IMG/VR virus record: IMGVR_UViG_3300025840_000015
Span: 1 to 64,000 of that record
Length of the DNA stretch: 64,000 nucleotides
Reading direction: 5' to 3' (one strand)
From: a virus
This document shows, in pieces, positions 1 to 64,000 of this stretch. Below the pieces are notes generated by a model. That model was not told where the DNA came from. It worked only from the letters and a program-made list of their open reading frames with translations, and did no database searches. The first letter of the stretch is position 1; each line of letters opens with the position of its first letter. The position numbers and the translations under genes were made by a program.

Positions 1-914
1 TCATCAATCTGTTCTTGTTGACGAGCAAAGAAAGAATCAATCTCATTATGAATTTCAATATTCTTTCCAATAATAGTATCAAGATTCACCTGAGGAATCT
101 CAACGTAAGTGGTATCAGATGAATTATCGTTGATAAGTTCCTTCAACTTACTATCAAGAGATTCTGCGGTTTTAACTTCAGGTTCAGAACTTTCAGTTTC
201 TTGTTCATCACCCTCAGTAGATTGTTGTTCAGTGGACTGTTCTCCACCTTCAGATTGCTCCTGAGGTTGGCTTTCAGAAGACTGTGAATTTTCAGAAGAC
301 TGAGATCCCTCATCCGATTGAGTATTTCCCTCAGGATTCTGCTCTGCTGAAGACTCTTCTTTATTTTCCTTTTCTTTCTTACAATACTTATAAAGTTCTT
401 CAGCAGCAATCAGAACATCGGCAAAAGTTTCTGTATTAGCAATCAGATCAATAATTTCTGCTTCTTTACCTTGCTCAATACGGACATCAACAAAGTTGCC
501 AATCTTAAAGTAAAGGTTGGCACGGTCGGCAAGATTAAACTTAGAAATATCTTCATTAGCAATATCAAAGAAGTCTTGCTCATTCAGTTCTTTATATCCA
601 CGATAGAAAGACTTTCCGATACCAAGATACTTACGCTTCATCAATTTCTCAATGCGAGCATCTTCTACAATATTTACAAATTGAAGGGGAATACTAAAAT
701 ACCATTCATCACTTGGAGTGAAGAGTGCATGTCCAACCTCATGACCCACCAGCATGTCATATACGATGCTAGAAGCACGTTCCCACATAGGAAGAGTTAG
801 AACTCTATTCAGCACATCAAAAGATGCTGTAGAAACTTTCTTGTGCTCTACCACCAAATCCTCAGTGGCAAGCAGTTTGGCAAGTTGAGATTTGATTTCG
901 TGGTTGACGGTCAT
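1..914 (-). CDS. HExxH zinc metallopeptidase, CobT/VWA-like type (C-terminus outside window)
   Basis: The first 304 residues are present; the gene runs off the left edge. The zinc-protease motif HEVGH lies at residues 58-62, followed about 25 residues later by an acidic helix (VEDARIE) that could supply the third zinc ligand. A Ser/Glu/Gln-rich linker follows at about 185-245, then the start of another domain. This N-terminal peptidase plus acidic linker resembles proteins encoded near cobS in many cyanomyoviruses, sometimes named CobT-like or peptidase; I infer a von Willebrand-type domain in the missing part. ATG chosen as the first Met in frame. A terminator closes the upstream gene, so this gene probably has its own promoter; a TATAGT -10-like hexamer is at 936-941. 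The HExxH motif is certain, the biological role is not. Confidence 0.75.
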   Translation of the reverse strand, partial: MTVNHEIKSQLAKLLATEDLVVEHKKVSTASFDVLNRVLTLPMWERASSIVYDMLVGHEVGHALFTPSDEWYFSIPLQFVNIVEDARIEKLMKRKYLGIGKSFYRGYKELNEQDFFDIANEDISKFNLADRANLYFKIGNFVDVRIEQGKEAEIIDLIANTETFADVLIAAEELYKYCKKEKENKEESSAEQNPEGNTQSDEGSQSSENSQSSESQPQEQSEGGEQSTEQQSTEGDEQETESSEPEVKTAESLDSKLKELINDNSSDTTYVEIPQVNLDTIIGKNIEIHNEIDSFFARQQEQID

Positions 915-942
915 TGGTCTTTTGCGTGTGGACCCACTATAC

Positions 943-967
943 AAAAAAAGGAGGTCCGAAGACCTCC
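943..967 (-). terminator. Intrinsic terminator, UUCG tetraloop
   Basis: On the minus strand GGAGGTC-TTCG-GACCTCC is followed by seven T. It closes the transcript of the 692-residue protein gene that ends 25 bp upstream. Confidence 0.93.
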
Positions 968-991
968 TAGTGGACAGTTTAAAAAGTGGTC

Positions 992-3070
992 TCAACCGAG
1001 AATAGAGTTTTTCCAATCTTCACTCATTGCATTCATAATACTGAAAGCAGTCTTTTCACTATCAGCATATCCTTCTCTAATCAAATAATTAAAAATAATT
1101 GAGTTGTAATCATCCCTCACCAATTTAGTTGCTGGTTTGCCACCCATAGAAATAGTTCTCTCTTGAGATTTCTTTCTCATATCACGAAGTTCTTTTGCTT
1201 GACGTTGCATATAAGAAAGTTTTTCACCACCACTTACATCAGAAACAGTTCCACCTTTAGGTTTCATTGGAGAAGTTGCTTTTGCTCCACCAGTAGTTCT
1301 TGCTCCACCTGTAGATCCACCAGTAGTTCTTGCTCCACCTGTAGATCCACCAGTAGTTCTTGCTCCACCTGTAGATCCACCTGTAGTTCTTGCTCCACCT
1401 GTAGATCCACCAGTAGTTCTTGCTCCACCTGTAGATCTACCTGTTCTTCCACCTGTAGCTTTTTCTTTTGCTGATGATCCAATACCATCAACTGAAGAAT
1501 CTTTCTTTTTACCCATTCCCCCAGCAGCATATCCAGCAGCAACTCCCAATCCAGCAGCAAGAGCAGCTTTTCCAAATCCTGAACCTTTAGGTTTACCTCC
1601 AGTAGGTTCTGGTCCAGCAGATAAAGATTTATTGTCTGAAGTAGGTTTGTCAGATTTTGATGGTGATAAAGCTTTTGGTTTTTTTGGTCTTGGAGTCATA
1701 TCTCTAATTGATACTGCATCTATTCGCGCATCTGTAGCAGCACTACTACCAGTCTTTGCAAGTGGTCCTCCCTTAGTTGAAAGTGCTCCACCACTACCAG
1801 TCTTTGCAAGTGCTCCACCACTACCAGTCTTTACAATTGCTCCACCACTAGTCTTTCCGGTTGATCCACCTGATCCCCAAGCTGGTTTTGGTGCTCTACG
1901 TTCACCAGCCTTAATATCTCTGGTGCCCATCAAACCACCGCCAGACATTTTATTCATTCTTTCAACATCCATAAATTGTTGAGATCTTCCTGGCAATGAT
2001 GCCTTTGGTGAACTTCCACTGAGTTTAGGAGCTGATGTTACATCTCTAACTGATACTGGTTCTATTTTTCCACTTGCAACTCCACCACCTTTAGTAGACT
2101 TAACTATAGCACTAGATTTTGATGATGCTGGGGGAAGAGATGCTTTTGGTGCAGGTGATGGAGGAAGTGATCCTCCAGGAAGGCGACTGGATGGTCCAGT
2201 TTTTGGAATACCAAGTTGCTTTGTTGCTTTTTTGGGAAATTGATTCCAAGGATTGCCAATTTTACTGGAAACCTTTTTAGCGGCAGTCTTAACGGCGGGT
2301 AAAGCAGCAGATGCTGCAGTAGTTGCCGATCTAACAATTGGAGCTGCAGCTTTTGCAGCAGTCTTTGCACCTGGGAATGCCATCATCATGGCAGGAAGCA
2401 TTGTCGTAAGAGCAGTATCAGTTATTGCTCTCTTTTTAATCGTATCAGCTGATGGACCACCAGCTGCTTTATGTCTTTCCCATCCTTTTTGAATTGCAGA
2501 TGGTTGTCTCACTGCCAAAGATGACGATGCTTTCTTATCCTTGAGCATATCAAGATATTTTTCTGGTTTCTGTGAGGAAGGTCCAGGTGCAGCATTCTTG
2601 GCAGCTCTAGCAGTTGCCTGTCTTGCCAGTTCATCATTAGCTACATCACCAGATAATTTTTTTCCCTTAGAACTATATCCAACAGGTCTAATTCCCTTTT
2701 TGGCAAGGGTCTTTTGATTCATTCCAGTTGCTGCTGCTTTTTGAATCCCTGGTTTCAATTTCTTAAGAAGTCCACCGGCAGCCTTTAGTCCTCTAGAAAT
2801 TAATGCACCACGAACTTCATCAAGATACTCAACCTCTTCAGTTAAAATTGTATCAATACCGTAAGAGAATGATAGAACATCATAATAGAATTCTAATACT
2901 AATTCTTCATCTTTAAAGAGTTCTTCAACAAAATATTGAAGATCTGCTTCTTCTTCAAAGATCATCAAATCACTACAAAATTCAGATACTTCTTGAGAGA
3001 TATTATTTCCACTCCTATCATACACACTATTGTATGCTTCCATCAATCCGCTATAATCTTTAGAATTCAT
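992..3070 (-). CDS. Low-complexity Gly/Ser/Thr/Lys-rich protein, probable virion structural protein
   Basis: 692 residues. An acidic folded N-terminus (about 1-90, including MEAYNSVYD, a motif type frequent at the start of cyanophage structural proteins) is followed by a long basic, Gly/Ser/Pro/Ala-rich low-complexity region. That region contains the repeated phrases KTGSGGAL and a five-fold STGGARTTGG repeat near residues 540-595. The C-terminal ~60 residues are again ordered-looking (DDYNSIIFNYLIREGYADSEKTA). An exact TATAAATA late promoter lies 25 bp upstream and an intrinsic terminator follows, so it is a monocistronic late unit, which supports a virion role. It could be a head-internal or tail protein; I do not recognise a family. 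Confidence 0.8.
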   Translation of the reverse strand: MNSKDYSGLMEAYNSVYDRSGNNISQEVSEFCSDLMIFEEEADLQYFVEELFKDEELVLEFYYDVLSFSYGIDTILTEEVEYLDEVRGALISRGLKAAGGLLKKLKPGIQKAAATGMNQKTLAKKGIRPVGYSSKGKKLSGDVANDELARQATARAAKNAAPGPSSQKPEKYLDMLKDKKASSSLAVRQPSAIQKGWERHKAAGGPSADTIKKRAITDTALTTMLPAMMMAFPGAKTAAKAAAPIVRSATTAASAALPAVKTAAKKVSSKIGNPWNQFPKKATKQLGIPKTGPSSRLPGGSLPPSPAPKASLPPASSKSSAIVKSTKGGGVASGKIEPVSVRDVTSAPKLSGSSPKASLPGRSQQFMDVERMNKMSGGGLMGTRDIKAGERRAPKPAWGSGGSTGKTSGGAIVKTGSGGALAKTGSGGALSTKGGPLAKTGSSAATDARIDAVSIRDMTPRPKKPKALSPSKSDKPTSDNKSLSAGPEPTGGKPKGSGFGKAALAAGLGVAAGYAAGGMGKKKDSSVDGIGSSAKEKATGGRTGRSTGGARTTGGSTGGARTTGGSTGGARTTGGSTGGARTTGGSTGGARTTGGAKATSPMKPKGGTVSDVSGGEKLSYMQRQAKELRDMRKKSQERTISMGGKPATKLVRDDYNSIIFNYLIREGYADSEKTAFSIMNAMSEDWKNSILG
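1291..1440 (-). repeat. 30-bp tandem repeat x5 encoding a 10-residue repeat
   Basis: Five almost identical 30-bp units begin at 1291, 1321, 1351, 1381 and 1411. In frame they encode a STGGARTTGG decapeptide. Such near-identity at DNA level suggests recent expansion by slippage or recombination. Confidence 0.95.
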
Positions 3071-3094
3071 CGCCCTTAAAATCTTGTTTAAAAA

Positions 3095-3102
3095 TATTTA
3101 TA
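3095..3102 (-). promoter_or_regulatory. T4-type late promoter TATAAATA
   Basis: Exact TATAAATA on the minus strand, directly after the gp46 terminator and 25 bp before the ATG of the 692-residue gene. In T4-like phages this box is read by the late sigma factor gp55 with the host core polymerase. Confidence 0.8.
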
Positions 3103-3129
3103 AAAAAAAAGTGCCTTATTTAGGCACTT
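3102..3129 (-). terminator. Intrinsic terminator after gp46
   Basis: Minus strand AAGTGCC-TAAATAA-GGCACTT followed by a T-run; 20 bp beyond the gp46 stop codon. Confidence 0.9.
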
Positions 3130-3149
3130 CTGATTGGTTGTATATTTTG

Positions 3150-4862
3150 TTATTTTAAAATCCTCGAAAATCCTTTTACTTTTTCAAATTTTGTTACAGA
3201 ATCAAATCTGTCTTCCAATCCTACTTTATGTGATATTACAAAAATATTAGCATCTTTAATTACATATCTAATAATTTTTAAAAACTCTTCCGTTCCAAAT
3301 CCATCTAGAGAAGAATCAAAAACTTCATCCATAATCAACAAGTTAGTATTTACTGAGTTTTTAATTCTAGCAACTTCTCTCCAAGTGAAAAGAAGTGCTA
3401 GATCAATTCTCATTTTTTCACCTTCACTAAATGAAGAATATGAAAAATCTTCATGAATTGGAGATTCTATAGTTTCATCAAATTCTTCATCAAGTTTAAA
3501 GTTGATGAAGAATTCCATCATTTGCAAATAACGATTAACTTGTTGATTAATTAACGGAAGATATTTTTTAATAATTTTTGTTTTTACGCCATCATCTTTT
3601 AGTAAAGAATTGGCAAAATCGTAATAAACGATTTCTTGTTTTTTGTCTGATAGTTTTTCTGTTGTCTTGTGGAGATTTTCCTTAAATTGTTCTAATTTCT
3701 CATGTTCAGAATTTCTGTCCTGTAGCTGACTGGTAATAGTTTGAATTTCATGTTCAAGATCTCTGATTTGTCTATTGTTGATCTTAGACCTAGTATTGTT
3801 TTGAGAAATATCATGAGTTAATTTGTTAATCTCCTTGGAAAGTGCATTGAACTGACGCTCTCTTTCTTGTTCAGACTTAATTGATTTTTCAAGTTCTTCA
3901 TAACCTTCTTTAAGTTCTCTTGCTTTATTTTTAGCGTCACTAATTCTATTTAACCGAAAAGAATCTTCAATATTTTGTGTGCATGTTGGGCAAACCGTAT
4001 TTTTATCAAAAAATTCATACTCTTCAGTAATAACAGATACTTTTTGGGAGATTTTTCCTTTCAAATTGTTTAGTTTTACTAACTTATCTTTGTAGTTAAC
4101 TAACTTGTCTTGCTCTGATATTAGACTTTTAATTTCTTTGTGTAGTTCTTCATTAGTTTTTTCTAATTCATCAATTTCTTGATTGATAGAAATAATTTTA
4201 TTTTTGTTATCTAGTATTTTTGAATTTCCCAGGTTCTCAAGTTCTTCAATAAAGTTAGACTGCATTTCTACTTTATCAAAAAGACTCTCTTTTTTTACAT
4301 TTAATGATTTAATAATATCTCGTTCGAGTCTAATCTTATCCTTTATAACACCACTCATCACAGAGAATATTCTAATATCCAACAAATCTTCAATAACTTC
4401 TCTGCGATTAGCAGTTGTTAATTGCATAAAAGGAACAAAACTACTGCTACCAAGAATAACAATTTGGGTAAATGATTTGTAGTTTAATTTTAAAATATTT
4501 TCTTCAAGAATTCTTTGATTTGACCTATCGTCAGATTCTTTATGGAGAGTTATTCCATCAACTACAATGTCAAAGATATTTGGCTTTATACCTCTCCTTA
4601 CCAAATATTGCTTATCATTAATACTAAACTCAATTTCAACAACACAGTCTTTTTCATTTGTAGAGTTTACTAATTGAGGTTTTGTAATTTTCCTAAAACT
4701 TTTATTGAAGAGAACAAAAGTTAAAGCATCCAAAATAGTAGATTTTCCAGATCCATTTGATCCAACAATCAAATTAGTATTATTTTTTTGGAAGTTTACT
4801 TCTGTAAAATGATTTCCAGTGGAAAGGAAATTTTTATAACGAATTTTTTTAAAAGTTATCAT
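3150..4862 (-). CDS. gp46: Recombination endonuclease subunit gp46 (Rad50/SbcC-like ATPase)
   Basis: 570 residues, ATP-binding subunit of the gp46/gp47 complex that resects DNA ends for phage recombination-dependent replication. Visible: Walker A GSNGSGKST at 34-42, long coiled coils at about 165-285 and 310-400, a zinc hook CPTC near 288, the ABC signature FSEGEKMRID near 480, Walker B LLIMDEVFD near 520 and a final His-switch region (FVISHK). Length matches T4 gp46. The start ATG overlaps the end of the DUF3110 gene by 4 bp, so it is translationally coupled in the gp55-gp47-DUF3110-gp46 unit. Confidence 0.97.
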   Translation of the reverse strand: MITFKKIRYKNFLSTGNHFTEVNFQKNNTNLIVGSNGSGKSTILDALTFVLFNKSFRKITKPQLVNSTNEKDCVVEIEFSINDKQYLVRRGIKPNIFDIVVDGITLHKESDDRSNQRILEENILKLNYKSFTQIVILGSSSFVPFMQLTTANRREVIEDLLDIRIFSVMSGVIKDKIRLERDIIKSLNVKKESLFDKVEMQSNFIEELENLGNSKILDNKNKIISINQEIDELEKTNEELHKEIKSLISEQDKLVNYKDKLVKLNNLKGKISQKVSVITEEYEFFDKNTVCPTCTQNIEDSFRLNRISDAKNKARELKEGYEELEKSIKSEQERERQFNALSKEINKLTHDISQNNTRSKINNRQIRDLEHEIQTITSQLQDRNSEHEKLEQFKENLHKTTEKLSDKKQEIVYYDFANSLLKDDGVKTKIIKKYLPLINQQVNRYLQMMEFFINFKLDEEFDETIESPIHEDFSYSSFSEGEKMRIDLALLFTWREVARIKNSVNTNLLIMDEVFDSSLDGFGTEEFLKIIRYVIKDANIFVISHKVGLEDRFDSVTKFEKVKGFSRILK

Positions 4863-5116
4863 TTTCTGGGGGGAACAACAATATCATCAGTAGTAATTAC
4901 AGCATACTTGTAGTTATACATTTTACAAGTTTTTATTGCAAGATCATCATCAACTTCAACTACATCCATCTCAGAAGATTCTTGGTCCTCTAGCATTAAT
5001 GCATATCTAGTTGCATCGTCTTCATCTTCGAAAAGAAACAATACTTTTTGACCATTTTGATCTTGAACTGCATAAGCTCCATCATCTCTATTATCTTTAA
5101 TTGTAAGAAGAAACAT
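4859..5116 (-). CDS. DUF3110 family protein between gp47 and gp46
   Basis: 85 residues. The core FEDEDDATRYALMLEDQ (29-45), preceded by a short beta strand and followed by an acidic stretch and the end of an alpha/beta unit, matches DUF3110, a small family I know from cyanobacteria and their phages. Function is unknown. It abuts gp47 with no gap and overlaps gp46 by 4 bp, so it is made together with the Mre11/Rad50-like nuclease. Association with that complex is an inference from position only. Confidence 0.85.
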   Translation of the reverse strand: MFLLTIKDNRDDGAYAVQDQNGQKVLFLFEDEDDATRYALMLEDQESSEMDVVEVDDDLAIKTCKMYNYKYAVITTDDIVVPPRK

Positions 5117-6151
5117 TTAAGTTACCTCACAAGATTGCCTGTATATATCTTGAAAAATCATTTTTATTTTACCCTTGTCCAGATTAAATTCAGAATCATC
5201 AATATATCTATTCAATATTGACATTGTATTTTCTTCTTCATCTACTTCAAAATCTTCCTTTTCAATTATTATAAAATTTTCAATAATTTTGAGATCTTCA
5301 ACTCCAGCAAGATTTAGTTTGTCAATAAACTTATCAAACTCTTTTGGTTTTGATTTTTTCCTTACAACTACTTTGACAATTTTGTTTTTATACTTACTGA
5401 AATTAAATGTTTGAATGGGGGTATCATCATAATAAATGTTATGGAACAATTTGTAAGTGTTATTAATTGGAATAAGTTCTAAAGTTTCAGTATCAAAAAT
5501 GTGAAATCCTCTAGTATCATCAACATCTGTCCAATACATTTCATATGGATTCCCCAAATAGAAAATCTTTCCATTATCAGATCTTGTATGATAATGTCCA
5601 CTAAAAACTTTATCAAATTTATCAAATGATTTACTATCTAAACCATGTTCCATGATAACTTGCTTATTTACCCTAAAACCCTGAAACTCAAGATGTCCCA
5701 TTGCACATTTGCAATTTGTTTTTTTAATTAGTTCAAAAGTTTTTTCTTGATTTTCTTTATTAATCCAAGGAAGAAATAGAATACTCAAATTTCCAATTTT
5801 TACTTCTGATGGATCTTTATATGTAATAATGTTGTCGTATGTTTTTAACAAAAGTTCTGGAGAGTTTATATTGTTAGTATCTTTATAGTATACGTCATGA
5901 TTTCCAATAATCATATGAACATCATACTTTTTTAGATTATCAAATACAACCCTCTTAGACCATTCGAGACTTTGATAATCAATGGACTTTCTGCTATCAA
6001 AAGCATCTCCCATATGAATTACAGATTTTACATCATATTTTTCAAGTGTCGGGAAGAAGATATTCTTATAAAAAAGTTCAAAATAATCATGAAGATTCTT
6101 TGAACCTTTTTTTGCACCATAATGAGTATCTGTAATTACAGCAATTTTCAT
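5117..6151 (-). CDS. gp47: Recombination endonuclease subunit gp47 (Mre11/SbcD-like nuclease)
   Basis: 344 residues, the metal-dependent nuclease partner of gp46. Calcineurin-type phosphoesterase motifs are in order: ITDTHYG (6-12), HMGDAFDSR, GNHD, and SGHYHTR. The C-terminal ~100 residues form the expected capping/Rad50-binding part. Length agrees with T4 gp47. ATG overlaps the gp55 stop codon by 4 bp, and the gene abuts the DUF3110 gene downstream. Confidence 0.97.
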   Translation of the reverse strand: MKIAVITDTHYGAKKGSKNLHDYFELFYKNIFFPTLEKYDVKSVIHMGDAFDSRKSIDYQSLEWSKRVVFDNLKKYDVHMIIGNHDVYYKDTNNINSPELLLKTYDNIITYKDPSEVKIGNLSILFLPWINKENQEKTFELIKKTNCKCAMGHLEFQGFRVNKQVIMEHGLDSKSFDKFDKVFSGHYHTRSDNGKIFYLGNPYEMYWTDVDDTRGFHIFDTETLELIPINNTYKLFHNIYYDDTPIQTFNFSKYKNKIVKVVVRKKSKPKEFDKFIDKLNLAGVEDLKIIENFIIIEKEDFEVDEEENTMSILNRYIDDSEFNLDKGKIKMIFQDIYRQSCEVT

Positions 6152-6624
6152 CTGTTGTTTCGGTAATGAATTGAATCCTTAATGCTATTATACTCCGAAC
6201 TGTGCCCAGAAAGCAAGCTATTGTCAACCATCATGACTTCATCAAATCCAGTTCTTTCAATTATTTTGGCTTTAATTTCTAATTGCTTTTTCTCTTTTTG
6301 AATTCTTCTAAGAAAAGCGTAATGAATGATTTGCGTAAAATATGCAAATGGATTGGAAGATTTTTCTGGATCAAAGTTATGAATATATTCAACACAATTC
6401 TCAATTCCATCAGAGATCATATCTTCTCTAAACATGTAATTGACAAAGTTTGGTTTATATGATAAACGAGTTGCAATCTTAAAAAAACATTCACCCAAGT
6501 AGTTTGTAACTGGTGGTTTCGGTAAATCGTTTTCTCTAGAATGTTGTAATTTTTTTCTGTATACGATCAGTGCTTGTAACAACTCTTTGTTGTTGACATA
6601 ATGTTCTGTCTTTTTCTTTGGCAT
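6148..6624 (-). CDS. gp55: Late-transcription sigma factor gp55
   Basis: 158 residues. Family features: a sigma region 2-like segment with MISDGIENCVEYIHNFDPEKSSNPFAYF (split here: MISDGIENC... NPFAYFTQI), which is the DNA-melting/core-binding helix pair typical of gp55, then a basic helix (FLRRIQKEKKQ). gp55 redirects host RNA polymerase to TATAAATA late promoters, several of which occur in this window. It has its own upstream sigma70-like promoter and is coupled to gp47, whose ATG overlaps its stop. Confidence 0.95.
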   Translation of the reverse strand: MPKKKTEHYVNNKELLQALIVYRKKLQHSRENDLPKPPVTNYLGECFFKIATRLSYKPNFVNYMFREDMISDGIENCVEYIHNFDPEKSSNPFAYFTQIIHYAFLRRIQKEKKQLEIKAKIIERTGFDEVMMVDNSLLSGHSSEYNSIKDSIHYRNNR

Positions 6625-6653
6625 GGCATTTTTGTATTCCTTTATTTGTTCAC

Positions 6654-6683
6654 ATTATACCACAGTATTGAAGTCTATTTCAA
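6654..6683 (-). promoter_or_regulatory. sigma70-like promoter for gp55-gp47-DUF3110-gp46
   Basis: Minus strand TTGAAA, 18-bp spacer, perfect TATAAT, 30 bp before the gp55 ATG. Its host-type boxes fit early or middle expression of the late sigma factor. Confidence 0.75.
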
Positions 6684-6687
6684 CAGC

Positions 6688-6716
6688 TTGACATATGGTG
6701 CAAACATGATTAGAAT
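6688..6716 (+). promoter_or_regulatory. Plus-strand sigma70-like promoter, antisense to the neighbouring gene
   Basis: TTGACA, 17-bp spacer, TAGAAT, pointing right into the 3' end of the 138-residue gene, which is on the minus strand. No plus-strand gene follows. A weak hairpin (AATAGCTCT / AGAGTTATT) lies at about 6742-6771. It may start a short antisense RNA, or be chance in AT-rich DNA. Confidence 0.4.
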
Positions 6717-6749
6717 AGGTTTGTTCCCGTTAGAGAAAGATAATAGCTC

Positions 6750-7166
6750 TTAGCTTTCTTTAGAGTTATTGAAGATATTTTCAAGTTTCTTTCTAGCTTC
6801 TTTAACAGAATCTATATATCCCATCTTAGCTGATGGTTTTATCTTCCCAGAACTATTATTAGAAACACTTATTTCATCATATTCATCTTCATCAATGAAT
6901 TTATTGTAAAGATTTATTATCCTTTCATTACTAGTTTCTGTTATTGTAATGATCTTATCCATTTTAATAATATAGAAATCATCATCAGACATTTCCATCC
7001 AAGGTCTTACTTTTATGTGAACTCCTTGATGATTTTGAAATGTTTTCATTGTAACTGGATTCTGAAGAACAATAACAGTTTCTTCATTAGTATCATCTAC
7101 CATTACAAGAGACATTATCTCTTCTCCAGAAACCAGTTTGATAATTGCGTAAAACTCTTCTCCCAT
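6750..7166 (-). CDS. Conserved-type phage protein, possible Sm-like N-terminal fold
   Basis: 138 residues. The first ~75 residues are strand-rich (FYAIIKLVSGEEIMSLVMV ... VIVLQNPVTMKTF), a pattern reminiscent of a small Sm-like beta barrel; the C-terminus is acidic, then lysine-rich. I recognise it only as a gene that usually sits between uvsW and gene 55 in cyanomyoviruses. Start ATG abuts the uvsW stop. An RNA-binding role would be speculation from fold impression only. Confidence 0.75.
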   Translation of the reverse strand: MGEEFYAIIKLVSGEEIMSLVMVDDTNEETVIVLQNPVTMKTFQNHQGVHIKVRPWMEMSDDDFYIIKMDKIITITETSNERIINLYNKFIDEDEYDEISVSNNSSGKIKPSAKMGYIDSVKEARKKLENIFNNSKES

Positions 7167-8629
7167 TATTTTTTAAAAGGTATGTTTACAATATCGTAAT
7201 TAAAATTTTCTTCATTATAAATTTTAATTCTTTCTATTAAATGATTGAGTGTATAATTGTTTCTTGATTTGTAATTGATATCATCGGCAATATCATATAA
7301 AACTGCTTTAGTTTTATTATTTCCCTTTCTTAAAACTCTACCAATTGATTGCAAATTCCTAATTCTAGATTTTGATGGTGAAGCAAAGATTACATTATGC
7401 AAATTTTTAATATTGATACCAGTGCTAAAAGTGCCATAAGAAGCAACAATAATTGCATTGTCTTCCCTTTCTGTGATTTCTCTAACTTTTTCTCTATCTT
7501 CAGTGTCTACACCACCATGAACAAAAAATACATGACGATTTTCACTGATGCTATTATTTATTAAATTGTATAATGGTTCTCCATGACCTTCAACTCTTGC
7601 AAAAAGAACTAATGTATTTCCCTTTAGATCTAAAGCTAAATTTTTAATAAAATTATTTCTTTTCTCATGATTTATAATGTATTGAATTTCATCCTCAAAG
7701 GTTTCAAATTTATGTGGATTATGCTTAAGTAAAAGAACCTTAATATCTAATTTTGCAACATGACCTTTTTCCATCAATTCATTAGTTTTAATAATTTTAT
7801 ATGATGGTCCAAATAGTCCCTCTAAAACCCATTTATGTGTTTGGGTGCCATCTAGAGTTCCAGTAAATCCAAATCTATATTTTGCATCAGAAAGTTTTGT
7901 CATTATAGATACTAATGATTTTGATTTAAACTGGTGTGCTTCATCTCCAATTACTACATTAAATCTTGAAAAATATTGTCGAGGAAGTTTGTATATAGAT
8001 TGCCAGGTTGTAATAATTACTTGGGAATCTGTTTCTCTTTCCTTACCAGCATAAATTTTGTGGCAATATGAACCAACATCAAATCCATAATCTTCAAAAT
8101 CTTTATACATCTGCTCTACAAGGGATGTCGTTGGAACAACTAAAAGAATATTTTGTTGTTTCGCAACATAATATCTCACTACTGAATAAATCATCAATGA
8201 TTTTCCAGAAGCAGTTGGAGATATCAATAACTTTCTATTATGTCTTAAAGCGTCGTATACTCCCTCTATTTGGTAGTCACGGGGGGAATATTTGCAAATA
8301 GAATTCATGTAATCTTTGACACCCTCTTTTGAAATATTTTCATTCACTTCAAAAGGAAGACCATAATACTTATTATCTTTAAATTCATATGTATAATTAT
8401 ATTGCTCACAAAAACGAATAACTTTATCTAAAAGACCTACATATATTTCTTTAGTATTTACATTAAACAGATATATAAACCCATCCCACCATTTATTTTT
8501 GTATGCTGGAGCATACTTTGCATTTGGAACTTCAAATTGAAATGCATCTCTCAGTTCGTAGTAAATGTGAGGTTCTGCTTCAATCTGAAGAAATACTTCG
8601 TTCTTCTTTGAGATTACCAAATGGGACAT
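7166..8629 (-). CDS. uvsW: UvsW helicase (superfamily 2 recombination/repair helicase)
   Basis: 487 residues. Motif I SPTASGKS (137-144), motif II DEAH (229-232), motif III GFTGTL, and motif VI QSIGRVLRKG near 435 are all present, with the phage N-terminal domain (WWDGFIYLF) ahead of the helicase core. In T4, UvsW unwinds branched recombination intermediates and R-loops and so shifts origin initiation to recombination-dependent replication. It lies in the usual uvsY-uvsW-gp55 order. An AATAAATA late-type box and the uvsY terminator lie upstream. Confidence 0.97.
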   Translation of the reverse strand: MSHLVISKKNEVFLQIEAEPHIYYELRDAFQFEVPNAKYAPAYKNKWWDGFIYLFNVNTKEIYVGLLDKVIRFCEQYNYTYEFKDNKYYGLPFEVNENISKEGVKDYMNSICKYSPRDYQIEGVYDALRHNRKLLISPTASGKSLMIYSVVRYYVAKQQNILLVVPTTSLVEQMYKDFEDYGFDVGSYCHKIYAGKERETDSQVIITTWQSIYKLPRQYFSRFNVVIGDEAHQFKSKSLVSIMTKLSDAKYRFGFTGTLDGTQTHKWVLEGLFGPSYKIIKTNELMEKGHVAKLDIKVLLLKHNPHKFETFEDEIQYIINHEKRNNFIKNLALDLKGNTLVLFARVEGHGEPLYNLINNSISENRHVFFVHGGVDTEDREKVREITEREDNAIIVASYGTFSTGINIKNLHNVIFASPSKSRIRNLQSIGRVLRKGNNKTKAVLYDIADDINYKSRNNYTLNHLIERIKIYNEENFNYDIVNIPFKK

Positions 8630-8651
8630 AAATTAATGTTCAATATAATAA

Positions 8652-8659
8652 TATTTATT
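8652..8659 (-). promoter_or_regulatory. Late-type promoter box AATAAATA before uvsW
   Basis: Minus strand AATAAATA lies 23 bp before the uvsW ATG and immediately after the uvsY terminator. One base from the exact T4 late box. Confidence 0.5.
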
Positions 8660-8665
8660 GACAAT

Positions 8666-8691
8666 AAAAAAACCTCTCAATGGGAGAGGTT
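8666..8691 (-). terminator. Intrinsic terminator after uvsY
   Basis: Minus strand AACCTCTC-CCATT-GAGAGGTT followed by T7; directly after the uvsY stop codon. Confidence 0.92.
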
Positions 8692-8697
8692 ATATTA

Positions 8698-9129
8698 TTA
8701 ATTAAATCCTGCTTGAAATCTATTCCATTCAATTGCATTCTTAATTTGAAATGTTCTATTTGATACTGTTTTAATTATCTCCTCAAGAAACTTGAGCATA
8801 ATATCATAATATCTGATTTTAAGATCAATTTTATTTAACCTCTCATCGGCATCTAGATGCCTCTGTAGCGCTTCTTTATCTCTGACTTTATATGGAAACG
8901 GTTCTTGGTCATAAACCTCTGCTGGTGCCTTTCCTGAGTAGTAGTTATATCGTTCAAGCTTTACTTTATTGTAAGTTTCTCTTGATTTTTCTCTAAGTAA
9001 AGTTATTGTATTATATAAAGTATAATACTTAGCATGTAACTGTGGTATCTTTAAAGATTCATCATGTAAATTATCAGGATCAATTACAGAATCTTTTTTC
9101 CACATATCCTGAATTTCATCTAGATTCAT
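8698..9129 (-). CDS. uvsY: UvsY recombination mediator
   Basis: 143 residues from the chosen ATG. N-terminus MNLDEIQDMWKKDSVID aligns by eye with T4 UvsY (M-L-x-x-L-Q-x-x-x-KKD-x-x-ID), and the end NRFQAGF matches the family's FEAG-type ending. The YYSG motif in the middle (ERYNYYSGKAP) is also shared. UvsY loads the UvsX recombinase on SSB-coated single strands. Upstream in-frame ATG at 9135 and TTG at 9138 exist, but the alignment with T4 favours 9129. Confidence 0.93.
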   Translation of the reverse strand: MNLDEIQDMWKKDSVIDPDNLHDESLKIPQLHAKYYTLYNTITLLREKSRETYNKVKLERYNYYSGKAPAEVYDQEPFPYKVRDKEALQRHLDADERLNKIDLKIRYYDIMLKFLEEIIKTVSNRTFQIKNAIEWNRFQAGFN

Positions 9130-9146
9130 AATCATCAAATATTTTT

Positions 9147-9662
9147 TTATTGTATTGTATATACAGTATACTTGAAAGTTGCCTGTGCTGTAAAGTATTC
9201 TATGTCAGTTTCTGAAGCATTAAAGTCGAGTGAAGATAATGATACTGGATATAAATCTTGAAATATAACACTTCTTACTGTATTATAGTTACTATTTAAA
9301 ATATAAAGTGTCCCATCACTAAATCCTTCATTTATATCTTGAGATTCATCAGATGTAATTAAATCCTTATATTGTTTTGTTGTTTCTGGAAAACCAAGTC
9401 CTGTTATCCAATTGTGAATTTCCAAATAGTTTTCCATATTCTCATCAACTAAAAATGTTAATGTCAAATCATTATATGTAATTATATCCCCAGGAACATC
9501 AATGTTTTTTAAGTATGTTGCCTGCAATTCAGTCCCAAGACTAATAGCTGGTATTTTTGCAGTATTGCAAAAGAAGGATACTTTTTTATATTTTGATAAT
9601 GTAAATCTAAATCCAACTGGAGATAAAAAATTTCTATTTTCTATTTGATTTGGAAATGTCAT
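9147..9662 (-). CDS. Tail-tube-fold protein in the gp3 position
   Basis: 171 residues. The layout (substrate-like strand FFCNTAKIPAISLG, GDIITYNDLTLTFLVDENMENYLEIHNW, then DLYPVSLSSLDF and a final strand pair) parallels tail-tube protein gp19 segment by segment. It lies right after gp23, where cyanomyoviruses encode gp3, the proximal tail completion protein that stabilises tube and sheath end. I therefore read it as gp3, or another tube-end cap. The tail-tube fold is well supported, the exact T4 number is inferred. Confidence 0.8.
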   Translation of the reverse strand: MTFPNQIENRNFLSPVGFRFTLSKYKKVSFFCNTAKIPAISLGTELQATYLKNIDVPGDIITYNDLTLTFLVDENMENYLEIHNWITGLGFPETTKQYKDLITSDESQDINEGFSDGTLYILNSNYNTVRSVIFQDLYPVSLSSLDFNASETDIEYFTAQATFKYTVYTIQ

Positions 9663-9673
9663 TTTACCTTTCT

Positions 9674-9685
9674 TATTTATTTATT
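9674..9685 (-). promoter_or_regulatory. Overlapping late-type boxes AATAAATA
   Basis: Two AATAAATA boxes overlap on the minus strand between the gp23 terminator and the gp3-position gene, about 12 bp before its ATG. Confidence 0.4.
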
Positions 9686-9704
9686 GGTCATTTTATTTTT
9701 ATAT

Positions 9705-9729
9705 AAAAAAAGAGGGTCTGAAGACCCTC
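9705..9729 (-). terminator. Intrinsic terminator after gp23
   Basis: Minus strand GAGGGTC-TTCA-GACCCTC followed by T7, 30 bp after the gp23 stop. Confidence 0.93.
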
Positions 9730-9758
9730 CATTTTTTATGAGTTGTGAATCTGATGGA

Positions 9759-11174
9759 TCACATGAGGTTCTGAACCTTGACTCTTCTGTAGTATACGTT
9801 CGAGTTGGTTGAGATGTTGTCAGGAGCAACAGATTCGGTTGCACCCTTAGCGAATGGATTAGCGACAACCGCATAGCGGGTCTTAAATCCAATCTTGGGC
9901 TGGAATGTTTGCTCACCAACGGCACGAACCATTTGGAGAGGAACGTATGGGCAATAGAATAGACCTGCATCATAAGGGTTGGTTCCCTTATAACCTACAA
10001 CGTAGAACTGGTTAGCAGCAACGTTTGCAGAATATGGATCGATGTAAACTCTATACTTACCTTGGAGAACACCAGCGAAGGTATTTCCAGTGTCATCAAC
10101 GTTCAAGTTAGCGTTGAGTGCAGGGGTATAATCCAGAACACCTGCCATCGTGAGTGCTGAAGCAACGTCTGCGGAGCAGAGGATCATGTTGCCCTTTCCT
10201 CTACGAGTTTGCTGTGCAATTGCGTTTGCATCGCGCTCGATCTGGAAGATAAGACCCTTGAACTTCTCAACTGACCAACGACCGTTTGAATCAACGTCAA
10301 GGTCAAAAGCACCAGGGGTAGCAGTGTTAACCTGAGCACCAGGAACAGCAACTTTATAGATGGTTCTGATGATTTCTCGGTTGATTTCAGCAAGAATTTC
10401 AGTGCTGAGGATGTTTGCCAACTCAGCTTCTGCATTCAGACCGTGGATTGCTCTGAGGTCTTGTGCAAGTTCTAGCGAATATTCTGCCTTGAGTGCGCGT
10501 GACTTAGCAGTTGCAGTAAGCTTTTCAATCGAGAACGCCATCTCGTTGAAATAGTTGTCTGCAGCATCTCCGAGTGCTTCAGAAGCACCGGTTTCCATAC
10601 CACCGCCAACGTTATACTGGCTATTGCCAGGAGCAGCGTTATTTGCTTGATTTGAAGCATCGAGGATTGAAGGATTGCTTCCACCTTGTGCCGTGGTTCC
10701 AAGACCAACGGTTCCATCGGTGAATCCACCTTCGAGATTGAGTCCCTTGTTCTGACCAGAGAATGCAGAATCGACTTCGTTGTAGAAAGTCTCTGCGCCA
10801 GTCTGGTTGTTGTAACGCGAACGCATTGCAAAGATGAGTCCGGTAGGACCATTCATTGGCTGAACGCCGCAAAGATCATAAGCGATCAGATTAGGCATTG
10901 AACGTCTGATTAGTGAAATCAGAACGGGATCAAAACCTGCAACAGGAGTTCCTGTTGTGTTTGAAGCACTACCACTAAATCCACCAGTTCCGGCAGAGTT
11001 TGTTGGGCTTGCTTCGCTGAGGAATGCTCTTTCCTCACGTAATTCTTTCTCTTGGTTCTCTAGCAGGATAGCAGTTACCGCTCTACGATGTGAATCTTTG
11101 ATTGGATCCATTCCTTGATAATCAAGGATTGGTGACCACTTCTCCTGCAGATATTCTGTATTGTACATCTGCAT
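9759..11174 (-). CDS. gp23: Major capsid protein gp23
   Basis: 471 residues, precursor of the hexameric head shell subunit. The amphipathic N-terminal propeptide (WSPILDYQGMDPIKDSHRR) is followed by LSE|A at residues 52-55, matching the gp21 protease consensus (L/I-x-E|x), so about 54 residues should be removed on maturation. Family landmarks include NLIAYDLCGVQPMNGPTGLIFAMRSRY and, near the end, PKIGFKTRYAVVANPFA. Good Shine-Dalgarno GAGG 9 bp before the ATG. Codons are more GC-rich than in neighbouring structural genes, as expected of a highly expressed gene. Confidence 0.98.
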   Translation of the reverse strand: MQMYNTEYLQEKWSPILDYQGMDPIKDSHRRAVTAILLENQEKELREERAFLSEASPTNSAGTGGFSGSASNTTGTPVAGFDPVLISLIRRSMPNLIAYDLCGVQPMNGPTGLIFAMRSRYNNQTGAETFYNEVDSAFSGQNKGLNLEGGFTDGTVGLGTTAQGGSNPSILDASNQANNAAPGNSQYNVGGGMETGASEALGDAADNYFNEMAFSIEKLTATAKSRALKAEYSLELAQDLRAIHGLNAEAELANILSTEILAEINREIIRTIYKVAVPGAQVNTATPGAFDLDVDSNGRWSVEKFKGLIFQIERDANAIAQQTRRGKGNMILCSADVASALTMAGVLDYTPALNANLNVDDTGNTFAGVLQGKYRVYIDPYSANVAANQFYVVGYKGTNPYDAGLFYCPYVPLQMVRAVGEQTFQPKIGFKTRYAVVANPFAKGATESVAPDNISTNSNVYYRRVKVQNLM

Positions 11175-11223
11175 TTGAGTTAACCTCTTTAAAAAAGTTT
11201 TGTTTGACTTTATGATTTAAAAA

Positions 11224-12345
11224 TCACTTTTTAGCGACTCTACTAAGAGTTTGAAGATAAGCATCCATTACTGAAGTTGCTGGAGTTGAAACTTCTGCTT
11301 CTTCGGTAAGTACTTCTTCATACAGACTCTCAGAGTCATCTCTTTGAGCACTAGTATTTGCTGGGAAATATGATTCTCTCAGAGTAACTAGTTTCTCACG
11401 ATAGCTCTCTTCACTATCAAACTCAACATTTTCGGCAAGAGAAGCGAGTTTGTCTTTTTGTGAGAGTGCAAGACCCTCAGCGACATCTGCAAAAATTACA
11501 TCAGCAACTGACTCTGCTAATCTTCTATTCAGAGCAACATTTCTTTCAATTTGCTCGTTGAGTTTTTCTTCCATTTCATCAAGTTTATCTACCATACTCT
11601 CGATTACATCATATTTATCTTCAGGGATTGTTACATAATGATCTTCAAAAAGACTCTTCATTCCATTTAGGAATGATTCTGTCATTTCAGACTTAAGACC
11701 GTGCTCTACTGCAAGTGCATTTTCTTGAATCCACTCGTCAGCAACATACTCAAGGTATGAATCGACACGATCTACAAGTTCTTCTTTAATCGTTTCTACT
11801 TCTTCGATTAAAGCATTTTGATAATTTTCTTCGAGTTGCTCTTTAATTTCATTTACTTTTGAATTAATTGCAGACTCAAAGATTAAACGTGCTTTTTCTT
11901 GGAACTCTTCAGAAAGATTTTCTCCTTCTAATAGAGCATTAACATCAGATTCAATATCGTATTCTAATACTTCTTCTTCCGTTACTTCTTCAGTTTCAAT
12001 TTCTTCATCAACCAAGTCCTCCTCAACAATCTCCTCTTCGGCAACAACTTCTTCAGAACTCTCAGTTTCTTCCTTTGCAGTTGCCATAGGTTCTGGTGCA
12101 GATGCCTTAGCATTTACAACATCTCTAACTTGAGATAAAGTTGCGCCAGGAGTTTTGAGAGCAGAAGAATCGTCATCGGGACGATAGTTTTCTGGAGTAG
12201 GGCCACCTAGATCTTCCCATGAACCAGTTTGACCTGGAACCATAACTCCAGATGCATTCTGTGCGATATTTTGCATGGGTTCGGCAGGTGCTGCCCCTTT
12301 GGTTACTACGTTTTCCATTTCTTGTAAATTACTACCAACGGACAT
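11224..12345 (-). CDS. gp22: Prohead core scaffolding protein gp22
   Basis: 373 residues, extremely acidic (long E/D runs at about 95-135) with predicted helical coiled-coil segments through residue ~300, as expected of the internal scaffold that shapes the T4-type prohead and is then degraded. Several L-x-E tripeptides are potential gp21 cleavage sites. Lies between protease gp21 and capsid gp23 in the standard order, with its own TATAAATA box upstream that probably also serves gp23. Confidence 0.92.
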   Translation of the reverse strand: MSVGSNLQEMENVVTKGAAPAEPMQNIAQNASGVMVPGQTGSWEDLGGPTPENYRPDDDSSALKTPGATLSQVRDVVNAKASAPEPMATAKEETESSEEVVAEEEIVEEDLVDEEIETEEVTEEEVLEYDIESDVNALLEGENLSEEFQEKARLIFESAINSKVNEIKEQLEENYQNALIEEVETIKEELVDRVDSYLEYVADEWIQENALAVEHGLKSEMTESFLNGMKSLFEDHYVTIPEDKYDVIESMVDKLDEMEEKLNEQIERNVALNRRLAESVADVIFADVAEGLALSQKDKLASLAENVEFDSEESYREKLVTLRESYFPANTSAQRDDSESLYEEVLTEEAEVSTPATSVMDAYLQTLSRVAKK

Positions 12346-12378
12346 TGTTTTTAGATCTTATTTGTTATAATCTATATT

Positions 12379-12386
12379 TATTTATA
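12379..12386 (-). promoter_or_regulatory. T4-type late promoter TATAAATA before gp22/gp23
   Basis: Exact box on the minus strand 34 bp before the gp22 ATG, partly within the short gp21-gp22 gap. Confidence 0.8.
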
Positions 12387-12388
12387 AT

Positions 12389-13039
12389 TTAAAGATTTGA
12401 AAGAAATTCTTGGAATAAATTTAACTTATGTTCTTCCAAAGCTCTCTGTTGAACTAATGTATTAATTCTCTTTTGAGTTTTTTCGGCAAGATGTTCGCGA
12501 AGTTTTCCTCCTTCCCAAACCCATTCTTTACCCTCCATGATTCCTTGAACAAAGGCATCTGGAGCAGAAGGATCGGCAACAATATCAGCAGCAGTTGCTA
12601 ACATAAAGTCTTCACCAACAACTTTACAACCATTGCGATCTTCTTTCAAAGAACCAACACCACGTGAAGAAACACCAAGCATTACACCCTCATCAATAAG
12701 AGAAGATGCAATCTTTCCCATTGGAGTGCTTAGAAGTTGAGCTTTACCTTTAAAATTATTACCTTCTCTAACTAATGAGGTAATTTTATGGGAAACTCTA
12801 TCAAGATTAACTGTTGGACCATCTGGATGTCCGAGTTCACCAAGAGCACGTCCTTTGTTTACAAAATTCTCACAATATCTATTAACTTCTCTAGAAAGAG
12901 TATCTATTGGATACATTCTTCCATTGCGATTTTTAATATCTCCTTGTAAGAAGACTCCTTCAATATAGAGTTTTTTTGAACTTCCTTTACCTTCAGTAAT
13001 AATACTTACTTTAGATACTTCTTCTGTGATTAGTTTCAT
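12389..13039 (-). CDS. gp21: Prohead maturation protease gp21
   Basis: 216 residues. The herpesvirus/T4-type serine protease fold is signalled by GELGHPDGP (catalytic His about 71) and GVSSRGVGS (Ser about 124-125), which lie about as far apart as in T4 gp21. It cleaves capsid, scaffold and core proteins at L/I-x-E sites during head maturation. Sits between the gp67-like core gene and scaffold gp22. Confidence 0.96.
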   Translation of the reverse strand: MKLITEEVSKVSIITEGKGSSKKLYIEGVFLQGDIKNRNGRMYPIDTLSREVNRYCENFVNKGRALGELGHPDGPTVNLDRVSHKITSLVREGNNFKGKAQLLSTPMGKIASSLIDEGVMLGVSSRGVGSLKEDRNGCKVVGEDFMLATAADIVADPSAPDAFVQGIMEGKEWVWEGGKLREHLAEKTQKRINTLVQQRALEEHKLNLFQEFLSNL

Positions 13040-13043
13040 TTTT

Positions 13044-13313
13044 TTAATTTGTGTATGCTACTTTATTCGCAAAGACTGTTGATGCTGTAATTACTCCACC
13101 TCCAGATAATTCACCAAGAACAGTTGCAGTATATTCTTTCTCTACTGTCAATCTTTCTCCAGCAGATAGATGAATTTCAACAGGGGATACACCATTATCA
13201 ATTATTAATTTTACTGCAGCGTTATTGGTATTAATGACCGAAAATACCGATGCATTATCAATAGTAGTGATTGTGGATAAATCAAATGATAAAGATAGTG
13301 GTTTTACCGTCAT
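13044..13313 (-). CDS. Small beta-rich structural-module protein
   Basis: 89 residues, Ser/Thr/Val-rich, consistent with a single beta-sandwich domain. Its ATG overlaps the stop of the gp67-like gene by 4 bp and it precedes gp21, a spot that holds gp68 or a small core/decoration protein in relatives. No similarity to T4 gp68 that I can see, so function unassigned. Confidence 0.75.
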   Translation of the reverse strand: MTVKPLSLSFDLSTITTIDNASVFSVINTNNAAVKLIIDNGVSPVEIHLSAGERLTVEKEYTATVLGELSGGGVITASTVFANKVAYTN

Positions 13314-13465
13314 TCTTCATTCCCTCTATTGAACATTGAATTTGCAACTTCTGGTCTAATCGAGTCAATTCTTTCAACAGATTTTGCAAATAATATTTGC
13401 TTTATACTATCTGAAATTTCAGATGGTGGCGAGTTAGTCGCAATCAAATCTATAAGTTCTTCCAT
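13310..13465 (-). CDS. Prohead core protein gp67-like (short)
   Basis: 51 residues. MEELIDLIATN followed by a helix (FAKSVERIDSIRPEVANSMF) resembles T4 gp67 (MEGLIEAI-x-x-N, later TIDLIKEEK), but the long acidic tail of T4 gp67 is missing. gp67 helps build the prohead core. Location between portal gp20 and protease gp21 is the expected one. A TATAAATA box overlaps the gp20 stop 26 bp upstream. Confidence 0.8.
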   Translation of the reverse strand: MEELIDLIATNSPPSEISDSIKQILFAKSVERIDSIRPEVANSMFNRGNEE

Positions 13466-13490
13466 AAAAATACAATGATTATTATAAATT

Positions 13491-13498
13491 TATTTATA
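13491..13498 (-). promoter_or_regulatory. T4-type late promoter TATAAATA before gp67-gp21
   Basis: Exact box on the minus strand overlapping the last codons of gp20. Confidence 0.75.
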
Positions 13499-15152
13499 TT
13501 TTTCCTCCCTTAGGAGTTTTTGGCTCTGGAACTTCTACAGTAGAATCATCAATTCCTGGTTCCATTGGAACTTGTCCATTTTGACCTTGCTGCATGTCTC
13601 CTTCCATTGGAAGTGGATTTCCATTTTCATCAACAGGAGCATTTGGATCTGGTAGGATTCCTTTTTCAATTTCATCCTCAATTTGAATATCAATCTCTAT
13701 GATTTCAGAGTCAGTTTGACGTAAAATTCTTCTGCGAACATATTCAGTAGAGTAATATTTTCCAATGAAAGGTTCGACAGTAGTTGCTAAAGTTAGTCTA
13801 TTTGTTAGCAATTCTGCTTCTTTTAATTCTGCAAAATGATTGTCATATAAGAAATCATATTGAATATGATCACTCATTACATTCCAATCTTCCAAAGAAA
13901 CAATATTCTTAAGTATTAATTGACTCTTTAAAATATCATTGAACAAATTTGAGAATCTCTTTCTCAATCTACCCACAAATTTTGAGAACATTAATTCATC
14001 ACGAAGAATTTCAGATGATCTTCCCAGGTTAAATCCATCTCCACCACCAGCAATTCTTGTTTCTGGAACTCCTAATGATCTATAGAGTTTCTTTTGGAAA
14101 TATTCAACGTCAGATAGCTCACCAAGATTTTGTCCACCAGGAAGTGTTGTAATCTCGGTTCCTCTACCACCCTCTCTTCTTGGAAGCCAAAAATCTTCAA
14201 GCATACTCATATACTTTTTATCATCACGAATTTCGCCACTACTTGCATCATATACAAGTTTGTTTCTATAGCGAGACATGACTTCTCGCAAGTATTGCTC
14301 AGCCTTTACCTTTGGAAGATTGCCAACATCAATGTAGAAAATACGACGTTCTGGTGCTCTTGACAATCTATAGATGACGAGAGAATCTTCAATCATTCTC
14401 AATTGATTGACAGATTTAATTGCCTTATGCAAATAAGAAAGAATAGTTCCTTTATTCCTATCAACAAGACCTGAAGTGCAGTATGTGATAGAGTCTTTTG
14501 CAATTTTTATATTTTTCTTTGGCGCCGAAAATGCTGTTTGTCCAGAAGGAGTATATACATAATATTCTTCAATCTCAGGAAAATCATATGATTCTCCACT
14601 AGATCTTACATTTATGTTTATAGTTTGATCCGAATTCTTTTTCTTTTCTTGCCTTATATGTTTAATTTTTAGTGGATCAATATATCTTAGTTCTTGAATT
14701 CCTGCAGAGGGATTTTTTTGATCGATAACTTTCAAATAAAATACTCGCCCATCAACATACCAATTCCTAAAAATTTCATGAGATTTTCGATCAAAATCGA
14801 TCATCTCTTTAATATACTTAAATTCAGATCTTATAATTTCTTTAAGTTTATCACTTGCATTTAAGTTAGATAATTCAATTTCAACTGGAGAGTCATAAAG
14901 ATCACTTACAATCGCTTCATTTACAATGCTTTCAATAACATTGTCACATTCTGGATGAAGTGATATTTCTCTATATTTTTTAATTAAATCATGCTCTGTC
15001 TTATATACCCCTTCAATATCTACATATTGTCCGTAAAAACCTGACTGAATATAATAATCAACCCCGTCCTCATCTGACTGAGGAACGGGGGAAACTACAG
15101 AGTTGGGCTTATTATTGTTATCTTCAATCGAAAAACCAAAAAGTTTCGCCAT
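13494..15152 (-). CDS. gp20: Portal protein gp20
   Basis: 552 residues, the dodecameric head vertex channel for DNA packaging and tail joining. Family landmarks: CDNVIESIVNEAIVSD, the FEN-like DFDRKSHEIFRNWYVDG(R) segment, LYRLSRAPERRIFYIDVGNLPK (split), and GGRGTEITTLPGG near 345, a conserved region widely used for cyanophage gp20 diversity surveys. Length is typical. Downstream of tube gp19, 32 bp gap. Confidence 0.98.
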   Translation of the reverse strand: MAKLFGFSIEDNNNKPNSVVSPVPQSDEDGVDYYIQSGFYGQYVDIEGVYKTEHDLIKKYREISLHPECDNVIESIVNEAIVSDLYDSPVEIELSNLNASDKLKEIIRSEFKYIKEMIDFDRKSHEIFRNWYVDGRVFYLKVIDQKNPSAGIQELRYIDPLKIKHIRQEKKKNSDQTININVRSSGESYDFPEIEEYYVYTPSGQTAFSAPKKNIKIAKDSITYCTSGLVDRNKGTILSYLHKAIKSVNQLRMIEDSLVIYRLSRAPERRIFYIDVGNLPKVKAEQYLREVMSRYRNKLVYDASSGEIRDDKKYMSMLEDFWLPRREGGRGTEITTLPGGQNLGELSDVEYFQKKLYRSLGVPETRIAGGGDGFNLGRSSEILRDELMFSKFVGRLRKRFSNLFNDILKSQLILKNIVSLEDWNVMSDHIQYDFLYDNHFAELKEAELLTNRLTLATTVEPFIGKYYSTEYVRRRILRQTDSEIIEIDIQIEDEIEKGILPDPNAPVDENGNPLPMEGDMQQGQNGQVPMEPGIDDSTVEVPEPKTPKGGKI

Positions 15153-15184
15153 TTTATAAACTTAATTTAACTTATCTTATATAT

Positions 15185-15775
15185 TTAGTTGATATTTCTT
15201 CCGCCAGCAGCAGAAGAGTTTCCTTTAATAGCTTCCCACCAGAGAATCTGGAATTCAACTGTAAATTGTTGAATTGTGCTGGTCTCATAATCAAGAGCAA
15301 TTGAACCAACTTGAGATGGGAAAATGTCATAGAAGTGATATGCTCTTAAAGTAGAACCATCACGATCTAGTTGATATACAAATGCATCTGCAGTATATGA
15401 AGATGGATCCGTTTCTCCAGTGCTATCTGAAACTCTATTAATTTTATTCATCCAGTTTTCAAAAGCAGATCTGATTGAAAAATCAGTATCATTCATAATG
15501 GTAACTGTCCAACTATCAAAGGTTCTGTCACCAGCAACCTGTAAAGTTCTTCCTCTAAAAGGAACAGCAATTGGAGCAATATTAGAAGCTGGAAGATTTG
15601 CAGCTTTTACTAAGAATCTCGATTTATCGAGAACTACTGAACTTGCTGGTGCAATTCCTGGGAAAGATAATACGACTTCAAAAAGGTTTGATCTTGCACC
15701 ACCACCGGTTAACCTTGATTTGAAGTCCGTAATTTTTCTTAGTGGTGGTGGATTAAATTGATTTCTTGTTGCCAT
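15185..15775 (-). CDS. gp19: Tail tube protein gp19
   Basis: 196 residues. Shared with T4 gp19: VKAANLPASNIAPIAVPFRGR, VAGDRTFDSWTVTIMNDTDF, FENWMN, and the closing FPSQVGSIALDYE ... FTVEFQILWWE strands. Forms the stacked hexameric rings inside the contractile sheath. Follows sheath gp18 in order. Confidence 0.98.
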   Translation of the reverse strand: MATRNQFNPPPLRKITDFKSRLTGGGARSNLFEVVLSFPGIAPASSVVLDKSRFLVKAANLPASNIAPIAVPFRGRTLQVAGDRTFDSWTVTIMNDTDFSIRSAFENWMNKINRVSDSTGETDPSSYTADAFVYQLDRDGSTLRAYHFYDIFPSQVGSIALDYETSTIQQFTVEFQILWWEAIKGNSSAAGGRNIN

Positions 15776-15794
15776 TGTTTTTTAAACCTCTAAA

Positions 15795-18077
15795 TTAAAA
15801 GTTACCGATTACTTCTTCAAAATCAACACCAGTCTTAGTGGCAATAAAGTTCAGACCAACAAAATTAACTGATCTTGCAGGTTTAATGTAGATATCCGCA
15901 ATAAATTCATTATTATCAATTACTGCAGCAGTATTGTTGGTTTCATCACAAATGACAACATAATCAAAAATACCTCTCTTAGCCTGGACATCACGTAGGA
16001 AAGGTTCAACCGTATTTACAAAGTTTGTTCTTGTCAACTCATCATTAAATTCAAAGAGAGAATCTTTAGCAGCTCTTCCAATTGCCTCTTCTAGATAGAT
16101 AAACAATCTTCTAACATTAATTCTATCGAAAGCAGAAGCTTTTGCATATCCAGTTCTATCACCAAAGAGAACCATTCCAGATCCTGGCGAGAAGATTACT
16201 GGATTAATTCTATTTGTATAAAGTCTATCTCTTTGTGATTTTGTTGGATTATATGCAAGTTTTACAGAATTTAAAATTGCACCTCTATTTGTTCCTGCTG
16301 GTGAATACCATGGGAAATTATTAATGTCATTCCTTGCACAAATTCCAGCAATGTCTCCATTCAATGGAACATATTTAAATCCATTTGTAAATCTATCGAA
16401 CATATACTTATGTCCAGTATCAAATACTGCATAAGTAGAAGAAGTTATTGCAGAATAAAATTCTAAAATATTATTAGTAATATCTTCACTTGAAGATTTA
16501 ACTGATACTTTATCATTTGTATCAGTTAAAGATGCACCTCTATGTGGAGAAATGAATGCAATAGCATCTTTTCTTTGTTCTGCAACTTGAATTAACTTAT
16601 TTGCTAATGCTTGGGCAGATTCTTTACTATAAGCAGTAGATCCCATTAGCAGAAAATCTACATTAATTTCTTCAGTATTTTGGAATAAGTCATATCCAGA
16701 TACTAAATTTGGCAAGTCTGTTTCAAATGGTCCTTTACCATTAGCAGATGTTGTAATTCCAGATTCTCCATTATAATTTTTACCATTTACTAAAGTTAAT
16801 GTTCTTGATCCAAAAGAACCAAATATTAATCCATCTTTAGTTGGTTGATCCCAATTTTGAGTCTCTGGTAATGTTGGATCTCCCTCCTCCAAATAAGAAT
16901 ATGGCATCAACAAAACATTATCAGATGTTGAAGTAATTCCAGAAGGTCCGGACAAACCGTAAATATATGAAGAATTATCTAATAAAAACTTTCTCCAGTA
17001 AGAATCACTACCAACTGAAAATTTTGCGTTAGAAGCTTTAGAAAGATTTAGATTTTTTTCTAAAATTGTTCCAGCATTTCCTGTAATATTGCCAGAAGAA
17101 TCTATCACTACAATGTGAACTTCATCATCCAATGTTCCCCTAGATTCTGCAAATTGAGATGTTCCTGGTCTTGGAGCAATACTATTCCAATTTAAAGTGA
17201 CTTTTTCATTGACATCTATTGTTTGTTGATCAAACCAATCTTCCGTATTTGCAATTTTCCAGTATGAAGGAGTATTTAAATTACTTTCTATTTGCTTACC
17301 TTCAGTAAATTTATATACACCATATGGTGTATATTCTGCAGAACTAATTATATTATTATCCTCATCTACAATATAATTAACTTTAACGGTTAAAACATCA
17401 TAACCTGCTGCTCCTGAACCTGTAGATACTCCGGTAACAGTTCCTCTAAGAAGTACAGTTCCAATGCTAGTTGTAGTGCCAATTCCAGCAATGCTATCAG
17501 ATTCATATTTTTGATATACGATAGATCCTACTGATATGCCACTATCGGCAATACCGCTATTGTCAAGACCTATGCCAAGATCACTACGTGCTACAGAAAC
17601 ATATTGGTCACTTTGTGCATCAATTACTGCAACTTTTATTCCATTTGCCCAGGATCCTGGATTTTTTGCAGAAATGAAAACATTTGCAAGAGGATTTTCA
17701 TTATATCCTAAATTATTATAATCTTCATCACTTTCAATAGTAATTTCAGCATCTAAGTCAACTGCTTCGGAACTAAATCCAATAATACGTGCATTCTTAA
17801 GCTTATCACCACCAGCTCTTACTACATTTAAAGAACCTCCGTATGCCAAATAAGATGAAGCAACTAACCAGTGCTCAAATTGCTTATCATCTTGATATGG
17901 TTCTCCAAAATTGTTTAGTAAATCGTTTTCATTCTCTATTAAAATTGGATAATTTACAGGACCTTTTGCAAAAGGTGCTACAATTGCTCCAATTTTATCT
18001 GAAGATGGAGTTACTCTACCTACAGTTAAATCAATTTCTTTTACTACAATTCCAGGAGATGCTAAATTAAGTGGCAT
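15795..18077 (-). CDS. gp18: Tail sheath protein gp18
   Basis: 760 residues, contractile sheath subunit. N-terminal signature LASPGIVVKEIDLT and GAIVAPFAKGPVNYPILIENE, and a C-terminal half with NTVEPFLRDVQAKRGIFDYVV and IYIKPARSVNFVGLNFIATKTGVDF are classic for T4-type sheaths; a variable surface insertion occupies roughly 130-450. A TATAAATA late box lies 39 bp upstream; tube gp19 follows after 19 bp. Confidence 0.98.
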   Translation of the reverse strand: MPLNLASPGIVVKEIDLTVGRVTPSSDKIGAIVAPFAKGPVNYPILIENENDLLNNFGEPYQDDKQFEHWLVASSYLAYGGSLNVVRAGGDKLKNARIIGFSSEAVDLDAEITIESDEDYNNLGYNENPLANVFISAKNPGSWANGIKVAVIDAQSDQYVSVARSDLGIGLDNSGIADSGISVGSIVYQKYESDSIAGIGTTTSIGTVLLRGTVTGVSTGSGAAGYDVLTVKVNYIVDEDNNIISSAEYTPYGVYKFTEGKQIESNLNTPSYWKIANTEDWFDQQTIDVNEKVTLNWNSIAPRPGTSQFAESRGTLDDEVHIVVIDSSGNITGNAGTILEKNLNLSKASNAKFSVGSDSYWRKFLLDNSSYIYGLSGPSGITSTSDNVLLMPYSYLEEGDPTLPETQNWDQPTKDGLIFGSFGSRTLTLVNGKNYNGESGITTSANGKGPFETDLPNLVSGYDLFQNTEEINVDFLLMGSTAYSKESAQALANKLIQVAEQRKDAIAFISPHRGASLTDTNDKVSVKSSSEDITNNILEFYSAITSSTYAVFDTGHKYMFDRFTNGFKYVPLNGDIAGICARNDINNFPWYSPAGTNRGAILNSVKLAYNPTKSQRDRLYTNRINPVIFSPGSGMVLFGDRTGYAKASAFDRINVRRLFIYLEEAIGRAAKDSLFEFNDELTRTNFVNTVEPFLRDVQAKRGIFDYVVICDETNNTAAVIDNNEFIADIYIKPARSVNFVGLNFIATKTGVDFEEVIGNF

Positions 18078-18115
18078 CTTTTACTCTCCTACAAAAACCA
18101 GAATTAATCTAGAAA

Positions 18116-18123
18116 TATTTATA
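18116..18123 (-). promoter_or_regulatory. T4-type late promoter TATAAATA before gp18
   Basis: Exact box on the minus strand in the gp17-gp18 gap. Confidence 0.8.
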
Positions 18124-18140
18124 AATTCCTCCTTTTTTAA

Positions 18141-19838
18141 CTACCTATAATCCCACATATATGACCTATCACCATATTCATCAACGTTCCATACGTCAAT
18201 TGCCTCATTTTTATTGTCTTTAGATGCTAACATCCAATAATCTCCAGTATTTTTATCTACAAAATTCTCCTCTTCACTTACACCATCTAAAATAAAACCA
18301 AATGGTGCCATATCTTGTTCTATTTGATTTTTTTGTTCTTCATAAATTCTTTTTCTAACGTCATTATCTGTCATTTCTCTAAAATAGTCTTGCGCAACTA
18401 ACCAAGAGAATATTACTAAGCACATTGCCAAGTCATCATTACATCCTTCTTCAGCTTCGAATGAATTATGCTTTTGGGAAAAAGTTGTTAATTCTGAAAT
18501 AATATCGTAATCTACAGTCAACAGTTTATCATCTTCTAATAATGTTTTTAAATTAGAACAACCCAATTTCTTAACAGCTGCAGTCATTCTAACGCCAAGT
18601 TGAGATTTCTTTCCACTAAATCCCGATCCAACAACTTGACCTGCACGCCCTCTCATGGCACACATTAATATGTTGTCATATTCCAAATCAAAGTGTAGAA
18701 TACTTGCTACTTGATCACCAATATCATTTACCTCAATCAAAATCCAAGCATCATTATATGCCTTTCCAATTTCTTGAATTATGCTTGGAAAAAGCATGGG
18801 CTTTATTTCATTGTTTCTATATTTTCCAACAACACGATAAGGAAATCTAGTTATGTCAAAAACAATGAATGCCGAATAATCGTTACCCATACCACGAGCA
18901 ACGTCAACTGTAATTAAATAATTATTATTTTTTTCTGGATTATGATATATGTCAAGACCTGCATTTTTTCTTAATGGGTCTTCATATACTAAATTTTTTA
19001 ATTTTGCTGGATTAATTAATGTATTGACAGACCCCAGAAATTCGCACTCAAACTCAACTTTGAACTGTTGCTCAGATGTATTCGCAATTGTCTGTTCTTT
19101 CCAAGCCTGGTCCCTTCCAGGGACCTCTGACCAATGAACTTCTGTGGGCACGTATTCATTCTTATCTCTTTCGGCATCATGCCACATTCGATAAAAATGA
19201 TTCATACCTCTAGGGGTAGAAACAATAATTACCTTTGTGCTTTGGCCAGAAGAAATAGTAGGATAAACAGAGGCAAAAAAGTCATCAGCAATGTGATTCG
19301 GGATGAAAGCGAATTCGTCAAGAAAGATGACATTATAGGATCCGCCTCGGACAGCAGATGAAGAAGTAGAGTTAGATGAAATTTTGGAGCCATTTTCTAA
19401 TTCTAAACTACCTTTGTTCCATGATATAATACCTTGCTGCATCCATTTTGGCAAGTTTTCATAAGCAAGTTGTAACCTTCCAAGAAGATCTCTTGCAGTT
19501 GATGCTTTGTTTGCTAGAATTGCTATGTTAACATTATCGTTAAAAACAGCGTAATGTAGAAGATATGATACACAAGTAGTAGACTTACCAGTCTGACGTG
19601 GCATTTTACAGATATTAAACCTATTATCATGGAAATTCTGAATAAGTTTTTCCTGAAATGGATACATCTCAAATGGCACAAGACCATGATCAAGAGAAAC
19701 AATCTTAATATAGTTTCTTGCAAAATATACTGGGTCTTCTTTACATTTAAGGAACTCAATAATTTGTTCCTCTGTAAACTCTATTTGGGTATTTGCCTTT
19801 TTTAAATTCGGATTACCAAGATAAATATCGTCACTCAT
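18141..19838 (-). CDS. gp17: Large terminase subunit gp17
   Basis: 565 residues, packaging ATPase and headful nuclease. Walker A PRQTGKST (about 80-87), Walker B VIFLDE (about 170-175), coupling region IIVSTPRG, and the RNase H-type nuclease acids in TVDVARGMGNDY, LIEVNDIG and EGCNDDLAM. Start chosen at MSDDIYLG: it has AGGT about 6 bp upstream and avoids a 50-bp overlap with the preceding gene; an in-frame ATG 54 bp earlier is less likely. Confidence 0.97.
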   Translation of the reverse strand: MSDDIYLGNPNLKKANTQIEFTEEQIIEFLKCKEDPVYFARNYIKIVSLDHGLVPFEMYPFQEKLIQNFHDNRFNICKMPRQTGKSTTCVSYLLHYAVFNDNVNIAILANKASTARDLLGRLQLAYENLPKWMQQGIISWNKGSLELENGSKISSNSTSSSAVRGGSYNVIFLDEFAFIPNHIADDFFASVYPTISSGQSTKVIIVSTPRGMNHFYRMWHDAERDKNEYVPTEVHWSEVPGRDQAWKEQTIANTSEQQFKVEFECEFLGSVNTLINPAKLKNLVYEDPLRKNAGLDIYHNPEKNNNYLITVDVARGMGNDYSAFIVFDITRFPYRVVGKYRNNEIKPMLFPSIIQEIGKAYNDAWILIEVNDIGDQVASILHFDLEYDNILMCAMRGRAGQVVGSGFSGKKSQLGVRMTAAVKKLGCSNLKTLLEDDKLLTVDYDIISELTTFSQKHNSFEAEEGCNDDLAMCLVIFSWLVAQDYFREMTDNDVRKRIYEEQKNQIEQDMAPFGFILDGVSEEENFVDKNTGDYWMLASKDNKNEAIDVWNVDEYGDRSYMWDYR

Positions 19839-19842
19839 AAGA

Positions 19843-21204
19843 TTACCTAGTTTCTCTCCATTGAATTGAAACAAATGCTTCAGTATCTGCATTTGTAGTT
19901 AAGTTCTGTATCACTACAATGAACATATTGCTATCATTACTATCTATATTTTGGGCAATAAAGTTGGATTTTGCACTGGAAGGACTTAATGATATTGTTC
20001 CAGATGCTTGTTTTCCCGAAGGATTATTTGCTGCAACATAACCAGTTATTTTTGGGTATGCACCAATTAAGTTAAATGAAGTTTGAGCACTAAAGTTATA
20101 TTCAATAGAAGAATCTTCTCCAATACTTTCCCATGTTCCACCGGTTACATTTGAAGTATTTGGAACTCTATAAAGAGTCCATTTGCATGGTGATGATGTT
20201 GAAAGAATTTGAAGATCTGTAAGTCTTATTACAGATCTATTTGGATATCCATTAAAAGTATTTTTTAATCTAATAGCAGCAATGCATTTGATATGATTTG
20301 GAGAACTATTTGATCCAGTAATTGTAATTGGAGCAGTTACTCCAGCAGCATATTCAAGTCCACTTTCTTCATATCCACCTTCACTTAATACTGTAGAACA
20401 TATTTGTTGCATAGAAGTAATACCGATAGTAGAATCGGTATTTCTAACTTCACATCTAATAGGTAAAGATGGATGACTCCAATATACGTTTTCCTCTACA
20501 TTAGAATGATTAAATTCATGGCAGTAAATTAAATTTCCTCCAATAACAAACCCACACCTAATTCTACCTACTCCTAACCATTGAAAATCTGTTGCAAATA
20601 ACTGAGTTTTTGTAAAATTAAGACTTATTCCAGATTGAGTTGATCCATCAAGTTTGTCTAAATTCCAATCTGATTGATTTATAATAGTATCTGTAGCGAT
20701 TCCGGAAATATAATCTCTTTTTACAATAGAAATAGATCCATTACCATCTTGCTGAACAAATACTCCATTTCTATCATCAAAATATCCAGTTCTTTTTACT
20801 GTATTTTCTCTAACATCTTGGAAATTAAAACTTGAAAGTGCAAATTGAGATTTTCCTGGCATGTAATGGTGATACATTCTAGTTTGATGTATCACATAAT
20901 CAGAATTTCCATCTCCAACTATAAGTGATGCAGAAGCTTTATTTGTAAGATGTTCTACAGTAGATGCAGCTCCAACTTTTTTGGATAAAATATTTTCATT
21001 TAATCCATATTGATGGGAATAATCTGCAAGAGTAAATGGTTCTGATGTTCTTGATCTACCAAAAGCATCATATCCACCACTTCCTGCTCCTGTAGTTACC
21101 CCACAGTTGCCAATATTGCCGTATCTATCGGCACACATAAAAACTTCAAATAAAGTCCTTTCTTGATTCAAATAATCTTGTTGATTTTTATTCCACTGAG
21201 CCAT
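19843..21204 (-). CDS. Probable virion structural protein of the gp16-gp17 interval
   Basis: 453 residues, strand-rich, no low complexity. The motif DAFGRSRTSEPFTLADYSHQYG near residue 48 is of a kind common in phage structural proteins ('D-A-F-G-R-x-R-V-S-x-P'), which often precede a beta-sandwich fibre or capsid-associated domain. Cyanomyoviruses regularly carry a gene like this just upstream of gp17. Role unknown; a head or tail fibre/decoration role is inferred from the fold type. Confidence 0.75.
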   Translation of the reverse strand: MAQWNKNQQDYLNQERTLFEVFMCADRYGNIGNCGVTTGAGSGGYDAFGRSRTSEPFTLADYSHQYGLNENILSKKVGAASTVEHLTNKASASLIVGDGNSDYVIHQTRMYHHYMPGKSQFALSSFNFQDVRENTVKRTGYFDDRNGVFVQQDGNGSISIVKRDYISGIATDTIINQSDWNLDKLDGSTQSGISLNFTKTQLFATDFQWLGVGRIRCGFVIGGNLIYCHEFNHSNVEENVYWSHPSLPIRCEVRNTDSTIGITSMQQICSTVLSEGGYEESGLEYAAGVTAPITITGSNSSPNHIKCIAAIRLKNTFNGYPNRSVIRLTDLQILSTSSPCKWTLYRVPNTSNVTGGTWESIGEDSSIEYNFSAQTSFNLIGAYPKITGYVAANNPSGKQASGTISLSPSSAKSNFIAQNIDSNDSNMFIVVIQNLTTNADTEAFVSIQWRETR

Positions 21205-21206
21205 AA

Positions 21207-21524
21207 TTAGTTAGTCCAAGTTAGTCTTTCTGGTTGATATCTTTGTAGTCCTGTAATTTTTAATGTGCTATTATTATTTACGTTTGATGGATAGATGTTA
21301 TGGACAACAGCACCTGGATATTCTCTTTGAATCTCTTCTCCAAGAGATTCTCTAGTTGGAATATTTGCACTAGTTAAATCCATTCTATACAAATTACCTT
21401 GCCACATTACATCTGCAGTAAATGACTCACCAAAATTTTTTGGTTCTGGTGAAGAGTTTCCAACATTCAATGTTCCGTTAAAATCACCTTGAATAGTGAT
21501 GTTTTCTGATAGATCTTTTTTCAT
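21207..21524 (-). CDS. Conserved-type small protein of the terminase interval
   Basis: 105 residues. Strand-rich start (NITIQGDFNGTLNVG), then a motif SLGEEIQREYPGAVVHNIYP. I do not recognise a named family. Tightly packed: 1-2 bp gaps to the 320-residue gene and the 453-residue gene. Confidence 0.75.
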   Translation of the reverse strand: MKKDLSENITIQGDFNGTLNVGNSSPEPKNFGESFTADVMWQGNLYRMDLTSANIPTRESLGEEIQREYPGAVVHNIYPSNVNNNSTLKITGLQRYQPERLTWTN

Positions 21525-21525
21525 T

Positions 21526-22488
21526 TTAGCAATTCCAGGCTCTGAGGGACTTGTTAATTCTGCTATCGGGATCTCTAGCAGTTTTATTTGATGTTAATTT
21601 ACTTTTCATTCCTTTCATTCGAGCACAAAAAGATGCTCTACGGGGATTTCCAACTTTTTTACTTGGTGCTTTAAGATCAGATCCGGGATTTTGTCTTTCA
21701 TATGATTTTCTTCCTTTCTCATTTAATCCACCTTCGGGATTTTTTCCGGATTTTCTAGTCCATGCCGCAGATTTTGCTTCAGACATGAATTGCGAAAATG
21801 TAATTCCATCAAGGGATTCGGATTTATTTCCCCAGCTAGAAGCACCAACTTTACGGCACTTTACCAATGCTCCAGATGCATATGCACTAGGCCAAACTTT
21901 ATATCTGGACTTTACCTTGTGGTAACAAGCATCTTTCTTTTCAGTGACCATTTTAGCTTTACCCCTTCTATTTGGATTAGGATCTTCTTTACGTTTTTTA
22001 GCAGCTCTCTTGTTTCTTTTATCTTTACTCATTGCAGCACGATCATCTGCATCTCTACAAAAAGGTTTAGTTTTCTGTCCAGGTTGTTTTGCGCATGGTT
22101 TACCATCATATTTACCTCCTGCCTGAACCCATCCACCACCTTTAAACCAATCTCTCAATGAATATCCAGGATCTTTTGCAGATTTTCCATCGCGCTTTTC
22201 ATCCAAAACTTCACCTTCAACTTCATAACCTGCCTTTACGCAGCGGTTGTAAGTTTTTCCAAATAATTTTTGAGTTCCTTTCTTTTTATATCCTTTCCAA
22301 CATTTTTTTGCTTCATCCATGTATCCAGAAGCAGCATCCATATTATGTTCAGTATCAGTAATCTTAGCTTGAACCCATGCAGGAATATTTTTTTCCTTTT
22401 TACCAAGAGACTTTCTCAGTTTTTTTATATTTTCTACAGTTTTATTCAACTGAGAATGTGCCATTGATATTTCATGGTCTTTTTTCAT
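21526..22488 (-). CDS. Basic Cys-containing protein with DUF5872- and DUF6321-like segments
   Basis: 320 residues, strongly basic. In order: a helical N-terminus, a SLRDWFKGGGWVQAGG / CAKQPGQKTKPFCRD segment, KVKSRYKVWPSAYASGALVKCRK (DUF5872-like, split) at about 195-217, and a C-terminal GGLNEKGRKSYERQ ... RRASFCARMKGMKSKLT segment (DUF6321-like). These segments recur in many marine phage proteins and in algal virus proteins and look nucleic-acid binding, with paired Cys. Exact function unknown. A second start at 22464 (MAHSQLNK) is possible. Confidence 0.82.
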   Translation of the reverse strand: MKKDHEISMAHSQLNKTVENIKKLRKSLGKKEKNIPAWVQAKITDTEHNMDAASGYMDEAKKCWKGYKKKGTQKLFGKTYNRCVKAGYEVEGEVLDEKRDGKSAKDPGYSLRDWFKGGGWVQAGGKYDGKPCAKQPGQKTKPFCRDADDRAAMSKDKRNKRAAKKRKEDPNPNRRGKAKMVTEKKDACYHKVKSRYKVWPSAYASGALVKCRKVGASSWGNKSESLDGITFSQFMSEAKSAAWTRKSGKNPEGGLNEKGRKSYERQNPGSDLKAPSKKVGNPRRASFCARMKGMKSKLTSNKTARDPDSRINKSLRAWNC

Positions 22489-22495
22489 GAGAATT

Positions 22496-22912
22496 TTATT
22501 GATCTTTTGGCTTATTATTATTTAGAAATCCTTGTTTTAGTAATTTTGATAAATCTGAGGTCGATCCAACAAAAACTGCATTATTTGTAACGTTATTTGT
22601 TGTTTTAGTAACTTCAGAATCAATATCTCTAAGTTTTTTCTGTAGATCTATCAGTTTATCTGTAGTTTCTGAAACACTTTTTATTAACTGTCCAGCAACT
22701 TCATACGCTCTTGGACTTCCACCCTCACCTGCAACTTCCATCACTTCATTAATAGCTTCTTGTCCTTTTTCTATTAATGAATATAAATTTGCTCTAACAT
22801 AATCATAATCTTTATCTATATGATCAGATTTTTTGGATTTTACTATTTCAGTATTAGTTACAGTAGAGTCTACTTCTACTGGCAAAATATTGTCATCATT
22901 AATATTATCCAT
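22496..22912 (-). CDS. gp16: Small terminase subunit gp16-like
   Basis: 138 residues. Acidic N-terminus, central helices (DKDYDYVRANLYSLIEKGQEAI; AYEVAGQLIKSVSETTDKLIDL) that form the DNA-recognition/oligomerisation coiled coil in small terminases, and a C-terminal tail FLNNNKP that would contact gp17. Position after neck gp15 and before gp17 agrees with cyanomyovirus gene order, although three genes intervene before gp17 here. Confidence 0.85.
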   Translation of the reverse strand: MDNINDDNILPVEVDSTVTNTEIVKSKKSDHIDKDYDYVRANLYSLIEKGQEAINEVMEVAGEGGSPRAYEVAGQLIKSVSETTDKLIDLQKKLRDIDSEVTKTTNNVTNNAVFVGSTSDLSKLLKQGFLNNNKPKDQ

Positions 22913-22916
22913 GTTA

Positions 22917-23714
22917 CTACTTGTCTAATTGATTTGTTGGACTATAATCTTTACTGTCAAAATACATTTCAATTGATTCTGTATATCCATAATCATCTCC
23001 AGGGTTTGCATCAATAGGATCTGGAGTAACAGTATATCTGACTTCTCTTGTTGCAGTTTTTATATTAGTATCAGCATACATATCAACTTGAACTTTTCTA
23101 ATGAGTCCATCTGTAGAATCTGCAATAGGACCAAATAAATATGTTTTTGCAGTAAAGTTAAAAGTATATATTAATATTCTTCTGCTATTAAAATCACCTT
23201 CATAATCATCAGTGAAATTTATACTATCCAAAACAATTGGAACATCTCTCTTTTCTCCAATAGAGTCTGCTAAGTCTATAGTTATATTGAATGAAGGTTG
23301 GAAAAATGGAAGTATTTGTTCGGTAACTTGTAGGGCATCATCTTGAAATTTTGACATTAGATTTAATTGAAACCCAATGTTATATGGAACTGGTAAAAAT
23401 ACCTTTTTAATATTTTGTCCATCACTGGATCTAAATGTTTGTGTTACAGAAGATTTTCTTGATGCATCATATTGTATTGATGTAACCTCAAAAGAAAGTC
23501 TTGGGAGAGTAATTGAAACTGGTTTATTTAATTGTTCCTCTTCTCTCAATCTAGCAAGAAATTTTTGAGTTGGTCCATAACTCAATGGAACTTCAATATC
23601 AGATAGAGTCTTTGATGTTGGATCAATATGCTTAATGTGGATAGTATTGAATAATGTCCCAAATCCAATTATTGTTTTTCTTATTATTTCGTGATAAAAA
23701 TATGTTCCTAACAT
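22917..23714 (-). CDS. gp15: Tail completion/sheath stabiliser gp15
   Basis: 265 residues. MLGTYFYHEIIRKTIIGFGTLFNTIHIKH, broken here for length, mirrors the T4 gp15 start, and VTEQILPFFQPSFNITIDL matches T4's VEQILPYFQPHFN segment; GLIRKVQVDMYADTN resembles GLIRTTYTDFHANT. The hexameric ring caps the tail tube and binds the head neck. ATG overlaps the gp14 stop. Confidence 0.96.
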   Translation of the reverse strand: MLGTYFYHEIIRKTIIGFGTLFNTIHIKHIDPTSKTLSDIEVPLSYGPTQKFLARLREEEQLNKPVSITLPRLSFEVTSIQYDASRKSSVTQTFRSSDGQNIKKVFLPVPYNIGFQLNLMSKFQDDALQVTEQILPFFQPSFNITIDLADSIGEKRDVPIVLDSINFTDDYEGDFNSRRILIYTFNFTAKTYLFGPIADSTDGLIRKVQVDMYADTNIKTATREVRYTVTPDPIDANPGDDYGYTESIEMYFDSKDYSPTNQLDK

Positions 23715-25117
23715 TAGTAGTTCCCAAATGGATTTTCTTCTGTGAAATCTAAAATTTCAAAAGCTTCATTTTCAATATTAGTATTATCAGAATATTTATC
23801 ATTAGTATCTCTAGAATCATACTGTTTCACTACATAAGATGCTAGAGATGTTGATCCAACAACAGATTCTCCAGAATAGAACAATACATTATTTGTATCA
23901 CTAGATATTGGGGCAACATTTAACTTAAAGTTTAATGAATCCCATGACTTCACTCTTGCTTTTACGCCAGATTGTGAACCAGTAACTATTTCATTGAAAA
24001 TATAAGTTCCATATCCAATAGTTTCTGCTGGTAAGGATATACTAACATTTGGACCTGGAGACTTTTGAGTATATCCCAATCCCGTATTTGCAACATTTAT
24101 GGAGAATATCTGTCCATTTGTTACAGAAGCAATACCTACAGCAGTTGCAAAACCAATAGGATTATCGGATGGTGGATCTTCTACTGTTACAACAGCGGTT
24201 TCTGTAGTGTATCCACTTCCAAAATCAAACATTTTATAACCAACAACAGCAGTTCCCACACCAAGACTGCATGTTGCTATAGCTCCTCTACCCGTATCAC
24301 TAATTATTTCTATTTTTGGTGGGGTAATATAATTTACTCCAGCAAACGTTAATATAATTTCTTCAATTGAGTGGGTATTGTTTTTATTTGTTGTTACTGC
24401 TATCGCTTTTGCAGTAATTCCAATATTTGGTGGTGATTCTATTCTTATTTCTGGTGGAGTTAGATATCCATAACCATCGTTGTCAAGGTAAATTTTATCA
24501 ATATATCCTGTCCCCATAATTGCAGAAGCTCTTGCACTGGTTCCAGCACCAATAAATTCTACAGTAGTAATGTATCCTTCATCTTCTAATTGAGTATCAA
24601 TTTCTTCAATACTAGTATCAATAATTTCATTTTCATATCTGAATAGTTCACATCTCAATTCGTAAACATAATTCTTCTGTAGTTGGTAAAATGGAGATTC
24701 ATGTTCAACGTATTTAATTTCAAATATTCTTTCGCCTAGTGGGAAAAATATTAAATCACCCTCTTTTGGTCTATCTGATATTTCAATGTCTTGTAAATTT
24801 TTGATTAACGGTGTTATGTAAAGTTCAAATTTTTCTCTTGATATTACTAATGTTAAATCATCAGACTCTTGAATTCCAAATTTAGACAATAAAGTTCCTT
24901 GACCACCATATCCATCATATGTAGAAACGTATGCTTCTATAGGAAAAGCAGCATCAAATTTAGATTCTATTACTTCTCTTATTATGGTATTCTGTAAAAT
25001 ATATTTTCTTGGAATATAGTATACATCAACACCATACATTTTTATTTGTTCATTAACAAGATCTTGTATAAGACCTTGTTCACCCTTAGATCCTTGTAAG
25101 AAAAATGGATTTAACAT
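23714..25117 (-). CDS. gp14: Neck protein gp14 with an inserted Gly-Tyr repeat domain
   Basis: 467 residues against 256 in T4. Residues 1-160 carry gp14 landmarks: EQIKMYGVDVYYIPRKYI, STYDGYGGQGTLLSKFGIQ, EGDLIFFPLGERIFEIKYVE and SPFYQLQKNYVYEL. The rest contains an array of G-x-GY-x-x-P repeats (GYGYLTPPEI, AGVNYITPPKIEI, GSGYTTETAVVTV, GLGYTQKSP). It attaches the tail to the head with gp13. The inserted repeats also occur in gp8 and both giant proteins of this window, so they may be surface modules shared by this virion. Confidence 0.95.
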   Translation of the reverse strand: MLNPFFLQGSKGEQGLIQDLVNEQIKMYGVDVYYIPRKYILQNTIIREVIESKFDAAFPIEAYVSTYDGYGGQGTLLSKFGIQESDDLTLVISREKFELYITPLIKNLQDIEISDRPKEGDLIFFPLGERIFEIKYVEHESPFYQLQKNYVYELRCELFRYENEIIDTSIEEIDTQLEDEGYITTVEFIGAGTSARASAIMGTGYIDKIYLDNDGYGYLTPPEIRIESPPNIGITAKAIAVTTNKNNTHSIEEIILTFAGVNYITPPKIEIISDTGRGAIATCSLGVGTAVVGYKMFDFGSGYTTETAVVTVEDPPSDNPIGFATAVGIASVTNGQIFSINVANTGLGYTQKSPGPNVSISLPAETIGYGTYIFNEIVTGSQSGVKARVKSWDSLNFKLNVAPISSDTNNVLFYSGESVVGSTSLASYVVKQYDSRDTNDKYSDNTNIENEAFEILDFTEENPFGNY

Positions 25118-25121
25118 ATTT

Positions 25122-25964
25122 TTATCCTATCATATCAAGTGGAGGTAATTCATAAGTTGAAGACATTTTAGACATTAAATCTTCTATTTCTCTTTGCCCA
25201 TCATCATAAAGTTGTCTTCCATTAAACTCCACTCCACCAGGAAGTTTTACTCCTTGGAATTTAATTAAGTTTTGTCCCCATTGCTTTTTAATAGATGATG
25301 TAATATACTGTTTTAGGAATGAATCATTCCATATTTCTTCATAATTTAATGGATCTAATGCTCTGTAGCAATCTATAATCATATATTCTCCTGCTGTTAA
25401 TGCAGACCAATCAATATCTAAATACAATCTATTAGATCTCTTATTAAATCTTATTTGCTTTTGTGTAGTGAGTAAAAAGTCAATATCTTCGAGATATGTT
25501 TTAGTCATTGCATAAGTTAAAAGTTCTGTTGATCCCCAATAATAAACATCATTCAAAAACAATTGATATTTTATACTAAACATACCACTTGCAATACTAT
25601 TAGAACCTTCAAATTGATATATTTTGTTGACACCTATCACATAATCTGGAATTTTTAAATAATTGCTGGTTTCTGCATATGTGAATGTAGTTGCTGTTCC
25701 AACTATATTAGTAGTAACTTCTGTTGATTCTACTCCAGGTCCATCTGTTTTACTTGCTCTTCCTCTATCAATATCTTCTTGAGTTATTTTATACTTCAGG
25801 TAAGTTTGAGCAACACCGTCAAAGTGACGTTCTTGAAAATATTGAATGCAATCATCAACAATATCATCAATTTGTTCTTCGGCAACATTTATCTCAAGGA
25901 CAGGTGCGCCTAACCTTCTTTTACAATATTCAATTAATTCTTTTCTACTTGAAGGTTTTGCCAT
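25122..25964 (-). CDS. gp13: Neck protein gp13
   Basis: 280 residues, head-completion protein that docks on the portal. Typical N-terminus KELIEYCKRRLGAPVLEINV(A), QIDDIVDDCIQYFQERHFDG, and the PDYVIGVNKIYQF and NDVYYWGSTELLTYAMTK segments are as in T4-like gp13. Precedes gp14 with a 4-bp gap. Confidence 0.96.
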   Translation of the reverse strand: MAKPSSRKELIEYCKRRLGAPVLEINVAEEQIDDIVDDCIQYFQERHFDGVAQTYLKYKITQEDIDRGRASKTDGPGVESTEVTTNIVGTATTFTYAETSNYLKIPDYVIGVNKIYQFEGSNSIASGMFSIKYQLFLNDVYYWGSTELLTYAMTKTYLEDIDFLLTTQKQIRFNKRSNRLYLDIDWSALTAGEYMIIDCYRALDPLNYEEIWNDSFLKQYITSSIKKQWGQNLIKFQGVKLPGGVEFNGRQLYDDGQREIEDLMSKMSSTYELPPLDMIG

Positions 25965-25987
25965 TAATAAAAATGCTCCTACAGGTA

Positions 25988-25995
25988 TATTTATA
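25988..25995 (-). promoter_or_regulatory. T4-type late promoter TATAAATA before gp13
   Basis: Exact box on the minus strand, 24 bp before the gp13 ATG and overlapping the stop of the 58-residue gene. Confidence 0.8.
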
Positions 25996-26167
25996 TTTCA
26001 ACATTCATAAGAGAGGTAATCACTTCTTGTTGTTTAAGATACATTTTGCAGAAGTATTTTGATATATTTTTCAAATCATCCATTTCCATATTATCTACTA
26101 ATCTGGAAACCCTTTCATATTCAAAATTTTTGGACATTGAATCTAAAGAAATGCTATTTGGATCCAT
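25991..26167 (-). CDS. Small hypothetical protein (58 aa)
   Basis: Helical-looking, starts MDPNSISLDSM and ends SLMNVEI. Its start is nested in the last codons of the upstream 66-residue gene, a coupling pattern that supports translation. No family recognised; probably a small virion or chaperone gene, given the structural context. Confidence 0.7.
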   Translation of the reverse strand: MDPNSISLDSMSKNFEYERVSRLVDNMEMDDLKNISKYFCKMYLKQQEVITSLMNVEI

Positions 26168-26354
26168 TTATAATCTCCTTAAGTAATGATTTTATCTCTT
26201 CAATATCTTTTTTGATATTTTCTATTTCATTTTGTTTTTTCTTCCTATTATTTACAGTATTTAAATACTGATTATAGGAAAGATCATCAGTATTAACAAT
26301 AGATCCTGATCTTTCATCTCTGTATAAATTTGAATGTCCTTCTACTCTGATCAT
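26154..26354 (-). CDS. Small coiled-coil protein (66 aa)
   Basis: The start MIRVEGHSNLYRDERSG followed by a Lys/Glu-rich coiled coil (IENIKKDIEEIKSLLKEII) recalls a small conserved gene next to the baseplate genes of marine myoviruses. ATG overlaps the stop of the 2427-residue gene by 4 bp. Confidence 0.75.
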   Translation of the reverse strand: MIRVEGHSNLYRDERSGSIVNTDDLSYNQYLNTVNNRKKKQNEIENIKKDIEEIKSLLKEIINGSK

Positions 26355-29300
26355 CTTACTGCAAGTGCTCTAACGTCTCTTAATACAATTGGATATGCCT
26401 GATTAGTTGATGACATAACAACTTTAATTTTAAATCCAATAAATTGTGGAAGATTTCCAACTGAGAATTCATAATCAAAAAATTCATTAGATTTACTTGG
26501 TCTAACAAATAAATCTGGCAATCCACTATTTCTAGATGGATCAACAACATCCAAATATCCATCTCCATCAGAATCTGATGTTAAATTATCATATCCTGGG
26601 AATAATTCATAATTCTGAAGAACTTCACTAGAATCAGGTCTAATTAAACTATATAGAACTCTAAAGTCTGCTGATGAATGTCTATATGCTGAAATAATAA
26701 CTTTGAGTGATGTTGCTGGATTTTTCAGCAAAATATCTCTAGTAACATATGTAGCAGCATGTGGATCTCTATCGAAAGTATTTACTCTTAAATCTGTAGA
26801 ATAATCTGTAATAGGACTATTCACTCTATAAGATCTAAATTCAGTAAAACAATTATCTAAGAAAACTATTGGTGATAGATATTGATTGCTTGTCTCTAAA
26901 GTTAATGCCGAAGTATATGATTTATTTCTGGGAAGTCCAGATAGGAAGTTATCTTCATTTACTTTTGAACAAACAATTCTAGTCTTATCGAAAGTATTTA
27001 AATTATTTAAAATTACGTCTTCAAATCCTAGATCCTCAAAAGATACTTCAGTTCCATTTGCACTTGTTCCACTAACAGATCGAATTCTTCCAGTAACTTT
27101 TGTGGAATTTGTTGGGGAAACTATATTAAAGTATGGAACGATTGCATTATATTGTATATTTTCTGATGCAAATACATTAGGTCCACCACAAGATAGTTGA
27201 GATGAGAACGATAGTAGTGGATAATTTAAAGTTGTATTATCAATTGATCTATCTGGACCATTTGCAGTTCTATCAATTTCAATAAAATATCTATCTATTC
27301 CTATGTCATAATCGCTAATTGTATGAGTGGTATTTATTCTCCTTAAAGATACTCCTTGCAATTCATATTTTCTTATCGGAGTTCCAGATGGATAGTCAAG
27401 TGTTAACGTTGAATCTTGTCCTCTAGAAACAATATCTAGAACTCCAGTTGAAGTGCTTTCATACTTTATAATTTCATTTTGAATAATTGCATATCCTGGA
27501 TTTTCACTACTTACTGGAACACCTTCAAAAGTTGAGAATTTATCAATATCGGATACCGAAATTGTAGAGTCTGAAGAAGATACTGCTTGTGTTATAGTGT
27601 ATGAAATATCTGATGGTAAAATTCCTGATAATTTTATTTTATTATTGCTTGCATACATTCCATGATTGAAATGATTTACCGCCATATATTTTCCAGAGAA
27701 TATTTCGGAAACAGTATTTGAATTTGTAATTAATACTGGAGGAGTAAATGTATTTCTATTTCCTCCACTATCATATACTACTAAATTATTTGTTCCATCT
27801 ACAGTAAATGATTCTCCTTGAACCCCACCAAGATATAATGTATTAATGATAGTTGGATCTGTAGTTACTATTAATCTTCCACCTCTACCATTTGCGGTAT
27901 CAACTTCAATAATACTTCCCTCAATATAACCTGATCCTAAATTAAATGGGGATGGAGTAGCACTAATAATCGCACCATCTGATGTAACTATGTCACATTC
28001 AAGCCCAAATGCATTACTTCCAACAGAACTTGTTGCAAAATTAAATCCATCTGAATATCCAGATCCGCCATCAAGAACTGCTAATGAAACTACAGATGCT
28101 CCAACAGAGACTACTGATCCATAATTTTGATCTTTTTCTGTTTCAGATATCTTTACTCCAATTATTGAATCAATATCATATCCGAGAGTTGAGATAGATA
28201 AATCATCGAAAGTTACAGATATTCTTCTTGGAATTGTGGTAACAGGATTTTCAGTTAATCTTCTTACATATCCATTACTCCTATCTAGGGTAGGATTGAA
28301 GAAATATGCATTTGCGGCAGAGTTTTTGAACTTGCAACGATACAGTCTAAACTTAAGATCTTGGAACTGATTTGGAGTCCAAATGGATCCGTTTTGCGAA
28401 AGGAAGAGACTACCCATCGCAAATTGTTGAGTATAGAATTGAGTTTCTGAATTTGGCAGAGTTGATGGTTTCAATACTGCTTTACCCATTTCTGCAATGA
28501 AAACTTCGTATTCAGTGCTTTCTGGTGCCAATAATACTATGGCATATTCCTGATTTGGTGCCAAATATATTGGATATGGTAGTTTTACTCTTGTTGCAAC
28601 ATCACCTGCAGTGGATGTTGCAATATCACTTGGTTTAAGAACAACTGGAGGTCCGATAACAACTCTAGTTGGAGTTCCCAATTCAACTGTCCTGATCTGA
28701 ACGGTAATTGGATTACTTCCAGAATCTTTATTTGCAAAGAAAAGATCAAATTCACATAGGAATGAACCTTCTTCATCATTATTAGTAGTTCCAGATCCTC
28801 CTACTGAGAATGATTGTGCAAGAGGATCAAAATATGCATCAACAGTGTTTTGAACAGTAGTAGTTGTTGTTACTACTGTCGTAACTGTAGTTACATTTGT
28901 TATGGTAGTTTGATACTCTTCAACAGTTCCTTCAGATAAATATTGTGCTTCTGCTGCTGAAATTTGAGTGCTTCCTGGTATTATTGGAGTATTATTTTGA
29001 CTAGATGTAATTCTAAATGTTTTTGTTCCAGTATTAATCCTTACAGATGGTGCAGGAACTGTATTTGGATCTTTAAGGAAGAATGAACCAGCAAGATCTC
29101 CAAAGTTATCTGAAACTAATTTCAAATCCTTAACATAAGAAACAGCACCACTAGTTTGTCCTATTAACTTTGTTCCAACATTTACATATCCAGAATATAA
29201 TCCCTGAGCTTCTTCTGAAAGTGCTAATAAATCAACGTTAATAACTTTAGAAGTATTTGTGTAGTCATCAGGTAAAAGTTCAGATCTAATATATGGGTTT

Positions 29301-32300
29301 ACTTCATATACAGTTGCTGGACTATTAAATGAACCAGTTTTATGATTTGGAGCTGCTACTCTAAAAGAAATAATTTGATTATTTTGTTTATCATATCCAA
29401 TAACAGTCTCACCAATTATATAATCTTTACTTGATCCATATTCTTGCAATGAACTATCTGAAGCAATTTCAATAAACTTTGGAATAAAGTCTACAGCACT
29501 GTTCCCGTCTAAGAATTGGTAATATCTAGTATATGGTTTTGTATTTGTTACATTAAAGGTAACATTCCTCGATCTCATATACTCTTCAGCATATGTGTCT
29601 ACAAGGTCAGTTCTACTTGAAGAGCTGAAAGAAGTGCTAGTTGATGTGGAAGTTGAAGTGCTACTTACTTGACCAGTAATAACTTCTAATCTTTCTCCTT
29701 GGGCAATATCCCAGTTTGCAATTTCAGTTACAATATCTCTACCTTGAACAGTTTGAGATGATGAAGAACTACTTGAATTTCTGATGTTAATGACAACATC
29801 TTCCAATTGAATAGTTCTTGTCCAATTATCTCTACTTGGGGATAATGTAACTAGTCCCCTATAAGTTACTACATGGAATGGATTTACATTTTCAACTTGA
29901 GTAGCTAAAGTCTGTTCTACCCATAATTCTGGTTCATAATCCAATAAGACACATGGACCTCTCTTTACAGCTTTAGTATCAATCAATTCATAATCGGTAG
30001 ATAAATCAATTTGACTATCTCCAACATTTAATTTTGGTGCTAGGAAATTCTTAAGACTATTTTTTGCAGATAGGGGAGTTAGTCCACCAAGATTATTACT
30101 TATTTCAGAAAAAGTATATAAAAGATCTGCTCTATCCAAATCTTTAAATGCATCTGCAAAAAATCCGGTCTTAAACCTATTAAATCCTTCAGCATCTTGT
30201 ATTTGAAGATTTTGAGTATTTAACTCCAAAAGTGATAAAGAAGTTACTCTTTCAAGATTTTCTAATCTATTTTCAATGACACCAATGTCTCTCATTGTAT
30301 ATCTTCGATTATCTTTAATCGTTATCAATGCATTTTTAATATCATATAGATATGGTGGAACTTCAACAGTTGCTAATTCCATTATATCATCTTTCTTTAC
30401 AGGAGATTTTGGATCTGAAGCAGATTGACCCTCAAGATAAATAAAGTTTCCATTTTTATCCAAATATACTTTGTCAATTCTTCCAAGATATCTGTCATAT
30501 GATAATAAAGCTCCTTCATTTGGAGATATATTTAAATCAATTTTAGTGCTAAAATCTCTATTTGTGTAGTAAAATGGTGATACGTTTGTTTGACTAAATC
30601 CTTCTGTTACTCTAGGTCTGAAATCCAGAACATCAGATGCTCTTATAGTTCCAGAATTCAGTAGTGGTATATTTTTATATTGGTCACTAGGATATGATAA
30701 AACCGAAATAATATCGCCAGTATCATTATTTGGAACAGAAAAATAATCAAATACTATTAGAAGTTTTTTGGATGGTTCTTCTTTAGATAGAACTCTTACT
30801 ATTCTAGAGTAATCATAATATTGTTCTCTTTGACCTTTATCTAATCTATAAGAATTTGTTAAATTCAAATAACTTCCATCAATTATTTCTCCAATTTCAC
30901 TAGATAATCCAGTTTCACTAAATGTTACTACTTCACTTTCTATAAATCTATTATTATTTAAATAAACAATCTCGACAGTCTCTGCAGATTTTGAAACTAC
31001 TCTTGCTATACATCTGCTAGAGTTTCCAATAACATTTTCACCAACAATAACATTTTCCTCAACATTTAATACAGAACTAAATGTCAATTTGTCTAAAACT
31101 GGAGCATTGGTATCTAAAGATTCATATACTGCCCACACTTTAACTACATCTGGATAATTCAGGCAAATTTCTTCATCTTGAACTCTTAAACCATAATATT
31201 GATTATATGCCAATCCGTCATTAATTGTTGTAGATGGGTCACTTCCAGACTCTTTATATTTTGATAATGTAATATTTGTTACTTGACTGCGAACTAATGT
31301 TTTTGATTTATTGGTTATATTTTGTCTACTAAAAGTTGCAATAATAACATCTGTTACTTTATTGGTATCATCGAAATTAGAAAATGTTACTTGATTTCCC
31401 GAAACTGTAACTTTAGTAGAATCTAAAGGCTCTATAGTTCCATCTGTATAATGAATGGAATATCTCTCTTCATCATATGGTAAGAAATTTGATGTATTTG
31501 GAACGTCAAAATCAGATACTGAAATTACAATAGGACTACCAGCTGATCTAGTTATATTAGTTTGAGCACTAAATGTTAAAGATACAGAACTTAAATCTAT
31601 AGAAGAAATTACTCTATCTGGAAGAGATTCATATAAACCTGTAGAATTAGTATTTACTACTCTTGGTGATCCTATAGAGAATGAAGATGCGGTGAAACTT
31701 CCTTGGACAGTTCCTTCACATACTCCAGCAACACTTAAAACTGATTCTAGTGTTAATGAAGAAGCATTTACTCCAGTAATAACATTATAAACTTCATCTG
31801 AAAAATCTGGATGCTGATATCTTACAATATCTCCAACATTAACTGTAGAAAATGAATTTCCAGGAGATGTTGCTTCACCAGTAGGTCCTATTACTAAAGT
31901 GTCTGAAGCATTAAATCCTACTGGGGTTACATTTTGTAAAACAGTGTCGCAAAGAAATGCATTTTGATATGAAGTATTTGCTACATCTTGATATACTTGC
32001 TTAATATCAGAAATACTATATGAAACTGCTGTGGAAATAATATAATTTGTTTCAAAACCATTAATTATTAACTTTTCACCAGAAGAAAATTTTCCAGAAG
32101 TTTGCGATAGTAATATAGTAGATGATCCTCCACCAGAAGTAACTGCATATCCAGTTGCACTACTATCTGCTCCTTTTACAAATGAAGATTCTGGCAATTC
32201 AGCATTAGATATTGTTCCACTAGTCAACGTTATCTTAGTGTATGTCTGAATATCATAAAGATAAAGATCCCAACTAGATTCTGGTCCAGTATATTTTGCA

Positions 32301-33634
32301 TCTGTCAATGAAAAACTATAAATTTTAGCTTCTCCAATTTTACTGGTAGTAAATGGATTGCCAGCAGTTCTTCTTGCATTATGCAACTCTACAATATAAT
32401 TTAATCTTGGTGCTCCATAAACATTATTTACTCTAATTAAATTTCCAAAATCAAAAGTAACTATTTGAGATTCTACTTTTTGCGTTTTTCTTGGTTTATT
32501 GGCATCAATTATTGTAGTGACTGGTTTGTCAATATCAAATCCTCTTACATATGCCTTTCCTGGTGATAATTTTAGGCACATTAAATCATCTGAAGGTATA
32601 TTACCCTCATCGGTAAATTCATTTTGGAAAAATAATCCTTCACTATCAATATTATTATTTAAAGAGTTGTGTAGTGATAATTTGAATGGTGCTACAGAAT
32701 AATTTCCAGATTCTTCAAATGTTCTTTTTGCCAGATAGTCTCTAATTAATGAATATTGGTTCTTTACTGTAATTTTCTTTATATCTCCACCATCTATTCT
32801 GAGAATTTCTATAAAATCGACATCAGATTCTACTGTTCCTAATTCTTTCTTATCTAAAGTTAATGTCAATTTAAATCTATCTGATCCTGGTGCTGAATAA
32901 TTATTAAATCCTTTAGCATTATCATACAATTGATTATCATCTTTAGCACTTACAATTTCTTCAGATACTTGAAGACCAACCCTGTATGATGGAGTATTTG
33001 TATAATAATCTAAAATTAAAGTTTGTTTATATACCTTTGCAAATGTCCCTCGTATGAAGTATATTCCATCAGTTATTGATACTGCAGACCCAATAGCGGT
33101 AGCGTCTACTTCCAATAAAGTTGCAAATGGAGTATCTTCATTAATTACAGTATTTTCACTATAAGTAATTGCTACGTTTGATATTAACGATTCTCCATCT
33201 TCAAAAGAACTAATAACATTATCATTATTAGCATCAAGATATTTTACATATAGTGTAATATAATCTAAATTGTTGGTTTCATTTGGAAATTCTATTCTCT
33301 GAACTATTGCAGTTACTCCAGAGGTTTCCCCTTCAATTTGCTTTCCTATATATTGCTCAATATATGATCGAATATCAATATTCGAGTATGTTTGATTTAA
33401 TTTAACAGCAAAATATTGAGGATCATATGTAACACTTCCAGGTATTACTAATGAACCCTCTTTAAATATATGACTTCCAAAGGATTCAATTTGATTTTGT
33501 AGTATTGACTGGAGATTATTTAATTCTCTAGACTGAATGGGAGTCCCAGGCTTAAATAATACTTTATAATAATTATCTTCAGCATCGAAATCATCAAAAT
33601 AAGGACTTACATTTAAATTAGTTTTTTGTGCCAT
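26351..33634 (-). CDS. Giant baseplate/tail structural protein with DUF4815-type N-terminus
   Basis: 2427 residues. N-terminal NVSPYFDDFDAEDNYYKVLF, PGTPIQSRELNNLQSILQNQ and FGSHIFKEGS are diagnostic of the DUF4815 phage structural family. A central region has Ser/Thr runs (SSSSSS, STSTSTSTS) and a Thr/Val stretch ending in VDAYFDPLAQSF, the DPLAQSF motif common in this family. G-x-GY repeats occur near 1850-1900 and the last 300 residues end in a beta domain. By position (after gp8) it takes the place of T4 gp9/gp10-type baseplate attachment proteins. It probably carries or is the host-recognition apparatus; that part is inference. Confidence 0.88.
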   Translation of the reverse strand: MAQKTNLNVSPYFDDFDAEDNYYKVLFKPGTPIQSRELNNLQSILQNQIESFGSHIFKEGSLVIPGSVTYDPQYFAVKLNQTYSNIDIRSYIEQYIGKQIEGETSGVTAIVQRIEFPNETNNLDYITLYVKYLDANNDNVISSFEDGESLISNVAITYSENTVINEDTPFATLLEVDATAIGSAVSITDGIYFIRGTFAKVYKQTLILDYYTNTPSYRVGLQVSEEIVSAKDDNQLYDNAKGFNNYSAPGSDRFKLTLTLDKKELGTVESDVDFIEILRIDGGDIKKITVKNQYSLIRDYLAKRTFEESGNYSVAPFKLSLHNSLNNNIDSEGLFFQNEFTDEGNIPSDDLMCLKLSPGKAYVRGFDIDKPVTTIIDANKPRKTQKVESQIVTFDFGNLIRVNNVYGAPRLNYIVELHNARRTAGNPFTTSKIGEAKIYSFSLTDAKYTGPESSWDLYLYDIQTYTKITLTSGTISNAELPESSFVKGADSSATGYAVTSGGGSSTILLSQTSGKFSSGEKLIINGFETNYIISTAVSYSISDIKQVYQDVANTSYQNAFLCDTVLQNVTPVGFNASDTLVIGPTGEATSPGNSFSTVNVGDIVRYQHPDFSDEVYNVITGVNASSLTLESVLSVAGVCEGTVQGSFTASSFSIGSPRVVNTNSTGLYESLPDRVISSIDLSSVSLTFSAQTNITRSAGSPIVISVSDFDVPNTSNFLPYDEERYSIHYTDGTIEPLDSTKVTVSGNQVTFSNFDDTNKVTDVIIATFSRQNITNKSKTLVRSQVTNITLSKYKESGSDPSTTINDGLAYNQYYGLRVQDEEICLNYPDVVKVWAVYESLDTNAPVLDKLTFSSVLNVEENVIVGENVIGNSSRCIARVVSKSAETVEIVYLNNNRFIESEVVTFSETGLSSEIGEIIDGSYLNLTNSYRLDKGQREQYYDYSRIVRVLSKEEPSKKLLIVFDYFSVPNNDTGDIISVLSYPSDQYKNIPLLNSGTIRASDVLDFRPRVTEGFSQTNVSPFYYTNRDFSTKIDLNISPNEGALLSYDRYLGRIDKVYLDKNGNFIYLEGQSASDPKSPVKKDDIMELATVEVPPYLYDIKNALITIKDNRRYTMRDIGVIENRLENLERVTSLSLLELNTQNLQIQDAEGFNRFKTGFFADAFKDLDRADLLYTFSEISNNLGGLTPLSAKNSLKNFLAPKLNVGDSQIDLSTDYELIDTKAVKRGPCVLLDYEPELWVEQTLATQVENVNPFHVVTYRGLVTLSPSRDNWTRTIQLEDVVINIRNSSSSSSSQTVQGRDIVTEIANWDIAQGERLEVITGQVSSTSTSTSTSTSFSSSSRTDLVDTYAEEYMRSRNVTFNVTNTKPYTRYYQFLDGNSAVDFIPKFIEIASDSSLQEYGSSKDYIIGETVIGYDKQNNQIISFRVAAPNHKTGSFNSPATVYEVNPYIRSELLPDDYTNTSKVINVDLLALSEEAQGLYSGYVNVGTKLIGQTSGAVSYVKDLKLVSDNFGDLAGSFFLKDPNTVPAPSVRINTGTKTFRITSSQNNTPIIPGSTQISAAEAQYLSEGTVEEYQTTITNVTTVTTVVTTTTTVQNTVDAYFDPLAQSFSVGGSGTTNNDEEGSFLCEFDLFFANKDSGSNPITVQIRTVELGTPTRVVIGPPVVLKPSDIATSTAGDVATRVKLPYPIYLAPNQEYAIVLLAPESTEYEVFIAEMGKAVLKPSTLPNSETQFYTQQFAMGSLFLSQNGSIWTPNQFQDLKFRLYRCKFKNSAANAYFFNPTLDRSNGYVRRLTENPVTTIPRRISVTFDDLSISTLGYDIDSIIGVKISETEKDQNYGSVVSVGASVVSLAVLDGGSGYSDGFNFATSSVGSNAFGLECDIVTSDGAIISATPSPFNLGSGYIEGSIIEVDTANGRGGRLIVTTDPTIINTLYLGGVQGESFTVDGTNNLVVYDSGGNRNTFTPPVLITNSNTVSEIFSGKYMAVNHFNHGMYASNNKIKLSGILPSDISYTITQAVSSSDSTISVSDIDKFSTFEGVPVSSENPGYAIIQNEIIKYESTSTGVLDIVSRGQDSTLTLDYPSGTPIRKYELQGVSLRRINTTHTISDYDIGIDRYFIEIDRTANGPDRSIDNTTLNYPLLSFSSQLSCGGPNVFASENIQYNAIVPYFNIVSPTNSTKVTGRIRSVSGTSANGTEVSFEDLGFEDVILNNLNTFDKTRIVCSKVNEDNFLSGLPRNKSYTSALTLETSNQYLSPIVFLDNCFTEFRSYRVNSPITDYSTDLRVNTFDRDPHAATYVTRDILLKNPATSLKVIISAYRHSSADFRVLYSLIRPDSSEVLQNYELFPGYDNLTSDSDGDGYLDVVDPSRNSGLPDLFVRPSKSNEFFDYEFSVGNLPQFIGFKIKVVMSSTNQAYPIVLRDVRALAVR

Positions 33635-33637
33635 TGG

Positions 33638-35209
33638 TTAAAATTCGAGAATGATTTTGATGTCTTCTTTTTGTCTTTCATTTCTATAGACTAGAGGTCT
33701 ATTGTCAATATATAAAATATCCCCCGTTCTTTTATTTATCTCTGAAGAAGCAAGTCCTTCAGTAAAATTGACTCCCAGATTTACAATTGAATTTTGGATG
33801 TTTGTAGTTATTCCAGAGAAATTTAAAATACTTCCAGAAAAACCACTAGATTCTCCAATTACGTTTAATCCTGCATTGGTAAAATCTATATTTCTCCCAT
33901 CAACAGAAACACCAATATAATCAGTTTCATCATTAGAATCACCATTATAAAGAGATCTATCAGTAAAATACTTTAAAACCTTAGTATCGTCATCATAAGA
34001 TGCTACATATCCAACTGCAGTCCCAACTCCAGTAATTGTTTGTTTAATTTTTTCTCCAACTGTTGGAGAAAATTCATTTACGCTATCAAAAATAATTGAT
34101 TGTAAATTTGAAAATTCTCCACCATAATAAATTTGATCCGATGCATATTCTTTTGGATTTTTTACAATACCAATTTGACAAAATCTAGAATTTACTGGAA
34201 AATCTCTAGTTGAAGAATCAAATCTAGTATATAATAATACCTTATCTGCACCCAATTCGGTGTAAATATCATACCCATGACCTTTTGATGGTGGGATAAT
34301 TGGAATTAATTTTGCTGGATTGGATATATTTCCAATTGGTTGTAAATTTCCTAAGTCAACAATACCATATGAATATCCAGAACCTCCGGAAGTTACGGTA
34401 GTATTAATTATTTCTCCTGCGGAATTTGTTTCTATTGAAACTTTAGCTCCAGAACCATCACCTAAGATTGAAACTTCACCTGAAGTATATCCTGAACCAC
34501 TTTCAGCAATAAAAACAGTTTTAATCTGATTTTCATTTAAATCAGAATTGCCATATTCTCTTACACTTACAATATTTGAGTCAGTTGATGTTGACCAGTC
34601 GTTTGGTAATGGTATATATTCTGTAGAATCAAATTTTATAATATCTGAAGGTGAAATAGTAAACAAATATTTCCACACATATCCATCTGAACCATTTCCT
34701 GCAGCAGATGGTTCTAAATCAGTAAATTTTGGTTCATATTGAGATTGATTTGCCTGATTATTTCCTGCACCACTTCCATTTTTTATGCAAATATACACAT
34801 TATATTCACTATTAATTACATAAAATTCAGAATCGAATAATCTTGGTCTTTTTGATACTGTAGTTAGATTTGAAAAACTATAATCATGTCTATACATATC
34901 ATATTTTTTACCTCTAACCCAATCAACTCTCTTCACAACTCTTCTTACACTAGAAGAAGTTACTCTTTTTCCAAAAAGTAGAGTATCTTTATATTGATTC
35001 AAATAGCTAAGATTATCAACTGGATTTGGGACAAAACCTTCAGAAACACCTGGAGATCCCTGCCAGTTTTCATTTCTAGCAAATCCAGTATAAACACTTG
35101 GATTTGGCAATCCAACCCAGATATAATAAGAATTTGTAGAATCTTTTATAGATTCTACAAAATTCGAAGAATTTTCAATTCTAAATTGATCTGTTACAAG
35201 TGCGGACAT
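33638..35209 (-). CDS. gp8: Baseplate wedge protein gp8
   Basis: 523 residues, longer than T4 gp8 (334). Shared features: FRIENSSNFVESI near the start, VVKRVDWVRGKKYDMYRH, DGYVWKYLFTISPSDIIKF, then GIVKNPKEYASDQ and the closing LYIDNRPLVYRNERQKEDIKIILEF (split). Two G-x-GY repeats (GSGYTSGEVSI, GSGYSYGIVDL) make up much of the extra length. gp8 dimers link wedge proteins gp7 and gp10. A TATAAATA box precedes it. Confidence 0.94.
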   Translation of the reverse strand: MSALVTDQFRIENSSNFVESIKDSTNSYYIWVGLPNPSVYTGFARNENWQGSPGVSEGFVPNPVDNLSYLNQYKDTLLFGKRVTSSSVRRVVKRVDWVRGKKYDMYRHDYSFSNLTTVSKRPRLFDSEFYVINSEYNVYICIKNGSGAGNNQANQSQYEPKFTDLEPSAAGNGSDGYVWKYLFTISPSDIIKFDSTEYIPLPNDWSTSTDSNIVSVREYGNSDLNENQIKTVFIAESGSGYTSGEVSILGDGSGAKVSIETNSAGEIINTTVTSGGSGYSYGIVDLGNLQPIGNISNPAKLIPIIPPSKGHGYDIYTELGADKVLLYTRFDSSTRDFPVNSRFCQIGIVKNPKEYASDQIYYGGEFSNLQSIIFDSVNEFSPTVGEKIKQTITGVGTAVGYVASYDDDTKVLKYFTDRSLYNGDSNDETDYIGVSVDGRNIDFTNAGLNVIGESSGFSGSILNFSGITTNIQNSIVNLGVNFTEGLASSEINKRTGDILYIDNRPLVYRNERQKEDIKIILEF

Positions 35210-35228
35210 CTATATAACTTTTTTCTTA

Positions 35229-35236
35229 TATTTATA
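35229..35236 (-). promoter_or_regulatory. T4-type late promoter TATAAATA before gp8
   Basis: Exact box on the minus strand overlapping the stop region of the 4266-residue gene, 20 bp before the gp8 ATG. Confidence 0.75.
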
Positions 35237-38200
35237 CTATTAGAGCACCACTATCTCTGAATCCAAAGTTTCTTCTCTGAATGATGGGATATGTTGATAA
35301 TCCAGAATTATATGAATCAGATGTCATACCAACACTAGAAGTATATCCCATTATATCAATATCTAGTGGATCAACAGATCTTCTCTGGAATCCAGAAAGT
35401 CTTCCCCAAGAAAGTTTTCCTACAGGATAATTTAATGTTCCTGAAGTTGTTATTCCAGAAAGATTTGATCCGGAATCGACATTGCATACTATAGTTCCAG
35501 TTGAAGAATTGAAAGATGCAACTTGATAAATGTTATTGACAAATGATGTGGATATTGATAAAGTATTTGATCCAGAATTATCTAAGGAAATGACTCCCTG
35601 TCCAACATTAGTCTCAGTAATATAAAATACTGTTCCAACAGTAAAATTAGTGAACGTGAATGGGTCTCTACTAATTACAAATTCAATTCCATCAGCAGCA
35701 CCAATTCCAGAAGTTGGAGATATGCTAGTTACACTAGCATTAAATCCTTCTAGATTATTTACGCCAGAAATTAATTCATAATTTTTTGATGGTATAGTTG
35801 TTCCAACTCCAACAGCGTTTGTAAATACAAGAGCATCAAAATTAATTATAGTTTCATCCTCATAATCAAATAAACTAATATCATCAACATATATTTCTGT
35901 TGAATTTGCATCAAAATTACTTATAATATTGGCAGTTGGATATACTTGAGATGATTTTAATCTTCTTGCTTTTGATAATTCCTCATTATTAAGTATTAAG
36001 TCAGATTTTTGTTTTGTCCAATGCAATGGCTTATAATTTTGATCATCTATACCAACATACTGATATATATTTGTCTGGAAAACATCAGAGCTTGTTATGG
36101 AATAAACAATTCTTTCATCTTGAGTTTTTGTATTTTCAATTTCATTGTTTAATACAATTTGAACAGTATCTCCAATTTGTATAGTTTCATCAATATCAAA
36201 TTGAAGACTATCTTCACCTCTAGTTCCTCTATAGAAGAAGACCTTAACGTCATCAGATTCTTTTGGCGGGAAAGTAAATGTGAATGTAGATCCACCATTA
36301 AATTGATATGATTTTATTGGTTCTTGTAAAACTCCATTTATAAAGATAACTAAAACATTGTTCAAATCAATCAATTCAGACTCTTCGTCAAGTTCATCAG
36401 TCTCAAAAGTTAAGTTTTCTCCTCTGTAAATTAGTGGGAATCTGACTCTCTTTCCATCTTGATATGGTGCTAAAGAATCTATATAATCAAGTTCCCCAAT
36501 CTGAATAGCACTAAATTCATCAGAAAATGTATCTACCACAGTAATTTCAAAATCATATATTGGAGCAGATAGATTTCTATCAGTAACTAGACCAATTGGT
36601 TTAAATACATCGCCTCTTCTAAAACCATAACCATTTCTAACAATATTAAATCCTTTAACTTCGTAAAGAGTAGAACCAATACCAACAGAATCACTTGGTC
36701 CTACATCTAAAGTTATAAGAGCACCAAATCCAGAGTCTGTTGTAGGTCCCTCTGATAGTCTAGAAACACCAATTATAGAGAGATTGCTATAAGATGGTGA
36801 TCCAACATTTATAAATGGATTTACATAACCTGTTCCACCGAAGACAACATCAAATGCCAGTGTTCCACCAGCACCAACAATTGCATTAATAATAGCATCA
36901 TCACCATTATGATCAGGATCGATAATTTCTACTGAAGGAATTTCATAATAACCAGAACCAATCTCATCAGATGGTTGTTCTCCTACAGAGATTATTGAAC
37001 CAGAATTTAAAACTGCTGTTACTGATGCTCCAACTAGAGGTGCAAAACCAAGTCCTGCAGTTGATCCATATGATACAATAACACCTCCTCTTGGAAGTTT
37101 ATTCTGATTTATATCAATTTCAGATAAGAAATCATTTTCTTCAAATGTTATTCCAGTGAAGGTGATACTAGATATTCCAAGATTGAGATCTTCCTCAATA
37201 ATATAATTATTATCGGAATTATTTTCAGTAGTTGGTGATTGGAAGACACCATTAATGAATACTAGTCCATTACCACCACTAGTTCCTAAACCTACAGTGT
37301 TTATTCCTTGAGCAGTTAATGTGAATGTTTGTCCAATTCCAGTAAATTGATCTGAAATGTCATCATATACTTCATTACTTTCATAACTCTTTCTCAAGAA
37401 TACTCTACCATTAAAACTATCTCGATCTATAGATAGATTACTTTCACTAGCACGAACTAAATCTAAATTATTTCCTTTTGGTGGATCAATGAAGTATATT
37501 TTATTTCCATTGATATTATATGCACCCCTATAGATTTGACAATTAGTTCCATCTAGATGAGATAACGCCTTAGATCCAAAAGATCCTCTAGAAACTTCAA
37601 CTAAAGGTTCATTTCCGGAGAATGTTATGGGACCTACACTTTCAGTTCCATATCCAACATTTTCAACTATTGCATATTCATCTTCAATCCTCAATACATC
37701 TTTAGGTCTAATTGAACTTATTCCACTAAGAGCAAAAGTAGTGGCACCAGCAGAAATTTGACCAGAATTGTTTGCAAGAACATGACTAATGTAGGTATAT
37801 GAAATTGGACTTTGAACTAAATTATTAATTGAAATTAAAGATTTTTCATTTTTCTTTACCATCTCAATTTGATGATAATTACCAATTCCAACAGAAGTAA
37901 ATGTAACACCATATCCGGCAGTAGCATATTCCTTTCTAGTTGCTACTCTAAATGTATCATTATCATCTCTAATAGCATATAATGTAGATGGTAGAAGATC
38001 AGTTAATACTCCAACATTATCCTCAGTTTCAACTATTCCTATAGGAGAACTTCCAATTCCTACAAACGTTGATCCTGGAGTATATTTTAATTCTTCCCCA
38101 GTATTAAATAAATGATCTTTAATATTGAATGAATTAGTAGAAAAATCTACTACACTAGTATTTGATGGATCAAAAGATTTTGCAAATATTGGAGAACCTT

Positions 38201-41200
38201 TATAATTCATTTCAAAATCAACTTTATATCCCAAATCTACATTGTTTCCATAATAATTTGCTAAACTTAGAGATTCATTAACTGGGGAATAATTCAAATC
38301 TAATGGTTGATTAATTTCATCGTAATCTTTATAGAAGCATTGATTAAAGGAAATAATTTCAACATCATCTGGGTATGAATAAGGTTTAAACGATAATTTA
38401 AACTGTCCAAGAGAAAAATCTCCAATAAATGTTCCTACACCAACTTCACTTCTAGCAGATAAGAATGGATATTCGGAAACATATACGTCAGAACCATCAA
38501 ATAATGAAATAACTTGATGGACTGAGCTAGTTTGACCAGTGCTTACCTTGACAGTTGATTTGACCGCAGAGAATAAATTAGAATCTATAGAGAATACTTC
38601 TCCAGTTCCTGATGTTATTGTATCAAATTGAGATTGATATAGAGCAGTTCTTTCGGATCCATCTGGTTGATTTTCTGAAAGGAATCTGTATGTCCCAATT
38701 CCCAAAGATGTAGATCCAAATGCAACACTTCTACTTCTAATAGTTAAGTTTTCCTCAGTGTTACTTGTATAATTTAATGATAACTCTCCGCCATCTAAAG
38801 ATGGTTCAAATTGCCCTAGTGAAGAGAAACTAAATCCATCTTCAGAATCAAAATAATATTGATTTATAAAAGTATCATTTCCATCATGTGAAACATAAAT
38901 TTCAACATAATTCATCTTAGATTTGTCATCATTCAATATTTGAATACTAGAATGGACAGCAGAGTAATCGTTAGTGTCTAAATTATAGACACTAGTAGAT
39001 ATGCCAGATTCTGCCTCCACATTGCTAGACAGTAATGAAATGCAACCTAATTCATTTGAATTTGATCCTACAAAATCATTAATAAATGTTTCCTTCAATA
39101 TTTTGAACGATATTGCAGAATTATCAGGATCTACTGGAAATGCATCAAGTATATAATTAAAGTTCACATCATATGATGGAATAATACTTTCTAATATATT
39201 TTCTCCGTTTGAAATTTGAGTTTTAAATAGAGAATATACACTTTCATCATCATTAAGTGAAATTATTTCATTAAATTGAATTTTTCCACTGATAATATCT
39301 TTGGAAAGTATTAAAAATTTATTATAATAATTTGAAGAATTTATTGATATAATTGTTTCATTTTCTTTTCTTTTATCATTTTTGCTTGAAAAATCATCAC
39401 TTATATCATCAATATCCAAAACTCTATTAGATTTGCAAAGAACAAAATCTAGCAAATATGTATTATTAAGTTTTACTGATCTAGAAACATCACTAGATCC
39501 ATTTTTAGTAACGTTTACATCTATTGCCAAATCAAAATCATTAATTCTATCAACTCTAAGCTCCGAGAAGAAACTATTTTTCAGTTCAAATTCAGTTTTT
39601 GACTCAGTAGATATTCCAGAATCTGCTTTACCAGTTATTTGAACATCTGCAAAATCTTTTAATCCACTTATATGGACTAATGGATTAATTACTGAAGATA
39701 TTTCATCCCATGTCTTGGTGCTCTTCACAGAATAAGACATTTTCTGATAATAATCATTATCAGAAAATACTTGGAAACTTTCACTTAATTTTCCAGTATT
39801 AAATGTCCACCCAAGATCTTTAACTATGGTCCAGGAAGAATTGTATACAGCATCACTAGATTTTATGTATGAAACTGTCCCTACACTTGAAGTATTTTCT
39901 CCCTTTAATATATCACCAATTTTTGGAGTAAAATTGCCCAATACTCTAATATTGGAAGTATTTGCCTTTGTAACTTTCAGTCCCGAATTTTCAAATCCAT
40001 TTCCACGATTTATAAGTAGATTTTCACCTTCAAAGAAAGATGAAAGAGATTTATCTATAGAGAATCTTGGGTAATTATCATATTTGATTATAGATGCAGA
40101 TCCTTCTTGAACTTGTTTAGGTGTTCCTGGATTATTTGAATAATTTGAAATATTAAATTCAACTTTTACTGGATTTGTATCAAAATATTGACTTACAGTA
40201 AAGAAGTTGTATCCATAATTCTCAGAATTGAATCCCGTTCCATCTGAAGATTGCTTTTCAATTCCTTCAACATATATTTTTTCTCCCAACTCAAATAATG
40301 GAGATGAGAATCCTGCAATTGGTGTTGTTATTGTGCAAGTTACTGTTCCAGATGGAGAATATTCTACTCGATCAATATTAACACCATTACTGTTATTAAT
40401 GGATCTAATTAATACTTCTCCATCTGGAAGACCGGCAGGAGATATGTTAATATCTACACTAGATATTGAAGATCCGGACATTATTGGATCTAAAAATCCA
40501 GAGTTTATAACTTCACCATTCTGTGGGTCAACTATTATCAATATTGGAGCAAAACTGTAATCAGATCCTCCATTCAATACACTTACAGAATTTATTTTAT
40601 TGGTATTTGTTAGATATAAAGATTTTGGAACACTAGCTACAGGTCTAATAGTATTATCTGATGAGTAATCAAAACCTTCATTTGTAATTCTGCTACTTAA
40701 TATCTTTCCGATAGATTTTGATGTTGGAACTAAGAATGCCCCTTTACCAAGAGAGCTGCTCACTGATAAGAATGAAGGTAAATTCTTAAGAGGGTAACCT
40801 TGATTAACTACGAATAGTTTTTTAATTGGACCTCTTGCACTTAATGATGTAGTGCTATATTCTAAACGATCACAGTCTGAAGAATTGTATGATAATCTTT
40901 CAGGTATTCTTGGTATACAAATATCAAAAGATTGATCAGTTATACCAATGATTGGAAATTCTCCATTATAAATGCTAGATTTATATGTTATTTGAGAATA
41001 TTGTTTTACATCTTTATCTGTAGTTGATACTGGAATTCCAGATTCTGTCAAATTGTAATACAATATTGCTGGAGTTTTATCAGTGTAATCTAAAATTAAT
41101 GCAGCATCAGTGGAAACACCTACAGTTCCAATTCCAGAAACTGCAAATAATCCATCATCTTTTATTGCATTAAATACATTTTCATATCCATCATCAGTGT

Positions 41201-44200
41201 AAACATTAAAACCATAACCAGACAATGAAGTATCTGATAGATCAAATACTAAATTATTATTCCTATAATTTGAAATTGGTGGATTTATTGAACTTATTAT
41301 CTGTAGATTTCCCCCAACAGATCCAAATGAAACTACAGTTGGTGGAGTTGAAATTGATTCTAAATATGTTTCTGACAATTTGATATTGTCATCATCAATT
41401 TTATATACGAAATATTCTCCAGTAGATAGTCCAGATATTACATTGTCTTCGGAGTCATAGAATATTTTTTGTCCGGTATGGAAATTATGTTGGTATATTG
41501 ATAATATATTATCAATATTGTTTACTTCTGAAGAAGTAAACTTGATTTCATTTATCAATAGATTTCCATCTTTATACTTAACTCTTATGGACGTGCTTGT
41601 TCCTATACCAACATTTAAATCTGGTCTAACATTTAATTTTACTTTATCACCAACTTGCAAATTATGAGAAGTTGAAATTGATACTGTGGTTGTAATTCTA
41701 TTAGAATCTGCAGTTATTTGATCCTCAACTGTAGTAAATTGATATCCATAATCATTTGAACCACCATCTAAGAAAAATAATCCATTCGAAAAAGTTGTAA
41801 GACCAACATTAGTTACAATTCCAATAAAATCAATTGATTTTTTAACAACATAAAATTCATTTACATCATCAGGGATATTAAATTCTGCATTTGTTTCAGG
41901 ACTTTTGACAGAAATTGGTAACGATGATGATTCTTTACTTAATATTATCTTGTCCGCAGTATTTAACTTATTATTTTGTAAAAGTATTGACTGTGATGGA
42001 ATAAATGTATTATAATTAGAATTTCCTATATTATAGGATACAGTAACGCCAAAACCAGTATTTACGCCTACAGAAAGGGCAATATTGGGATTGAAATATA
42101 AATTCCTAGATTTATTGGAAATAAATTTATCAACGGATTTTTCTATGGTAAAATAATCGGGCAAAAATTCTATATTAGCACCACTAGTATGTGCAGTTCC
42201 AGATACTGATCTTTCTACTTTTGCAATAGAAAATGTATTATAAAAATCTAGAATTTTAAATAATTCATCATCAATTCTTATGCTATTTCCAACTGATACA
42301 TTTTCTGGAATATAGCTCAAATATATGTCTGTAACTATTCCAGTAGTTGAATAATCACCGATAGATTCAAATAAGGTTGAATTTATAGTATCAAATTTAA
42401 CTTTATATGTATCATTTATTTTCAAACTATCAGTTGATAATCCACTAATTGTAATTATATCATCTACATTATATTCATGATATGGGAAAACATTGACTCT
42501 AATATAGTTTTTATCTTCCCATGAAAGAACTGAATTTGGATATGATATTAATTCTGTATCAATACTAGAAACTTCTTTTCCGGAAATTTCAGATACTTTT
42601 ACAAATGGTTTGTTTCTTAAATCTTCAACATCTTCAAAAACTACAGTATCATTTACTGAGTAATTATCTCCAGGTTCAATTATAGTCATTCCATCAATAC
42701 CACCGGTCGATATTGATTCTATTATAGATTCTTGATATGTTAATTTATTGGATTCTGATATAAAATCATTTGTTGAAAACTTATCACCAATTCCATATGG
42801 ATATGTATTTCTTAGTAATTTTGAACTATTAAAATCAAATGACTGATTTAAATTTTGATTTATTTTTAAATACTTCGATTTAAATTTATTTCCTATAAAA
42901 TATGGAAATTTTCCAATTATTCCTTCATCCACATTCAATTCGGTAGTTGCAAAATAAGCATAAACTCCATTTGGAAAATCTATAGTTTTTCCAAATCTAC
43001 CATTAAATTCATCTAAATCAGAATCTACAGAATATACATAGTCTTCTACAAAGTATCCTAAGGGGAAAATATCTTCAGAAGGTCTATTATCAATTGTAGT
43101 TAATTCGTAACCACTATTCAATAGTTTTATGTCGGAATTTATATCTTCTGGATCCGAATATCCATAAGATCCATAAATTGGATTTCCATCATATGCCCAT
43201 CCAATAATTTCTGAATGAGAACCATTAGTTCCACTAACATCATTTAATTTATTCTTAAGAGTATCTGAATAACTTACAACAGCATATTGCAAATTATTTC
43301 TACCTCTTATTAATAATTCTGATGATGGATCTCTATAGAAGTTATTCTGAATTCCATATCTAAAAGATATGTTTGGAGTTAGAGATCTTATATTTGCCCT
43401 TAAAACTGTTCCAGCACCAGGATTTAAAATGGTTACTGTAGTATCTGCTTGAGCATATCCACTTCCAGAATTCAGAACAGATACGCTGACAATTTTATTA
43501 TCTGAAAGTGTTGCTCTTAATACTGCACCAATTCCGGAACCATTCACTACCAAATCTGGAATTGAATAATAATTAGATCCTCCAAATAATACCTTAACAG
43601 AACTTATTTTTCCATCAACGATTACTGGATCAAGTATTGCACCAGAACCATTTTTAACTAAAATAGGTGGTCTATTATTAAAATTGAGACTATTTGATCC
43701 ATAGTCAGATCCACCATCATAAACATAAATCTGAGAGATTTCTCCTCTTATAATTGGAAATCCTTTCAATACAGTTTGAGTATTTCCAATTCCAGGAGAT
43801 GAATATCTAATATTAACACTAAATTCTGGATCACTGAAGATCTGATCACCAGATCCGGAATCGAATAATCTTGCCCTATATCTCCTCGAATAGTCGGTAA
43901 TATCTTTACCATCTTCACCAGCATATGCTAGTCCAAATGTATCATCATCAACTTTTAATACTCTATATTTGTCAGATGTTGATATTCCAGATATTGATGT
44001 TATTTCTGATTCGTAATTTACAATATCTCCATCAGAGAATCCATGATTTTTGTAGTTTATTGTGTTACTAAAAGTTGAAATTCCAGATGAAGATACTTTT
44101 AATCTTCTATTAGTATAATTAGAACCACCACTAACTACTAATATTTCAGATAGTTTATTTCTACCTGAAGATAAGAACTTATGAGTTCCCAAATCAGTTA

Positions 44201-47200
44201 CAGTTGTAAATCCTACTGGATTTAATTGTTGATAGTAGTTATTTAAACTATCATACAACTCAATTTTACTTCTATCCAATATTCTTGGATAGTATATTGC
44301 ATTATTAACTAATTTCTTAAATTCAAAAGCATTTACTGGAGTTCCATAATGATAAACTTTTCCAGTTCTTACTCCTGGTTCTCTTGCTCCAACTATAATT
44401 CTCCCACTTCCTATGGCAAGAGCAAATCCAAACTGATCTGATGCGGTAGAGTCTGTTGGAATTAATGTTGATAATAAATTTCCAGTAATATCATAAACAA
44501 AAACCTTTCCAGCAAAGGAATTGTAACCAAATGAAGATGTAACTATTCTTCCACTATTAATTTTGACATTTCTTCCCATATAATCTTGGGCAACACCAGC
44601 AGAATCTGTGAGTATATTCAACTCATTTCCTTCATAATCAAATAAGTAAATTGCACCTTTTTCTCCATCTCTATATGGAGCACCAACAGCGATTAAGTCT
44701 TCTTTTATACTTATTGAAGTTCCAAATCTATCTCCTATAGTAACACCACCACCAGATCCATCAGATGGAACAATCCTCCTAATAAAGTTTCCATTTACAT
44801 CATAAAGATATATTGCACCGATAAAATCAGCATAACCTACAGCACCAACGGCAATTAAATTATCGTTTATATCAACTGAAAAACCAAAGACTAAAGTAGC
44901 TTCTGGATCTGAAGGATATATTTTGTTTATTATATTTCCTTCTAAATCATAAATGTATGCAGCACCAGTTTGTAATCCATAATCATCATCATAACGAGAA
45001 CCAACTACAATTCTATCATTTCCAATAGCAATACTAAATCCAAATTGATCACCATCAGCAGCATCAAATGCCGTTATTTTACTCTTAAAATTGCCTTCAT
45101 AATCAAATAAGTATACAGCACCTCTACTTGTTGACTCAAATACTGCAGTAACTGCTATTACACCCTGTCCTATTGCAACTGCAGATCCAAACTGAGCATT
45201 GGTCTGCAAATCTGCTTCTGGGGCACTTAAAAGAATATATTCACTTCCATTTAAATCTGTAATGTATGCTTTACCAGCACCAGCATAAAGAGTAGCACCA
45301 ACAAATATTTCTGCTAAAGGGGCACCAATCACAACCTTATCAGAATCTATTGCTACAGATCCTCCAAATTGATCAAGACTAACTGCATCAAAAATATATT
45401 GATTTCTAAATGATGGTGTTGTGGTAGAATCTAATATTCTAGTTTTAATATTTACTTCAGAAAGTCCATTTGAGTTATATACAATTTCTTGACCATTAAT
45501 CAATCCATGGGCATTTTTAAAGGTTATGGTTCTTTCTTTTTTATCGATTCCTCCACCATCAGATACCAATCTAGTATCAAAATCAAGATTTCTTTCAACT
45601 TTTTCTACAACTGGTCTAAATTTTGCACCAGAACCGTTTCCACCATTAAATTCAATTGAAGTAATGTTATCAAAATCAAAGAAAGATTGGTCAATTAAAA
45701 TTTTATTTACTGATCCAGAAACTACTGGATAAAATTCTGCAGAACCATATGCAGGTTCGATCAGTGGTGGATTTGAAACATCATAATTGGATCCACCATT
45801 TAGAACATCTACACTTTCAATAGGTCCATAATAAACTTTATCATTAGTCTTATAACTGTAGATTTCTACACCATTTTTCAATATCCCTATTGGTCCAGGT
45901 TCAACTTCTGTTGGAAGACTACTATCAATAGTTTGGGATAGATTAATTTTATTTAATACTTTTTGTGGATACAATAATCCTTCTCTTTGATCAAAAAGAA
46001 CCAATCTATTTTCATTTTCTGGGAGAGTATCACCCAATGAAAGTCCAAAATATAAAAAGTCTTCGGAAGGAACATTAACTCCACTTTGATATAGTTTTAA
46101 ACTCTTTTTATCTTCTAATACTTCGACAAAATAAAATCCTTCTTCAAGATTAGTTATTGTCAGTGAAGGGTCTGGATAATAAAAAACTTTATCGCCAGTT
46201 AAGAATGAAATTGGAGTATCAAAGACGATAGTAGAATATTCTCTTTTAATTCCATCAAATCCACCAAACTTTTTAATCTTATACTCAAATGGTTTGATGT
46301 CTATTGGATATGATGGCAATGAGTTTGAAGCAATGTATGCAATATCAGAACCATCTTCATCATCAAAATATACATTTTGAATATCTGATGATATTACATC
46401 ATTTCCATATTTTACTGGAACATATTCTGAAGTTGCCTTATTCAGCAATCTTCTAGCATCATAAGTAAGATTTCTATTTAAATTTGATGTGCTTACACTT
46501 AAAGATATACTACCATCACTAGAAATTGATTGTATATTTACGTGCTCATACCCAGGAATTGCAAATTCAGTTCCTCTAGATAAGATTTCAACATAATCTC
46601 CAACTTTCAATGGAGTTTCTAAAACATTTGATGATATTCTTATCGTATTTCCACTATAAAAATTGATTTGATATCTTGAATTTGTATTATATACTAATGA
46701 ATTTGCAAATATCTCTTTCTTAGAAATTCCTTTAGTTACAATCTGACCAATACTTTCTGGATAAAGTGAGTCTCCAATTTCAAAATTGAAATCATCATTT
46801 TTTAAATCAAAATCTGAAAGGATTCCTGTAATTATAAAATCAACTCTTCTAGAGGTATCACCCTCTTCATAACCATAATAAGTATTGGTTCCGTAAATAA
46901 AATCAGTTTTATTTACAGTTACTGGGAAATCTCCATTAATATGGCATCCTAAAAATTGATTTACTGTTTTTTCAGTGTAGAAAATCTCAGTATTTCCTTT
47001 AAAGATACTTCCAGACTCTTCGAATCCTACAGTAGAATCTACAGTAATTGCAACTAAATCTGTATTCGATACTACTACAGTTTCTGAAACTCTACTATTT
47101 GTAGTGATATTGAAATTTCCGGTGATCGATGGATATGTATCATCATATCCTACAAATAAATTTAATCTATAATACTTGACTCCATTCTTGGTAAATGTAT

Positions 47201-48032
47201 CTATTTCAGATACAGATGCTGTTGTAAGATCATCTAAGTTCTTCAGAATAGTTTGACCTTCAAGGAGAGAAATGTCACCTGATATTGGTATTACAGTTAC
47301 TGATGATCTTTTTTTGTATGATGCATCAGATGGTTTAATTAGGAAATCTTCAAGATTGATTATACTTGGTGTTTCATTGTATAAGATATTAAACAGAATT
47401 CTAAAAGATTCATATGTTCCTTTAGATTCATAAAGACTTCTTGCCTCTTTTATAAAATTAGATACATTAAGTTCTACAGAAAAATCTAGGTCTTCTAGTC
47501 CTGGTGCCAAAGAAAACTTTAATTTTTTATAAAATTCTTTTAAAAATAGTGAGCTTAAATTCTTTACAGAACTATTTACAGTATGTGCAGATGCAGAAGA
47601 TTTTTCAAATACTAATTCTTCCTTATTGATTTCTTGATGGTAATCAGTAATACCACTAAATCCTCTTATACATCCAATAAATGAAGTCTCATCGGAATCA
47701 AGATAAGTGATAATTTCATTGTCAATTTTTAAAAGACCATATTTTTTTGGAAATGATTTTGTGCTTGATACATTGATAGTAGTTGACTGAGAAGTAATTG
47801 AAGTTGTTAAAGTTACTTCTCCAACAATAACCTCAGTAGTTAGATTATCTAACTTAATATATTGGTCCAGATTTTCTGCAATATCTACAGGACCACCTTG
47901 ATGTTCCTGCGAAATATAATATTGATTTAAGAATTCTACGAACTTTGGATTTTCATCTGCTATAAATTCTGGGAGTTGACTTCTTATTAAGTCTTGAATT
48001 TTTATTCTAGTATCAAAATTTGCTCTTTGCAT
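35232..48032 (-). CDS. 4266-residue baseplate wedge protein in the gp7 position, with FG-GAP propeller and YHYH domain
   Basis: One uninterrupted reading frame of 12.8 kb, 20% of the window, between gp6 and gp8 where T4 has gp7 (1032 residues). N-terminus: LIRSQLPEFIADENPKFVEF, a conserved phage baseplate anchor. Residues about 885-1231 are seven FG-GAP repeats (QFGSAVAIG, QFGFSIAIG, VFGFSVDIN, RFGTSISIK and others), predicting a seven-bladed beta-propeller. About 1600-1700 is a YHYH domain (GWAYDGNPIYGSYGY ... LDEFNGRFGKT ... FPNGVYAYFAT). Further parts hold G-x-GY repeats and H-G-x-x-x-GD strand repeats (NHGFSDGDIVNY, QHNFHTGQKIFY, DHLFNTGEELKY). The C-terminus ends NFGFRDSGALIV. Anchor role is by position; the inserted domains suggest surface-exposed adhesive functions. 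Confidence 0.9.
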   Translation of the reverse strand: MQRANFDTRIKIQDLIRSQLPEFIADENPKFVEFLNQYYISQEHQGGPVDIAENLDQYIKLDNLTTEVIVGEVTLTTSITSQSTTINVSSTKSFPKKYGLLKIDNEIITYLDSDETSFIGCIRGFSGITDYHQEINKEELVFEKSSASAHTVNSSVKNLSSLFLKEFYKKLKFSLAPGLEDLDFSVELNVSNFIKEARSLYESKGTYESFRILFNILYNETPSIINLEDFLIKPSDASYKKRSSVTVIPISGDISLLEGQTILKNLDDLTTASVSEIDTFTKNGVKYYRLNLFVGYDDTYPSITGNFNITTNSRVSETVVVSNTDLVAITVDSTVGFEESGSIFKGNTEIFYTEKTVNQFLGCHINGDFPVTVNKTDFIYGTNTYYGYEEGDTSRRVDFIITGILSDFDLKNDDFNFEIGDSLYPESIGQIVTKGISKKEIFANSLVYNTNSRYQINFYSGNTIRISSNVLETPLKVGDYVEILSRGTEFAIPGYEHVNIQSISSDGSISLSVSTSNLNRNLTYDARRLLNKATSEYVPVKYGNDVISSDIQNVYFDDEDGSDIAYIASNSLPSYPIDIKPFEYKIKKFGGFDGIKREYSTIVFDTPISFLTGDKVFYYPDPSLTITNLEEGFYFVEVLEDKKSLKLYQSGVNVPSEDFLYFGLSLGDTLPENENRLVLFDQREGLLYPQKVLNKINLSQTIDSSLPTEVEPGPIGILKNGVEIYSYKTNDKVYYGPIESVDVLNGGSNYDVSNPPLIEPAYGSAEFYPVVSGSVNKILIDQSFFDFDNITSIEFNGGNGSGAKFRPVVEKVERNLDFDTRLVSDGGGIDKKERTITFKNAHGLINGQEIVYNSNGLSEVNIKTRILDSTTTPSFRNQYIFDAVSLDQFGGSVAIDSDKVVIGAPLAEIFVGATLYAGAGKAYITDLNGSEYILLSAPEADLQTNAQFGSAVAIGQGVIAVTAVFESTSRGAVYLFDYEGNFKSKITAFDAADGDQFGFSIAIGNDRIVVGSRYDDDYGLQTGAAYIYDLEGNIINKIYPSDPEATLVFGFSVDINDNLIAVGAVGYADFIGAIYLYDVNGNFIRRIVPSDGSGGGVTIGDRFGTSISIKEDLIAVGAPYRDGEKGAIYLFDYEGNELNILTDSAGVAQDYMGRNVKINSGRIVTSSFGYNSFAGKVFVYDITGNLLSTLIPTDSTASDQFGFALAIGSGRIIVGAREPGVRTGKVYHYGTPVNAFEFKKLVNNAIYYPRILDRSKIELYDSLNNYYQQLNPVGFTTVTDLGTHKFLSSGRNKLSEILVVSGGSNYTNRRLKVSSSGISTFSNTINYKNHGFSDGDIVNYESEITSISGISTSDKYRVLKVDDDTFGLAYAGEDGKDITDYSRRYRARLFDSGSGDQIFSDPEFSVNIRYSSPGIGNTQTVLKGFPIIRGEISQIYVYDGGSDYGSNSLNFNNRPPILVKNGSGAILDPVIVDGKISSVKVLFGGSNYYSIPDLVVNGSGIGAVLRATLSDNKIVSVSVLNSGSGYAQADTTVTILNPGAGTVLRANIRSLTPNISFRYGIQNNFYRDPSSELLIRGRNNLQYAVVSYSDTLKNKLNDVSGTNGSHSEIIGWAYDGNPIYGSYGYSDPEDINSDIKLLNSGYELTTIDNRPSEDIFPLGYFVEDYVYSVDSDLDEFNGRFGKTIDFPNGVYAYFATTELNVDEGIIGKFPYFIGNKFKSKYLKINQNLNQSFDFNSSKLLRNTYPYGIGDKFSTNDFISESNKLTYQESIIESISTGGIDGMTIIEPGDNYSVNDTVVFEDVEDLRNKPFVKVSEISGKEVSSIDTELISYPNSVLSWEDKNYIRVNVFPYHEYNVDDIITISGLSTDSLKINDTYKVKFDTINSTLFESIGDYSTTGIVTDIYLSYIPENVSVGNSIRIDDELFKILDFYNTFSIAKVERSVSGTAHTSGANIEFLPDYFTIEKSVDKFISNKSRNLYFNPNIALSVGVNTGFGVTVSYNIGNSNYNTFIPSQSILLQNNKLNTADKIILSKESSSLPISVKSPETNAEFNIPDDVNEFYVVKKSIDFIGIVTNVGLTTFSNGLFFLDGGSNDYGYQFTTVEDQITADSNRITTTVSISTSHNLQVGDKVKLNVRPDLNVGIGTSTSIRVKYKDGNLLINEIKFTSSEVNNIDNILSIYQHNFHTGQKIFYDSEDNVISGLSTGEYFVYKIDDDNIKLSETYLESISTPPTVVSFGSVGGNLQIISSINPPISNYRNNNLVFDLSDTSLSGYGFNVYTDDGYENVFNAIKDDGLFAVSGIGTVGVSTDAALILDYTDKTPAILYYNLTESGIPVSTTDKDVKQYSQITYKSSIYNGEFPIIGITDQSFDICIPRIPERLSYNSSDCDRLEYSTTSLSARGPIKKLFVVNQGYPLKNLPSFLSVSSSLGKGAFLVPTSKSIGKILSSRITNEGFDYSSDNTIRPVASVPKSLYLTNTNKINSVSVLNGGSDYSFAPILIIVDPQNGEVINSGFLDPIMSGSSISSVDINISPAGLPDGEVLIRSINNSNGVNIDRVEYSPSGTVTCTITTPIAGFSSPLFELGEKIYVEGIEKQSSDGTGFNSENYGYNFFTVSQYFDTNPVKVEFNISNYSNNPGTPKQVQEGSASIIKYDNYPRFSIDKSLSSFFEGENLLINRGNGFENSGLKVTKANTSNIRVLGNFTPKIGDILKGENTSSVGTVSYIKSSDAVYNSSWTIVKDLGWTFNTGKLSESFQVFSDNDYYQKMSYSVKSTKTWDEISSVINPLVHISGLKDFADVQITGKADSGISTESKTEFELKNSFFSELRVDRINDFDLAIDVNVTKNGSSDVSRSVKLNNTYLLDFVLCKSNRVLDIDDISDDFSSKNDKRKENETIISINSSNYYNKFLILSKDIISGKIQFNEIISLNDDESVYSLFKTQISNGENILESIIPSYDVNFNYILDAFPVDPDNSAISFKILKETFINDFVGSNSNELGCISLLSSNVEAESGISTSVYNLDTNDYSAVHSSIQILNDDKSKMNYVEIYVSHDGNDTFINQYYFDSEDGFSFSSLGQFEPSLDGGELSLNYTSNTEENLTIRSRSVAFGSTSLGIGTYRFLSENQPDGSERTALYQSQFDTITSGTGEVFSIDSNLFSAVKSTVKVSTGQTSSVHQVISLFDGSDVYVSEYPFLSARSEVGVGTFIGDFSLGQFKLSFKPYSYPDDVEIISFNQCFYKDYDEINQPLDLNYSPVNESLSLANYYGNNVDLGYKVDFEMNYKGSPIFAKSFDPSNTSVVDFSTNSFNIKDHLFNTGEELKYTPGSTFVGIGSSPIGIVETEDNVGVLTDLLPSTLYAIRDDNDTFRVATRKEYATAGYGVTFTSVGIGNYHQIEMVKKNEKSLISINNLVQSPISYTYISHVLANNSGQISAGATTFALSGISSIRPKDVLRIEDEYAIVENVGYGTESVGPITFSGNEPLVEVSRGSFGSKALSHLDGTNCQIYRGAYNINGNKIYFIDPPKGNNLDLVRASESNLSIDRDSFNGRVFLRKSYESNEVYDDISDQFTGIGQTFTLTAQGINTVGLGTSGGNGLVFINGVFQSPTTENNSDNNYIIEEDLNLGISSITFTGITFEENDFLSEIDINQNKLPRGGVIVSYGSTAGLGFAPLVGASVTAVLNSGSIISVGEQPSDEIGSGYYEIPSVEIIDPDHNGDDAIINAIVGAGGTLAFDVVFGGTGYVNPFINVGSPSYSNLSIIGVSRLSEGPTTDSGFGALITLDVGPSDSVGIGSTLYEVKGFNIVRNGYGFRRGDVFKPIGLVTDRNLSAPIYDFEITVVDTFSDEFSAIQIGELDYIDSLAPYQDGKRVRFPLIYRGENLTFETDELDEESELIDLNNVLVIFINGVLQEPIKSYQFNGGSTFTFTFPPKESDDVKVFFYRGTRGEDSLQFDIDETIQIGDTVQIVLNNEIENTKTQDERIVYSITSSDVFQTNIYQYVGIDDQNYKPLHWTKQKSDLILNNEELSKARRLKSSQVYPTANIISNFDANSTEIYVDDISLFDYEDETIINFDALVFTNAVGVGTTIPSKNYELISGVNNLEGFNASVTSISPTSGIGAADGIEFVISRDPFTFTNFTVGTVFYITETNVGQGVISLDNSGSNTLSISTSFVNNIYQVASFNSSTGTIVCNVDSGSNLSGITTSGTLNYPVGKLSWGRLSGFQRRSVDPLDIDIMGYTSSVGMTSDSYNSGLSTYPIIQRRNFGFRDSGALIV
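44340..45380 (-). other. Seven FG-GAP repeats: predicted beta-propeller inside the giant baseplate protein
   Basis: Each ~47-52-residue unit has (Q/R)FG-x-(S/A)-(V/I)-x-I, then a strand ending in VG(A/S), a loop rich in D/G, GA-x-YLYD and a short strand before the next FG. I count seven units, the number needed to close an integrin-alpha type propeller. Confidence 0.85.
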
Positions 48033-48033
48033 A

Positions 48034-49980
48034 TTATGACCTCGTTAAACTCCCGTTGGAATAGCTTGAACTATAATAATTTTTATTGAAAATGATTCCA
48101 GAATTATCTTCACCAGATGAAATGGTATCTTTAATCATATTTATTTTACTTTTTGAAATATCAAATGAAACATAAAGATCCTTTAATCCGAGAACATCAT
48201 TTGATTCTGGGAATGCTTGAATCTCAATAATATTATTTGTCAGTGCAGTTTCTGTAATGATAATATTATTAATTATAATTTCTCCAGTTTCATAATTAAC
48301 TGATCCTGCAGACTTAACAACAACAGTTGGTGCAAATTCATCTGAAGCATTTTCTTGTATTTCATTTGATGGTTTTACAATTGATAATACACCAGTCTTT
48401 TTATCTGAATTTGGTGTATCAGTAAAGTAAACAGTGTCAAGTTCATTCAAAATTTTAAATCCAGTTGATTTAATATTATACTTATCATTCACATGGAATT
48501 TATTACCAAAGCAAATTTCATATTGTGCAAATGTATTGATTAGAGCTTTTAAGTCTCTTCTAATAATTACCTTTGTAATATTGGATGTAATTGCAGAATC
48601 TGTATTATCAATAATCTGCAATACTTTACTATACTTGAATCTTCCACCAAATTTATTCAAATCTACTGATTTCGAATAAGAAGTTAGTGATGATATTACT
48701 TTACTATTCAGATCAGATACGTTAGAAATTCTATTAAAGTTATAATATACTGAACTATTAATTTCAACATATAGAATCTTAAGATCAACTATTTTCTGAT
48801 TAATTCCAGAAATGCTATATCTCTTAAGTTCTGATAGAATCTGCTCTTTATCAAAGTCAGATACAAACGTTCCATTTTTTGGTTTTATACTAATCAAAAC
48901 ATTTCCATATTGAGGAGGATCTAGTTCTTCTCCACCAACAACAGAAACAGATTCTGCATTCTTGTAGATTTTAGATTTTATAATAGTTTCATAGTCAGTG
49001 CTGGTTACTGCTCTATTTTGTGAAGAATATAATCTTGGTGCAAAATATCGAACAGAATCAATGCTTTCAATATCAGATCCATTAATTGATTTTCTATTTG
49101 TAGTTACATTAACCGTATTTGTTGGTATTGCAATATTATCTCTATCATCTCTCAAAGTTCCCGCAAATGAGAATGAATCTACTCCATTACCATCTTTACC
49201 CGATGTTATAATGTAATTTGCAGTTATTACATCTGCATTTTGAAGTTCTTTTCCAAATATACCATTACCAAACAGTAATTGATACTTTTCACCCTCTACT
49301 TCTTGTAGGAGATAAACTAAAGAGTTTCTATCAACATCGACAATATTTTCTACTAATCTATATTGATCACCAAGACCGACATCATTTGCTGATCTAACAT
49401 AAGTTCTTATAGTTGTTGAGTCAATAAAAGAGTTATCTAAAATAAATTTTTGATCTATGGAAGAATCTACTGTAAATCTTTTGGTTAAAAGTGTTCCTTC
49501 CTTAATATCAATATTATTAAATGATGCAACACCATTTGTTACTGTCGTTGTGATACTTTCACTAATTGAAAATACAAATGAAGAAGATCTTACAGTTCCT
49601 GTGCAAACTAGTCCAGGTCTTAATGTAAGTGTTGCAGGATAAATTGGAGTATTATCCGCAAGAAATTCTACCGGATCCACTTCAATATTGAAAGATACAT
49701 TTGCAGTTGCCGCTTTTCTTGAACTTGGAACATATCCAATATTTCTTGCAAGAGCAACAACGTTTTGCCTTAATGTTGCAGAGTCTAAAAAGGACTCATT
49801 AACAATCATACTGCTATTAAATGCAGTGATGTAGGTGTTGTATGCTAGTGTATCGATTAAAACTGAAAAATTAGATCCCTCAAAGTCAAAATCAGTAAAT
49901 GTTGAGTTTGCTCTAAGATAATCTTTGATGGAATCTCTTATTTGGTCGAAATCGAGATTTGTAAATTTGGTAAAAGGCAT
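48034..49980 (-). CDS. gp6: Baseplate wedge protein gp6
   Basis: 648 residues. DQIRDSIKDYLRANSTFTDF, GSNFSVLIDTLAYNTYITAF and ESFLDSATLRQNVVALARNIGY form the gp6/gpJ-type N-terminal signature; the rest includes YTSGKDG-like and QNRAVTSTDYETIIKSKI segments shared by baseplate J-like proteins. gp6 forms the inner ring that fastens the wedges together. Follows gp25 with a 4-bp gap. Confidence 0.97.
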   Translation of the reverse strand: MPFTKFTNLDFDQIRDSIKDYLRANSTFTDFDFEGSNFSVLIDTLAYNTYITAFNSSMIVNESFLDSATLRQNVVALARNIGYVPSSRKAATANVSFNIEVDPVEFLADNTPIYPATLTLRPGLVCTGTVRSSSFVFSISESITTTVTNGVASFNNIDIKEGTLLTKRFTVDSSIDQKFILDNSFIDSTTIRTYVRSANDVGLGDQYRLVENIVDVDRNSLVYLLQEVEGEKYQLLFGNGIFGKELQNADVITANYIITSGKDGNGVDSFSFAGTLRDDRDNIAIPTNTVNVTTNRKSINGSDIESIDSVRYFAPRLYSSQNRAVTSTDYETIIKSKIYKNAESVSVVGGEELDPPQYGNVLISIKPKNGTFVSDFDKEQILSELKRYSISGINQKIVDLKILYVEINSSVYYNFNRISNVSDLNSKVISSLTSYSKSVDLNKFGGRFKYSKVLQIIDNTDSAITSNITKVIIRRDLKALINTFAQYEICFGNKFHVNDKYNIKSTGFKILNELDTVYFTDTPNSDKKTGVLSIVKPSNEIQENASDEFAPTVVVKSAGSVNYETGEIIINNIIITETALTNNIIEIQAFPESNDVLGLKDLYVSFDISKSKINMIKDTISSGEDNSGIIFNKNYYSSSYSNGSLTRS

Positions 49981-49984
49981 TTTT

Positions 49985-50386
49985 TTATCTTGTTGCCTCT
50001 AGGATGAATGAGAACTGTTGTGTTGGAATTTCTTGTCCAATGACATCAAATATAATTGTAACTTCAAAAGTGTTTTCATCTGGTGATGGTTCCACTTCAA
50101 CATCGATATTTTCAACTCTTGGTTCATAATTTATGATAACTTCCTTTATTTTTTCCTGAATTTCAATGGCAGTTCCATAATCTACGAAGTCAAAGAGACT
50201 ACTCCTTACATCTGAACCAAGATCCGAGTTAAAAAAGCGCTCATTTTTCATTGTTTCAATCAAATTTCGAACCGAACGTATGATTGCATTACGATCTTTG
50301 ATAATTGGGATGTCTTTTGTTACCGGATGTGGATCAAAGGATAGACTAATATCTTTAAAAGATCTAGATACCCTAGTTACTGCCAT
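49985..50386 (-). CDS. gp25: Baseplate wedge protein gp25
   Basis: 133 residues with the family's conserved elements KDIPIIKDRNAIIRSVRNLI, NERFFNSDLGSDVRSSLFDF and a C-terminal beta layer (EVTIIFDVIGQEIP). gp25 has a lysozyme-unrelated EPR-type core (here EPRVENIDVEVEP) and links sheath to baseplate. First gene of the late structural run in transcription order, with a GATAAATA box upstream. Confidence 0.97.
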   Translation of the reverse strand: MAVTRVSRSFKDISLSFDPHPVTKDIPIIKDRNAIIRSVRNLIETMKNERFFNSDLGSDVRSSLFDFVDYGTAIEIQEKIKEVIINYEPRVENIDVEVEPSPDENTFEVTIIFDVIGQEIPTQQFSFILEATR

Positions 50387-50405
50387 TTTTTAGAAAGTTT
50401 TTAAA

Positions 50406-50413
50406 TATTTATC
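50406..50413 (-). promoter_or_regulatory. Late-type promoter box GATAAATA before gp25
   Basis: Minus strand GATAAATA, 20 bp before the gp25 ATG and just after the speD stop; one base from the exact late box. Confidence 0.5.
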
Positions 50414-50423
50414 AACTATTTTC

Positions 50424-50750
50424 TCATCTATCCATCTGTCGATAACAGTAATTGTAAGAATCTAGGTATTTTAGCAGTTCAATTGCAATAATTCCGGGAT
50501 TTTTTTCGCCACAAGTGTAAATATCGATCGCTAAACAACCGTTTTCGGGCCAGGTGTGACAAGAAACATGACTTTCTGCAAGTGTAATGACGACTGTGCA
50601 ACCTTGTGGTATGAAACAATGTGAAAAAACGTTCAAAATGGTCATGCCAGAACGATTTATGCCGTCGATCATGACTTTTTTGAGCGAATCTATGTCATTT
50701 AATGTGTCAAATTTGACATCATATACCTCTAAGAGTATATGCTTACCCAT
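50424..50750 (-). CDS. speD: S-adenosylmethionine decarboxylase (SpeD), bacterial class 1B type
   Basis: 108 residues. The proenzyme self-cleaves between E59 and S60 in LAESHVSCHTWPENG, producing the pyruvoyl cofactor; the HTWPE and C-rich YTCG motifs are intact. It decarboxylates AdoMet to supply aminopropyl groups for spermidine. speD is a recurring auxiliary metabolic gene of cyanomyoviruses and sits beside gp25 in several of them. ATG at 50750 (MGKHILLEVY) agrees with the family; a TTG 15 bp earlier is also open. Host polyamine supply during infection is the presumed role. Confidence 0.95.
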   Translation of the reverse strand: MGKHILLEVYDVKFDTLNDIDSLKKVMIDGINRSGMTILNVFSHCFIPQGCTVVITLAESHVSCHTWPENGCLAIDIYTCGEKNPGIIAIELLKYLDSYNYCYRQMDR

Positions 50751-50787
50751 GGAAATGTTTTTCAATTCGATGATGCTCTAAAAATTT

Positions 50788-50795
50788 TATTTATT
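50788..50795 (-). promoter_or_regulatory. Late-type promoter box AATAAATA before speD
   Basis: Minus strand AATAAATA between the upstream terminator and speD. Confidence 0.4.
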
Positions 50796-50807
50796 CTTGA
50801 TTTTGCA

Positions 50808-50836
50808 CAAAAAAATCCCCCCAAAAGGGAGGATTT
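50808..50836 (-). terminator. Intrinsic terminator upstream of speD
   Basis: Minus strand AAATCCTCCC-TTTT-GGGGGGATTT followed by T-run; one mispaired base in the stem. It closes the glycosyltransferase unit. Confidence 0.88.
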
Positions 50837-50842
50837 GAAGAA

Positions 50843-50995
50843 TTATTTGCCTTGTCCCCGGTATTTTTTACGAGCTTTATTACGAGCGGTAGCGGCATAC
50901 TTGGTTCCATCACCATCTCCCTGACGAGTCTTCTTAGGAGGACCCGGAGAATATGAGGTTTTGTAGAGTCCACTGCCAACTTTTGATCTTGCCAT
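50843..50995 (-). CDS. Small basic protein (50 aa)
   Basis: MARSKVGSGLYKTSYSPGPPKK then a Lys/Arg-rich tail (NKARKKYRGQGK). Ends just before an intrinsic terminator and follows the 56-residue gene after 4 bp. The charge suggests nucleic acid or virion DNA binding; no family named. Confidence 0.75.
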   Translation of the reverse strand: MARSKVGSGLYKTSYSPGPPKKTRQGDGDGTKYAATARNKARKKYRGQGK

Positions 50996-50999
50996 GATT

Positions 51000-51170
51000 T
51001 TAGTCCTCGATTAGTGTAATTTTTGTTTCAATAGAGTCGGGAGATGGACATCCTGTCTTATAAAATTGCTCTGAGAGGATGTCCATGGTGTCAAAATACT
51101 CATCTTCGGTCAGATTTGTGTATAAAACCTGACCATCACTGAGAATTGAGTATCTTTCTCTGTCTGTCAT
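51000..51170 (-). CDS. Small acidic protein (56 aa)
   Basis: MTDRERYSILSDGQVLYTNL start, then LTEDEYFDTMDILSEQFYKTG. Its ATG overlaps the glycosyltransferase stop by 4 bp, so it is translationally coupled. No family recognised. Confidence 0.75.
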   Translation of the reverse strand: MTDRERYSILSDGQVLYTNLTEDEYFDTMDILSEQFYKTGCPSPDSIETKITLIED

Positions 51171-51934
51171 CAGATAACGCGAGTCTTTTCGTGTCCAACG
51201 CGAATGCGAGGATCACACCAAATCTCAAAACCTGCTGAGATTGCATCCAGACAGAAGGATACGTCCTCTCCACACATGTCCTGAACGTTACCAGACTCAA
51301 ATACTTGCATCTTGGGAGCAAACCAGGGATACTTCATCTCTTCGTGCTCAAATACTCCGTTCTTAATCAGGACCCATCCAAATCCTGTGTAGTCAACAGT
51401 GAATGGTTTGCGGCGCTTGGAGATACTCTCAAGCGTTTCGTGATTCATCACACCACCATTGCCACGGAAGTCCTCTTCGTCCAGCCAATGAGCAACTGAT
51501 GTGGTGCGACCGTCCTCAGTGCAATACCAACCTGCTGCAATTTCTTTGTCCATCAGAACCAATTGATAAAGTTTTTCTGTGTTGAAAACAATATCAGAAT
51601 CAATCCAAAGTTGATAATCATAATTAAGTTTTCCATCCCACGGAAGTTGATCAGGTCCACGCAGAACGTTCGCTCCTAAACACTTGCAACGTGCAAAGTT
51701 TACCATTGACGAATAATCCTGCGAGATCTGGATAGATGCTCCGCACTTCACCAAGTCAAATGCCATCTGCACAAAGGACTTGAGGAATTGATATGAAACT
51801 CCACGTCCTGGGAGACAAAATACGATTGTCTTGCCCCTCAGCATTTCTTTTGCCTGCTCATAATCCCACGTGGTGGCGGCGGAATCTGAATTCGTGGCAG
51901 GCGTTTTTGCTTTTACTGTAAATCCTTTAGACAT
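51170..51934 (-). CDS. GT-A fold glycosyltransferase
   Basis: 254 residues. KTIVFCLPGRGVSYQFLKSF opens a Rossmann-like nucleotide-sugar domain; LWIDSDIVF (DSD at 112-114) is the metal-binding DxD motif; DYTGFGWVLIKNGVF and CGEDVSFCLDAISAGFEIWCD match the acceptor-side motifs of Anp1/GT2-type enzymes seen in cyanophages. It could modify host surface glycans, virion proteins or DNA; the substrate cannot be read from sequence. A near-consensus sigma70 promoter stands directly upstream, and two small genes follow in the same unit. Confidence 0.9.
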   Translation of the reverse strand: MSKGFTVKAKTPATNSDSAATTWDYEQAKEMLRGKTIVFCLPGRGVSYQFLKSFVQMAFDLVKCGASIQISQDYSSMVNFARCKCLGANVLRGPDQLPWDGKLNYDYQLWIDSDIVFNTEKLYQLVLMDKEIAAGWYCTEDGRTTSVAHWLDEEDFRGNGGVMNHETLESISKRRKPFTVDYTGFGWVLIKNGVFEHEEMKYPWFAPKMQVFESGNVQDMCGEDVSFCLDAISAGFEIWCDPRIRVGHEKTRVI

Positions 51935-51956
51935 AATAGAAAGTTGTTACTGCAAT

Positions 51957-51985
51957 ATCATACGGTATTATGTAGGTTTTGTCAA
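51957..51985 (-). promoter_or_regulatory. Consensus sigma70 promoter for the glycosyltransferase unit
   Basis: Minus strand TTGACA, exactly 17 bp, TATGAT, 23 bp before the ATG. It overlaps the stop codon of the AbrB-like gene. Confidence 0.85.
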
Positions 51986-52158
51986 CCTCGGTCAGTCACG
52001 ATCAGACAATCTCCATCAACCTCGATGTTTAGGTTTGTGCCCTCATACCATCCCTTCTCATCGAGAATCCACTGGGGAATTGTGATAAAAAATTCACCGC
52101 TAACTGTATCCACCTCTACGGTTGTTAAATTTTCTGCGCGATTTTTTTTCATTTTCAT
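51982..52158 (-). CDS. AbrB/SpoVT-like DNA-binding protein
   Basis: 58 residues from the chosen ATG (MKMKKNRAEN; GAGAAG upstream). VSGEFFITIPQWILDEKGWYEG with TNLNIEVDGDCLIVTD is the swapped-hairpin AbrB pattern: a strand, I-P-x-x-(I/L)-x-x-x-G-W-x-x-G-x, then two strands. Such dimers are transition-state regulators or antitoxin-like repressors and recur in cyanophages. Probably a regulator of phage early genes; the target is unknown. The longer reading frame extending upstream passes through non-coding hairpins and is not supported. Confidence 0.82.
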   Translation of the reverse strand: MKMKKNRAENLTTVEVDTVSGEFFITIPQWILDEKGWYEGTNLNIEVDGDCLIVTDRG

Positions 52159-52400
52159 GTTTTCTTCTCTAGTTTTTATATAGGACTTTGAGGATTTTTG
52201 TGGGCACGAAAAATTTTTTGAATCGAGAAGCGTTTTATATTTACTTCGCGATCGTAACACTTTATAGATTAGGGTAGTTAGGGGTTTTATATACGGGGGG
52301 GGCATGGATCGGATCATCGGCGCCCCGCCCGCGCGGGGCACTGTGTTTTACGAAGATTGGGGCGGCAGGGTATAAAGAACTGCCGCCCGCTAAGTGTAAC
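52159..52400 (-). other. Gene-free leader with two strong G/C hairpins
   Basis: Between the DUF6011 gene and the AbrB-like gene. Hairpin 1 (52360-52388): GGGCGGCAG / CTGCCGCCC with an 11-nt loop holding TATAAAGAA, 12 bp after the DUF6011 stop, so it may act as its terminator although no T-run follows. Hairpin 2 (52322-52339): GCCCCGC / GCGGGGC with a 4-nt loop. The remaining ~150 bp is AT-rich and precedes the AbrB-like gene; the boxes there (TATATA) lack a clear -35. Confidence 0.6.
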
Positions 52401-52820
52401 TTAGAGTCCGAACTTTTCCCGACAGATAGGACCGATTCCTAACTCTATTGAAAGAGGGTTAGTTAGTTCACGAGCGCAACACGAGCAGGTGCCAGTATTC
52501 TGCCCGTAAAGTTTAGCGGCAGAGTAAGGATCAGCGGCGACGGATTGCACCCGTTTGATTAGATCAACCTCACCCAGATTAGTGGCGTTAGAAGTGATCC
52601 AACCCAGATAAATGTTGCTCATTGTGCCCCACTGATTAACCTCTTTATCGTGAGAAAAAACATACATTTTTCCCTGATATTTCGAGGGTTTAACTATAAA
52701 GTCTTGGAATCGCATTGTGATTCGCTTAAGACCGCGATTCTGTGCCTCTTCAATTGCATTAATGATCCCGCTAAAGTTATGGGCGGGAATGGCATTGTGG
52801 CGGATGATGGGATGGCGCAT
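52401..52820 (-). CDS. DUF6011-type phage protein
   Basis: 139 residues. The C-terminal GTCSCCARELTNPLSIELGIGPICREKFG (split: CSCCARELT ... GIGPICREKFG) is the DUF6011 pattern: a C-x-x-C / P-I-C knuckle typical of a small zinc-binding domain found in many phage and plasmid proteins. The first ~100 residues are alpha/beta (ITMRFQDFIVKPSKY, MYVFSHDKEVNQWG). Function unknown. Its leader carries the GCGGG hairpin described for other genes of this region. Confidence 0.8.
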   Translation of the reverse strand: MRHPIIRHNAIPAHNFSGIINAIEEAQNRGLKRITMRFQDFIVKPSKYQGKMYVFSHDKEVNQWGTMSNIYLGWITSNATNLGEVDLIKRVQSVAADPYSAAKLYGQNTGTCSCCARELTNPLSIELGIGPICREKFGL

Positions 52821-52845
52821 GATGCTTACCGGTGGTTTGGTTGGT

Positions 52846-52861
52846 GCGGGTTCTGCCCCGC
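52846..52861 (-). promoter_or_regulatory. Leader hairpin GCGGG/CCCGC before DUF6011 gene
   Basis: Minus strand GCGGG-GCAGAA-CCCGC in the 5' leader. Related to the hairpins at 54032-54048 and 55192-55208, all followed by CACCA. Confidence 0.55.
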
Positions 52862-52883
52862 GTGATCTAATGGTAAAGAGTAA

Positions 52884-52903
52884 GGGGGGGAGAATGCCCC
52901 CCC
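52884..52903 (-). terminator. G7/C7 hairpin after the winged-helix gene
   Basis: GGGGGGG-CATTCT-CCCCCCC on the minus strand, 12 bp beyond the stop. Followed by CTTACTCTTTACC, a poor U-tract, so termination is likely but not certain. Confidence 0.55.
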
Positions 52904-52915
52904 GTTAACATTAGT

Positions 52916-53215
52916 TCACACTCCCAGGAACCGGGCGATCCGCTCACGCTTGCGAAGCGGCAGGAGGCGTTTGTAGGAAACAAAGGAGCGGCGCCCAATG
53001 CTGTATTCATAGCGGCGCACCATCCCTTGTGCCGCCATCTCCTTAAGAAGGATGGAAACGGTGGTGCGTGCCTCCTTGGGCATCCCCAGCGCCCGGTTGA
53101 TCTCAGAGGGTCCAAGACCGTGGCGGGTTTTGTCCCCATCCATCGGCAGAACCGACAGGATCGCCCATTGGTAGGTTGCGCCGAATGCCTTGCGATCGGT
53201 GATGGTGGTGAACAT
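52916..53215 (-). CDS. Small winged-helix-like protein, candidate transcription regulator
   Basis: 99 residues. Pattern: helix (GATYQWAILSVLPMDG), LGPSEINRALGMPKEARTTVSILLKEMAAQGMVRRYEYSI, broken up for length, gives helix-turn-recognition helix (PSEINRALGMP / ARTTVSILLKEM) and a wing (GMVRRYEYSIGRRSF), then a basic C-terminus (LRKRERIARF). This resembles MarR-type winged helices but is shorter and I do not name a family. It sits within the early region whose promoters carry repeated palindromes, so it is the leading candidate for their binder; that is inference. Confidence 0.72.
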   Translation of the reverse strand: MFTTITDRKAFGATYQWAILSVLPMDGDKTRHGLGPSEINRALGMPKEARTTVSILLKEMAAQGMVRRYEYSIGRRSFVSYKRLLPLRKRERIARFLGV

Positions 53216-53307
53216 GGTTCAGTGGTGGTGAACGACCCCCATAAATTACCGGATCCACAGGAACCTGCCAACGTGGGGTTGTGACACCTTTAGGATTGGC
53301 ACAACCC

Positions 53308-53640
53308 CAGTTTGTATAAAGAATAAAACAAGGATTGCAAGATATAAAGAATAAGACAGGACTGAATGTAAAGAATAAACCACACCACTGACCAATAGTT
53401 TACATTCAATCCTGTGTTATTCTTTATACTCAGAGAAAATATAAAGAATAAAGAACTGATTAGGATTCATTCTTTATTCTTTATACTCAGTGTTAAGTAT
53501 AAAGATTAAGATTTATTTCTTTTTCCTCCTTTTGTTTGCTGATTGTTTCTTCGGTGTTAGAATGTTCTTAAACCTTTTATCAGGACGTGATTTACCATCC
53601 CGATGAATCCATTTGTTTGCCATGTTCTTTATACAAACTG
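53308..53640. repeat. Cluster of TATAAAGAATAA repeats bracketed by a 16-bp inverted repeat
   Basis: Copies (consensus TATAAAGAATAA): direct at 53315-53326, 53343-53354, 53367-53378 (one mismatch), 53440-53451, 53498-53509 (one mismatch); inverted at 53417-53428, 53474-53485 and partly 53624-53633. CAGTTTGTATAAAGAA at 53308-53323 is the perfect reverse complement of 53625-53640. An internal imperfect inverted repeat (ACAGG-C/T-TGAATGTAAA) pairs 53355-53372 with about 53398-53416. 53216-53512 holds no gene; the 36-residue gene lies within the right part. Iteron-like origin, operator cluster or structured RNA are possible. Confidence 0.85.
53513..53623 (-). CDS. Very small basic protein (36 aa)
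   Basis: MANKWIHRDGKSRPDKRFKNI followed by a Lys/Arg-rich end (NKRRKKK). Start 6 bp after the stop of the 54-residue gene. Its short length makes it tentative, but the composition and coupling look real. Confidence 0.6.
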   Translation of the reverse strand: MANKWIHRDGKSRPDKRFKNILTPKKQSANKRRKKK

Positions 53641-53793
53641 TGCAGGTGAACCACAAGACTGATAGAATCTAATCATTCTCTCTGCCTCTTCCTTTGTAGT
53701 GAAAGATTGTGTTCGCCATTGGCATTCATTATATGGTGATATGTATTTAATTGTGAAACCAATTGAATTAATTTGTTTTTGATTGTTGTTCAT
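53629..53793 (-). CDS. Small phage protein (54 aa)
   Basis: IGFTIKYISPYNECQWRTQSF then TTKEEAERMIRFYQSCGSPAQFV. The pairing of a short beta pair with a helix ending in FYxSCGSPA recurs in small phage proteins; no function known. Downstream of two TCTCGTCGAGA palindromes; the right one of the promoter pair precedes it by about 50 bp. Confidence 0.72.
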   Translation of the reverse strand: MNNNQKQINSIGFTIKYISPYNECQWRTQSFTTKEEAERMIRFYQSCGSPAQFV

Positions 53794-53821
53794 TGTTTGG
53801 TGTTTGTTTTAATGTTGTTTT

Positions 53822-53877
53822 ATTGTATTGTGCGCACACATCTCGTCGAGATTCTGTATGCGCACATCTCGTCGAGA
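53822..53877 (-). promoter_or_regulatory. Promoter with two TCTCGTCGAGA palindromes
   Basis: Palindromes at 53841-53851 and 53867-53877, 26 bp apart and each preceded by GCGCACA-like sequence. On the minus strand the palindrome core supplies TCGACG as a -35-like hexamer, with TACAAT 16 bp downstream (53822-53827), 29 bp before the ATG of the 54-residue gene. Confidence 0.65.
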
Positions 53878-53880
53878 TTT

Positions 53881-54015
53881 CTATACTTCCTCAACCTCCA
53901 ATCCAAGGAGTTGATCAACAGTAACCTCCAAAAGTGCTGCCAATTCTTCATCACTCATCCATGTGATGTCGATCGGCATTTCTTCGATCTGTGCGGTGGT
54001 GGTGAAGTGATCCAT
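53881..54015 (-). CDS. Small acidic protein (44 aa)
   Basis: MDHFTTTAQIEEMPIDITWM with an acidic helical C-terminus (EELAALLEVTVDQLLGLEVEEV, of which LLGLEVEEV ends it). Located between a leader hairpin and the palindrome pair. Function unknown. Confidence 0.65.
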   Translation of the reverse strand: MDHFTTTAQIEEMPIDITWMSDEELAALLEVTVDQLLGLEVEEV

Positions 54016-54031
54016 GGTTTCTGGTGGTGGT

Positions 54032-54048
54032 GCGGGTTCCTGTCCCGC
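54032..54048 (-). promoter_or_regulatory. Leader hairpin GCGGG-ACAGGAA-CCCGC
   Basis: Stem of 5 bp with a 7-nt loop containing AGGA, ending 16 nt before the ATG of the 44-residue gene. The same sequence and the same spacing recur before the 57-residue gene at 55192-55208. Confidence 0.6.
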
Positions 54049-54071
54049 TTGCTCTAATGGTAAAGGGTAAT

Positions 54072-54089
54072 GGGGGCGTTGCCGCCCCC
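54072..54089 (-). terminator. G/C hairpin after the 69-residue gene
   Basis: GGGGGCG-GCAA-CGCCCCC on the minus strand, 12 bp after the stop codon; a short T-rich tail (ATTACCCTTT) follows. Confidence 0.55.
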
Positions 54090-54101
54090 CTGGCAGACGG
54101 T

Positions 54102-54311
54102 TCAGCGATTGGCACGACGGCGGCGGATCTCATCGCCATAGGTGTGCGCCTCATCGTCGTAACGACCCTCAGCGATGGGGTTCCATCCCCGCATTGCCTC
54201 AGCGGCGCGGCGGGCATCCTGGGCGCTCCAGAGCAGCGCCTCATCGCTCATGCTCTTGGCACGTGCCTCCCAAGTGGCGAAATCAGCGGCGGTGGCGTAA
54301 GTGGCGATCAT
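54102..54311 (-). CDS. Small helical protein (69 aa)
   Basis: MIATYATAADFATWEARAKSM, WSAQDARRAAEAM, and a basic end RRRRANR. High Ala content and helix propensity; shares its style with small early proteins of cyanophages but no named family. TACAAT at about 54340 with no good -35 is the only upstream promoter box. Confidence 0.68.
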   Translation of the reverse strand: MIATYATAADFATWEARAKSMSDEALLWSAQDARRAAEAMRGWNPIAEGRYDDEAHTYGDEIRRRRANR

Positions 54312-54450
54312 GGTCCGGTGGTGTGAACTGCGATAATTGTAGCAGATAATTGGGGGGGGAGAGAGGAGGAGATCGATCGAATCCCCATTGTGACGATTTA
54401 TGAACAGTCCACCGATTGTCTGATTCTGGCGCCGGGCGCGTGTAGAATAA

Positions 54451-54526
54451 GGGGACAATCAGATGAGGGGTGGGGTAACCCCGTTGATGAAATGGTCGCC
54501 ACGCCCCCTGCGCAATTTTATTTGCG
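54451..54526. ncRNA. Structured element A (paralogue of element B)
   Basis: Starts GGGGACAATC and holds GAGGGG, GGGGTAACCCC, TCGCCAC and CCCCCTGC in the same order as 56620-56680, although the linking bases differ. An outer AGGGGTGG / CCACGCCCC pairing with an inner GGGG-TAA-CCCC hairpin can form, followed by CGCAA-TTTTAT-TTGCG. Strand and nature (RNA or DNA site) unresolved. Confidence 0.45.
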
Positions 54527-54543
54527 AACAATTGTGAAATGTG

Positions 54544-54573
54544 TTGACCCGACCGGATCCCCTATGCTAGGAT
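54544..54573 (+). promoter_or_regulatory. Plus-strand sigma70-like promoter without a gene
   Basis: TTGACC, 18 bp, TAGGAT, then about 40 bp to the hairpin at 54615-54630. It could yield a short RNA of about 50-60 nt. Confidence 0.35.
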
Positions 54574-54614
54574 TGGGGTAGAACCTTTTGTATGTTACGG
54601 ATTGTTAAAGAAAG

Positions 54615-54630
54615 GGGGCGTTGCCGCCCC
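54615..54630 (-). terminator. Intrinsic-type terminator after the 95-residue gene
   Basis: Minus strand GGGGCG-GCAA-CGCCCC followed by CTTTCTTT. Loop and stem resemble the hairpin at 54072-54089. Confidence 0.65.
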
Positions 54631-54638
54631 GTTGTGGT

Positions 54639-54926
54639 TCAATGGAAAAAGTCGTAAGGCGTTTGCTCTGTCGGATCATATCCCTCCCAGAGCATTGCTA
54701 CAGTGCTAGCAATGCTGCGCTCTGCCTTCCAGCAGTCTAGGATGACATCCAGTGCCCAACCGTCATCAAGGGTGGCAGGGGGGCATTCCTGCGCCTCCAC
54801 AGCATCCCAGAACTCTCCAAAGGACTCATCCTGCCAGCAGGATTCGGAATCCAGCGCCATGCGCCGGTTGTATTCTTGGCGCTCTTGGCGCTCCATCTCT
54901 GCAAGGGTGCTGTTGTGAAAATCCAT
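54639..54926 (-). CDS. Hypothetical early protein (95 aa)
   Basis: MDFHNSTLAEMERQERQEYN start, central LDSESCWQDESFGEFWDAVE, and an ending GYDPTEQTPYDFFH. Acidic, helical. An ATG start after a CACCACACC leader is preferred over the longer in-frame start, which would cover the promoter. TTGACC-17-TATACT promoter precedes it. Confidence 0.75.
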   Translation of the reverse strand: MDFHNSTLAEMERQERQEYNRRMALDSESCWQDESFGEFWDAVEAQECPPATLDDGWALDVILDCWKAERSIASTVAMLWEGYDPTEQTPYDFFH

Positions 54927-54955
54927 GGTTCCGGTGTGGTGCGGTTTGCTTTGAA

Positions 54956-54984
54956 AGTATAGAGGCAAAGGGAGCAGGGGTCAA
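54956..54984 (-). promoter_or_regulatory. sigma70 promoter for the 95-residue gene
   Basis: Minus strand TTGACC, 17 bp, TATACT, 30 bp before the ATG. Confidence 0.78.
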
Positions 54985-55001
54985 CCTGCCCCCCGTAGGG
55001 A

Positions 55002-55175
55002 TCAGACCGTCTGATCCTTAATGGCATCATGTACCTCTCCCAGCATGTCATACCAACGGGTTAGACCTTTTTGACCCATTTCGTGCCCTTTGGCGGACAG
55101 GAGCGCGATTCGGATCGTATCCCAATCGCCTGCGGCAAGGGTGACGGTTTTGTTTTTGGTGGTGGTGGTGCTCAT
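55002..55175 (-). CDS. Small hypothetical protein (57 aa)
   Basis: MSTTTTKNKTVTLAAGDWDTI then RIALLSAKGHEMGQKGLTRW and a helical end. The stop codon lies in the 15-bp palindrome ATCAGACCGTCTGAT (55001-55015). The leader has the GCGGG hairpin. Function unknown. Confidence 0.75.
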   Translation of the reverse strand: MSTTTTKNKTVTLAAGDWDTIRIALLSAKGHEMGQKGLTRWYDMLGEVHDAIKDQTV

Positions 55176-55191
55176 CAGTCTCGGGTGTGGT

Positions 55192-55208
55192 GCGGGTTCC
55201 TGTCCCGC
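55192..55208 (-). promoter_or_regulatory. Leader hairpin GCGGG-ACAGGAA-CCCGC
   Basis: Identical to 54032-54048 and, like it, ends 16 nt before the ATG of its gene. Confidence 0.6.
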
Positions 55209-55230
55209 TTGAGCATATCCTACATCAGAA

Positions 55231-55251
55231 GGGGGGATCCGTCATCCCCCC
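55231..55251 (-). terminator. G6/C6 hairpin after the 220-residue gene
   Basis: GGGGGGAT-GACGG-ATCCCCCC on the minus strand, 13 bp beyond the stop; tail TTCTGATG is not a real U-tract. Confidence 0.55.
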
Positions 55252-55264
55252 CAGTGGACGGTGG

Positions 55265-55927
55265 TCAGACCGTCACAATCCTGTCTGCCTTTTTCTTTGC
55301 TGTTCCATGCGACGGAAAACATACAATAACGTTACGGTCGGAGTTAGCACAAATGCCGCAAGTTGCACATGTAACATTATCATGAATCTTTGCAGGGCAG
55401 ACTACACATTTGCGACCGTTGGTTGTTGTGAAGAACCGGCGCGATTCTGTGGAGGGAACAACAGCAACGGCAGGGATTCCGTGCTCTGTCATCACTTTAT
55501 CAGCAACCTCTACAGACTCACAGGATGCAGAGATTGTGAAACCTTTGCTGTTTGCTTCCTTGATAATTTCAAGGTTCTCAGTGTTGAGAACGTGGTGAGT
55601 GTAAGTGTAACCTTTGCGCCCTTTGTTTGCTGCCACCAGATCAGCAACACTGGCGCGATCGATGTTCCCATCAACATGGGGCAGATCACCGGATACGTTG
55701 TGGCGCCAGATCTGACCGCGTGCAATCCGGCGAACCTTAGAGAGGAATTCCTCCCATACAATGCCGGTTTCGGATACCTTGCGCCATGCCGCGCCCTGGA
55801 AGTGGAATTTGGCGTAGCACGCTTCCGCCATGGGGCAGGTAGCGGGGCAGGATGCCTGTTCAGTGGTGCTGGCAGGGATCCTGCCAAGTTGGGCGTTGCT
55901 GCTGGCGGGGTTGAAAGAGACGCGCAT
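55265..55927 (-). CDS. Phage protein with CPATCPMAEACYAK cysteine motif (DUF7227-like)
   Basis: 220 residues. ASCPATCPMAEACYAKFHFQG near residue 25-45 is a C-x-x-x-C-x-x-x-x-x-CYA motif typical of a widespread phage/plasmid family (as I recall, DUF7227) usually beginning with a short STGNSK-like stretch. A second cluster, KCVVCPAKIHDNVTCATCGIC near 175-195, gives up to five further Cys, suggesting a metal site. The middle (YTYTHHVLNTENLEIIKEANSKGFTISASCES, split) has a TIM-barrel-like feel. Enzymatic role unknown. Monocistronic, ending at a G/C hairpin. Confidence 0.8.
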   Translation of the reverse strand: MRVSFNPASSNAQLGRIPASTTEQASCPATCPMAEACYAKFHFQGAAWRKVSETGIVWEEFLSKVRRIARGQIWRHNVSGDLPHVDGNIDRASVADLVAANKGRKGYTYTHHVLNTENLEIIKEANSKGFTISASCESVEVADKVMTEHGIPAVAVVPSTESRRFFTTTNGRKCVVCPAKIHDNVTCATCGICANSDRNVIVCFPSHGTAKKKADRIVTV

Positions 55928-55958
55928 TGGTGTGGTTGCGACTGATCAAACAATAACA

Positions 55959-55984
55959 GGGGGGAGAGCGCCTGCCAACCCCCC
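55959..55984 (-). terminator. G6/C6 hairpin after the 159-residue gene
   Basis: GGGGGG and CCCCCC arms with a 14-nt loop on the minus strand, 13 bp beyond the stop codon. Confidence 0.45.
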
Positions 55985-55997
55985 TAGTGGACGGTTA

Positions 55998-56477
55998 TCA
56001 GATCGCCACACCATCCTGGCGAAGGCGATCCACAAGACGGGATGCCATGGCGCCACAATGGGGGCACTTTGTGGCGTATTTGATCTCTGATTTAATTTTA
56101 TGATCTTTCACCCGTGCGAACTTATAACGATAAACTTTGCTAAGTGTAAGCATTGCCTGCCTTTTTGTAATGTCGTTTTCATCAATCTCACGGTAGATTG
56201 TCACCAGATTGTGATAGGACAGGGTAGGATTACGGCGGATTTGATTCAATCGTGAAACTGCAAGTTTGGCGAATACTGCATCACCAGTAGTTTCAGTGAC
56301 TACATCAATCAGATAATCGTGAAAAGCAATAAGTTCTTCTTCTTTCTTTTGCTGCTGTTCTTTCTGTTCTTCCTCTTTCTTGATTGATTCGATCTGGGAG
56401 GTAATTTCCCGGAAAGATTCCACGAACTGCTTCTGCAGTTCGTTCAGGTTTGCGGTGAGAGTTTGGAGGTCGCTCAT
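55998..56477 (-). CDS. Coiled-coil protein with C-terminal CPHC motif (159 aa)
   Basis: MSDLQTLTANLNELQKQFVE opens a coiled coil rich in Glu/Gln/Lys (about 30-60), followed by a helical core (FAKLAVSRLNQIRRNPTLSY) and an end ATKCPHCGAMASRLVDRLRQ that has one C-x-x-C, so a zinc site would need dimerisation. The upstream in-frame region is not used: the ATG at 56477 begins after the leader and fits the gene spacing of this region. Function unknown. Confidence 0.75.
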   Translation of the reverse strand: MSDLQTLTANLNELQKQFVESFREITSQIESIKKEEEQKEQQQKKEEELIAFHDYLIDVVTETTGDAVFAKLAVSRLNQIRRNPTLSYHNLVTIYREIDENDITKRQAMLTLSKVYRYKFARVKDHKIKSEIKYATKCPHCGAMASRLVDRLRQDGVAI

Positions 56478-56619
56478 TGTTCTGGGTTGGGGTGGAATCG
56501 GATCCGTTTGTCCGATGGGCACAGTATGCCCCGGCAAGACGGGGCAGATCAACCAACCCTGTGCCACTACCAGAACCGTCCACAAGGGCGTTGTAAGGTC
56601 TTAAAATGCTCTATTGTAT

Positions 56620-56680
56620 GGGGACAATCGAAAGAGGGGAGGGGTATCCCTGTAGACGACAATACATCGCCACCGCCCCT
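56620..56680. ncRNA. Structured element B (paralogue of element A)
   Basis: GGGGACAATC, GAGGGG, GGGGTATCCC, TCGCCAC and CGCCCCTGC in the same order as element A at 54451-54526, with diverged linkers. AGGGG/CCCCT outer pairing, AGGG-GTAT-CCCT and TGTA...TACA hairpins are possible. A plus-strand promoter TTGTAA-17-TTGTAT (56591-56619) lies directly upstream. Confidence 0.45.
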
Positions 56681-56707
56681 GCCATAAAATAATTGTTTCA
56701 ATATGTT

Positions 56708-56738
56708 AAAAAAAAGGATCCCGCACCACCAGGATCCT
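56708..56738 (-). terminator. Intrinsic terminator of the candidate small RNA
   Basis: Minus strand AGGATCC ... GGATCCT around a 10-nt loop followed by T8. Confidence 0.85.
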
Positions 56739-56878
56739 CTAGACTCCAATCACCAGATACGCTATACCCATATTTTATCTTAACGTTCTCGCAGAGTGAC
56801 TTTTTTTTTCTTTACAATGTGGGCAAACTCCTTCCCACACGGATAACTTTATTTTAGAGAGGCAAATCCCTTCCTCTT
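56739..56878 (-). ncRNA. Candidate small RNA with twin GGA-loop hairpins
   Basis: Begins about 7 nt after the -10 box at 56885-56890 and ends at the terminator. Two tandem hairpins have 10-nt loops AAGGGATTTG (stem AGAGG/CCTCT, 56858-56877) and AAGGAGTTTG (stem TGTGGG/CCCACA, 56818-56839). The stems differ in sequence but pair in both, while the loops are nearly the same. The region has no start codon with a good ribosome site except a 10-codon frame. AAGGAG in a loop mimics a Shine-Dalgarno. Confidence 0.6.
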
Positions 56879-56882
56879 AAGA

Positions 56883-57077
56883 TTATTGTATCATCCAATG
56901 TGGGTCATTGTCAAGTGCAACCCAGAAAAAGTTACGATTGTTTGCACTTCTTAAGAATAGTTTGTTGTTCACGATTTGTTCAATAATGCATACAGAATCG
57001 CGTGCCATTAAATTGGCGAATCTGTTTTTTGCTTTTGATGAAATCGGTTTGACTTGAATGGTTTCCATGATGTCCAT
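56883..57077 (-). CDS. Small hypothetical protein (64 or 61 aa)
   Basis: METIQVKPISSKAKNRFANLM, then CIIEQIVNNKLFLRSANNRN and WVALDNDPHWMIQ. Two Met codons three apart both fit. Its end overlaps the small-RNA promoter. Two TCTCG palindromes lie upstream. No family recognised. Confidence 0.72.
   Translation of the reverse strand: MDIMETIQVKPISSKAKNRFANLMARDSVCIIEQIVNNKLFLRSANNRNFFWVALDNDPHWMIQ
56885..56914 (-). promoter_or_regulatory. sigma70 promoter of the candidate small RNA
   Basis: Minus strand TTGACA, 18 bp, TACAAT, inside the last codons of the 64-residue gene and pointing away from it. Confidence 0.7.
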
Positions 57078-57089
57078 TGCAATGTGTTC

Positions 57090-57161
57090 ATTATAATGGA
57101 TGGTGATAATCTCGTCGAGATTGTGTGTGCCAATTGTTATGGTGTCACAATCTCGACGAGA
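57090..57161 (-). promoter_or_regulatory. Promoter with two opposed TCTCG palindromes
   Basis: TATAAT (57090-57095) 13 bp before the ATG of the 64-residue gene; 17 bp upstream the palindrome at 57110-57120 supplies TCGACG as -35. A second palindrome at 57151-57161 has the opposite central base (TCTCGACGAGA on the plus strand), 41 bp from the first and next to the 73-residue gene stop. Confidence 0.65.
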
Positions 57162-57171
57162 TCCTTTTAGA

Positions 57172-57393
57172 TCACTGCTTGACGAGAGTCAGTTGATTCT
57201 CACGCAGTGCATTGTTGAAAAACTTACCAACGCTACCATCAGAATTGATGGTTTCCGTCAGAGTCGAAATAAACTGTTCTGCATTAACCACACCGTAGGT
57301 ATAGTCTCGACCACCAGTAAAGGTGACGGTCACTTGATCATCGACAACATCAGAGATAGATTCGATGGCGGAAGAAGTGAACTTAGGGAACAT
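57172..57393 (-). CDS. KTSC-domain-like protein (73 aa)
   Basis: SSAIESISDVVDDQVTVTFTGG, split as S-x-x-I ... V-x-F-x-GG, then RDYTYGVVNAEQFISTL and GSVGKFFNNALREN match the KTSC domain: G-x-x-Y-x-Y-x-x-V, followed by S-x-G-x-F-N-x-x-(I/L)-R. Small single-domain KTSC proteins are common in phages; function unknown. Confidence 0.82.
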   Translation of the reverse strand: MFPKFTSSAIESISDVVDDQVTVTFTGGRDYTYGVVNAEQFISTLTETINSDGSVGKFFNNALRENQLTLVKQ

Positions 57394-57464
57394 GATTTAG
57401 AATTGTGTAAAGGAACAGATGGAGTCTTTAGGGCGCTGCCGTTCCCTGTGTGATCAGTCTAGCA

Positions 57465-57611
57465 TCAGAACTCGATGGTGTCTAGTGTAGGACAAACAGT
57501 TTCGCCAGATTCACAAGTGTCACTCCCATCACAGAGAACATCAAGAATTCGAAGGATTTCTGATCCATTGGAACCTTTGCGGAGTGCGTGGATGTAAAGT
57601 TCTTTAGTCAT
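57465..57611 (-). CDS. Small hypothetical protein (48 aa)
   Basis: MTKELYIHALRKGSNGSEIL then RILDVLCDGSDTCESGETVC. Start chosen at MTKEL because the longer frame begins in the leader. The 'G-x-N-G-x-E-I-L-x-I-L-D' motif occurs in small cyanophage proteins. Confidence 0.72.
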   Translation of the reverse strand: MTKELYIHALRKGSNGSEILRILDVLCDGSDTCESGETVCPTLDTIEF

Positions 57612-57681
57612 TGTTGCCTTTGGTTGACTCTGTAATTCTAAGGGCATGGCGGGGACATTGCTGCCCCCCTTGTGCCACTGC

Positions 57682-58188
57682 TCAGACTGTCATAAGGAGA
57701 GCAGGTTGTTCTGTAACGAAATCATACTCTTGGGTGTTAGTGTCACCCCAACCCAGTTTCCAACACTGCCATCCCAAACCAGGAGTAAACAGATAGCACC
57801 ATTCCTCTCCACAATCACCTGAGAGAAACTCATCGAAGTTGCTCATCCTAGGAGGAGCATCTTCACCTCGCTCACTATAATACAGTGGAGCAGGTTTTGC
57901 TTTTACTGGAGAATAGACCCACTGTTCATTATCAGTGGTGATATATTCTACAGTTCTGTTACCCTCAGAATCATAGATCTCTTTTTTGAGAGGAACAGAA
58001 TCCCAACGATGTGTGGTGTGCAACTGCCCCATATCACCACCGTTGATGAGTTCTTCTACCTGTTCTTTATACAGGTAGTTGTCAATAAGTTGGCGACCAT
58101 TGTGTTGAATGTAACCATCATAATGACAGTAAACACTAATGATTTGATCGGGTCCGAGAGCAAGACCGATGCGAGAGCGAGTTCCCAT
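57682..58188 (-). CDS. Conserved phage protein of the MGTRSRIG type (168 aa)
   Basis: MGTRSRIGLALGPDQIISVY followed by CHYDGYIQHNGRQLIDNY and LINGGDMGQLH is a recognisable family spread through T4-like and other phages ('MGTRS-x-I-G ... VYCH-x-DGY-x-x-HNG'). The C-terminus includes EEWCYLFTPGLGWQCWKLGW, Trp-rich. Function unknown. The promoter upstream (ATGACA-17-TACACT) is plausible. Confidence 0.82.
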   Translation of the reverse strand: MGTRSRIGLALGPDQIISVYCHYDGYIQHNGRQLIDNYLYKEQVEELINGGDMGQLHTTHRWDSVPLKKEIYDSEGNRTVEYITTDNEQWVYSPVKAKPAPLYYSERGEDAPPRMSNFDEFLSGDCGEEWCYLFTPGLGWQCWKLGWGDTNTQEYDFVTEQPALLMTV

Positions 58189-58225
58189 GGTGTGTTGGGT
58201 GAACTGAGATCAGTGTAGCAGGTTT

Positions 58226-58245
58226 GGGGGATGCTGTCATCCCCC
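58226..58245 (-). terminator. GGGGGATG/CATCCCCC hairpin
   Basis: Eight-bp stem with CTGT-type loop on the minus strand, 9 bp after the stop of the 58-residue gene; no U-tract. Confidence 0.5.
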
Positions 58246-58254
58246 TGTCAGGAA

Positions 58255-58431
58255 TCAGTAACTCAGATCCTCCAGATATTCTGTGAAGATTTCTGACACT
58301 TCATCCCATTGGGCGTCCGTCAGAAAACCGCACTGATCCTCCATCCAGTTGGAAACCATAGACCAGTCTGCATCCATCTCTTGGATGAACTGGGGCAGGG
58401 ACTGGAGAGCACTGATGAAATTAGAAGTCAT
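58255..58431 (-). CDS. Small acidic protein (58 aa)
   Basis: MTSNFISALQSLPQFIQEMD, then SNWMEDQCGFLTDAQWDEVS and EIFTEYLEDLSY. Its start is nested in the 3' end of the 44-residue gene, so the three genes at 58.25-58.74 kb are a coupled cluster. Function unknown. Confidence 0.72.
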   Translation of the reverse strand: MTSNFISALQSLPQFIQEMDADWSMVSNWMEDQCGFLTDAQWDEVSEIFTEYLEDLSY

Positions 58432-58555
58432 GGTCGGAGTTGAGTTCCTGTTGAAAGTCTAGCATGGATTCCTGCATTTCGGGGATGTCGAAGATCTCAC
58501 CCGGAGAATCCATGATCTCATTCCAGAGATCAGTGTCGATCAGATCAAATTCCAT
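58421..58555 (-). CDS. Small acidic protein (44 aa)
   Basis: MEFDLIDTDLWNEIMDSPGE, IFDIPEMQESMLDFQQELNS. Overlaps both neighbours by about 11 bp. Highly acidic, which is usual for early phage proteins that bind host enzymes, but no target is known. Confidence 0.7.
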   Translation of the reverse strand: MEFDLIDTDLWNEIMDSPGEIFDIPEMQESMLDFQQELNSDHDF

Positions 58556-58739
58556 GAAGATTCTTAAGGTCTTGGATGGTGTGAGAGAGACCTGCCTTGC
58601 AGTATCCTACAGCATATGGGTAGGAACAGTCAAGATCACAGTCAGGTTTTGTTAGGTCTTGGGGACGTGCTGAGTATAGAACTTTTTGCATCCATTCCAG
58701 TTCCTGAATGATTTTTTCCAGTTTGGTTTTGTCGGTCAT
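58545..58739 (-). CDS. Small hypothetical protein (64 aa)
   Basis: MTDKTKLEKIIQELEWMQKV, then CDLDCSYPYAVGYCKAGLSH with four Cys, and a helical end. TTGCAT-17-GATGAT upstream is a weak promoter. No family recognised. Confidence 0.72.
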   Translation of the reverse strand: MTDKTKLEKIIQELEWMQKVLYSARPQDLTKPDCDLDCSYPYAVGYCKAGLSHTIQDLKNLHGI

Positions 58740-58818
58740 TGGAGTTGGGTTCCGAACAAACGAATCATCTCACGGATTCCGGAGGGATGCAACGTGCCAG
58801 TGGACAGTCTATAAAGTG

Positions 58819-58944
58819 TCACCTGCGATAGGGAGAACTCCACCATTTGCGGTATGCAGTGTAAAGAATCACTGCAGTCGAAACGATACCGACCAGACCC
58901 AGAACTGTCACAGGGTCGCCGGAGAAATCATAAGTGTCTGGCAT
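58819..58944 (-). CDS. Small membrane protein (41 aa)
   Basis: MPDTYDFSGD then one transmembrane helix (VTVLGLVGIVSTAVILYTAY) and a basic tail RKWWSSPYRR, predicting an N-out, C-in orientation. Could target the host membrane or thylakoid; no sequence link to a named photosystem subunit was seen. Confidence 0.7.
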   Translation of the reverse strand: MPDTYDFSGDPVTVLGLVGIVSTAVILYTAYRKWWSSPYRR

Positions 58945-58950
58945 AATGAA

Positions 58951-59103
58951 TCAAAAAAACGGATCAACTTCGCGAATTGTAACATCAACTTCCTCTCCAC
59001 CTTCAAGACCTAAAAGGTCTCTCCAGTCGAGTTTGTCAATGTCCAGATCATCATAACATGCAATGTCAAGTGTGACTGTGACTAAACGCTTTTGTGCTAG
59101 CAT
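58951..59103 (-). CDS. Small acidic beta-type protein (50 aa)
   Basis: RLVTVTLDIACYDDLDIDKL, then DWRDLLGLEGGEEVDVTIRE. Strand-helix-strand layout ('V-x-V-x-L-D ... W-x-x-L-L-x-L-x-x-G-E-x-V-x-V') recurs in small cyanophage proteins. Six bp before the membrane-protein gene. Confidence 0.72.
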   Translation of the reverse strand: MLAQKRLVTVTLDIACYDDLDIDKLDWRDLLGLEGGEEVDVTIREVDPFF

Positions 59104-59133
59104 GTGTCTTATGAGTATTGTTGATGTATTGTA

Positions 59134-59301
59134 TCATGCATAATGCTTATATGCAAGATCCTGATAGTCATTGTCACACCTATCATAATCCTCATCATTG
59201 TCGTCATAAGACTCAAGACGAGAATAATGTTCGTAGTATGAGTCTTCGTCAAGACAATGATCATTGATGGTGATGTAGTCGAGATCGTAGTCGTCGTACA
59301 T
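59134..59301 (-). CDS. Asp/Tyr-rich acidic protein (55 aa) under palindrome-bearing promoters
   Basis: MYDDYDLDYITINDHCLDED continues with SYYEHYSRLESYDDNDEDYD; about half the residues are Asp, Glu or Tyr. Such DNA-mimic-like composition is known for phage anti-host proteins, but that is an inference. Its leader has three TCTCG-type palindromes, one touching the start codon, and two promoters, so it is the most heavily regulated small gene in the window. Confidence 0.75.
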   Translation of the reverse strand: MYDDYDLDYITINDHCLDEDSYYEHYSRLESYDDNDEDYDRCDNDYQDLAYKHYA

Positions 59302-59302
59302 A

Positions 59303-59419
59303 ACTCGTCGAGATTCTACTGTTTACTTGTGTATTGTAGCATGATTCTCGTCGAGATACAACTAATTGCCTGATATATTCTCGTCGAGATCTCATACCAT
59401 ATATGTATAAAAACGTCAA
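59303..59419 (-). promoter_or_regulatory. Double promoter with three TCTCGTCGAGA palindromes
   Basis: P1: TTGACG-17-TATGAG (59391-59419), palindrome 59379-59389 directly after the -10. P2: TTGTAT-17-TACAAT (59333-59361), palindrome 59346-59356 in the spacer. Third, one-base variant at 59303-59313 in the ribosome-binding site of the acidic 55-residue gene. Confidence 0.75.
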
Positions 59420-59476
59420 GGAATTGTGTGGATTTGCAAATTTTTATGTCTGGATGTGAAGATTTTTGCCGGGCGC

Positions 59477-59525
59477 TTGACATTTTCGGCGTCTTGTGAT
59501 AGTGCGCACGCCAAACTCACAAGAC
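59477..59525 (+). promoter_or_regulatory. TTGACA box with 9-bp inverted repeat
   Basis: Plus strand TTGACA at 59477-59482, 17 bp, TAGTGC (weak -10). GTCTTGTGA (59491-59499) and TCACAAGAC (59517-59525) are perfect inverted arms around the -10, a classical operator layout. Confidence 0.5.
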
Positions 59526-59534
59526 CTGGGCACA

Positions 59535-59640
59535 TTACCATAAGATATAAGAGTTATTACCATAAGATACCAGGCACATTACCATAAGATATAAGAACCA
59601 TTATCATAAGATATAAAAGTTATTATCATAAGATATAAGA
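59535..59640. repeat. Five iteron-like repeats, exact 22-bp period
   Basis: Core TTA(C/T)CATAAGATA begins at 59535, 59557, 59579, 59601 and 59623. Between cores the sequence (TAAGAG-type) also largely repeats. A spacing of exactly two DNA turns places all sites on one face of the helix. Confidence 0.92.
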
Positions 59641-59774
59641 GTTCAAAACCCTTTATTTATACAATTTAACTTCATTTTAATCTCTTATATCCTGATTTCA
59701 ACAAAAAATGCCCAAAAAAGCACTGTTACAATATAAATTACATACATACAATACAGTTAAACACTATTGCCCCA

Positions 59775-60479
59775 ATGTCAGGCGCCATTTACCTCATAAT
59801 CAACAAACAAAATGGACACAAATACATAGGAAAAACCACAGATTCAATAGATTCTGCCTGGAAAGAGCATATTATCCTATCAAATCGTATGGATAGGAAT
59901 CCACTACATCTTGCTCTTCGTAAGTATAAACCTCACATGTTTTTACTTAAACCAATAGAGGATGTAGATAATAATTTAGATGAAAGATATGATTATTGGT
60001 TAGATAGATATAATCCAGAATACAATTCTAACTCCTTTACTGATGAGAATACTGAAGTTAAAACAATTGAAGTAAAGAAAGAAATAGTTTCTACCCCCAA
60101 AAAGAAGTCTAAAAGACCAGAAAAAACCAAGGGATACACAATACAAGGTATGAATCTGGCAACTGGTGAGATTAGAACATGGGAATCTGCCAGGGAGGCA
60201 GCACGTGATATTACTGGTGATGCAAAGAAGAATTCAAATATATTACGATGTGCTCGTAATGGATATAAGTATTATGATCATGTATGGAAAATTATTGAAG
60301 ACTTTAGATTCAGAAAAGTGAAGGCGGTAAATAGAAAAACATGGCAGGAATTTCACTTTGACAATATAGCAGATGTATTTAAAAAGACCGGTGTTAAAAG
60401 AGATCCACGTTTAAAGAAAGTATTAGAAAGTAATGGTAGATTAACATGGAAAGGATATATGTGGTTCTATACGGAGTAA
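59775..60479 (+). CDS. GIY-YIG nuclease-like protein with NUMOD-type DNA-binding modules
   Basis: 234 residues. AIYLIINKQNGHKYIGKTTDS (split AIYLI ... KYIGKT) is the GIY-YIG pair at 4-8 and 16-21, followed by a helix with AWKEHI and by NPLHLALRKYKP. After a Lys-rich linker come two modules of the type G-x-x-(T/W)-x-(S/F)-x-x-A-A (GEIRTWESAREAARDITG; YYDHVWKIIE) and a related C-terminal copy (WQEFHFDNIADVFKKTG ... WKGYMWFYTE). This is how phage free-standing homing endonucleases look. One of only two plus-strand genes; it may spread by itself or act as an associated nuclease. Confidence 0.85.
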   Translation: MSGAIYLIINKQNGHKYIGKTTDSIDSAWKEHIILSNRMDRNPLHLALRKYKPHMFLLKPIEDVDNNLDERYDYWLDRYNPEYNSNSFTDENTEVKTIEVKKEIVSTPKKKSKRPEKTKGYTIQGMNLATGEIRTWESAREAARDITGDAKKNSNILRCARNGYKYYDHVWKIIEDFRFRKVKAVNRKTWQEFHFDNIADVFKKTGVKRDPRLKKVLESNGRLTWKGYMWFYTE

Positions 60480-60483
60480 ACAA

Positions 60484-60654
60484 ATGAAACGCCCATTAAA
60501 CACATGTTTTGATTGCGACTATACATGGTATCCACGTGGTCATTATATAAGTAAACACTGTCCCCATTGTGGTTCTAATAACGTAGGCATACAATACATA
60601 CAAATAATCCCACTACTGTTAATAGTGGGACTACTGTTGTTTATTTTAATTTAA
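60484..60654 (+). CDS. Zinc-ribbon plus membrane-anchor protein (56 aa)
   Basis: Two C-x-x-C pairs, CFDC near residue 8 and CPHC near 26, make a zinc ribbon (TCFDCDYTWYPRGHYISKHC), followed by a hydrophobic helix (IIPLLLIVGLLLFILI). GGAG sits 9 bp before the ATG, overlapping the stop of the GIY-YIG gene, so the two are one unit. The membrane-anchored ribbon is unusual for a phage; no function known. Confidence 0.78.
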   Translation: MKRPLNTCFDCDYTWYPRGHYISKHCPHCGSNNVGIQYIQIIPLLLIVGLLLFILI

Positions 60655-60656
60655 TT

Positions 60657-60884
60657 TCAATCCTCGAACCTTTCGTTCCATTTACCATGAAACTTTTGCA
60701 TAATACCCTCAATCATTTTGTGCCTTTTGGAAAGATATGATTCTGGGTCCATGTTATGCAGTTCGGTGATATTACCAAATGAAAAGAACATAGAATCCAG
60801 TGTATGACACATGATCTCATTCATAATCTCATGTTCTTCAACAGTAAATGTGAGCGCAATGTCATGCTCTTTCATGGTCTTCAT
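60657..60884 (-). CDS. Hypothetical protein (75 aa)
   Basis: MKTMKEHDIALTFTVEEHEI, then NEIMCHTLDSMFFSFGNITE and a basic helix end. Convergent with the plus-strand island, 2 bp between stops. ATG lies in the end of the preceding gene. No family recognised. Confidence 0.72.
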   Translation of the reverse strand: MKTMKEHDIALTFTVEEHEIMNEIMCHTLDSMFFSFGNITELHNMDPESYLSKRHKMIEGIMQKFHGKWNERFED

Positions 60885-61095
60885 GTTTAGATTTCCTTGA
60901 TTTTGTTTTAACTAATTGGTCAATTTGATTCCGATAACATAATACCAGAACATGATACTTTTGATGTATGGATGGATCCGGCATTGGCGTTGTTGAAACT
61001 TCTATCGTAATATATTCAGTTCCAACATGATAAACCCATCCCTCAATGTTTTGTTGTTCCCAGACAACATAATCATTTTCTTTTGGACTATACAT
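60862..61095 (-). CDS. Hypothetical protein (77 aa)
   Basis: MYSPKENDYVVWEQQNIEGW with VYHVGTEYITIEVSTTPMPD is an SH3-like beta start typical of small phage proteins; ends in a basic KSRKSKHEDHERA tail. ATG overlaps the preceding gene's stop. Function unknown. Confidence 0.74.
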   Translation of the reverse strand: MYSPKENDYVVWEQQNIEGWVYHVGTEYITIEVSTTPMPDPSIHQKYHVLVLCYRNQIDQLVKTKSRKSKHEDHERA

Positions 61096-61255
61096 CCCTC
61101 ACTGCACGTAGATAATTAGGATTAATTCCACGTCCAACATATTCTGACAATAGTGCATCACATCGTTCCCGTGTTAATTGTCTTGCAGATGGATCAATTA
61201 GTTCCCATCCATTCGTATAAAGTTCTTCAATACGATAAAGAATTGTTTCAGTCAT
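61088..61255 (-). CDS. Small hypothetical protein (55 aa)
   Basis: MTETILYRIEELYTNGWELI then DPSARQLTRERCDALLSEYV and GRGINPNYLRAVRDV. The W-E-L-I-D ... L-T-x-x-x-C-x-x-x-L-x-x-x-x-x-x-G-x-N-P motif is found in small phage proteins. Overlaps neighbours by a few bases on both sides. Confidence 0.76.
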   Translation of the reverse strand: MTETILYRIEELYTNGWELIDPSARQLTRERCDALLSEYVGRGINPNYLRAVRDV

Positions 61256-61482
61256 GTCGTAAACTCCGATACAATACCAGACTCATGATCACCATCCAAG
61301 GGATACACTAGAGCACTCTGAATACTTGGCATGATGTTATGCACATAGGTATCATCATAAGTATCTGACGACGAGAGAATATCAAATACCTCCGAATCGT
61401 TCTCTCCAATTACGGCAACAATACCGCCATATTCAGAACTTGGAAATGGAACCCAATAATCCACCAGATAGATGTTTTTCAT
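61252..61482 (-). CDS. Hypothetical protein (76 aa)
   Basis: MKNIYLVDYWVPFPSSEYGG, then VAVIGENDSEVFDILSSSDT. An alpha/beta start with an E-x-D-x-x-V-F-D-I-L helix suggests a small ferredoxin-like fold. ATG overlap couples it to the 55-residue gene. Function unknown. Confidence 0.74.
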   Translation of the reverse strand: MKNIYLVDYWVPFPSSEYGGIVAVIGENDSEVFDILSSSDTYDDTYVHNIMPSIQSALVYPLDGDHESGIVSEFTT

Positions 61483-61530
61483 TAGTTCAGTTAAATTACC
61501 ATGTCAGTTTAGTTTAGTTTGTTTGATTTG

Positions 61531-61707
61531 TCAAATAATGAATTCGGACAAATAATAATCAACGGTGATCTCCAGTTTTTCCGCCTGGCGTTCATAGAAC
61601 ATCTTCATCTCTTGACGATCATGATAATCATCAATCTCCTGTTCGGCATGTTCCATGAAGTCCTGCCATGCACGAATGAACATTTCAATTTCCTTTTGTT
61701 CCATCAT
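61531..61707 (-). CDS. Small helical protein (58 aa)
   Basis: MMEQKEIEMFIRAWQDFMEH and EMKMFYERQAEKLEITVDYY. Start chosen inside the end of the metallopeptidase gene; the longer in-frame extension upstream is antisense-like and not supported. Confidence 0.7.
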   Translation of the reverse strand: MMEQKEIEMFIRAWQDFMEHAEQEIDDYHDRQEMKMFYERQAEKLEITVDYYLSEFII

Positions 61708-62113
61708 TAAATTGTTTGTAAAGAACAGTTTCAAGTAGTGCCGCCTCTTTTTCATGTGGTTGATCCTCATATGAAAGATCCTCCACACTGACCAGATTAT
61801 AACACAATCTACCACGTCGGTAGGTCAGTTTACCATCAATCCATTGTGATACATGCACCATCTCATGTAACAATACCCGAACATAATCCTCGGCATCCAG
61901 ATAGGTCTGAATCTCAATTAGAAAATCTCTGGGATTCTTGGATTTGGCATCAACCACATCACAATAACCCCAGACATGTTCACGCTTTAATCCACGGTGC
62001 AATACATTAATCGTCACAAAATAATCGGGATAATAAGTTTCCAAATACCATGCAATTACATTCTCACATAGTTTCTTGGAATAACCATATCCCTCATGTA
62101 AAATTAATGTCAT
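61685..62113 (-). CDS. SprT-like zinc metallopeptidase
   Basis: 142 residues. LLHEMVHVSQWID has the HExxH zinc motif at about 81-85, preceded by the usual helix and by FLIEIQTYLDAEDYVRV; a later acidic helix PHEKEAALLETV could give the third ligand. SprT-like proteases of this size are frequent in cyanophages and may degrade DNA-protein crosslinks or host proteins. The fold is well supported, the substrate is unknown. Confidence 0.82.
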   Translation of the reverse strand: MTLILHEGYGYSKKLCENVIAWYLETYYPDYFVTINVLHRGLKREHVWGYCDVVDAKSKNPRDFLIEIQTYLDAEDYVRVLLHEMVHVSQWIDGKLTYRRGRLCYNLVSVEDLSYEDQPHEKEAALLETVLYKQFNDGTKGN

Positions 62114-62204
62114 GTTAAAATGGCGAAAAACAATCGTGTCATCCAGTTCATGAAAATAAAGAAACTGGAAACAAACATAATCTTTTCAAGTCGTGATAAC
62201 ATCA

Positions 62205-62459
62205 TTAGTAATAGTGCCTTCTACAGGGAACATTTTCATACCATGTTCTTACATAACCCGATCTCCATCTGTTACCGGGAATATATTCCTCCCGGCGGAC
62301 TCTCTTGGTGCAATGAACATGACGATGATGATGACGATGACGTGATCTGTGATCACTATCCTCCTCTACAAATGGTTCCCAAAATTGTTGCCATGTGATG
62401 GCATTTGCCGGGGAACATAAAAGAATACCCGAAATTGCCAGGACTAATAGTTTTTCCAT
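62205..62459 (-). CDS. Exported histidine-rich protein
   Basis: 84 residues. MEKLLVLAISGILLCSPANA is a signal peptide with an A-x-A cleavage site. The mature part has an Asp/His/Arg-rich run (DSDHRSRHRHHHRHVHC) and paired Cys, ending YVRTWYENVPCRRHYY. A periplasmic metal- or nucleic acid-binding role is plausible. Secreted small proteins are unusual in the early region of T4-like phages. Confidence 0.8.
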   Translation of the reverse strand: MEKLLVLAISGILLCSPANAITWQQFWEPFVEEDSDHRSRHRHHHRHVHCTKRVRREEYIPGNRWRSGYVRTWYENVPCRRHYY

Positions 62460-62554
62460 TTATCATCCAAATGATCTAAATGATTTAGTCTGGAACTGAA
62501 CAGTGAAAAACATGCCCATGCAACTCCAAGTGAAATGATCAGAAAATAGATCAT
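62444..62554 (-). CDS. Small membrane protein (36 aa)
   Basis: MIYFLIISLGVAWACFSLFS is one hydrophobic helix, then a His/Asp-rich tail. Its ATG overlaps the stop of the 57-residue gene by 4 bp and its end overlaps the exported protein gene, so translation is likely coupled. Confidence 0.65.
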   Translation of the reverse strand: MIYFLIISLGVAWACFSLFSSRLNHLDHLDDKWKNY

Positions 62555-62724
62555 GCGGCATCATCCATGTGATCATCAACCAGTGATGAATCAGGAAGAT
62601 TGTTGATCCGAGACTTCATTCGATTCATCTTGGAAATCTCCCATCCGTTCATTTCTGCATCATGCACCACACCATCCAATTGGCGGCGCTCGCTTTCCGT
62701 ATGATAATGACGATAATCGTTCAT
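62551..62724 (-). CDS. Small hypothetical protein (57 aa)
   Basis: MNDYRHYHTESERRQLDGVV then NGWEISKMNRMKSRINNLPD. GAGGAG sits about 8 bp before the ATG, one of the best ribosome sites here. Function unknown. Confidence 0.76.
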   Translation of the reverse strand: MNDYRHYHTESERRQLDGVVHDAEMNGWEISKMNRMKSRINNLPDSSLVDDHMDDAA

Positions 62725-62761
62725 GATTCATCTCCTCAGATAACATGTTCATTATAACACA

Positions 62762-63253
62762 TCATTTCTGATAAAGGTATCCTCCAGACCAATCGGCATT
62801 TTCAAACAGATACTCACGATCTTCGATCAATCGCAAATCATAACGAACTCCCTTGGCAGGAGACTTCCATGATGCAGACTTATAAACTTCACCGGTCTTA
62901 CGATCCACAAAACAATGCACGGAACGTTGACCACCACCATCAATGAATACAATCTTGTGATATTTCTTACCGCTCACAATCTCATAATCAATGTCACATC
63001 CACCATTCTTCAGTTCAACAATCTTATTAAGATGATACTGATACGTGGCAGAATTAGGATCCTGCTCCGGTGCGGCAGCATTTAGAATAGAACGCTCGTG
63101 ACCACGAATTGCATAATCACGATAGTTATCCTTCAGGGCATCAATCAGCATCAGAGACCACTTACGAACATTCAGTTCAATGGTGTTCCTGGCATCCTGC
63201 TGGGATGCATATTCTGCGAAGGTTGGATTGGGAAGTGAGATCATGGTGATCAC
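62762..63253 (-). CDS. Conserved phage protein with C-terminal DKKTG-type motif (163 aa, GTG start)
   Basis: The end VHCFVDRKTGEVYKSASWKS PAKGVRYDLR (split) is a motif seen in small proteins across many phages ('F-V-D-x-K-T-G-D-x-x-K-x-A-x-W-x-x-P'). The body is alpha/beta (KIVELKNGG, YHKIVFIDGGG). GTG start preferred: GGAGGT stands 8 bp upstream, whereas the ATG 9 bp later is too far from it. Promoter TTGCCG-18-TATAAT at 63270-63299. Function unknown. Confidence 0.84.
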   Translation of the reverse strand: MITMISLPNPTFAEYASQQDARNTIELNVRKWSLMLIDALKDNYRDYAIRGHERSILNAAAPEQDPNSATYQYHLNKIVELKNGGCDIDYEIVSGKKYHKIVFIDGGGQRSVHCFVDRKTGEVYKSASWKSPAKGVRYDLRLIEDREYLFENADWSGGYLYQK

Positions 63254-63269
63254 CCTTGATTACCTCCAT

Positions 63270-63299
63270 ATTATAAGGACTCACAAGGCGCTTCGGCAA
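63270..63299 (-). promoter_or_regulatory. sigma70 promoter before the 163-residue gene
   Basis: Minus strand TTGCCG, 18 bp, perfect TATAAT; the ATG/GTG follows the strong GGAGGT. Confidence 0.72.
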
Positions 63300-63330
63300 T
63301 GCCGTTGTGACAGTTCTTCATGTGGACACT

Positions 63331-63364
63331 AAAAAGCGCCCTGAAGAGTCTCAGAGCGCTTTTT
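63331..63364. terminator. Bidirectional intrinsic terminator
   Basis: AAAAAGCGC and GCGCTTTTT arms with an inner CTGA/TCAG pair; T-runs on both strands. Closes the unit starting at 63849. Confidence 0.9.
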
Positions 63365-63373
63365 GTGGAAGGA

Positions 63374-63520
63374 TTAGCGAGCATATCTACATTTTGGATT
63401 CTCCATCTGTTCGGCACAAATAGAATCATATGCATCCAACATCTTCATATCTCTATTTGAGAGAAATGAATTATACATCAAAATACCAATTACGGCAAGA
63501 AAAATGTAAGAGGTTTTCAT
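63374..63520 (-). CDS. Small exported or membrane-anchored protein (48 aa)
   Basis: MKTSYIFLAVIGILMYNSFL is a signal anchor; the rest (YDSICAEQMENPKCRYAR) has two Cys that could form a disulfide in the periplasm. Ends 10 bp before the terminator. Confidence 0.72.
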   Translation of the reverse strand: MKTSYIFLAVIGILMYNSFLSNRDMKMLDAYDSICAEQMENPKCRYAR

Positions 63521-63522
63521 TT

Positions 63523-63681
63523 TCAATCAATGTCGGTGTAAAGAAACTTGTTATCTGGAAAAATACCCATTTCTTCGCATCGCACTTCATAGGCAATTCG
63601 CTTTAGCAACTGCAAATCATAATTTTCAATGCTTTTAATCATGGTGCGACGAATCTGGGCAGTTTGAGTGTCGTCTTTCAT
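63523..63681 (-). CDS. Small hypothetical protein (52 aa)
   Basis: MKDDTQTAQIRRTMIKSIEN then DLQLLKRIAYEVRCEEMGIF. Helical. Three bp from the 54-residue gene stop; same unit. No family recognised. Confidence 0.74.
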   Translation of the reverse strand: MKDDTQTAQIRRTMIKSIENYDLQLLKRIAYEVRCEEMGIFPDNKFLYTDID

Positions 63682-63684
63682 GGT

Positions 63685-63849
63685 TCAGAGAGATTCGATG
63701 ATGGCGCGACGTGCTTGCATCGCGGTAAATTGATTGGGGAAAGTTGCGATCTTGGTGAAATCGTCTCTCCAGTATAGTGCCCATTTGGAGGTTCCCAGCA
63801 TTGCTTGAACCTTGATGGGATTGTCGATTCCCAGTGGATAGGGTTTCAT
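63685..63849 (-). CDS. Small hypothetical protein (54 aa)
   Basis: MKPYPLGIDNPIKVQAMLGT then SKWALYWRDDFTKIATFPNQ and a helix (AMQARRAIIESL). GGGAGG 7 bp before the ATG and a promoter TTGTGG-16-TATTAT at 63874-63901 precede it. Function unknown. Confidence 0.77.
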   Translation of the reverse strand: MKPYPLGIDNPIKVQAMLGTSKWALYWRDDFTKIATFPNQFTAMQARRAIIESL

Positions 63850-63873
63850 GGGGTTGCCTCCCTTGATTTCCTA

Positions 63874-63901
63874 ATAATACATGATCCATGCCATGCCACA
63901 A
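63874..63901 (-). promoter_or_regulatory. sigma70-like promoter for the three-gene unit 63849-63374
   Basis: Minus strand TTGTGG, 16 bp, TATTAT, then GGGAGG and ATG. Confidence 0.6.
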
Positions 63902-63931
63902 CCACCAATGGACCAGTCCAAAAACTGGCAC

Positions 63932-63957
63932 AAAAAAAGGAAGACTCTCGCCTTCCT
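63932..63957 (-). terminator. Intrinsic terminator of a gene mostly right of the window
   Basis: Minus strand AGGAAG-GCGAGAGT-CTTCCT followed by T7. The gene it closes ends near 63981-63990; two frames have stops there, so its C-terminus cannot be assigned. Confidence 0.88.
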
Positions 63958-64000
63958 CTGATAATGATTTCAGTAAAGAATTACCGATTATGCAACTCTT

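Follow-up and report, generated by a model that had tools for sequence, protein, structure and literature searches.

The window analysed here is a 64,000-nucleotide stretch (positions 1 to 64,000) of the metagenomic IMG/VR virus record IMGVR_UViG_3300025840_000015, which has 116,179 bases. It contains, in order, gp25 (49985-50386), the baseplate wedge gene gp6 (48034-49980, minus strand; phrog_219, E = 4.7e-190; PF21379), a 4266-aa open reading frame with zero internal stops (48032-35232, minus strand) and the baseplate wedge gene gp8 (33638-35209, minus strand; phrog_438, E = 2.3e-151; PF09215). The large open reading frame matched phrog_2885, described in PHROGs as a baseplate wedge subunit, with 3190 bits (E = 0), and this profile match and its place between gp6 and gp8 put it in the cyanophage baseplate wedge family, at the gp7 position that an earlier note on this DNA had given it. 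Its probable identity as gp7 rests on synteny and PHROG membership. For the comparison with T4 gp7, the query was a poor model (pTM 0.37) of the first 1131 residues of a relative lacking the insertion described below; its top PDB fold match was 5iv5_BJ, a T4 baseplate chain with 1004 residues (E = 0.018, probability 0.33). Named relatives of residues 1-884 belonged to Synechococcus phages, Prochlorococcus phages, other cyanophages and marine single-cell virus records; the virus is therefore most naturally read as a cyanophage-like myovirus.

Several other features of this protein family were recorded. The 4266-aa protein possessed a YHYH domain (PF14240, E = 6.2e-25) at residues 1597-1701 (42930-43244). 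The gp7 family has another insertion point, variable in content, at residues ~3683-3692 (about 36957-36986), where P-SSM2, S-T4, Sf-CH8, S-CAM7 and ACG-2014f carry ~200 to 1080 extra residues; a Pfam scan of four of these inserts returned zero families above cut-off. Beta-domains of gp7 (e.g. residues 957-1001 of L025, and ~1324-1367 of the window protein) bore a weak resemblance, under the Pfam cut-off, to E1_FCCH, a domain found in ubiquitin-activating enzymes, and Uba6 and UBA1 were among insignificant fold matches. In S-SKS1 (L017, HQ633071), the gp7 gene (from 13501) is unannotated and its first open frame stops after about 707 codons.

In the N-terminal third of the 4266-aa protein, the FG-GAP_2 profile (PF14312; cut-off 23) matched the slice containing the repeats with E = 2.6e-52 and 175.2 bits in six significant stretches (45261-45389, 45105-45212, 44949-45086, 44802-44927, 44640-44780 and 44352-44471, minus strand), and the whole protein with E = 2.3e-44 and 149.8 bits. 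FG motifs begin at residues 889, 948, 997, 1049, 1103 and 1201, with an MG near 1152. The AlphaFold2 prediction of residues 800-1310 was built on an alignment of 14 sequences, alignments that mixed rows with and without the propeller being left out as rows were misplaced in them. It modelled four strands each for blade 1 (residues 892-935; 45228-45359), blade 2 (948-986; 45075-45191), blade 3 (997-1038; 44919-45044; PF14312 E = 2.5e-16), blade 4 (1047-1087; 44772-44894), blade 5 (1106-1141; 44610-44717) and blade 6 (1155-1190; 44463-44570), and three for blade 7 (1200-1230; 44343-44435), all on the minus strand. Six of the seven blades were also covered by a PF14312 match; the degenerate blade 6, in which MG replaces FG, had none but still aligned with the other repeats. 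Pairwise identity between blades was 21-47%, far above chance. A strand modelled before the first FG motif (residues 874-879, E75-80 of the model; 45396-45413, minus strand) is predicted to supply the missing strand of blade 7, an assignment based on strand count, which would give a closed ring of seven four-stranded blades. Closing the last blade with an N-terminal strand is usual in propellers. The pLDDT of the propeller in ten-residue blocks was mostly 75-96, with a few weaker blocks at 54-69, and was low in the flanks because the alignment had no depth there.

The top 31 PDB fold matches (Foldseek) were integrin alpha chains, with E-values from 1.8e-14, and the best viral fold match was the S-TIM5 protein H6WG31 (E = 1.2e-23). 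Overall, the seven FG-GAP repeats and the closed seven-bladed propeller proposed in the earlier note held up, and no fold other than a propeller was predicted; the limits of its interval, 44340-45380, were too narrow, since the insertion covers 44334-45440 and the closing strand lies beyond the interval.

The description of the propeller as integrin-like was right for the predicted fold, which it has in common with the seven-bladed propeller of the integrin alpha headpiece, but not for family membership. The integrin FG-GAP profile PF01839 reached 10.5 bits, under its cut-off of 22.1, and no DxDxDG-like pattern, RGD or cysteine was found on scanning the insert (residues ~865-1233). As PF01839 stays below cut-off and the DxDxDG calcium motif is missing, the sequence places the propeller in FG-GAP_2 and outside the integrin family proper; the integrin headpiece differs further in that identity to it is 14-18%. 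Within FG-GAP_2, the seven repeats score well above the curated cut-off and, unlike the family in general, are inserted in a phage baseplate protein, with one repeat degenerate. Some propellers are glycan-active enzymes, and this one might be imagined as an enzymatic head that breaks down surface polysaccharide. Such a role is very improbable: Pfam, NCBIfam and PDB sequence searches gave zero enzyme families, the propeller having zero relatives in the PDB sequence search, and, of the 50 top-ranking PDB fold matches that were listed, all but four Fbw7 chains were integrins.

The propeller forms a discrete inserted segment (residues ~865-1233, 369 aa; 44334-45440, minus strand) that is absent at this site from relatives. 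In tblastn searches, residues 1-884 had matches in 460 phage records and residues 1232-2400 in 461. In the closest isolate, S-SRM01, the first match (54% identity) stops at base 100860 and the second (48%) begins at 100873; these matches are 12 bases apart, leaving about 4 residues at the site compared to 369 in the window, and the S-SRM01 protein, with 3895 aa, is 371 residues shorter. Across named phages and viral contigs (the latter being the best 80 of 587 candidates), 86 of the 87 comparable gp7 proteins had -5 to +9 residues at the insertion site, and the sole carrier was another copy of the window's phage. The possibility, raised by the earlier note, that the same repeats occur in all cyanophage gp7 proteins was thus rejected, while rare further carriers may exist because the contig scan covered those best 80 candidates. 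In the poor model of a propeller-less relative, the insertion site maps to a beta-domain, in the loop that joins two predicted strands, at a local dip in confidence. FG-GAP_2 propellers as such are no novelty in phages, since deposited genomes already carry them; new here is one that is inserted into a baseplate wedge protein, that of the gp7 position.

As the window comes from a metagenomic record, a bacterial or viral propeller could have been misjoined to a phage gene during assembly. This can be set aside with near certainty, because two further contigs (L013 and L014, with 99.995% and 99.8% identity) carry the entire insertion and both junctions, and a third (L015, 94.6% identity) carries the first junction; the reading frame is kept across both junctions. 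The same contigs bear on whether the propeller is a tolerated passenger, i.e. a selfish or accidental domain of little function whose closed ring leaves the host domain undisturbed. Its lineage specificity would fit a passenger, as would a GAA to TAA stop within blade 2 of L014 (2389-2391, equivalent to window residue 979; contig 99.8% identical). This stop is possibly a sequencing error, as many other differences of L014 are G/C-to-T/A changes and the contig could be error-prone. All seven blades are intact and the frame is kept in several contigs, including at the first junction of the one with 94.6% identity, which makes a passenger unlikely. When the window was set against L015, 9 silent and 6 amino-acid-changing codons were counted in the part of the insert that could be compared, and 32 and 5 in the flank (residues 600-864), numbers too small to weigh either way.

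Concerning the origin of the propeller, its nearest relatives were other phage propellers, and bacterial relatives, many from Planctomycetota, had 27-36% identity. In the phylogeny against bacterial propellers that the earlier note had called for, the window grouped with 14 phage propellers (support 95/80), although on a long branch and with program warnings on long branches and letter make-up. A viral source is favoured. GC3 was 0.133 outside the insert and 0.114 within it, inside the spread of the gene, so that a recent transfer from a bacterium of other base composition found no support; the total GC of the insert (0.345) was just over the 0.258-0.341 spanned by stretches of equal size along the gene.

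A tblastn search with the propeller (E <= 1e-5) had matches in 20 phage records, and FG-GAP_2 propellers were present in phages S-TIM5, S-SCSM2R and S-MbCM6 and in marine contigs. The 407-aa virion structural protein of S-TIM5/S-TIM66 (H6WG31) has seven FG-GAP_2 blades like the window, with 34-37% identity, but its gene stands alone, away from the baseplate cluster. In S-MbCM6, a 7022-aa structural protein adjoining gp6 also contains an FG-GAP_2 propeller and has stretches homologous to the window gp7. It is only distantly related to it; a different protein is annotated as gp7 there, the propeller occupies another site (residues ~4440-4830), and the overall architecture of this giant protein is very different. 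S-SCSM2R has its propeller in a 1369-aa protein of the tail region, and contigs L106, L110 and L109 have theirs near tail-fibre, tail-sheath and portal/capsid genes, respectively. In L107, an FG-GAP_2 propeller is fused to a lectin-like Laminin_G_3 domain, and in L116 it belongs to a protein of 4674 aa that also has a YHYH domain and, below threshold, a carbohydrate-binding match. Two or three successive FG-GAP_2 propeller genes were observed in L106 (6578-9971; near tail-fibre and terminase genes), L110 (3347-7109; beside the tail-sheath gene) and L117 (6660-10335).

Propellers of other kinds are also found in phage baseplates, with suspected or proposed host binding: the phi11 receptor-binding protein has a five-bladed propeller and phiKZ gp131C, at the baseplate periphery, a seven-bladed one (PMC4901313). 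These are different proteins from that of the window, likened to it by description, and those of phi11 form trimers. FG-GAP repeats are likewise present in large algal and amoebal viruses, but as separate genes, with a host-attachment role proposed for the MntV1 protein (PMC11467894) and the medusavirus proteins detected in virions (PMC6450098).

The reading preferred here, given an even chance of being right, is that the propeller is an accessory head that binds the host surface, displayed on the baseplate. A whole seven-bladed FG-GAP_2 propeller was inserted in the N-terminal third of the gp7-position protein, in a predicted loop between beta-domain strands; since a closed ring brings its two ends near each other, the host domain could fold around it, and the propeller would project as an independent head. 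T4 has six gp7 copies around its baseplate. If each wedge holds a single gp7, as it does in T4, six propellers per baseplate would act as accessory heads that bind a glycan or surface protein of the host envelope during attachment, and loops on one ring face would determine specificity. Of this, computation gave the repeats, the fold prediction, the clean insertion and its rarity among relatives; projection and binding face are what we infer. Contact with the host surface or with glycans, as the earlier note had suggested, is plausible from context only.

The predicted fold with its modelled closure and the clean insertion at an inter-strand loop are consistent with a host-binding head. Indirect evidence comes from the homologous phage propellers encoded with tail-fibre, tail-sheath and portal/capsid genes, one of them fused to Laminin_G_3, and, by analogy, from the phi11 and phiKZ baseplate precedents (PMC4901313). 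Against it, almost all cyanophages lack a propeller here and still infect. Among six near-identical S-MbCM6/S-MbCM25 isolates (L008, L201-L205), the 7022-aa protein had 52 variable codons, and 4 of the 11 amino-acid-changing ones (4439, 4458, 4523 and 4814) fall within the propeller, a region with 6% of the residues (Fisher 0.014-0.029, binomial 0.002-0.004; a test chosen post hoc, with few sites and related isolates counted as independent). As it is post hoc and concerns few sites, related isolates and a phage other than that of the window, this clustering is a lead only for host binding. The gene start of isolate US88 fails to align with those of the other isolates, so US88 does not enter the count for the first ~1245 codons; this isolate (Syn7803US88; L202, 1727-5961) has two annotated genes in place of the single one for the 7022-aa protein.

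Propellers often act as interaction platforms, and T4 gp7 is an established hub in wedge assembly. The ring could instead serve as a structural docking site or spacer for protein-protein contact, holding a fibre (the docking ring of the earlier note), a gp9/gp10-like protein or a neighbouring wedge. This was considered unsupported and rather improbable: because the closest relatives assemble without a propeller, anything docked there would need to be lineage-specific, and no such partner was identified, while homologues of the propeller exist as stand-alone proteins. Extending the host-binding reading, one may tentatively suppose, though it is doubtful, that FG-GAP_2 propellers are a widespread mobile receptor-binding class in marine T4-like phages, occurring as single genes, tandem sets and baseplate insertions, and that in the window adhesion moved into the gp7-position wedge protein as a second host contact independent of fibres.

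A baseplate wedge protein is usually regarded as scaffold. The window indicates that it can take a whole ring of predicted integrin fold into one loop, and the distribution described above suggests that FG-GAP_2 propellers recur as virion modules among marine phages. The open-access literature searched gave no description of FG-GAP with phage and baseplate or tail fiber, and a 2024 paper suggests that FG-GAP repeats may have been confirmed in a virus for the first time in an algal virus (PMC11467894). If the propellers do bind hosts, they would help determine which hosts cyanophages infect, and this could be tested.
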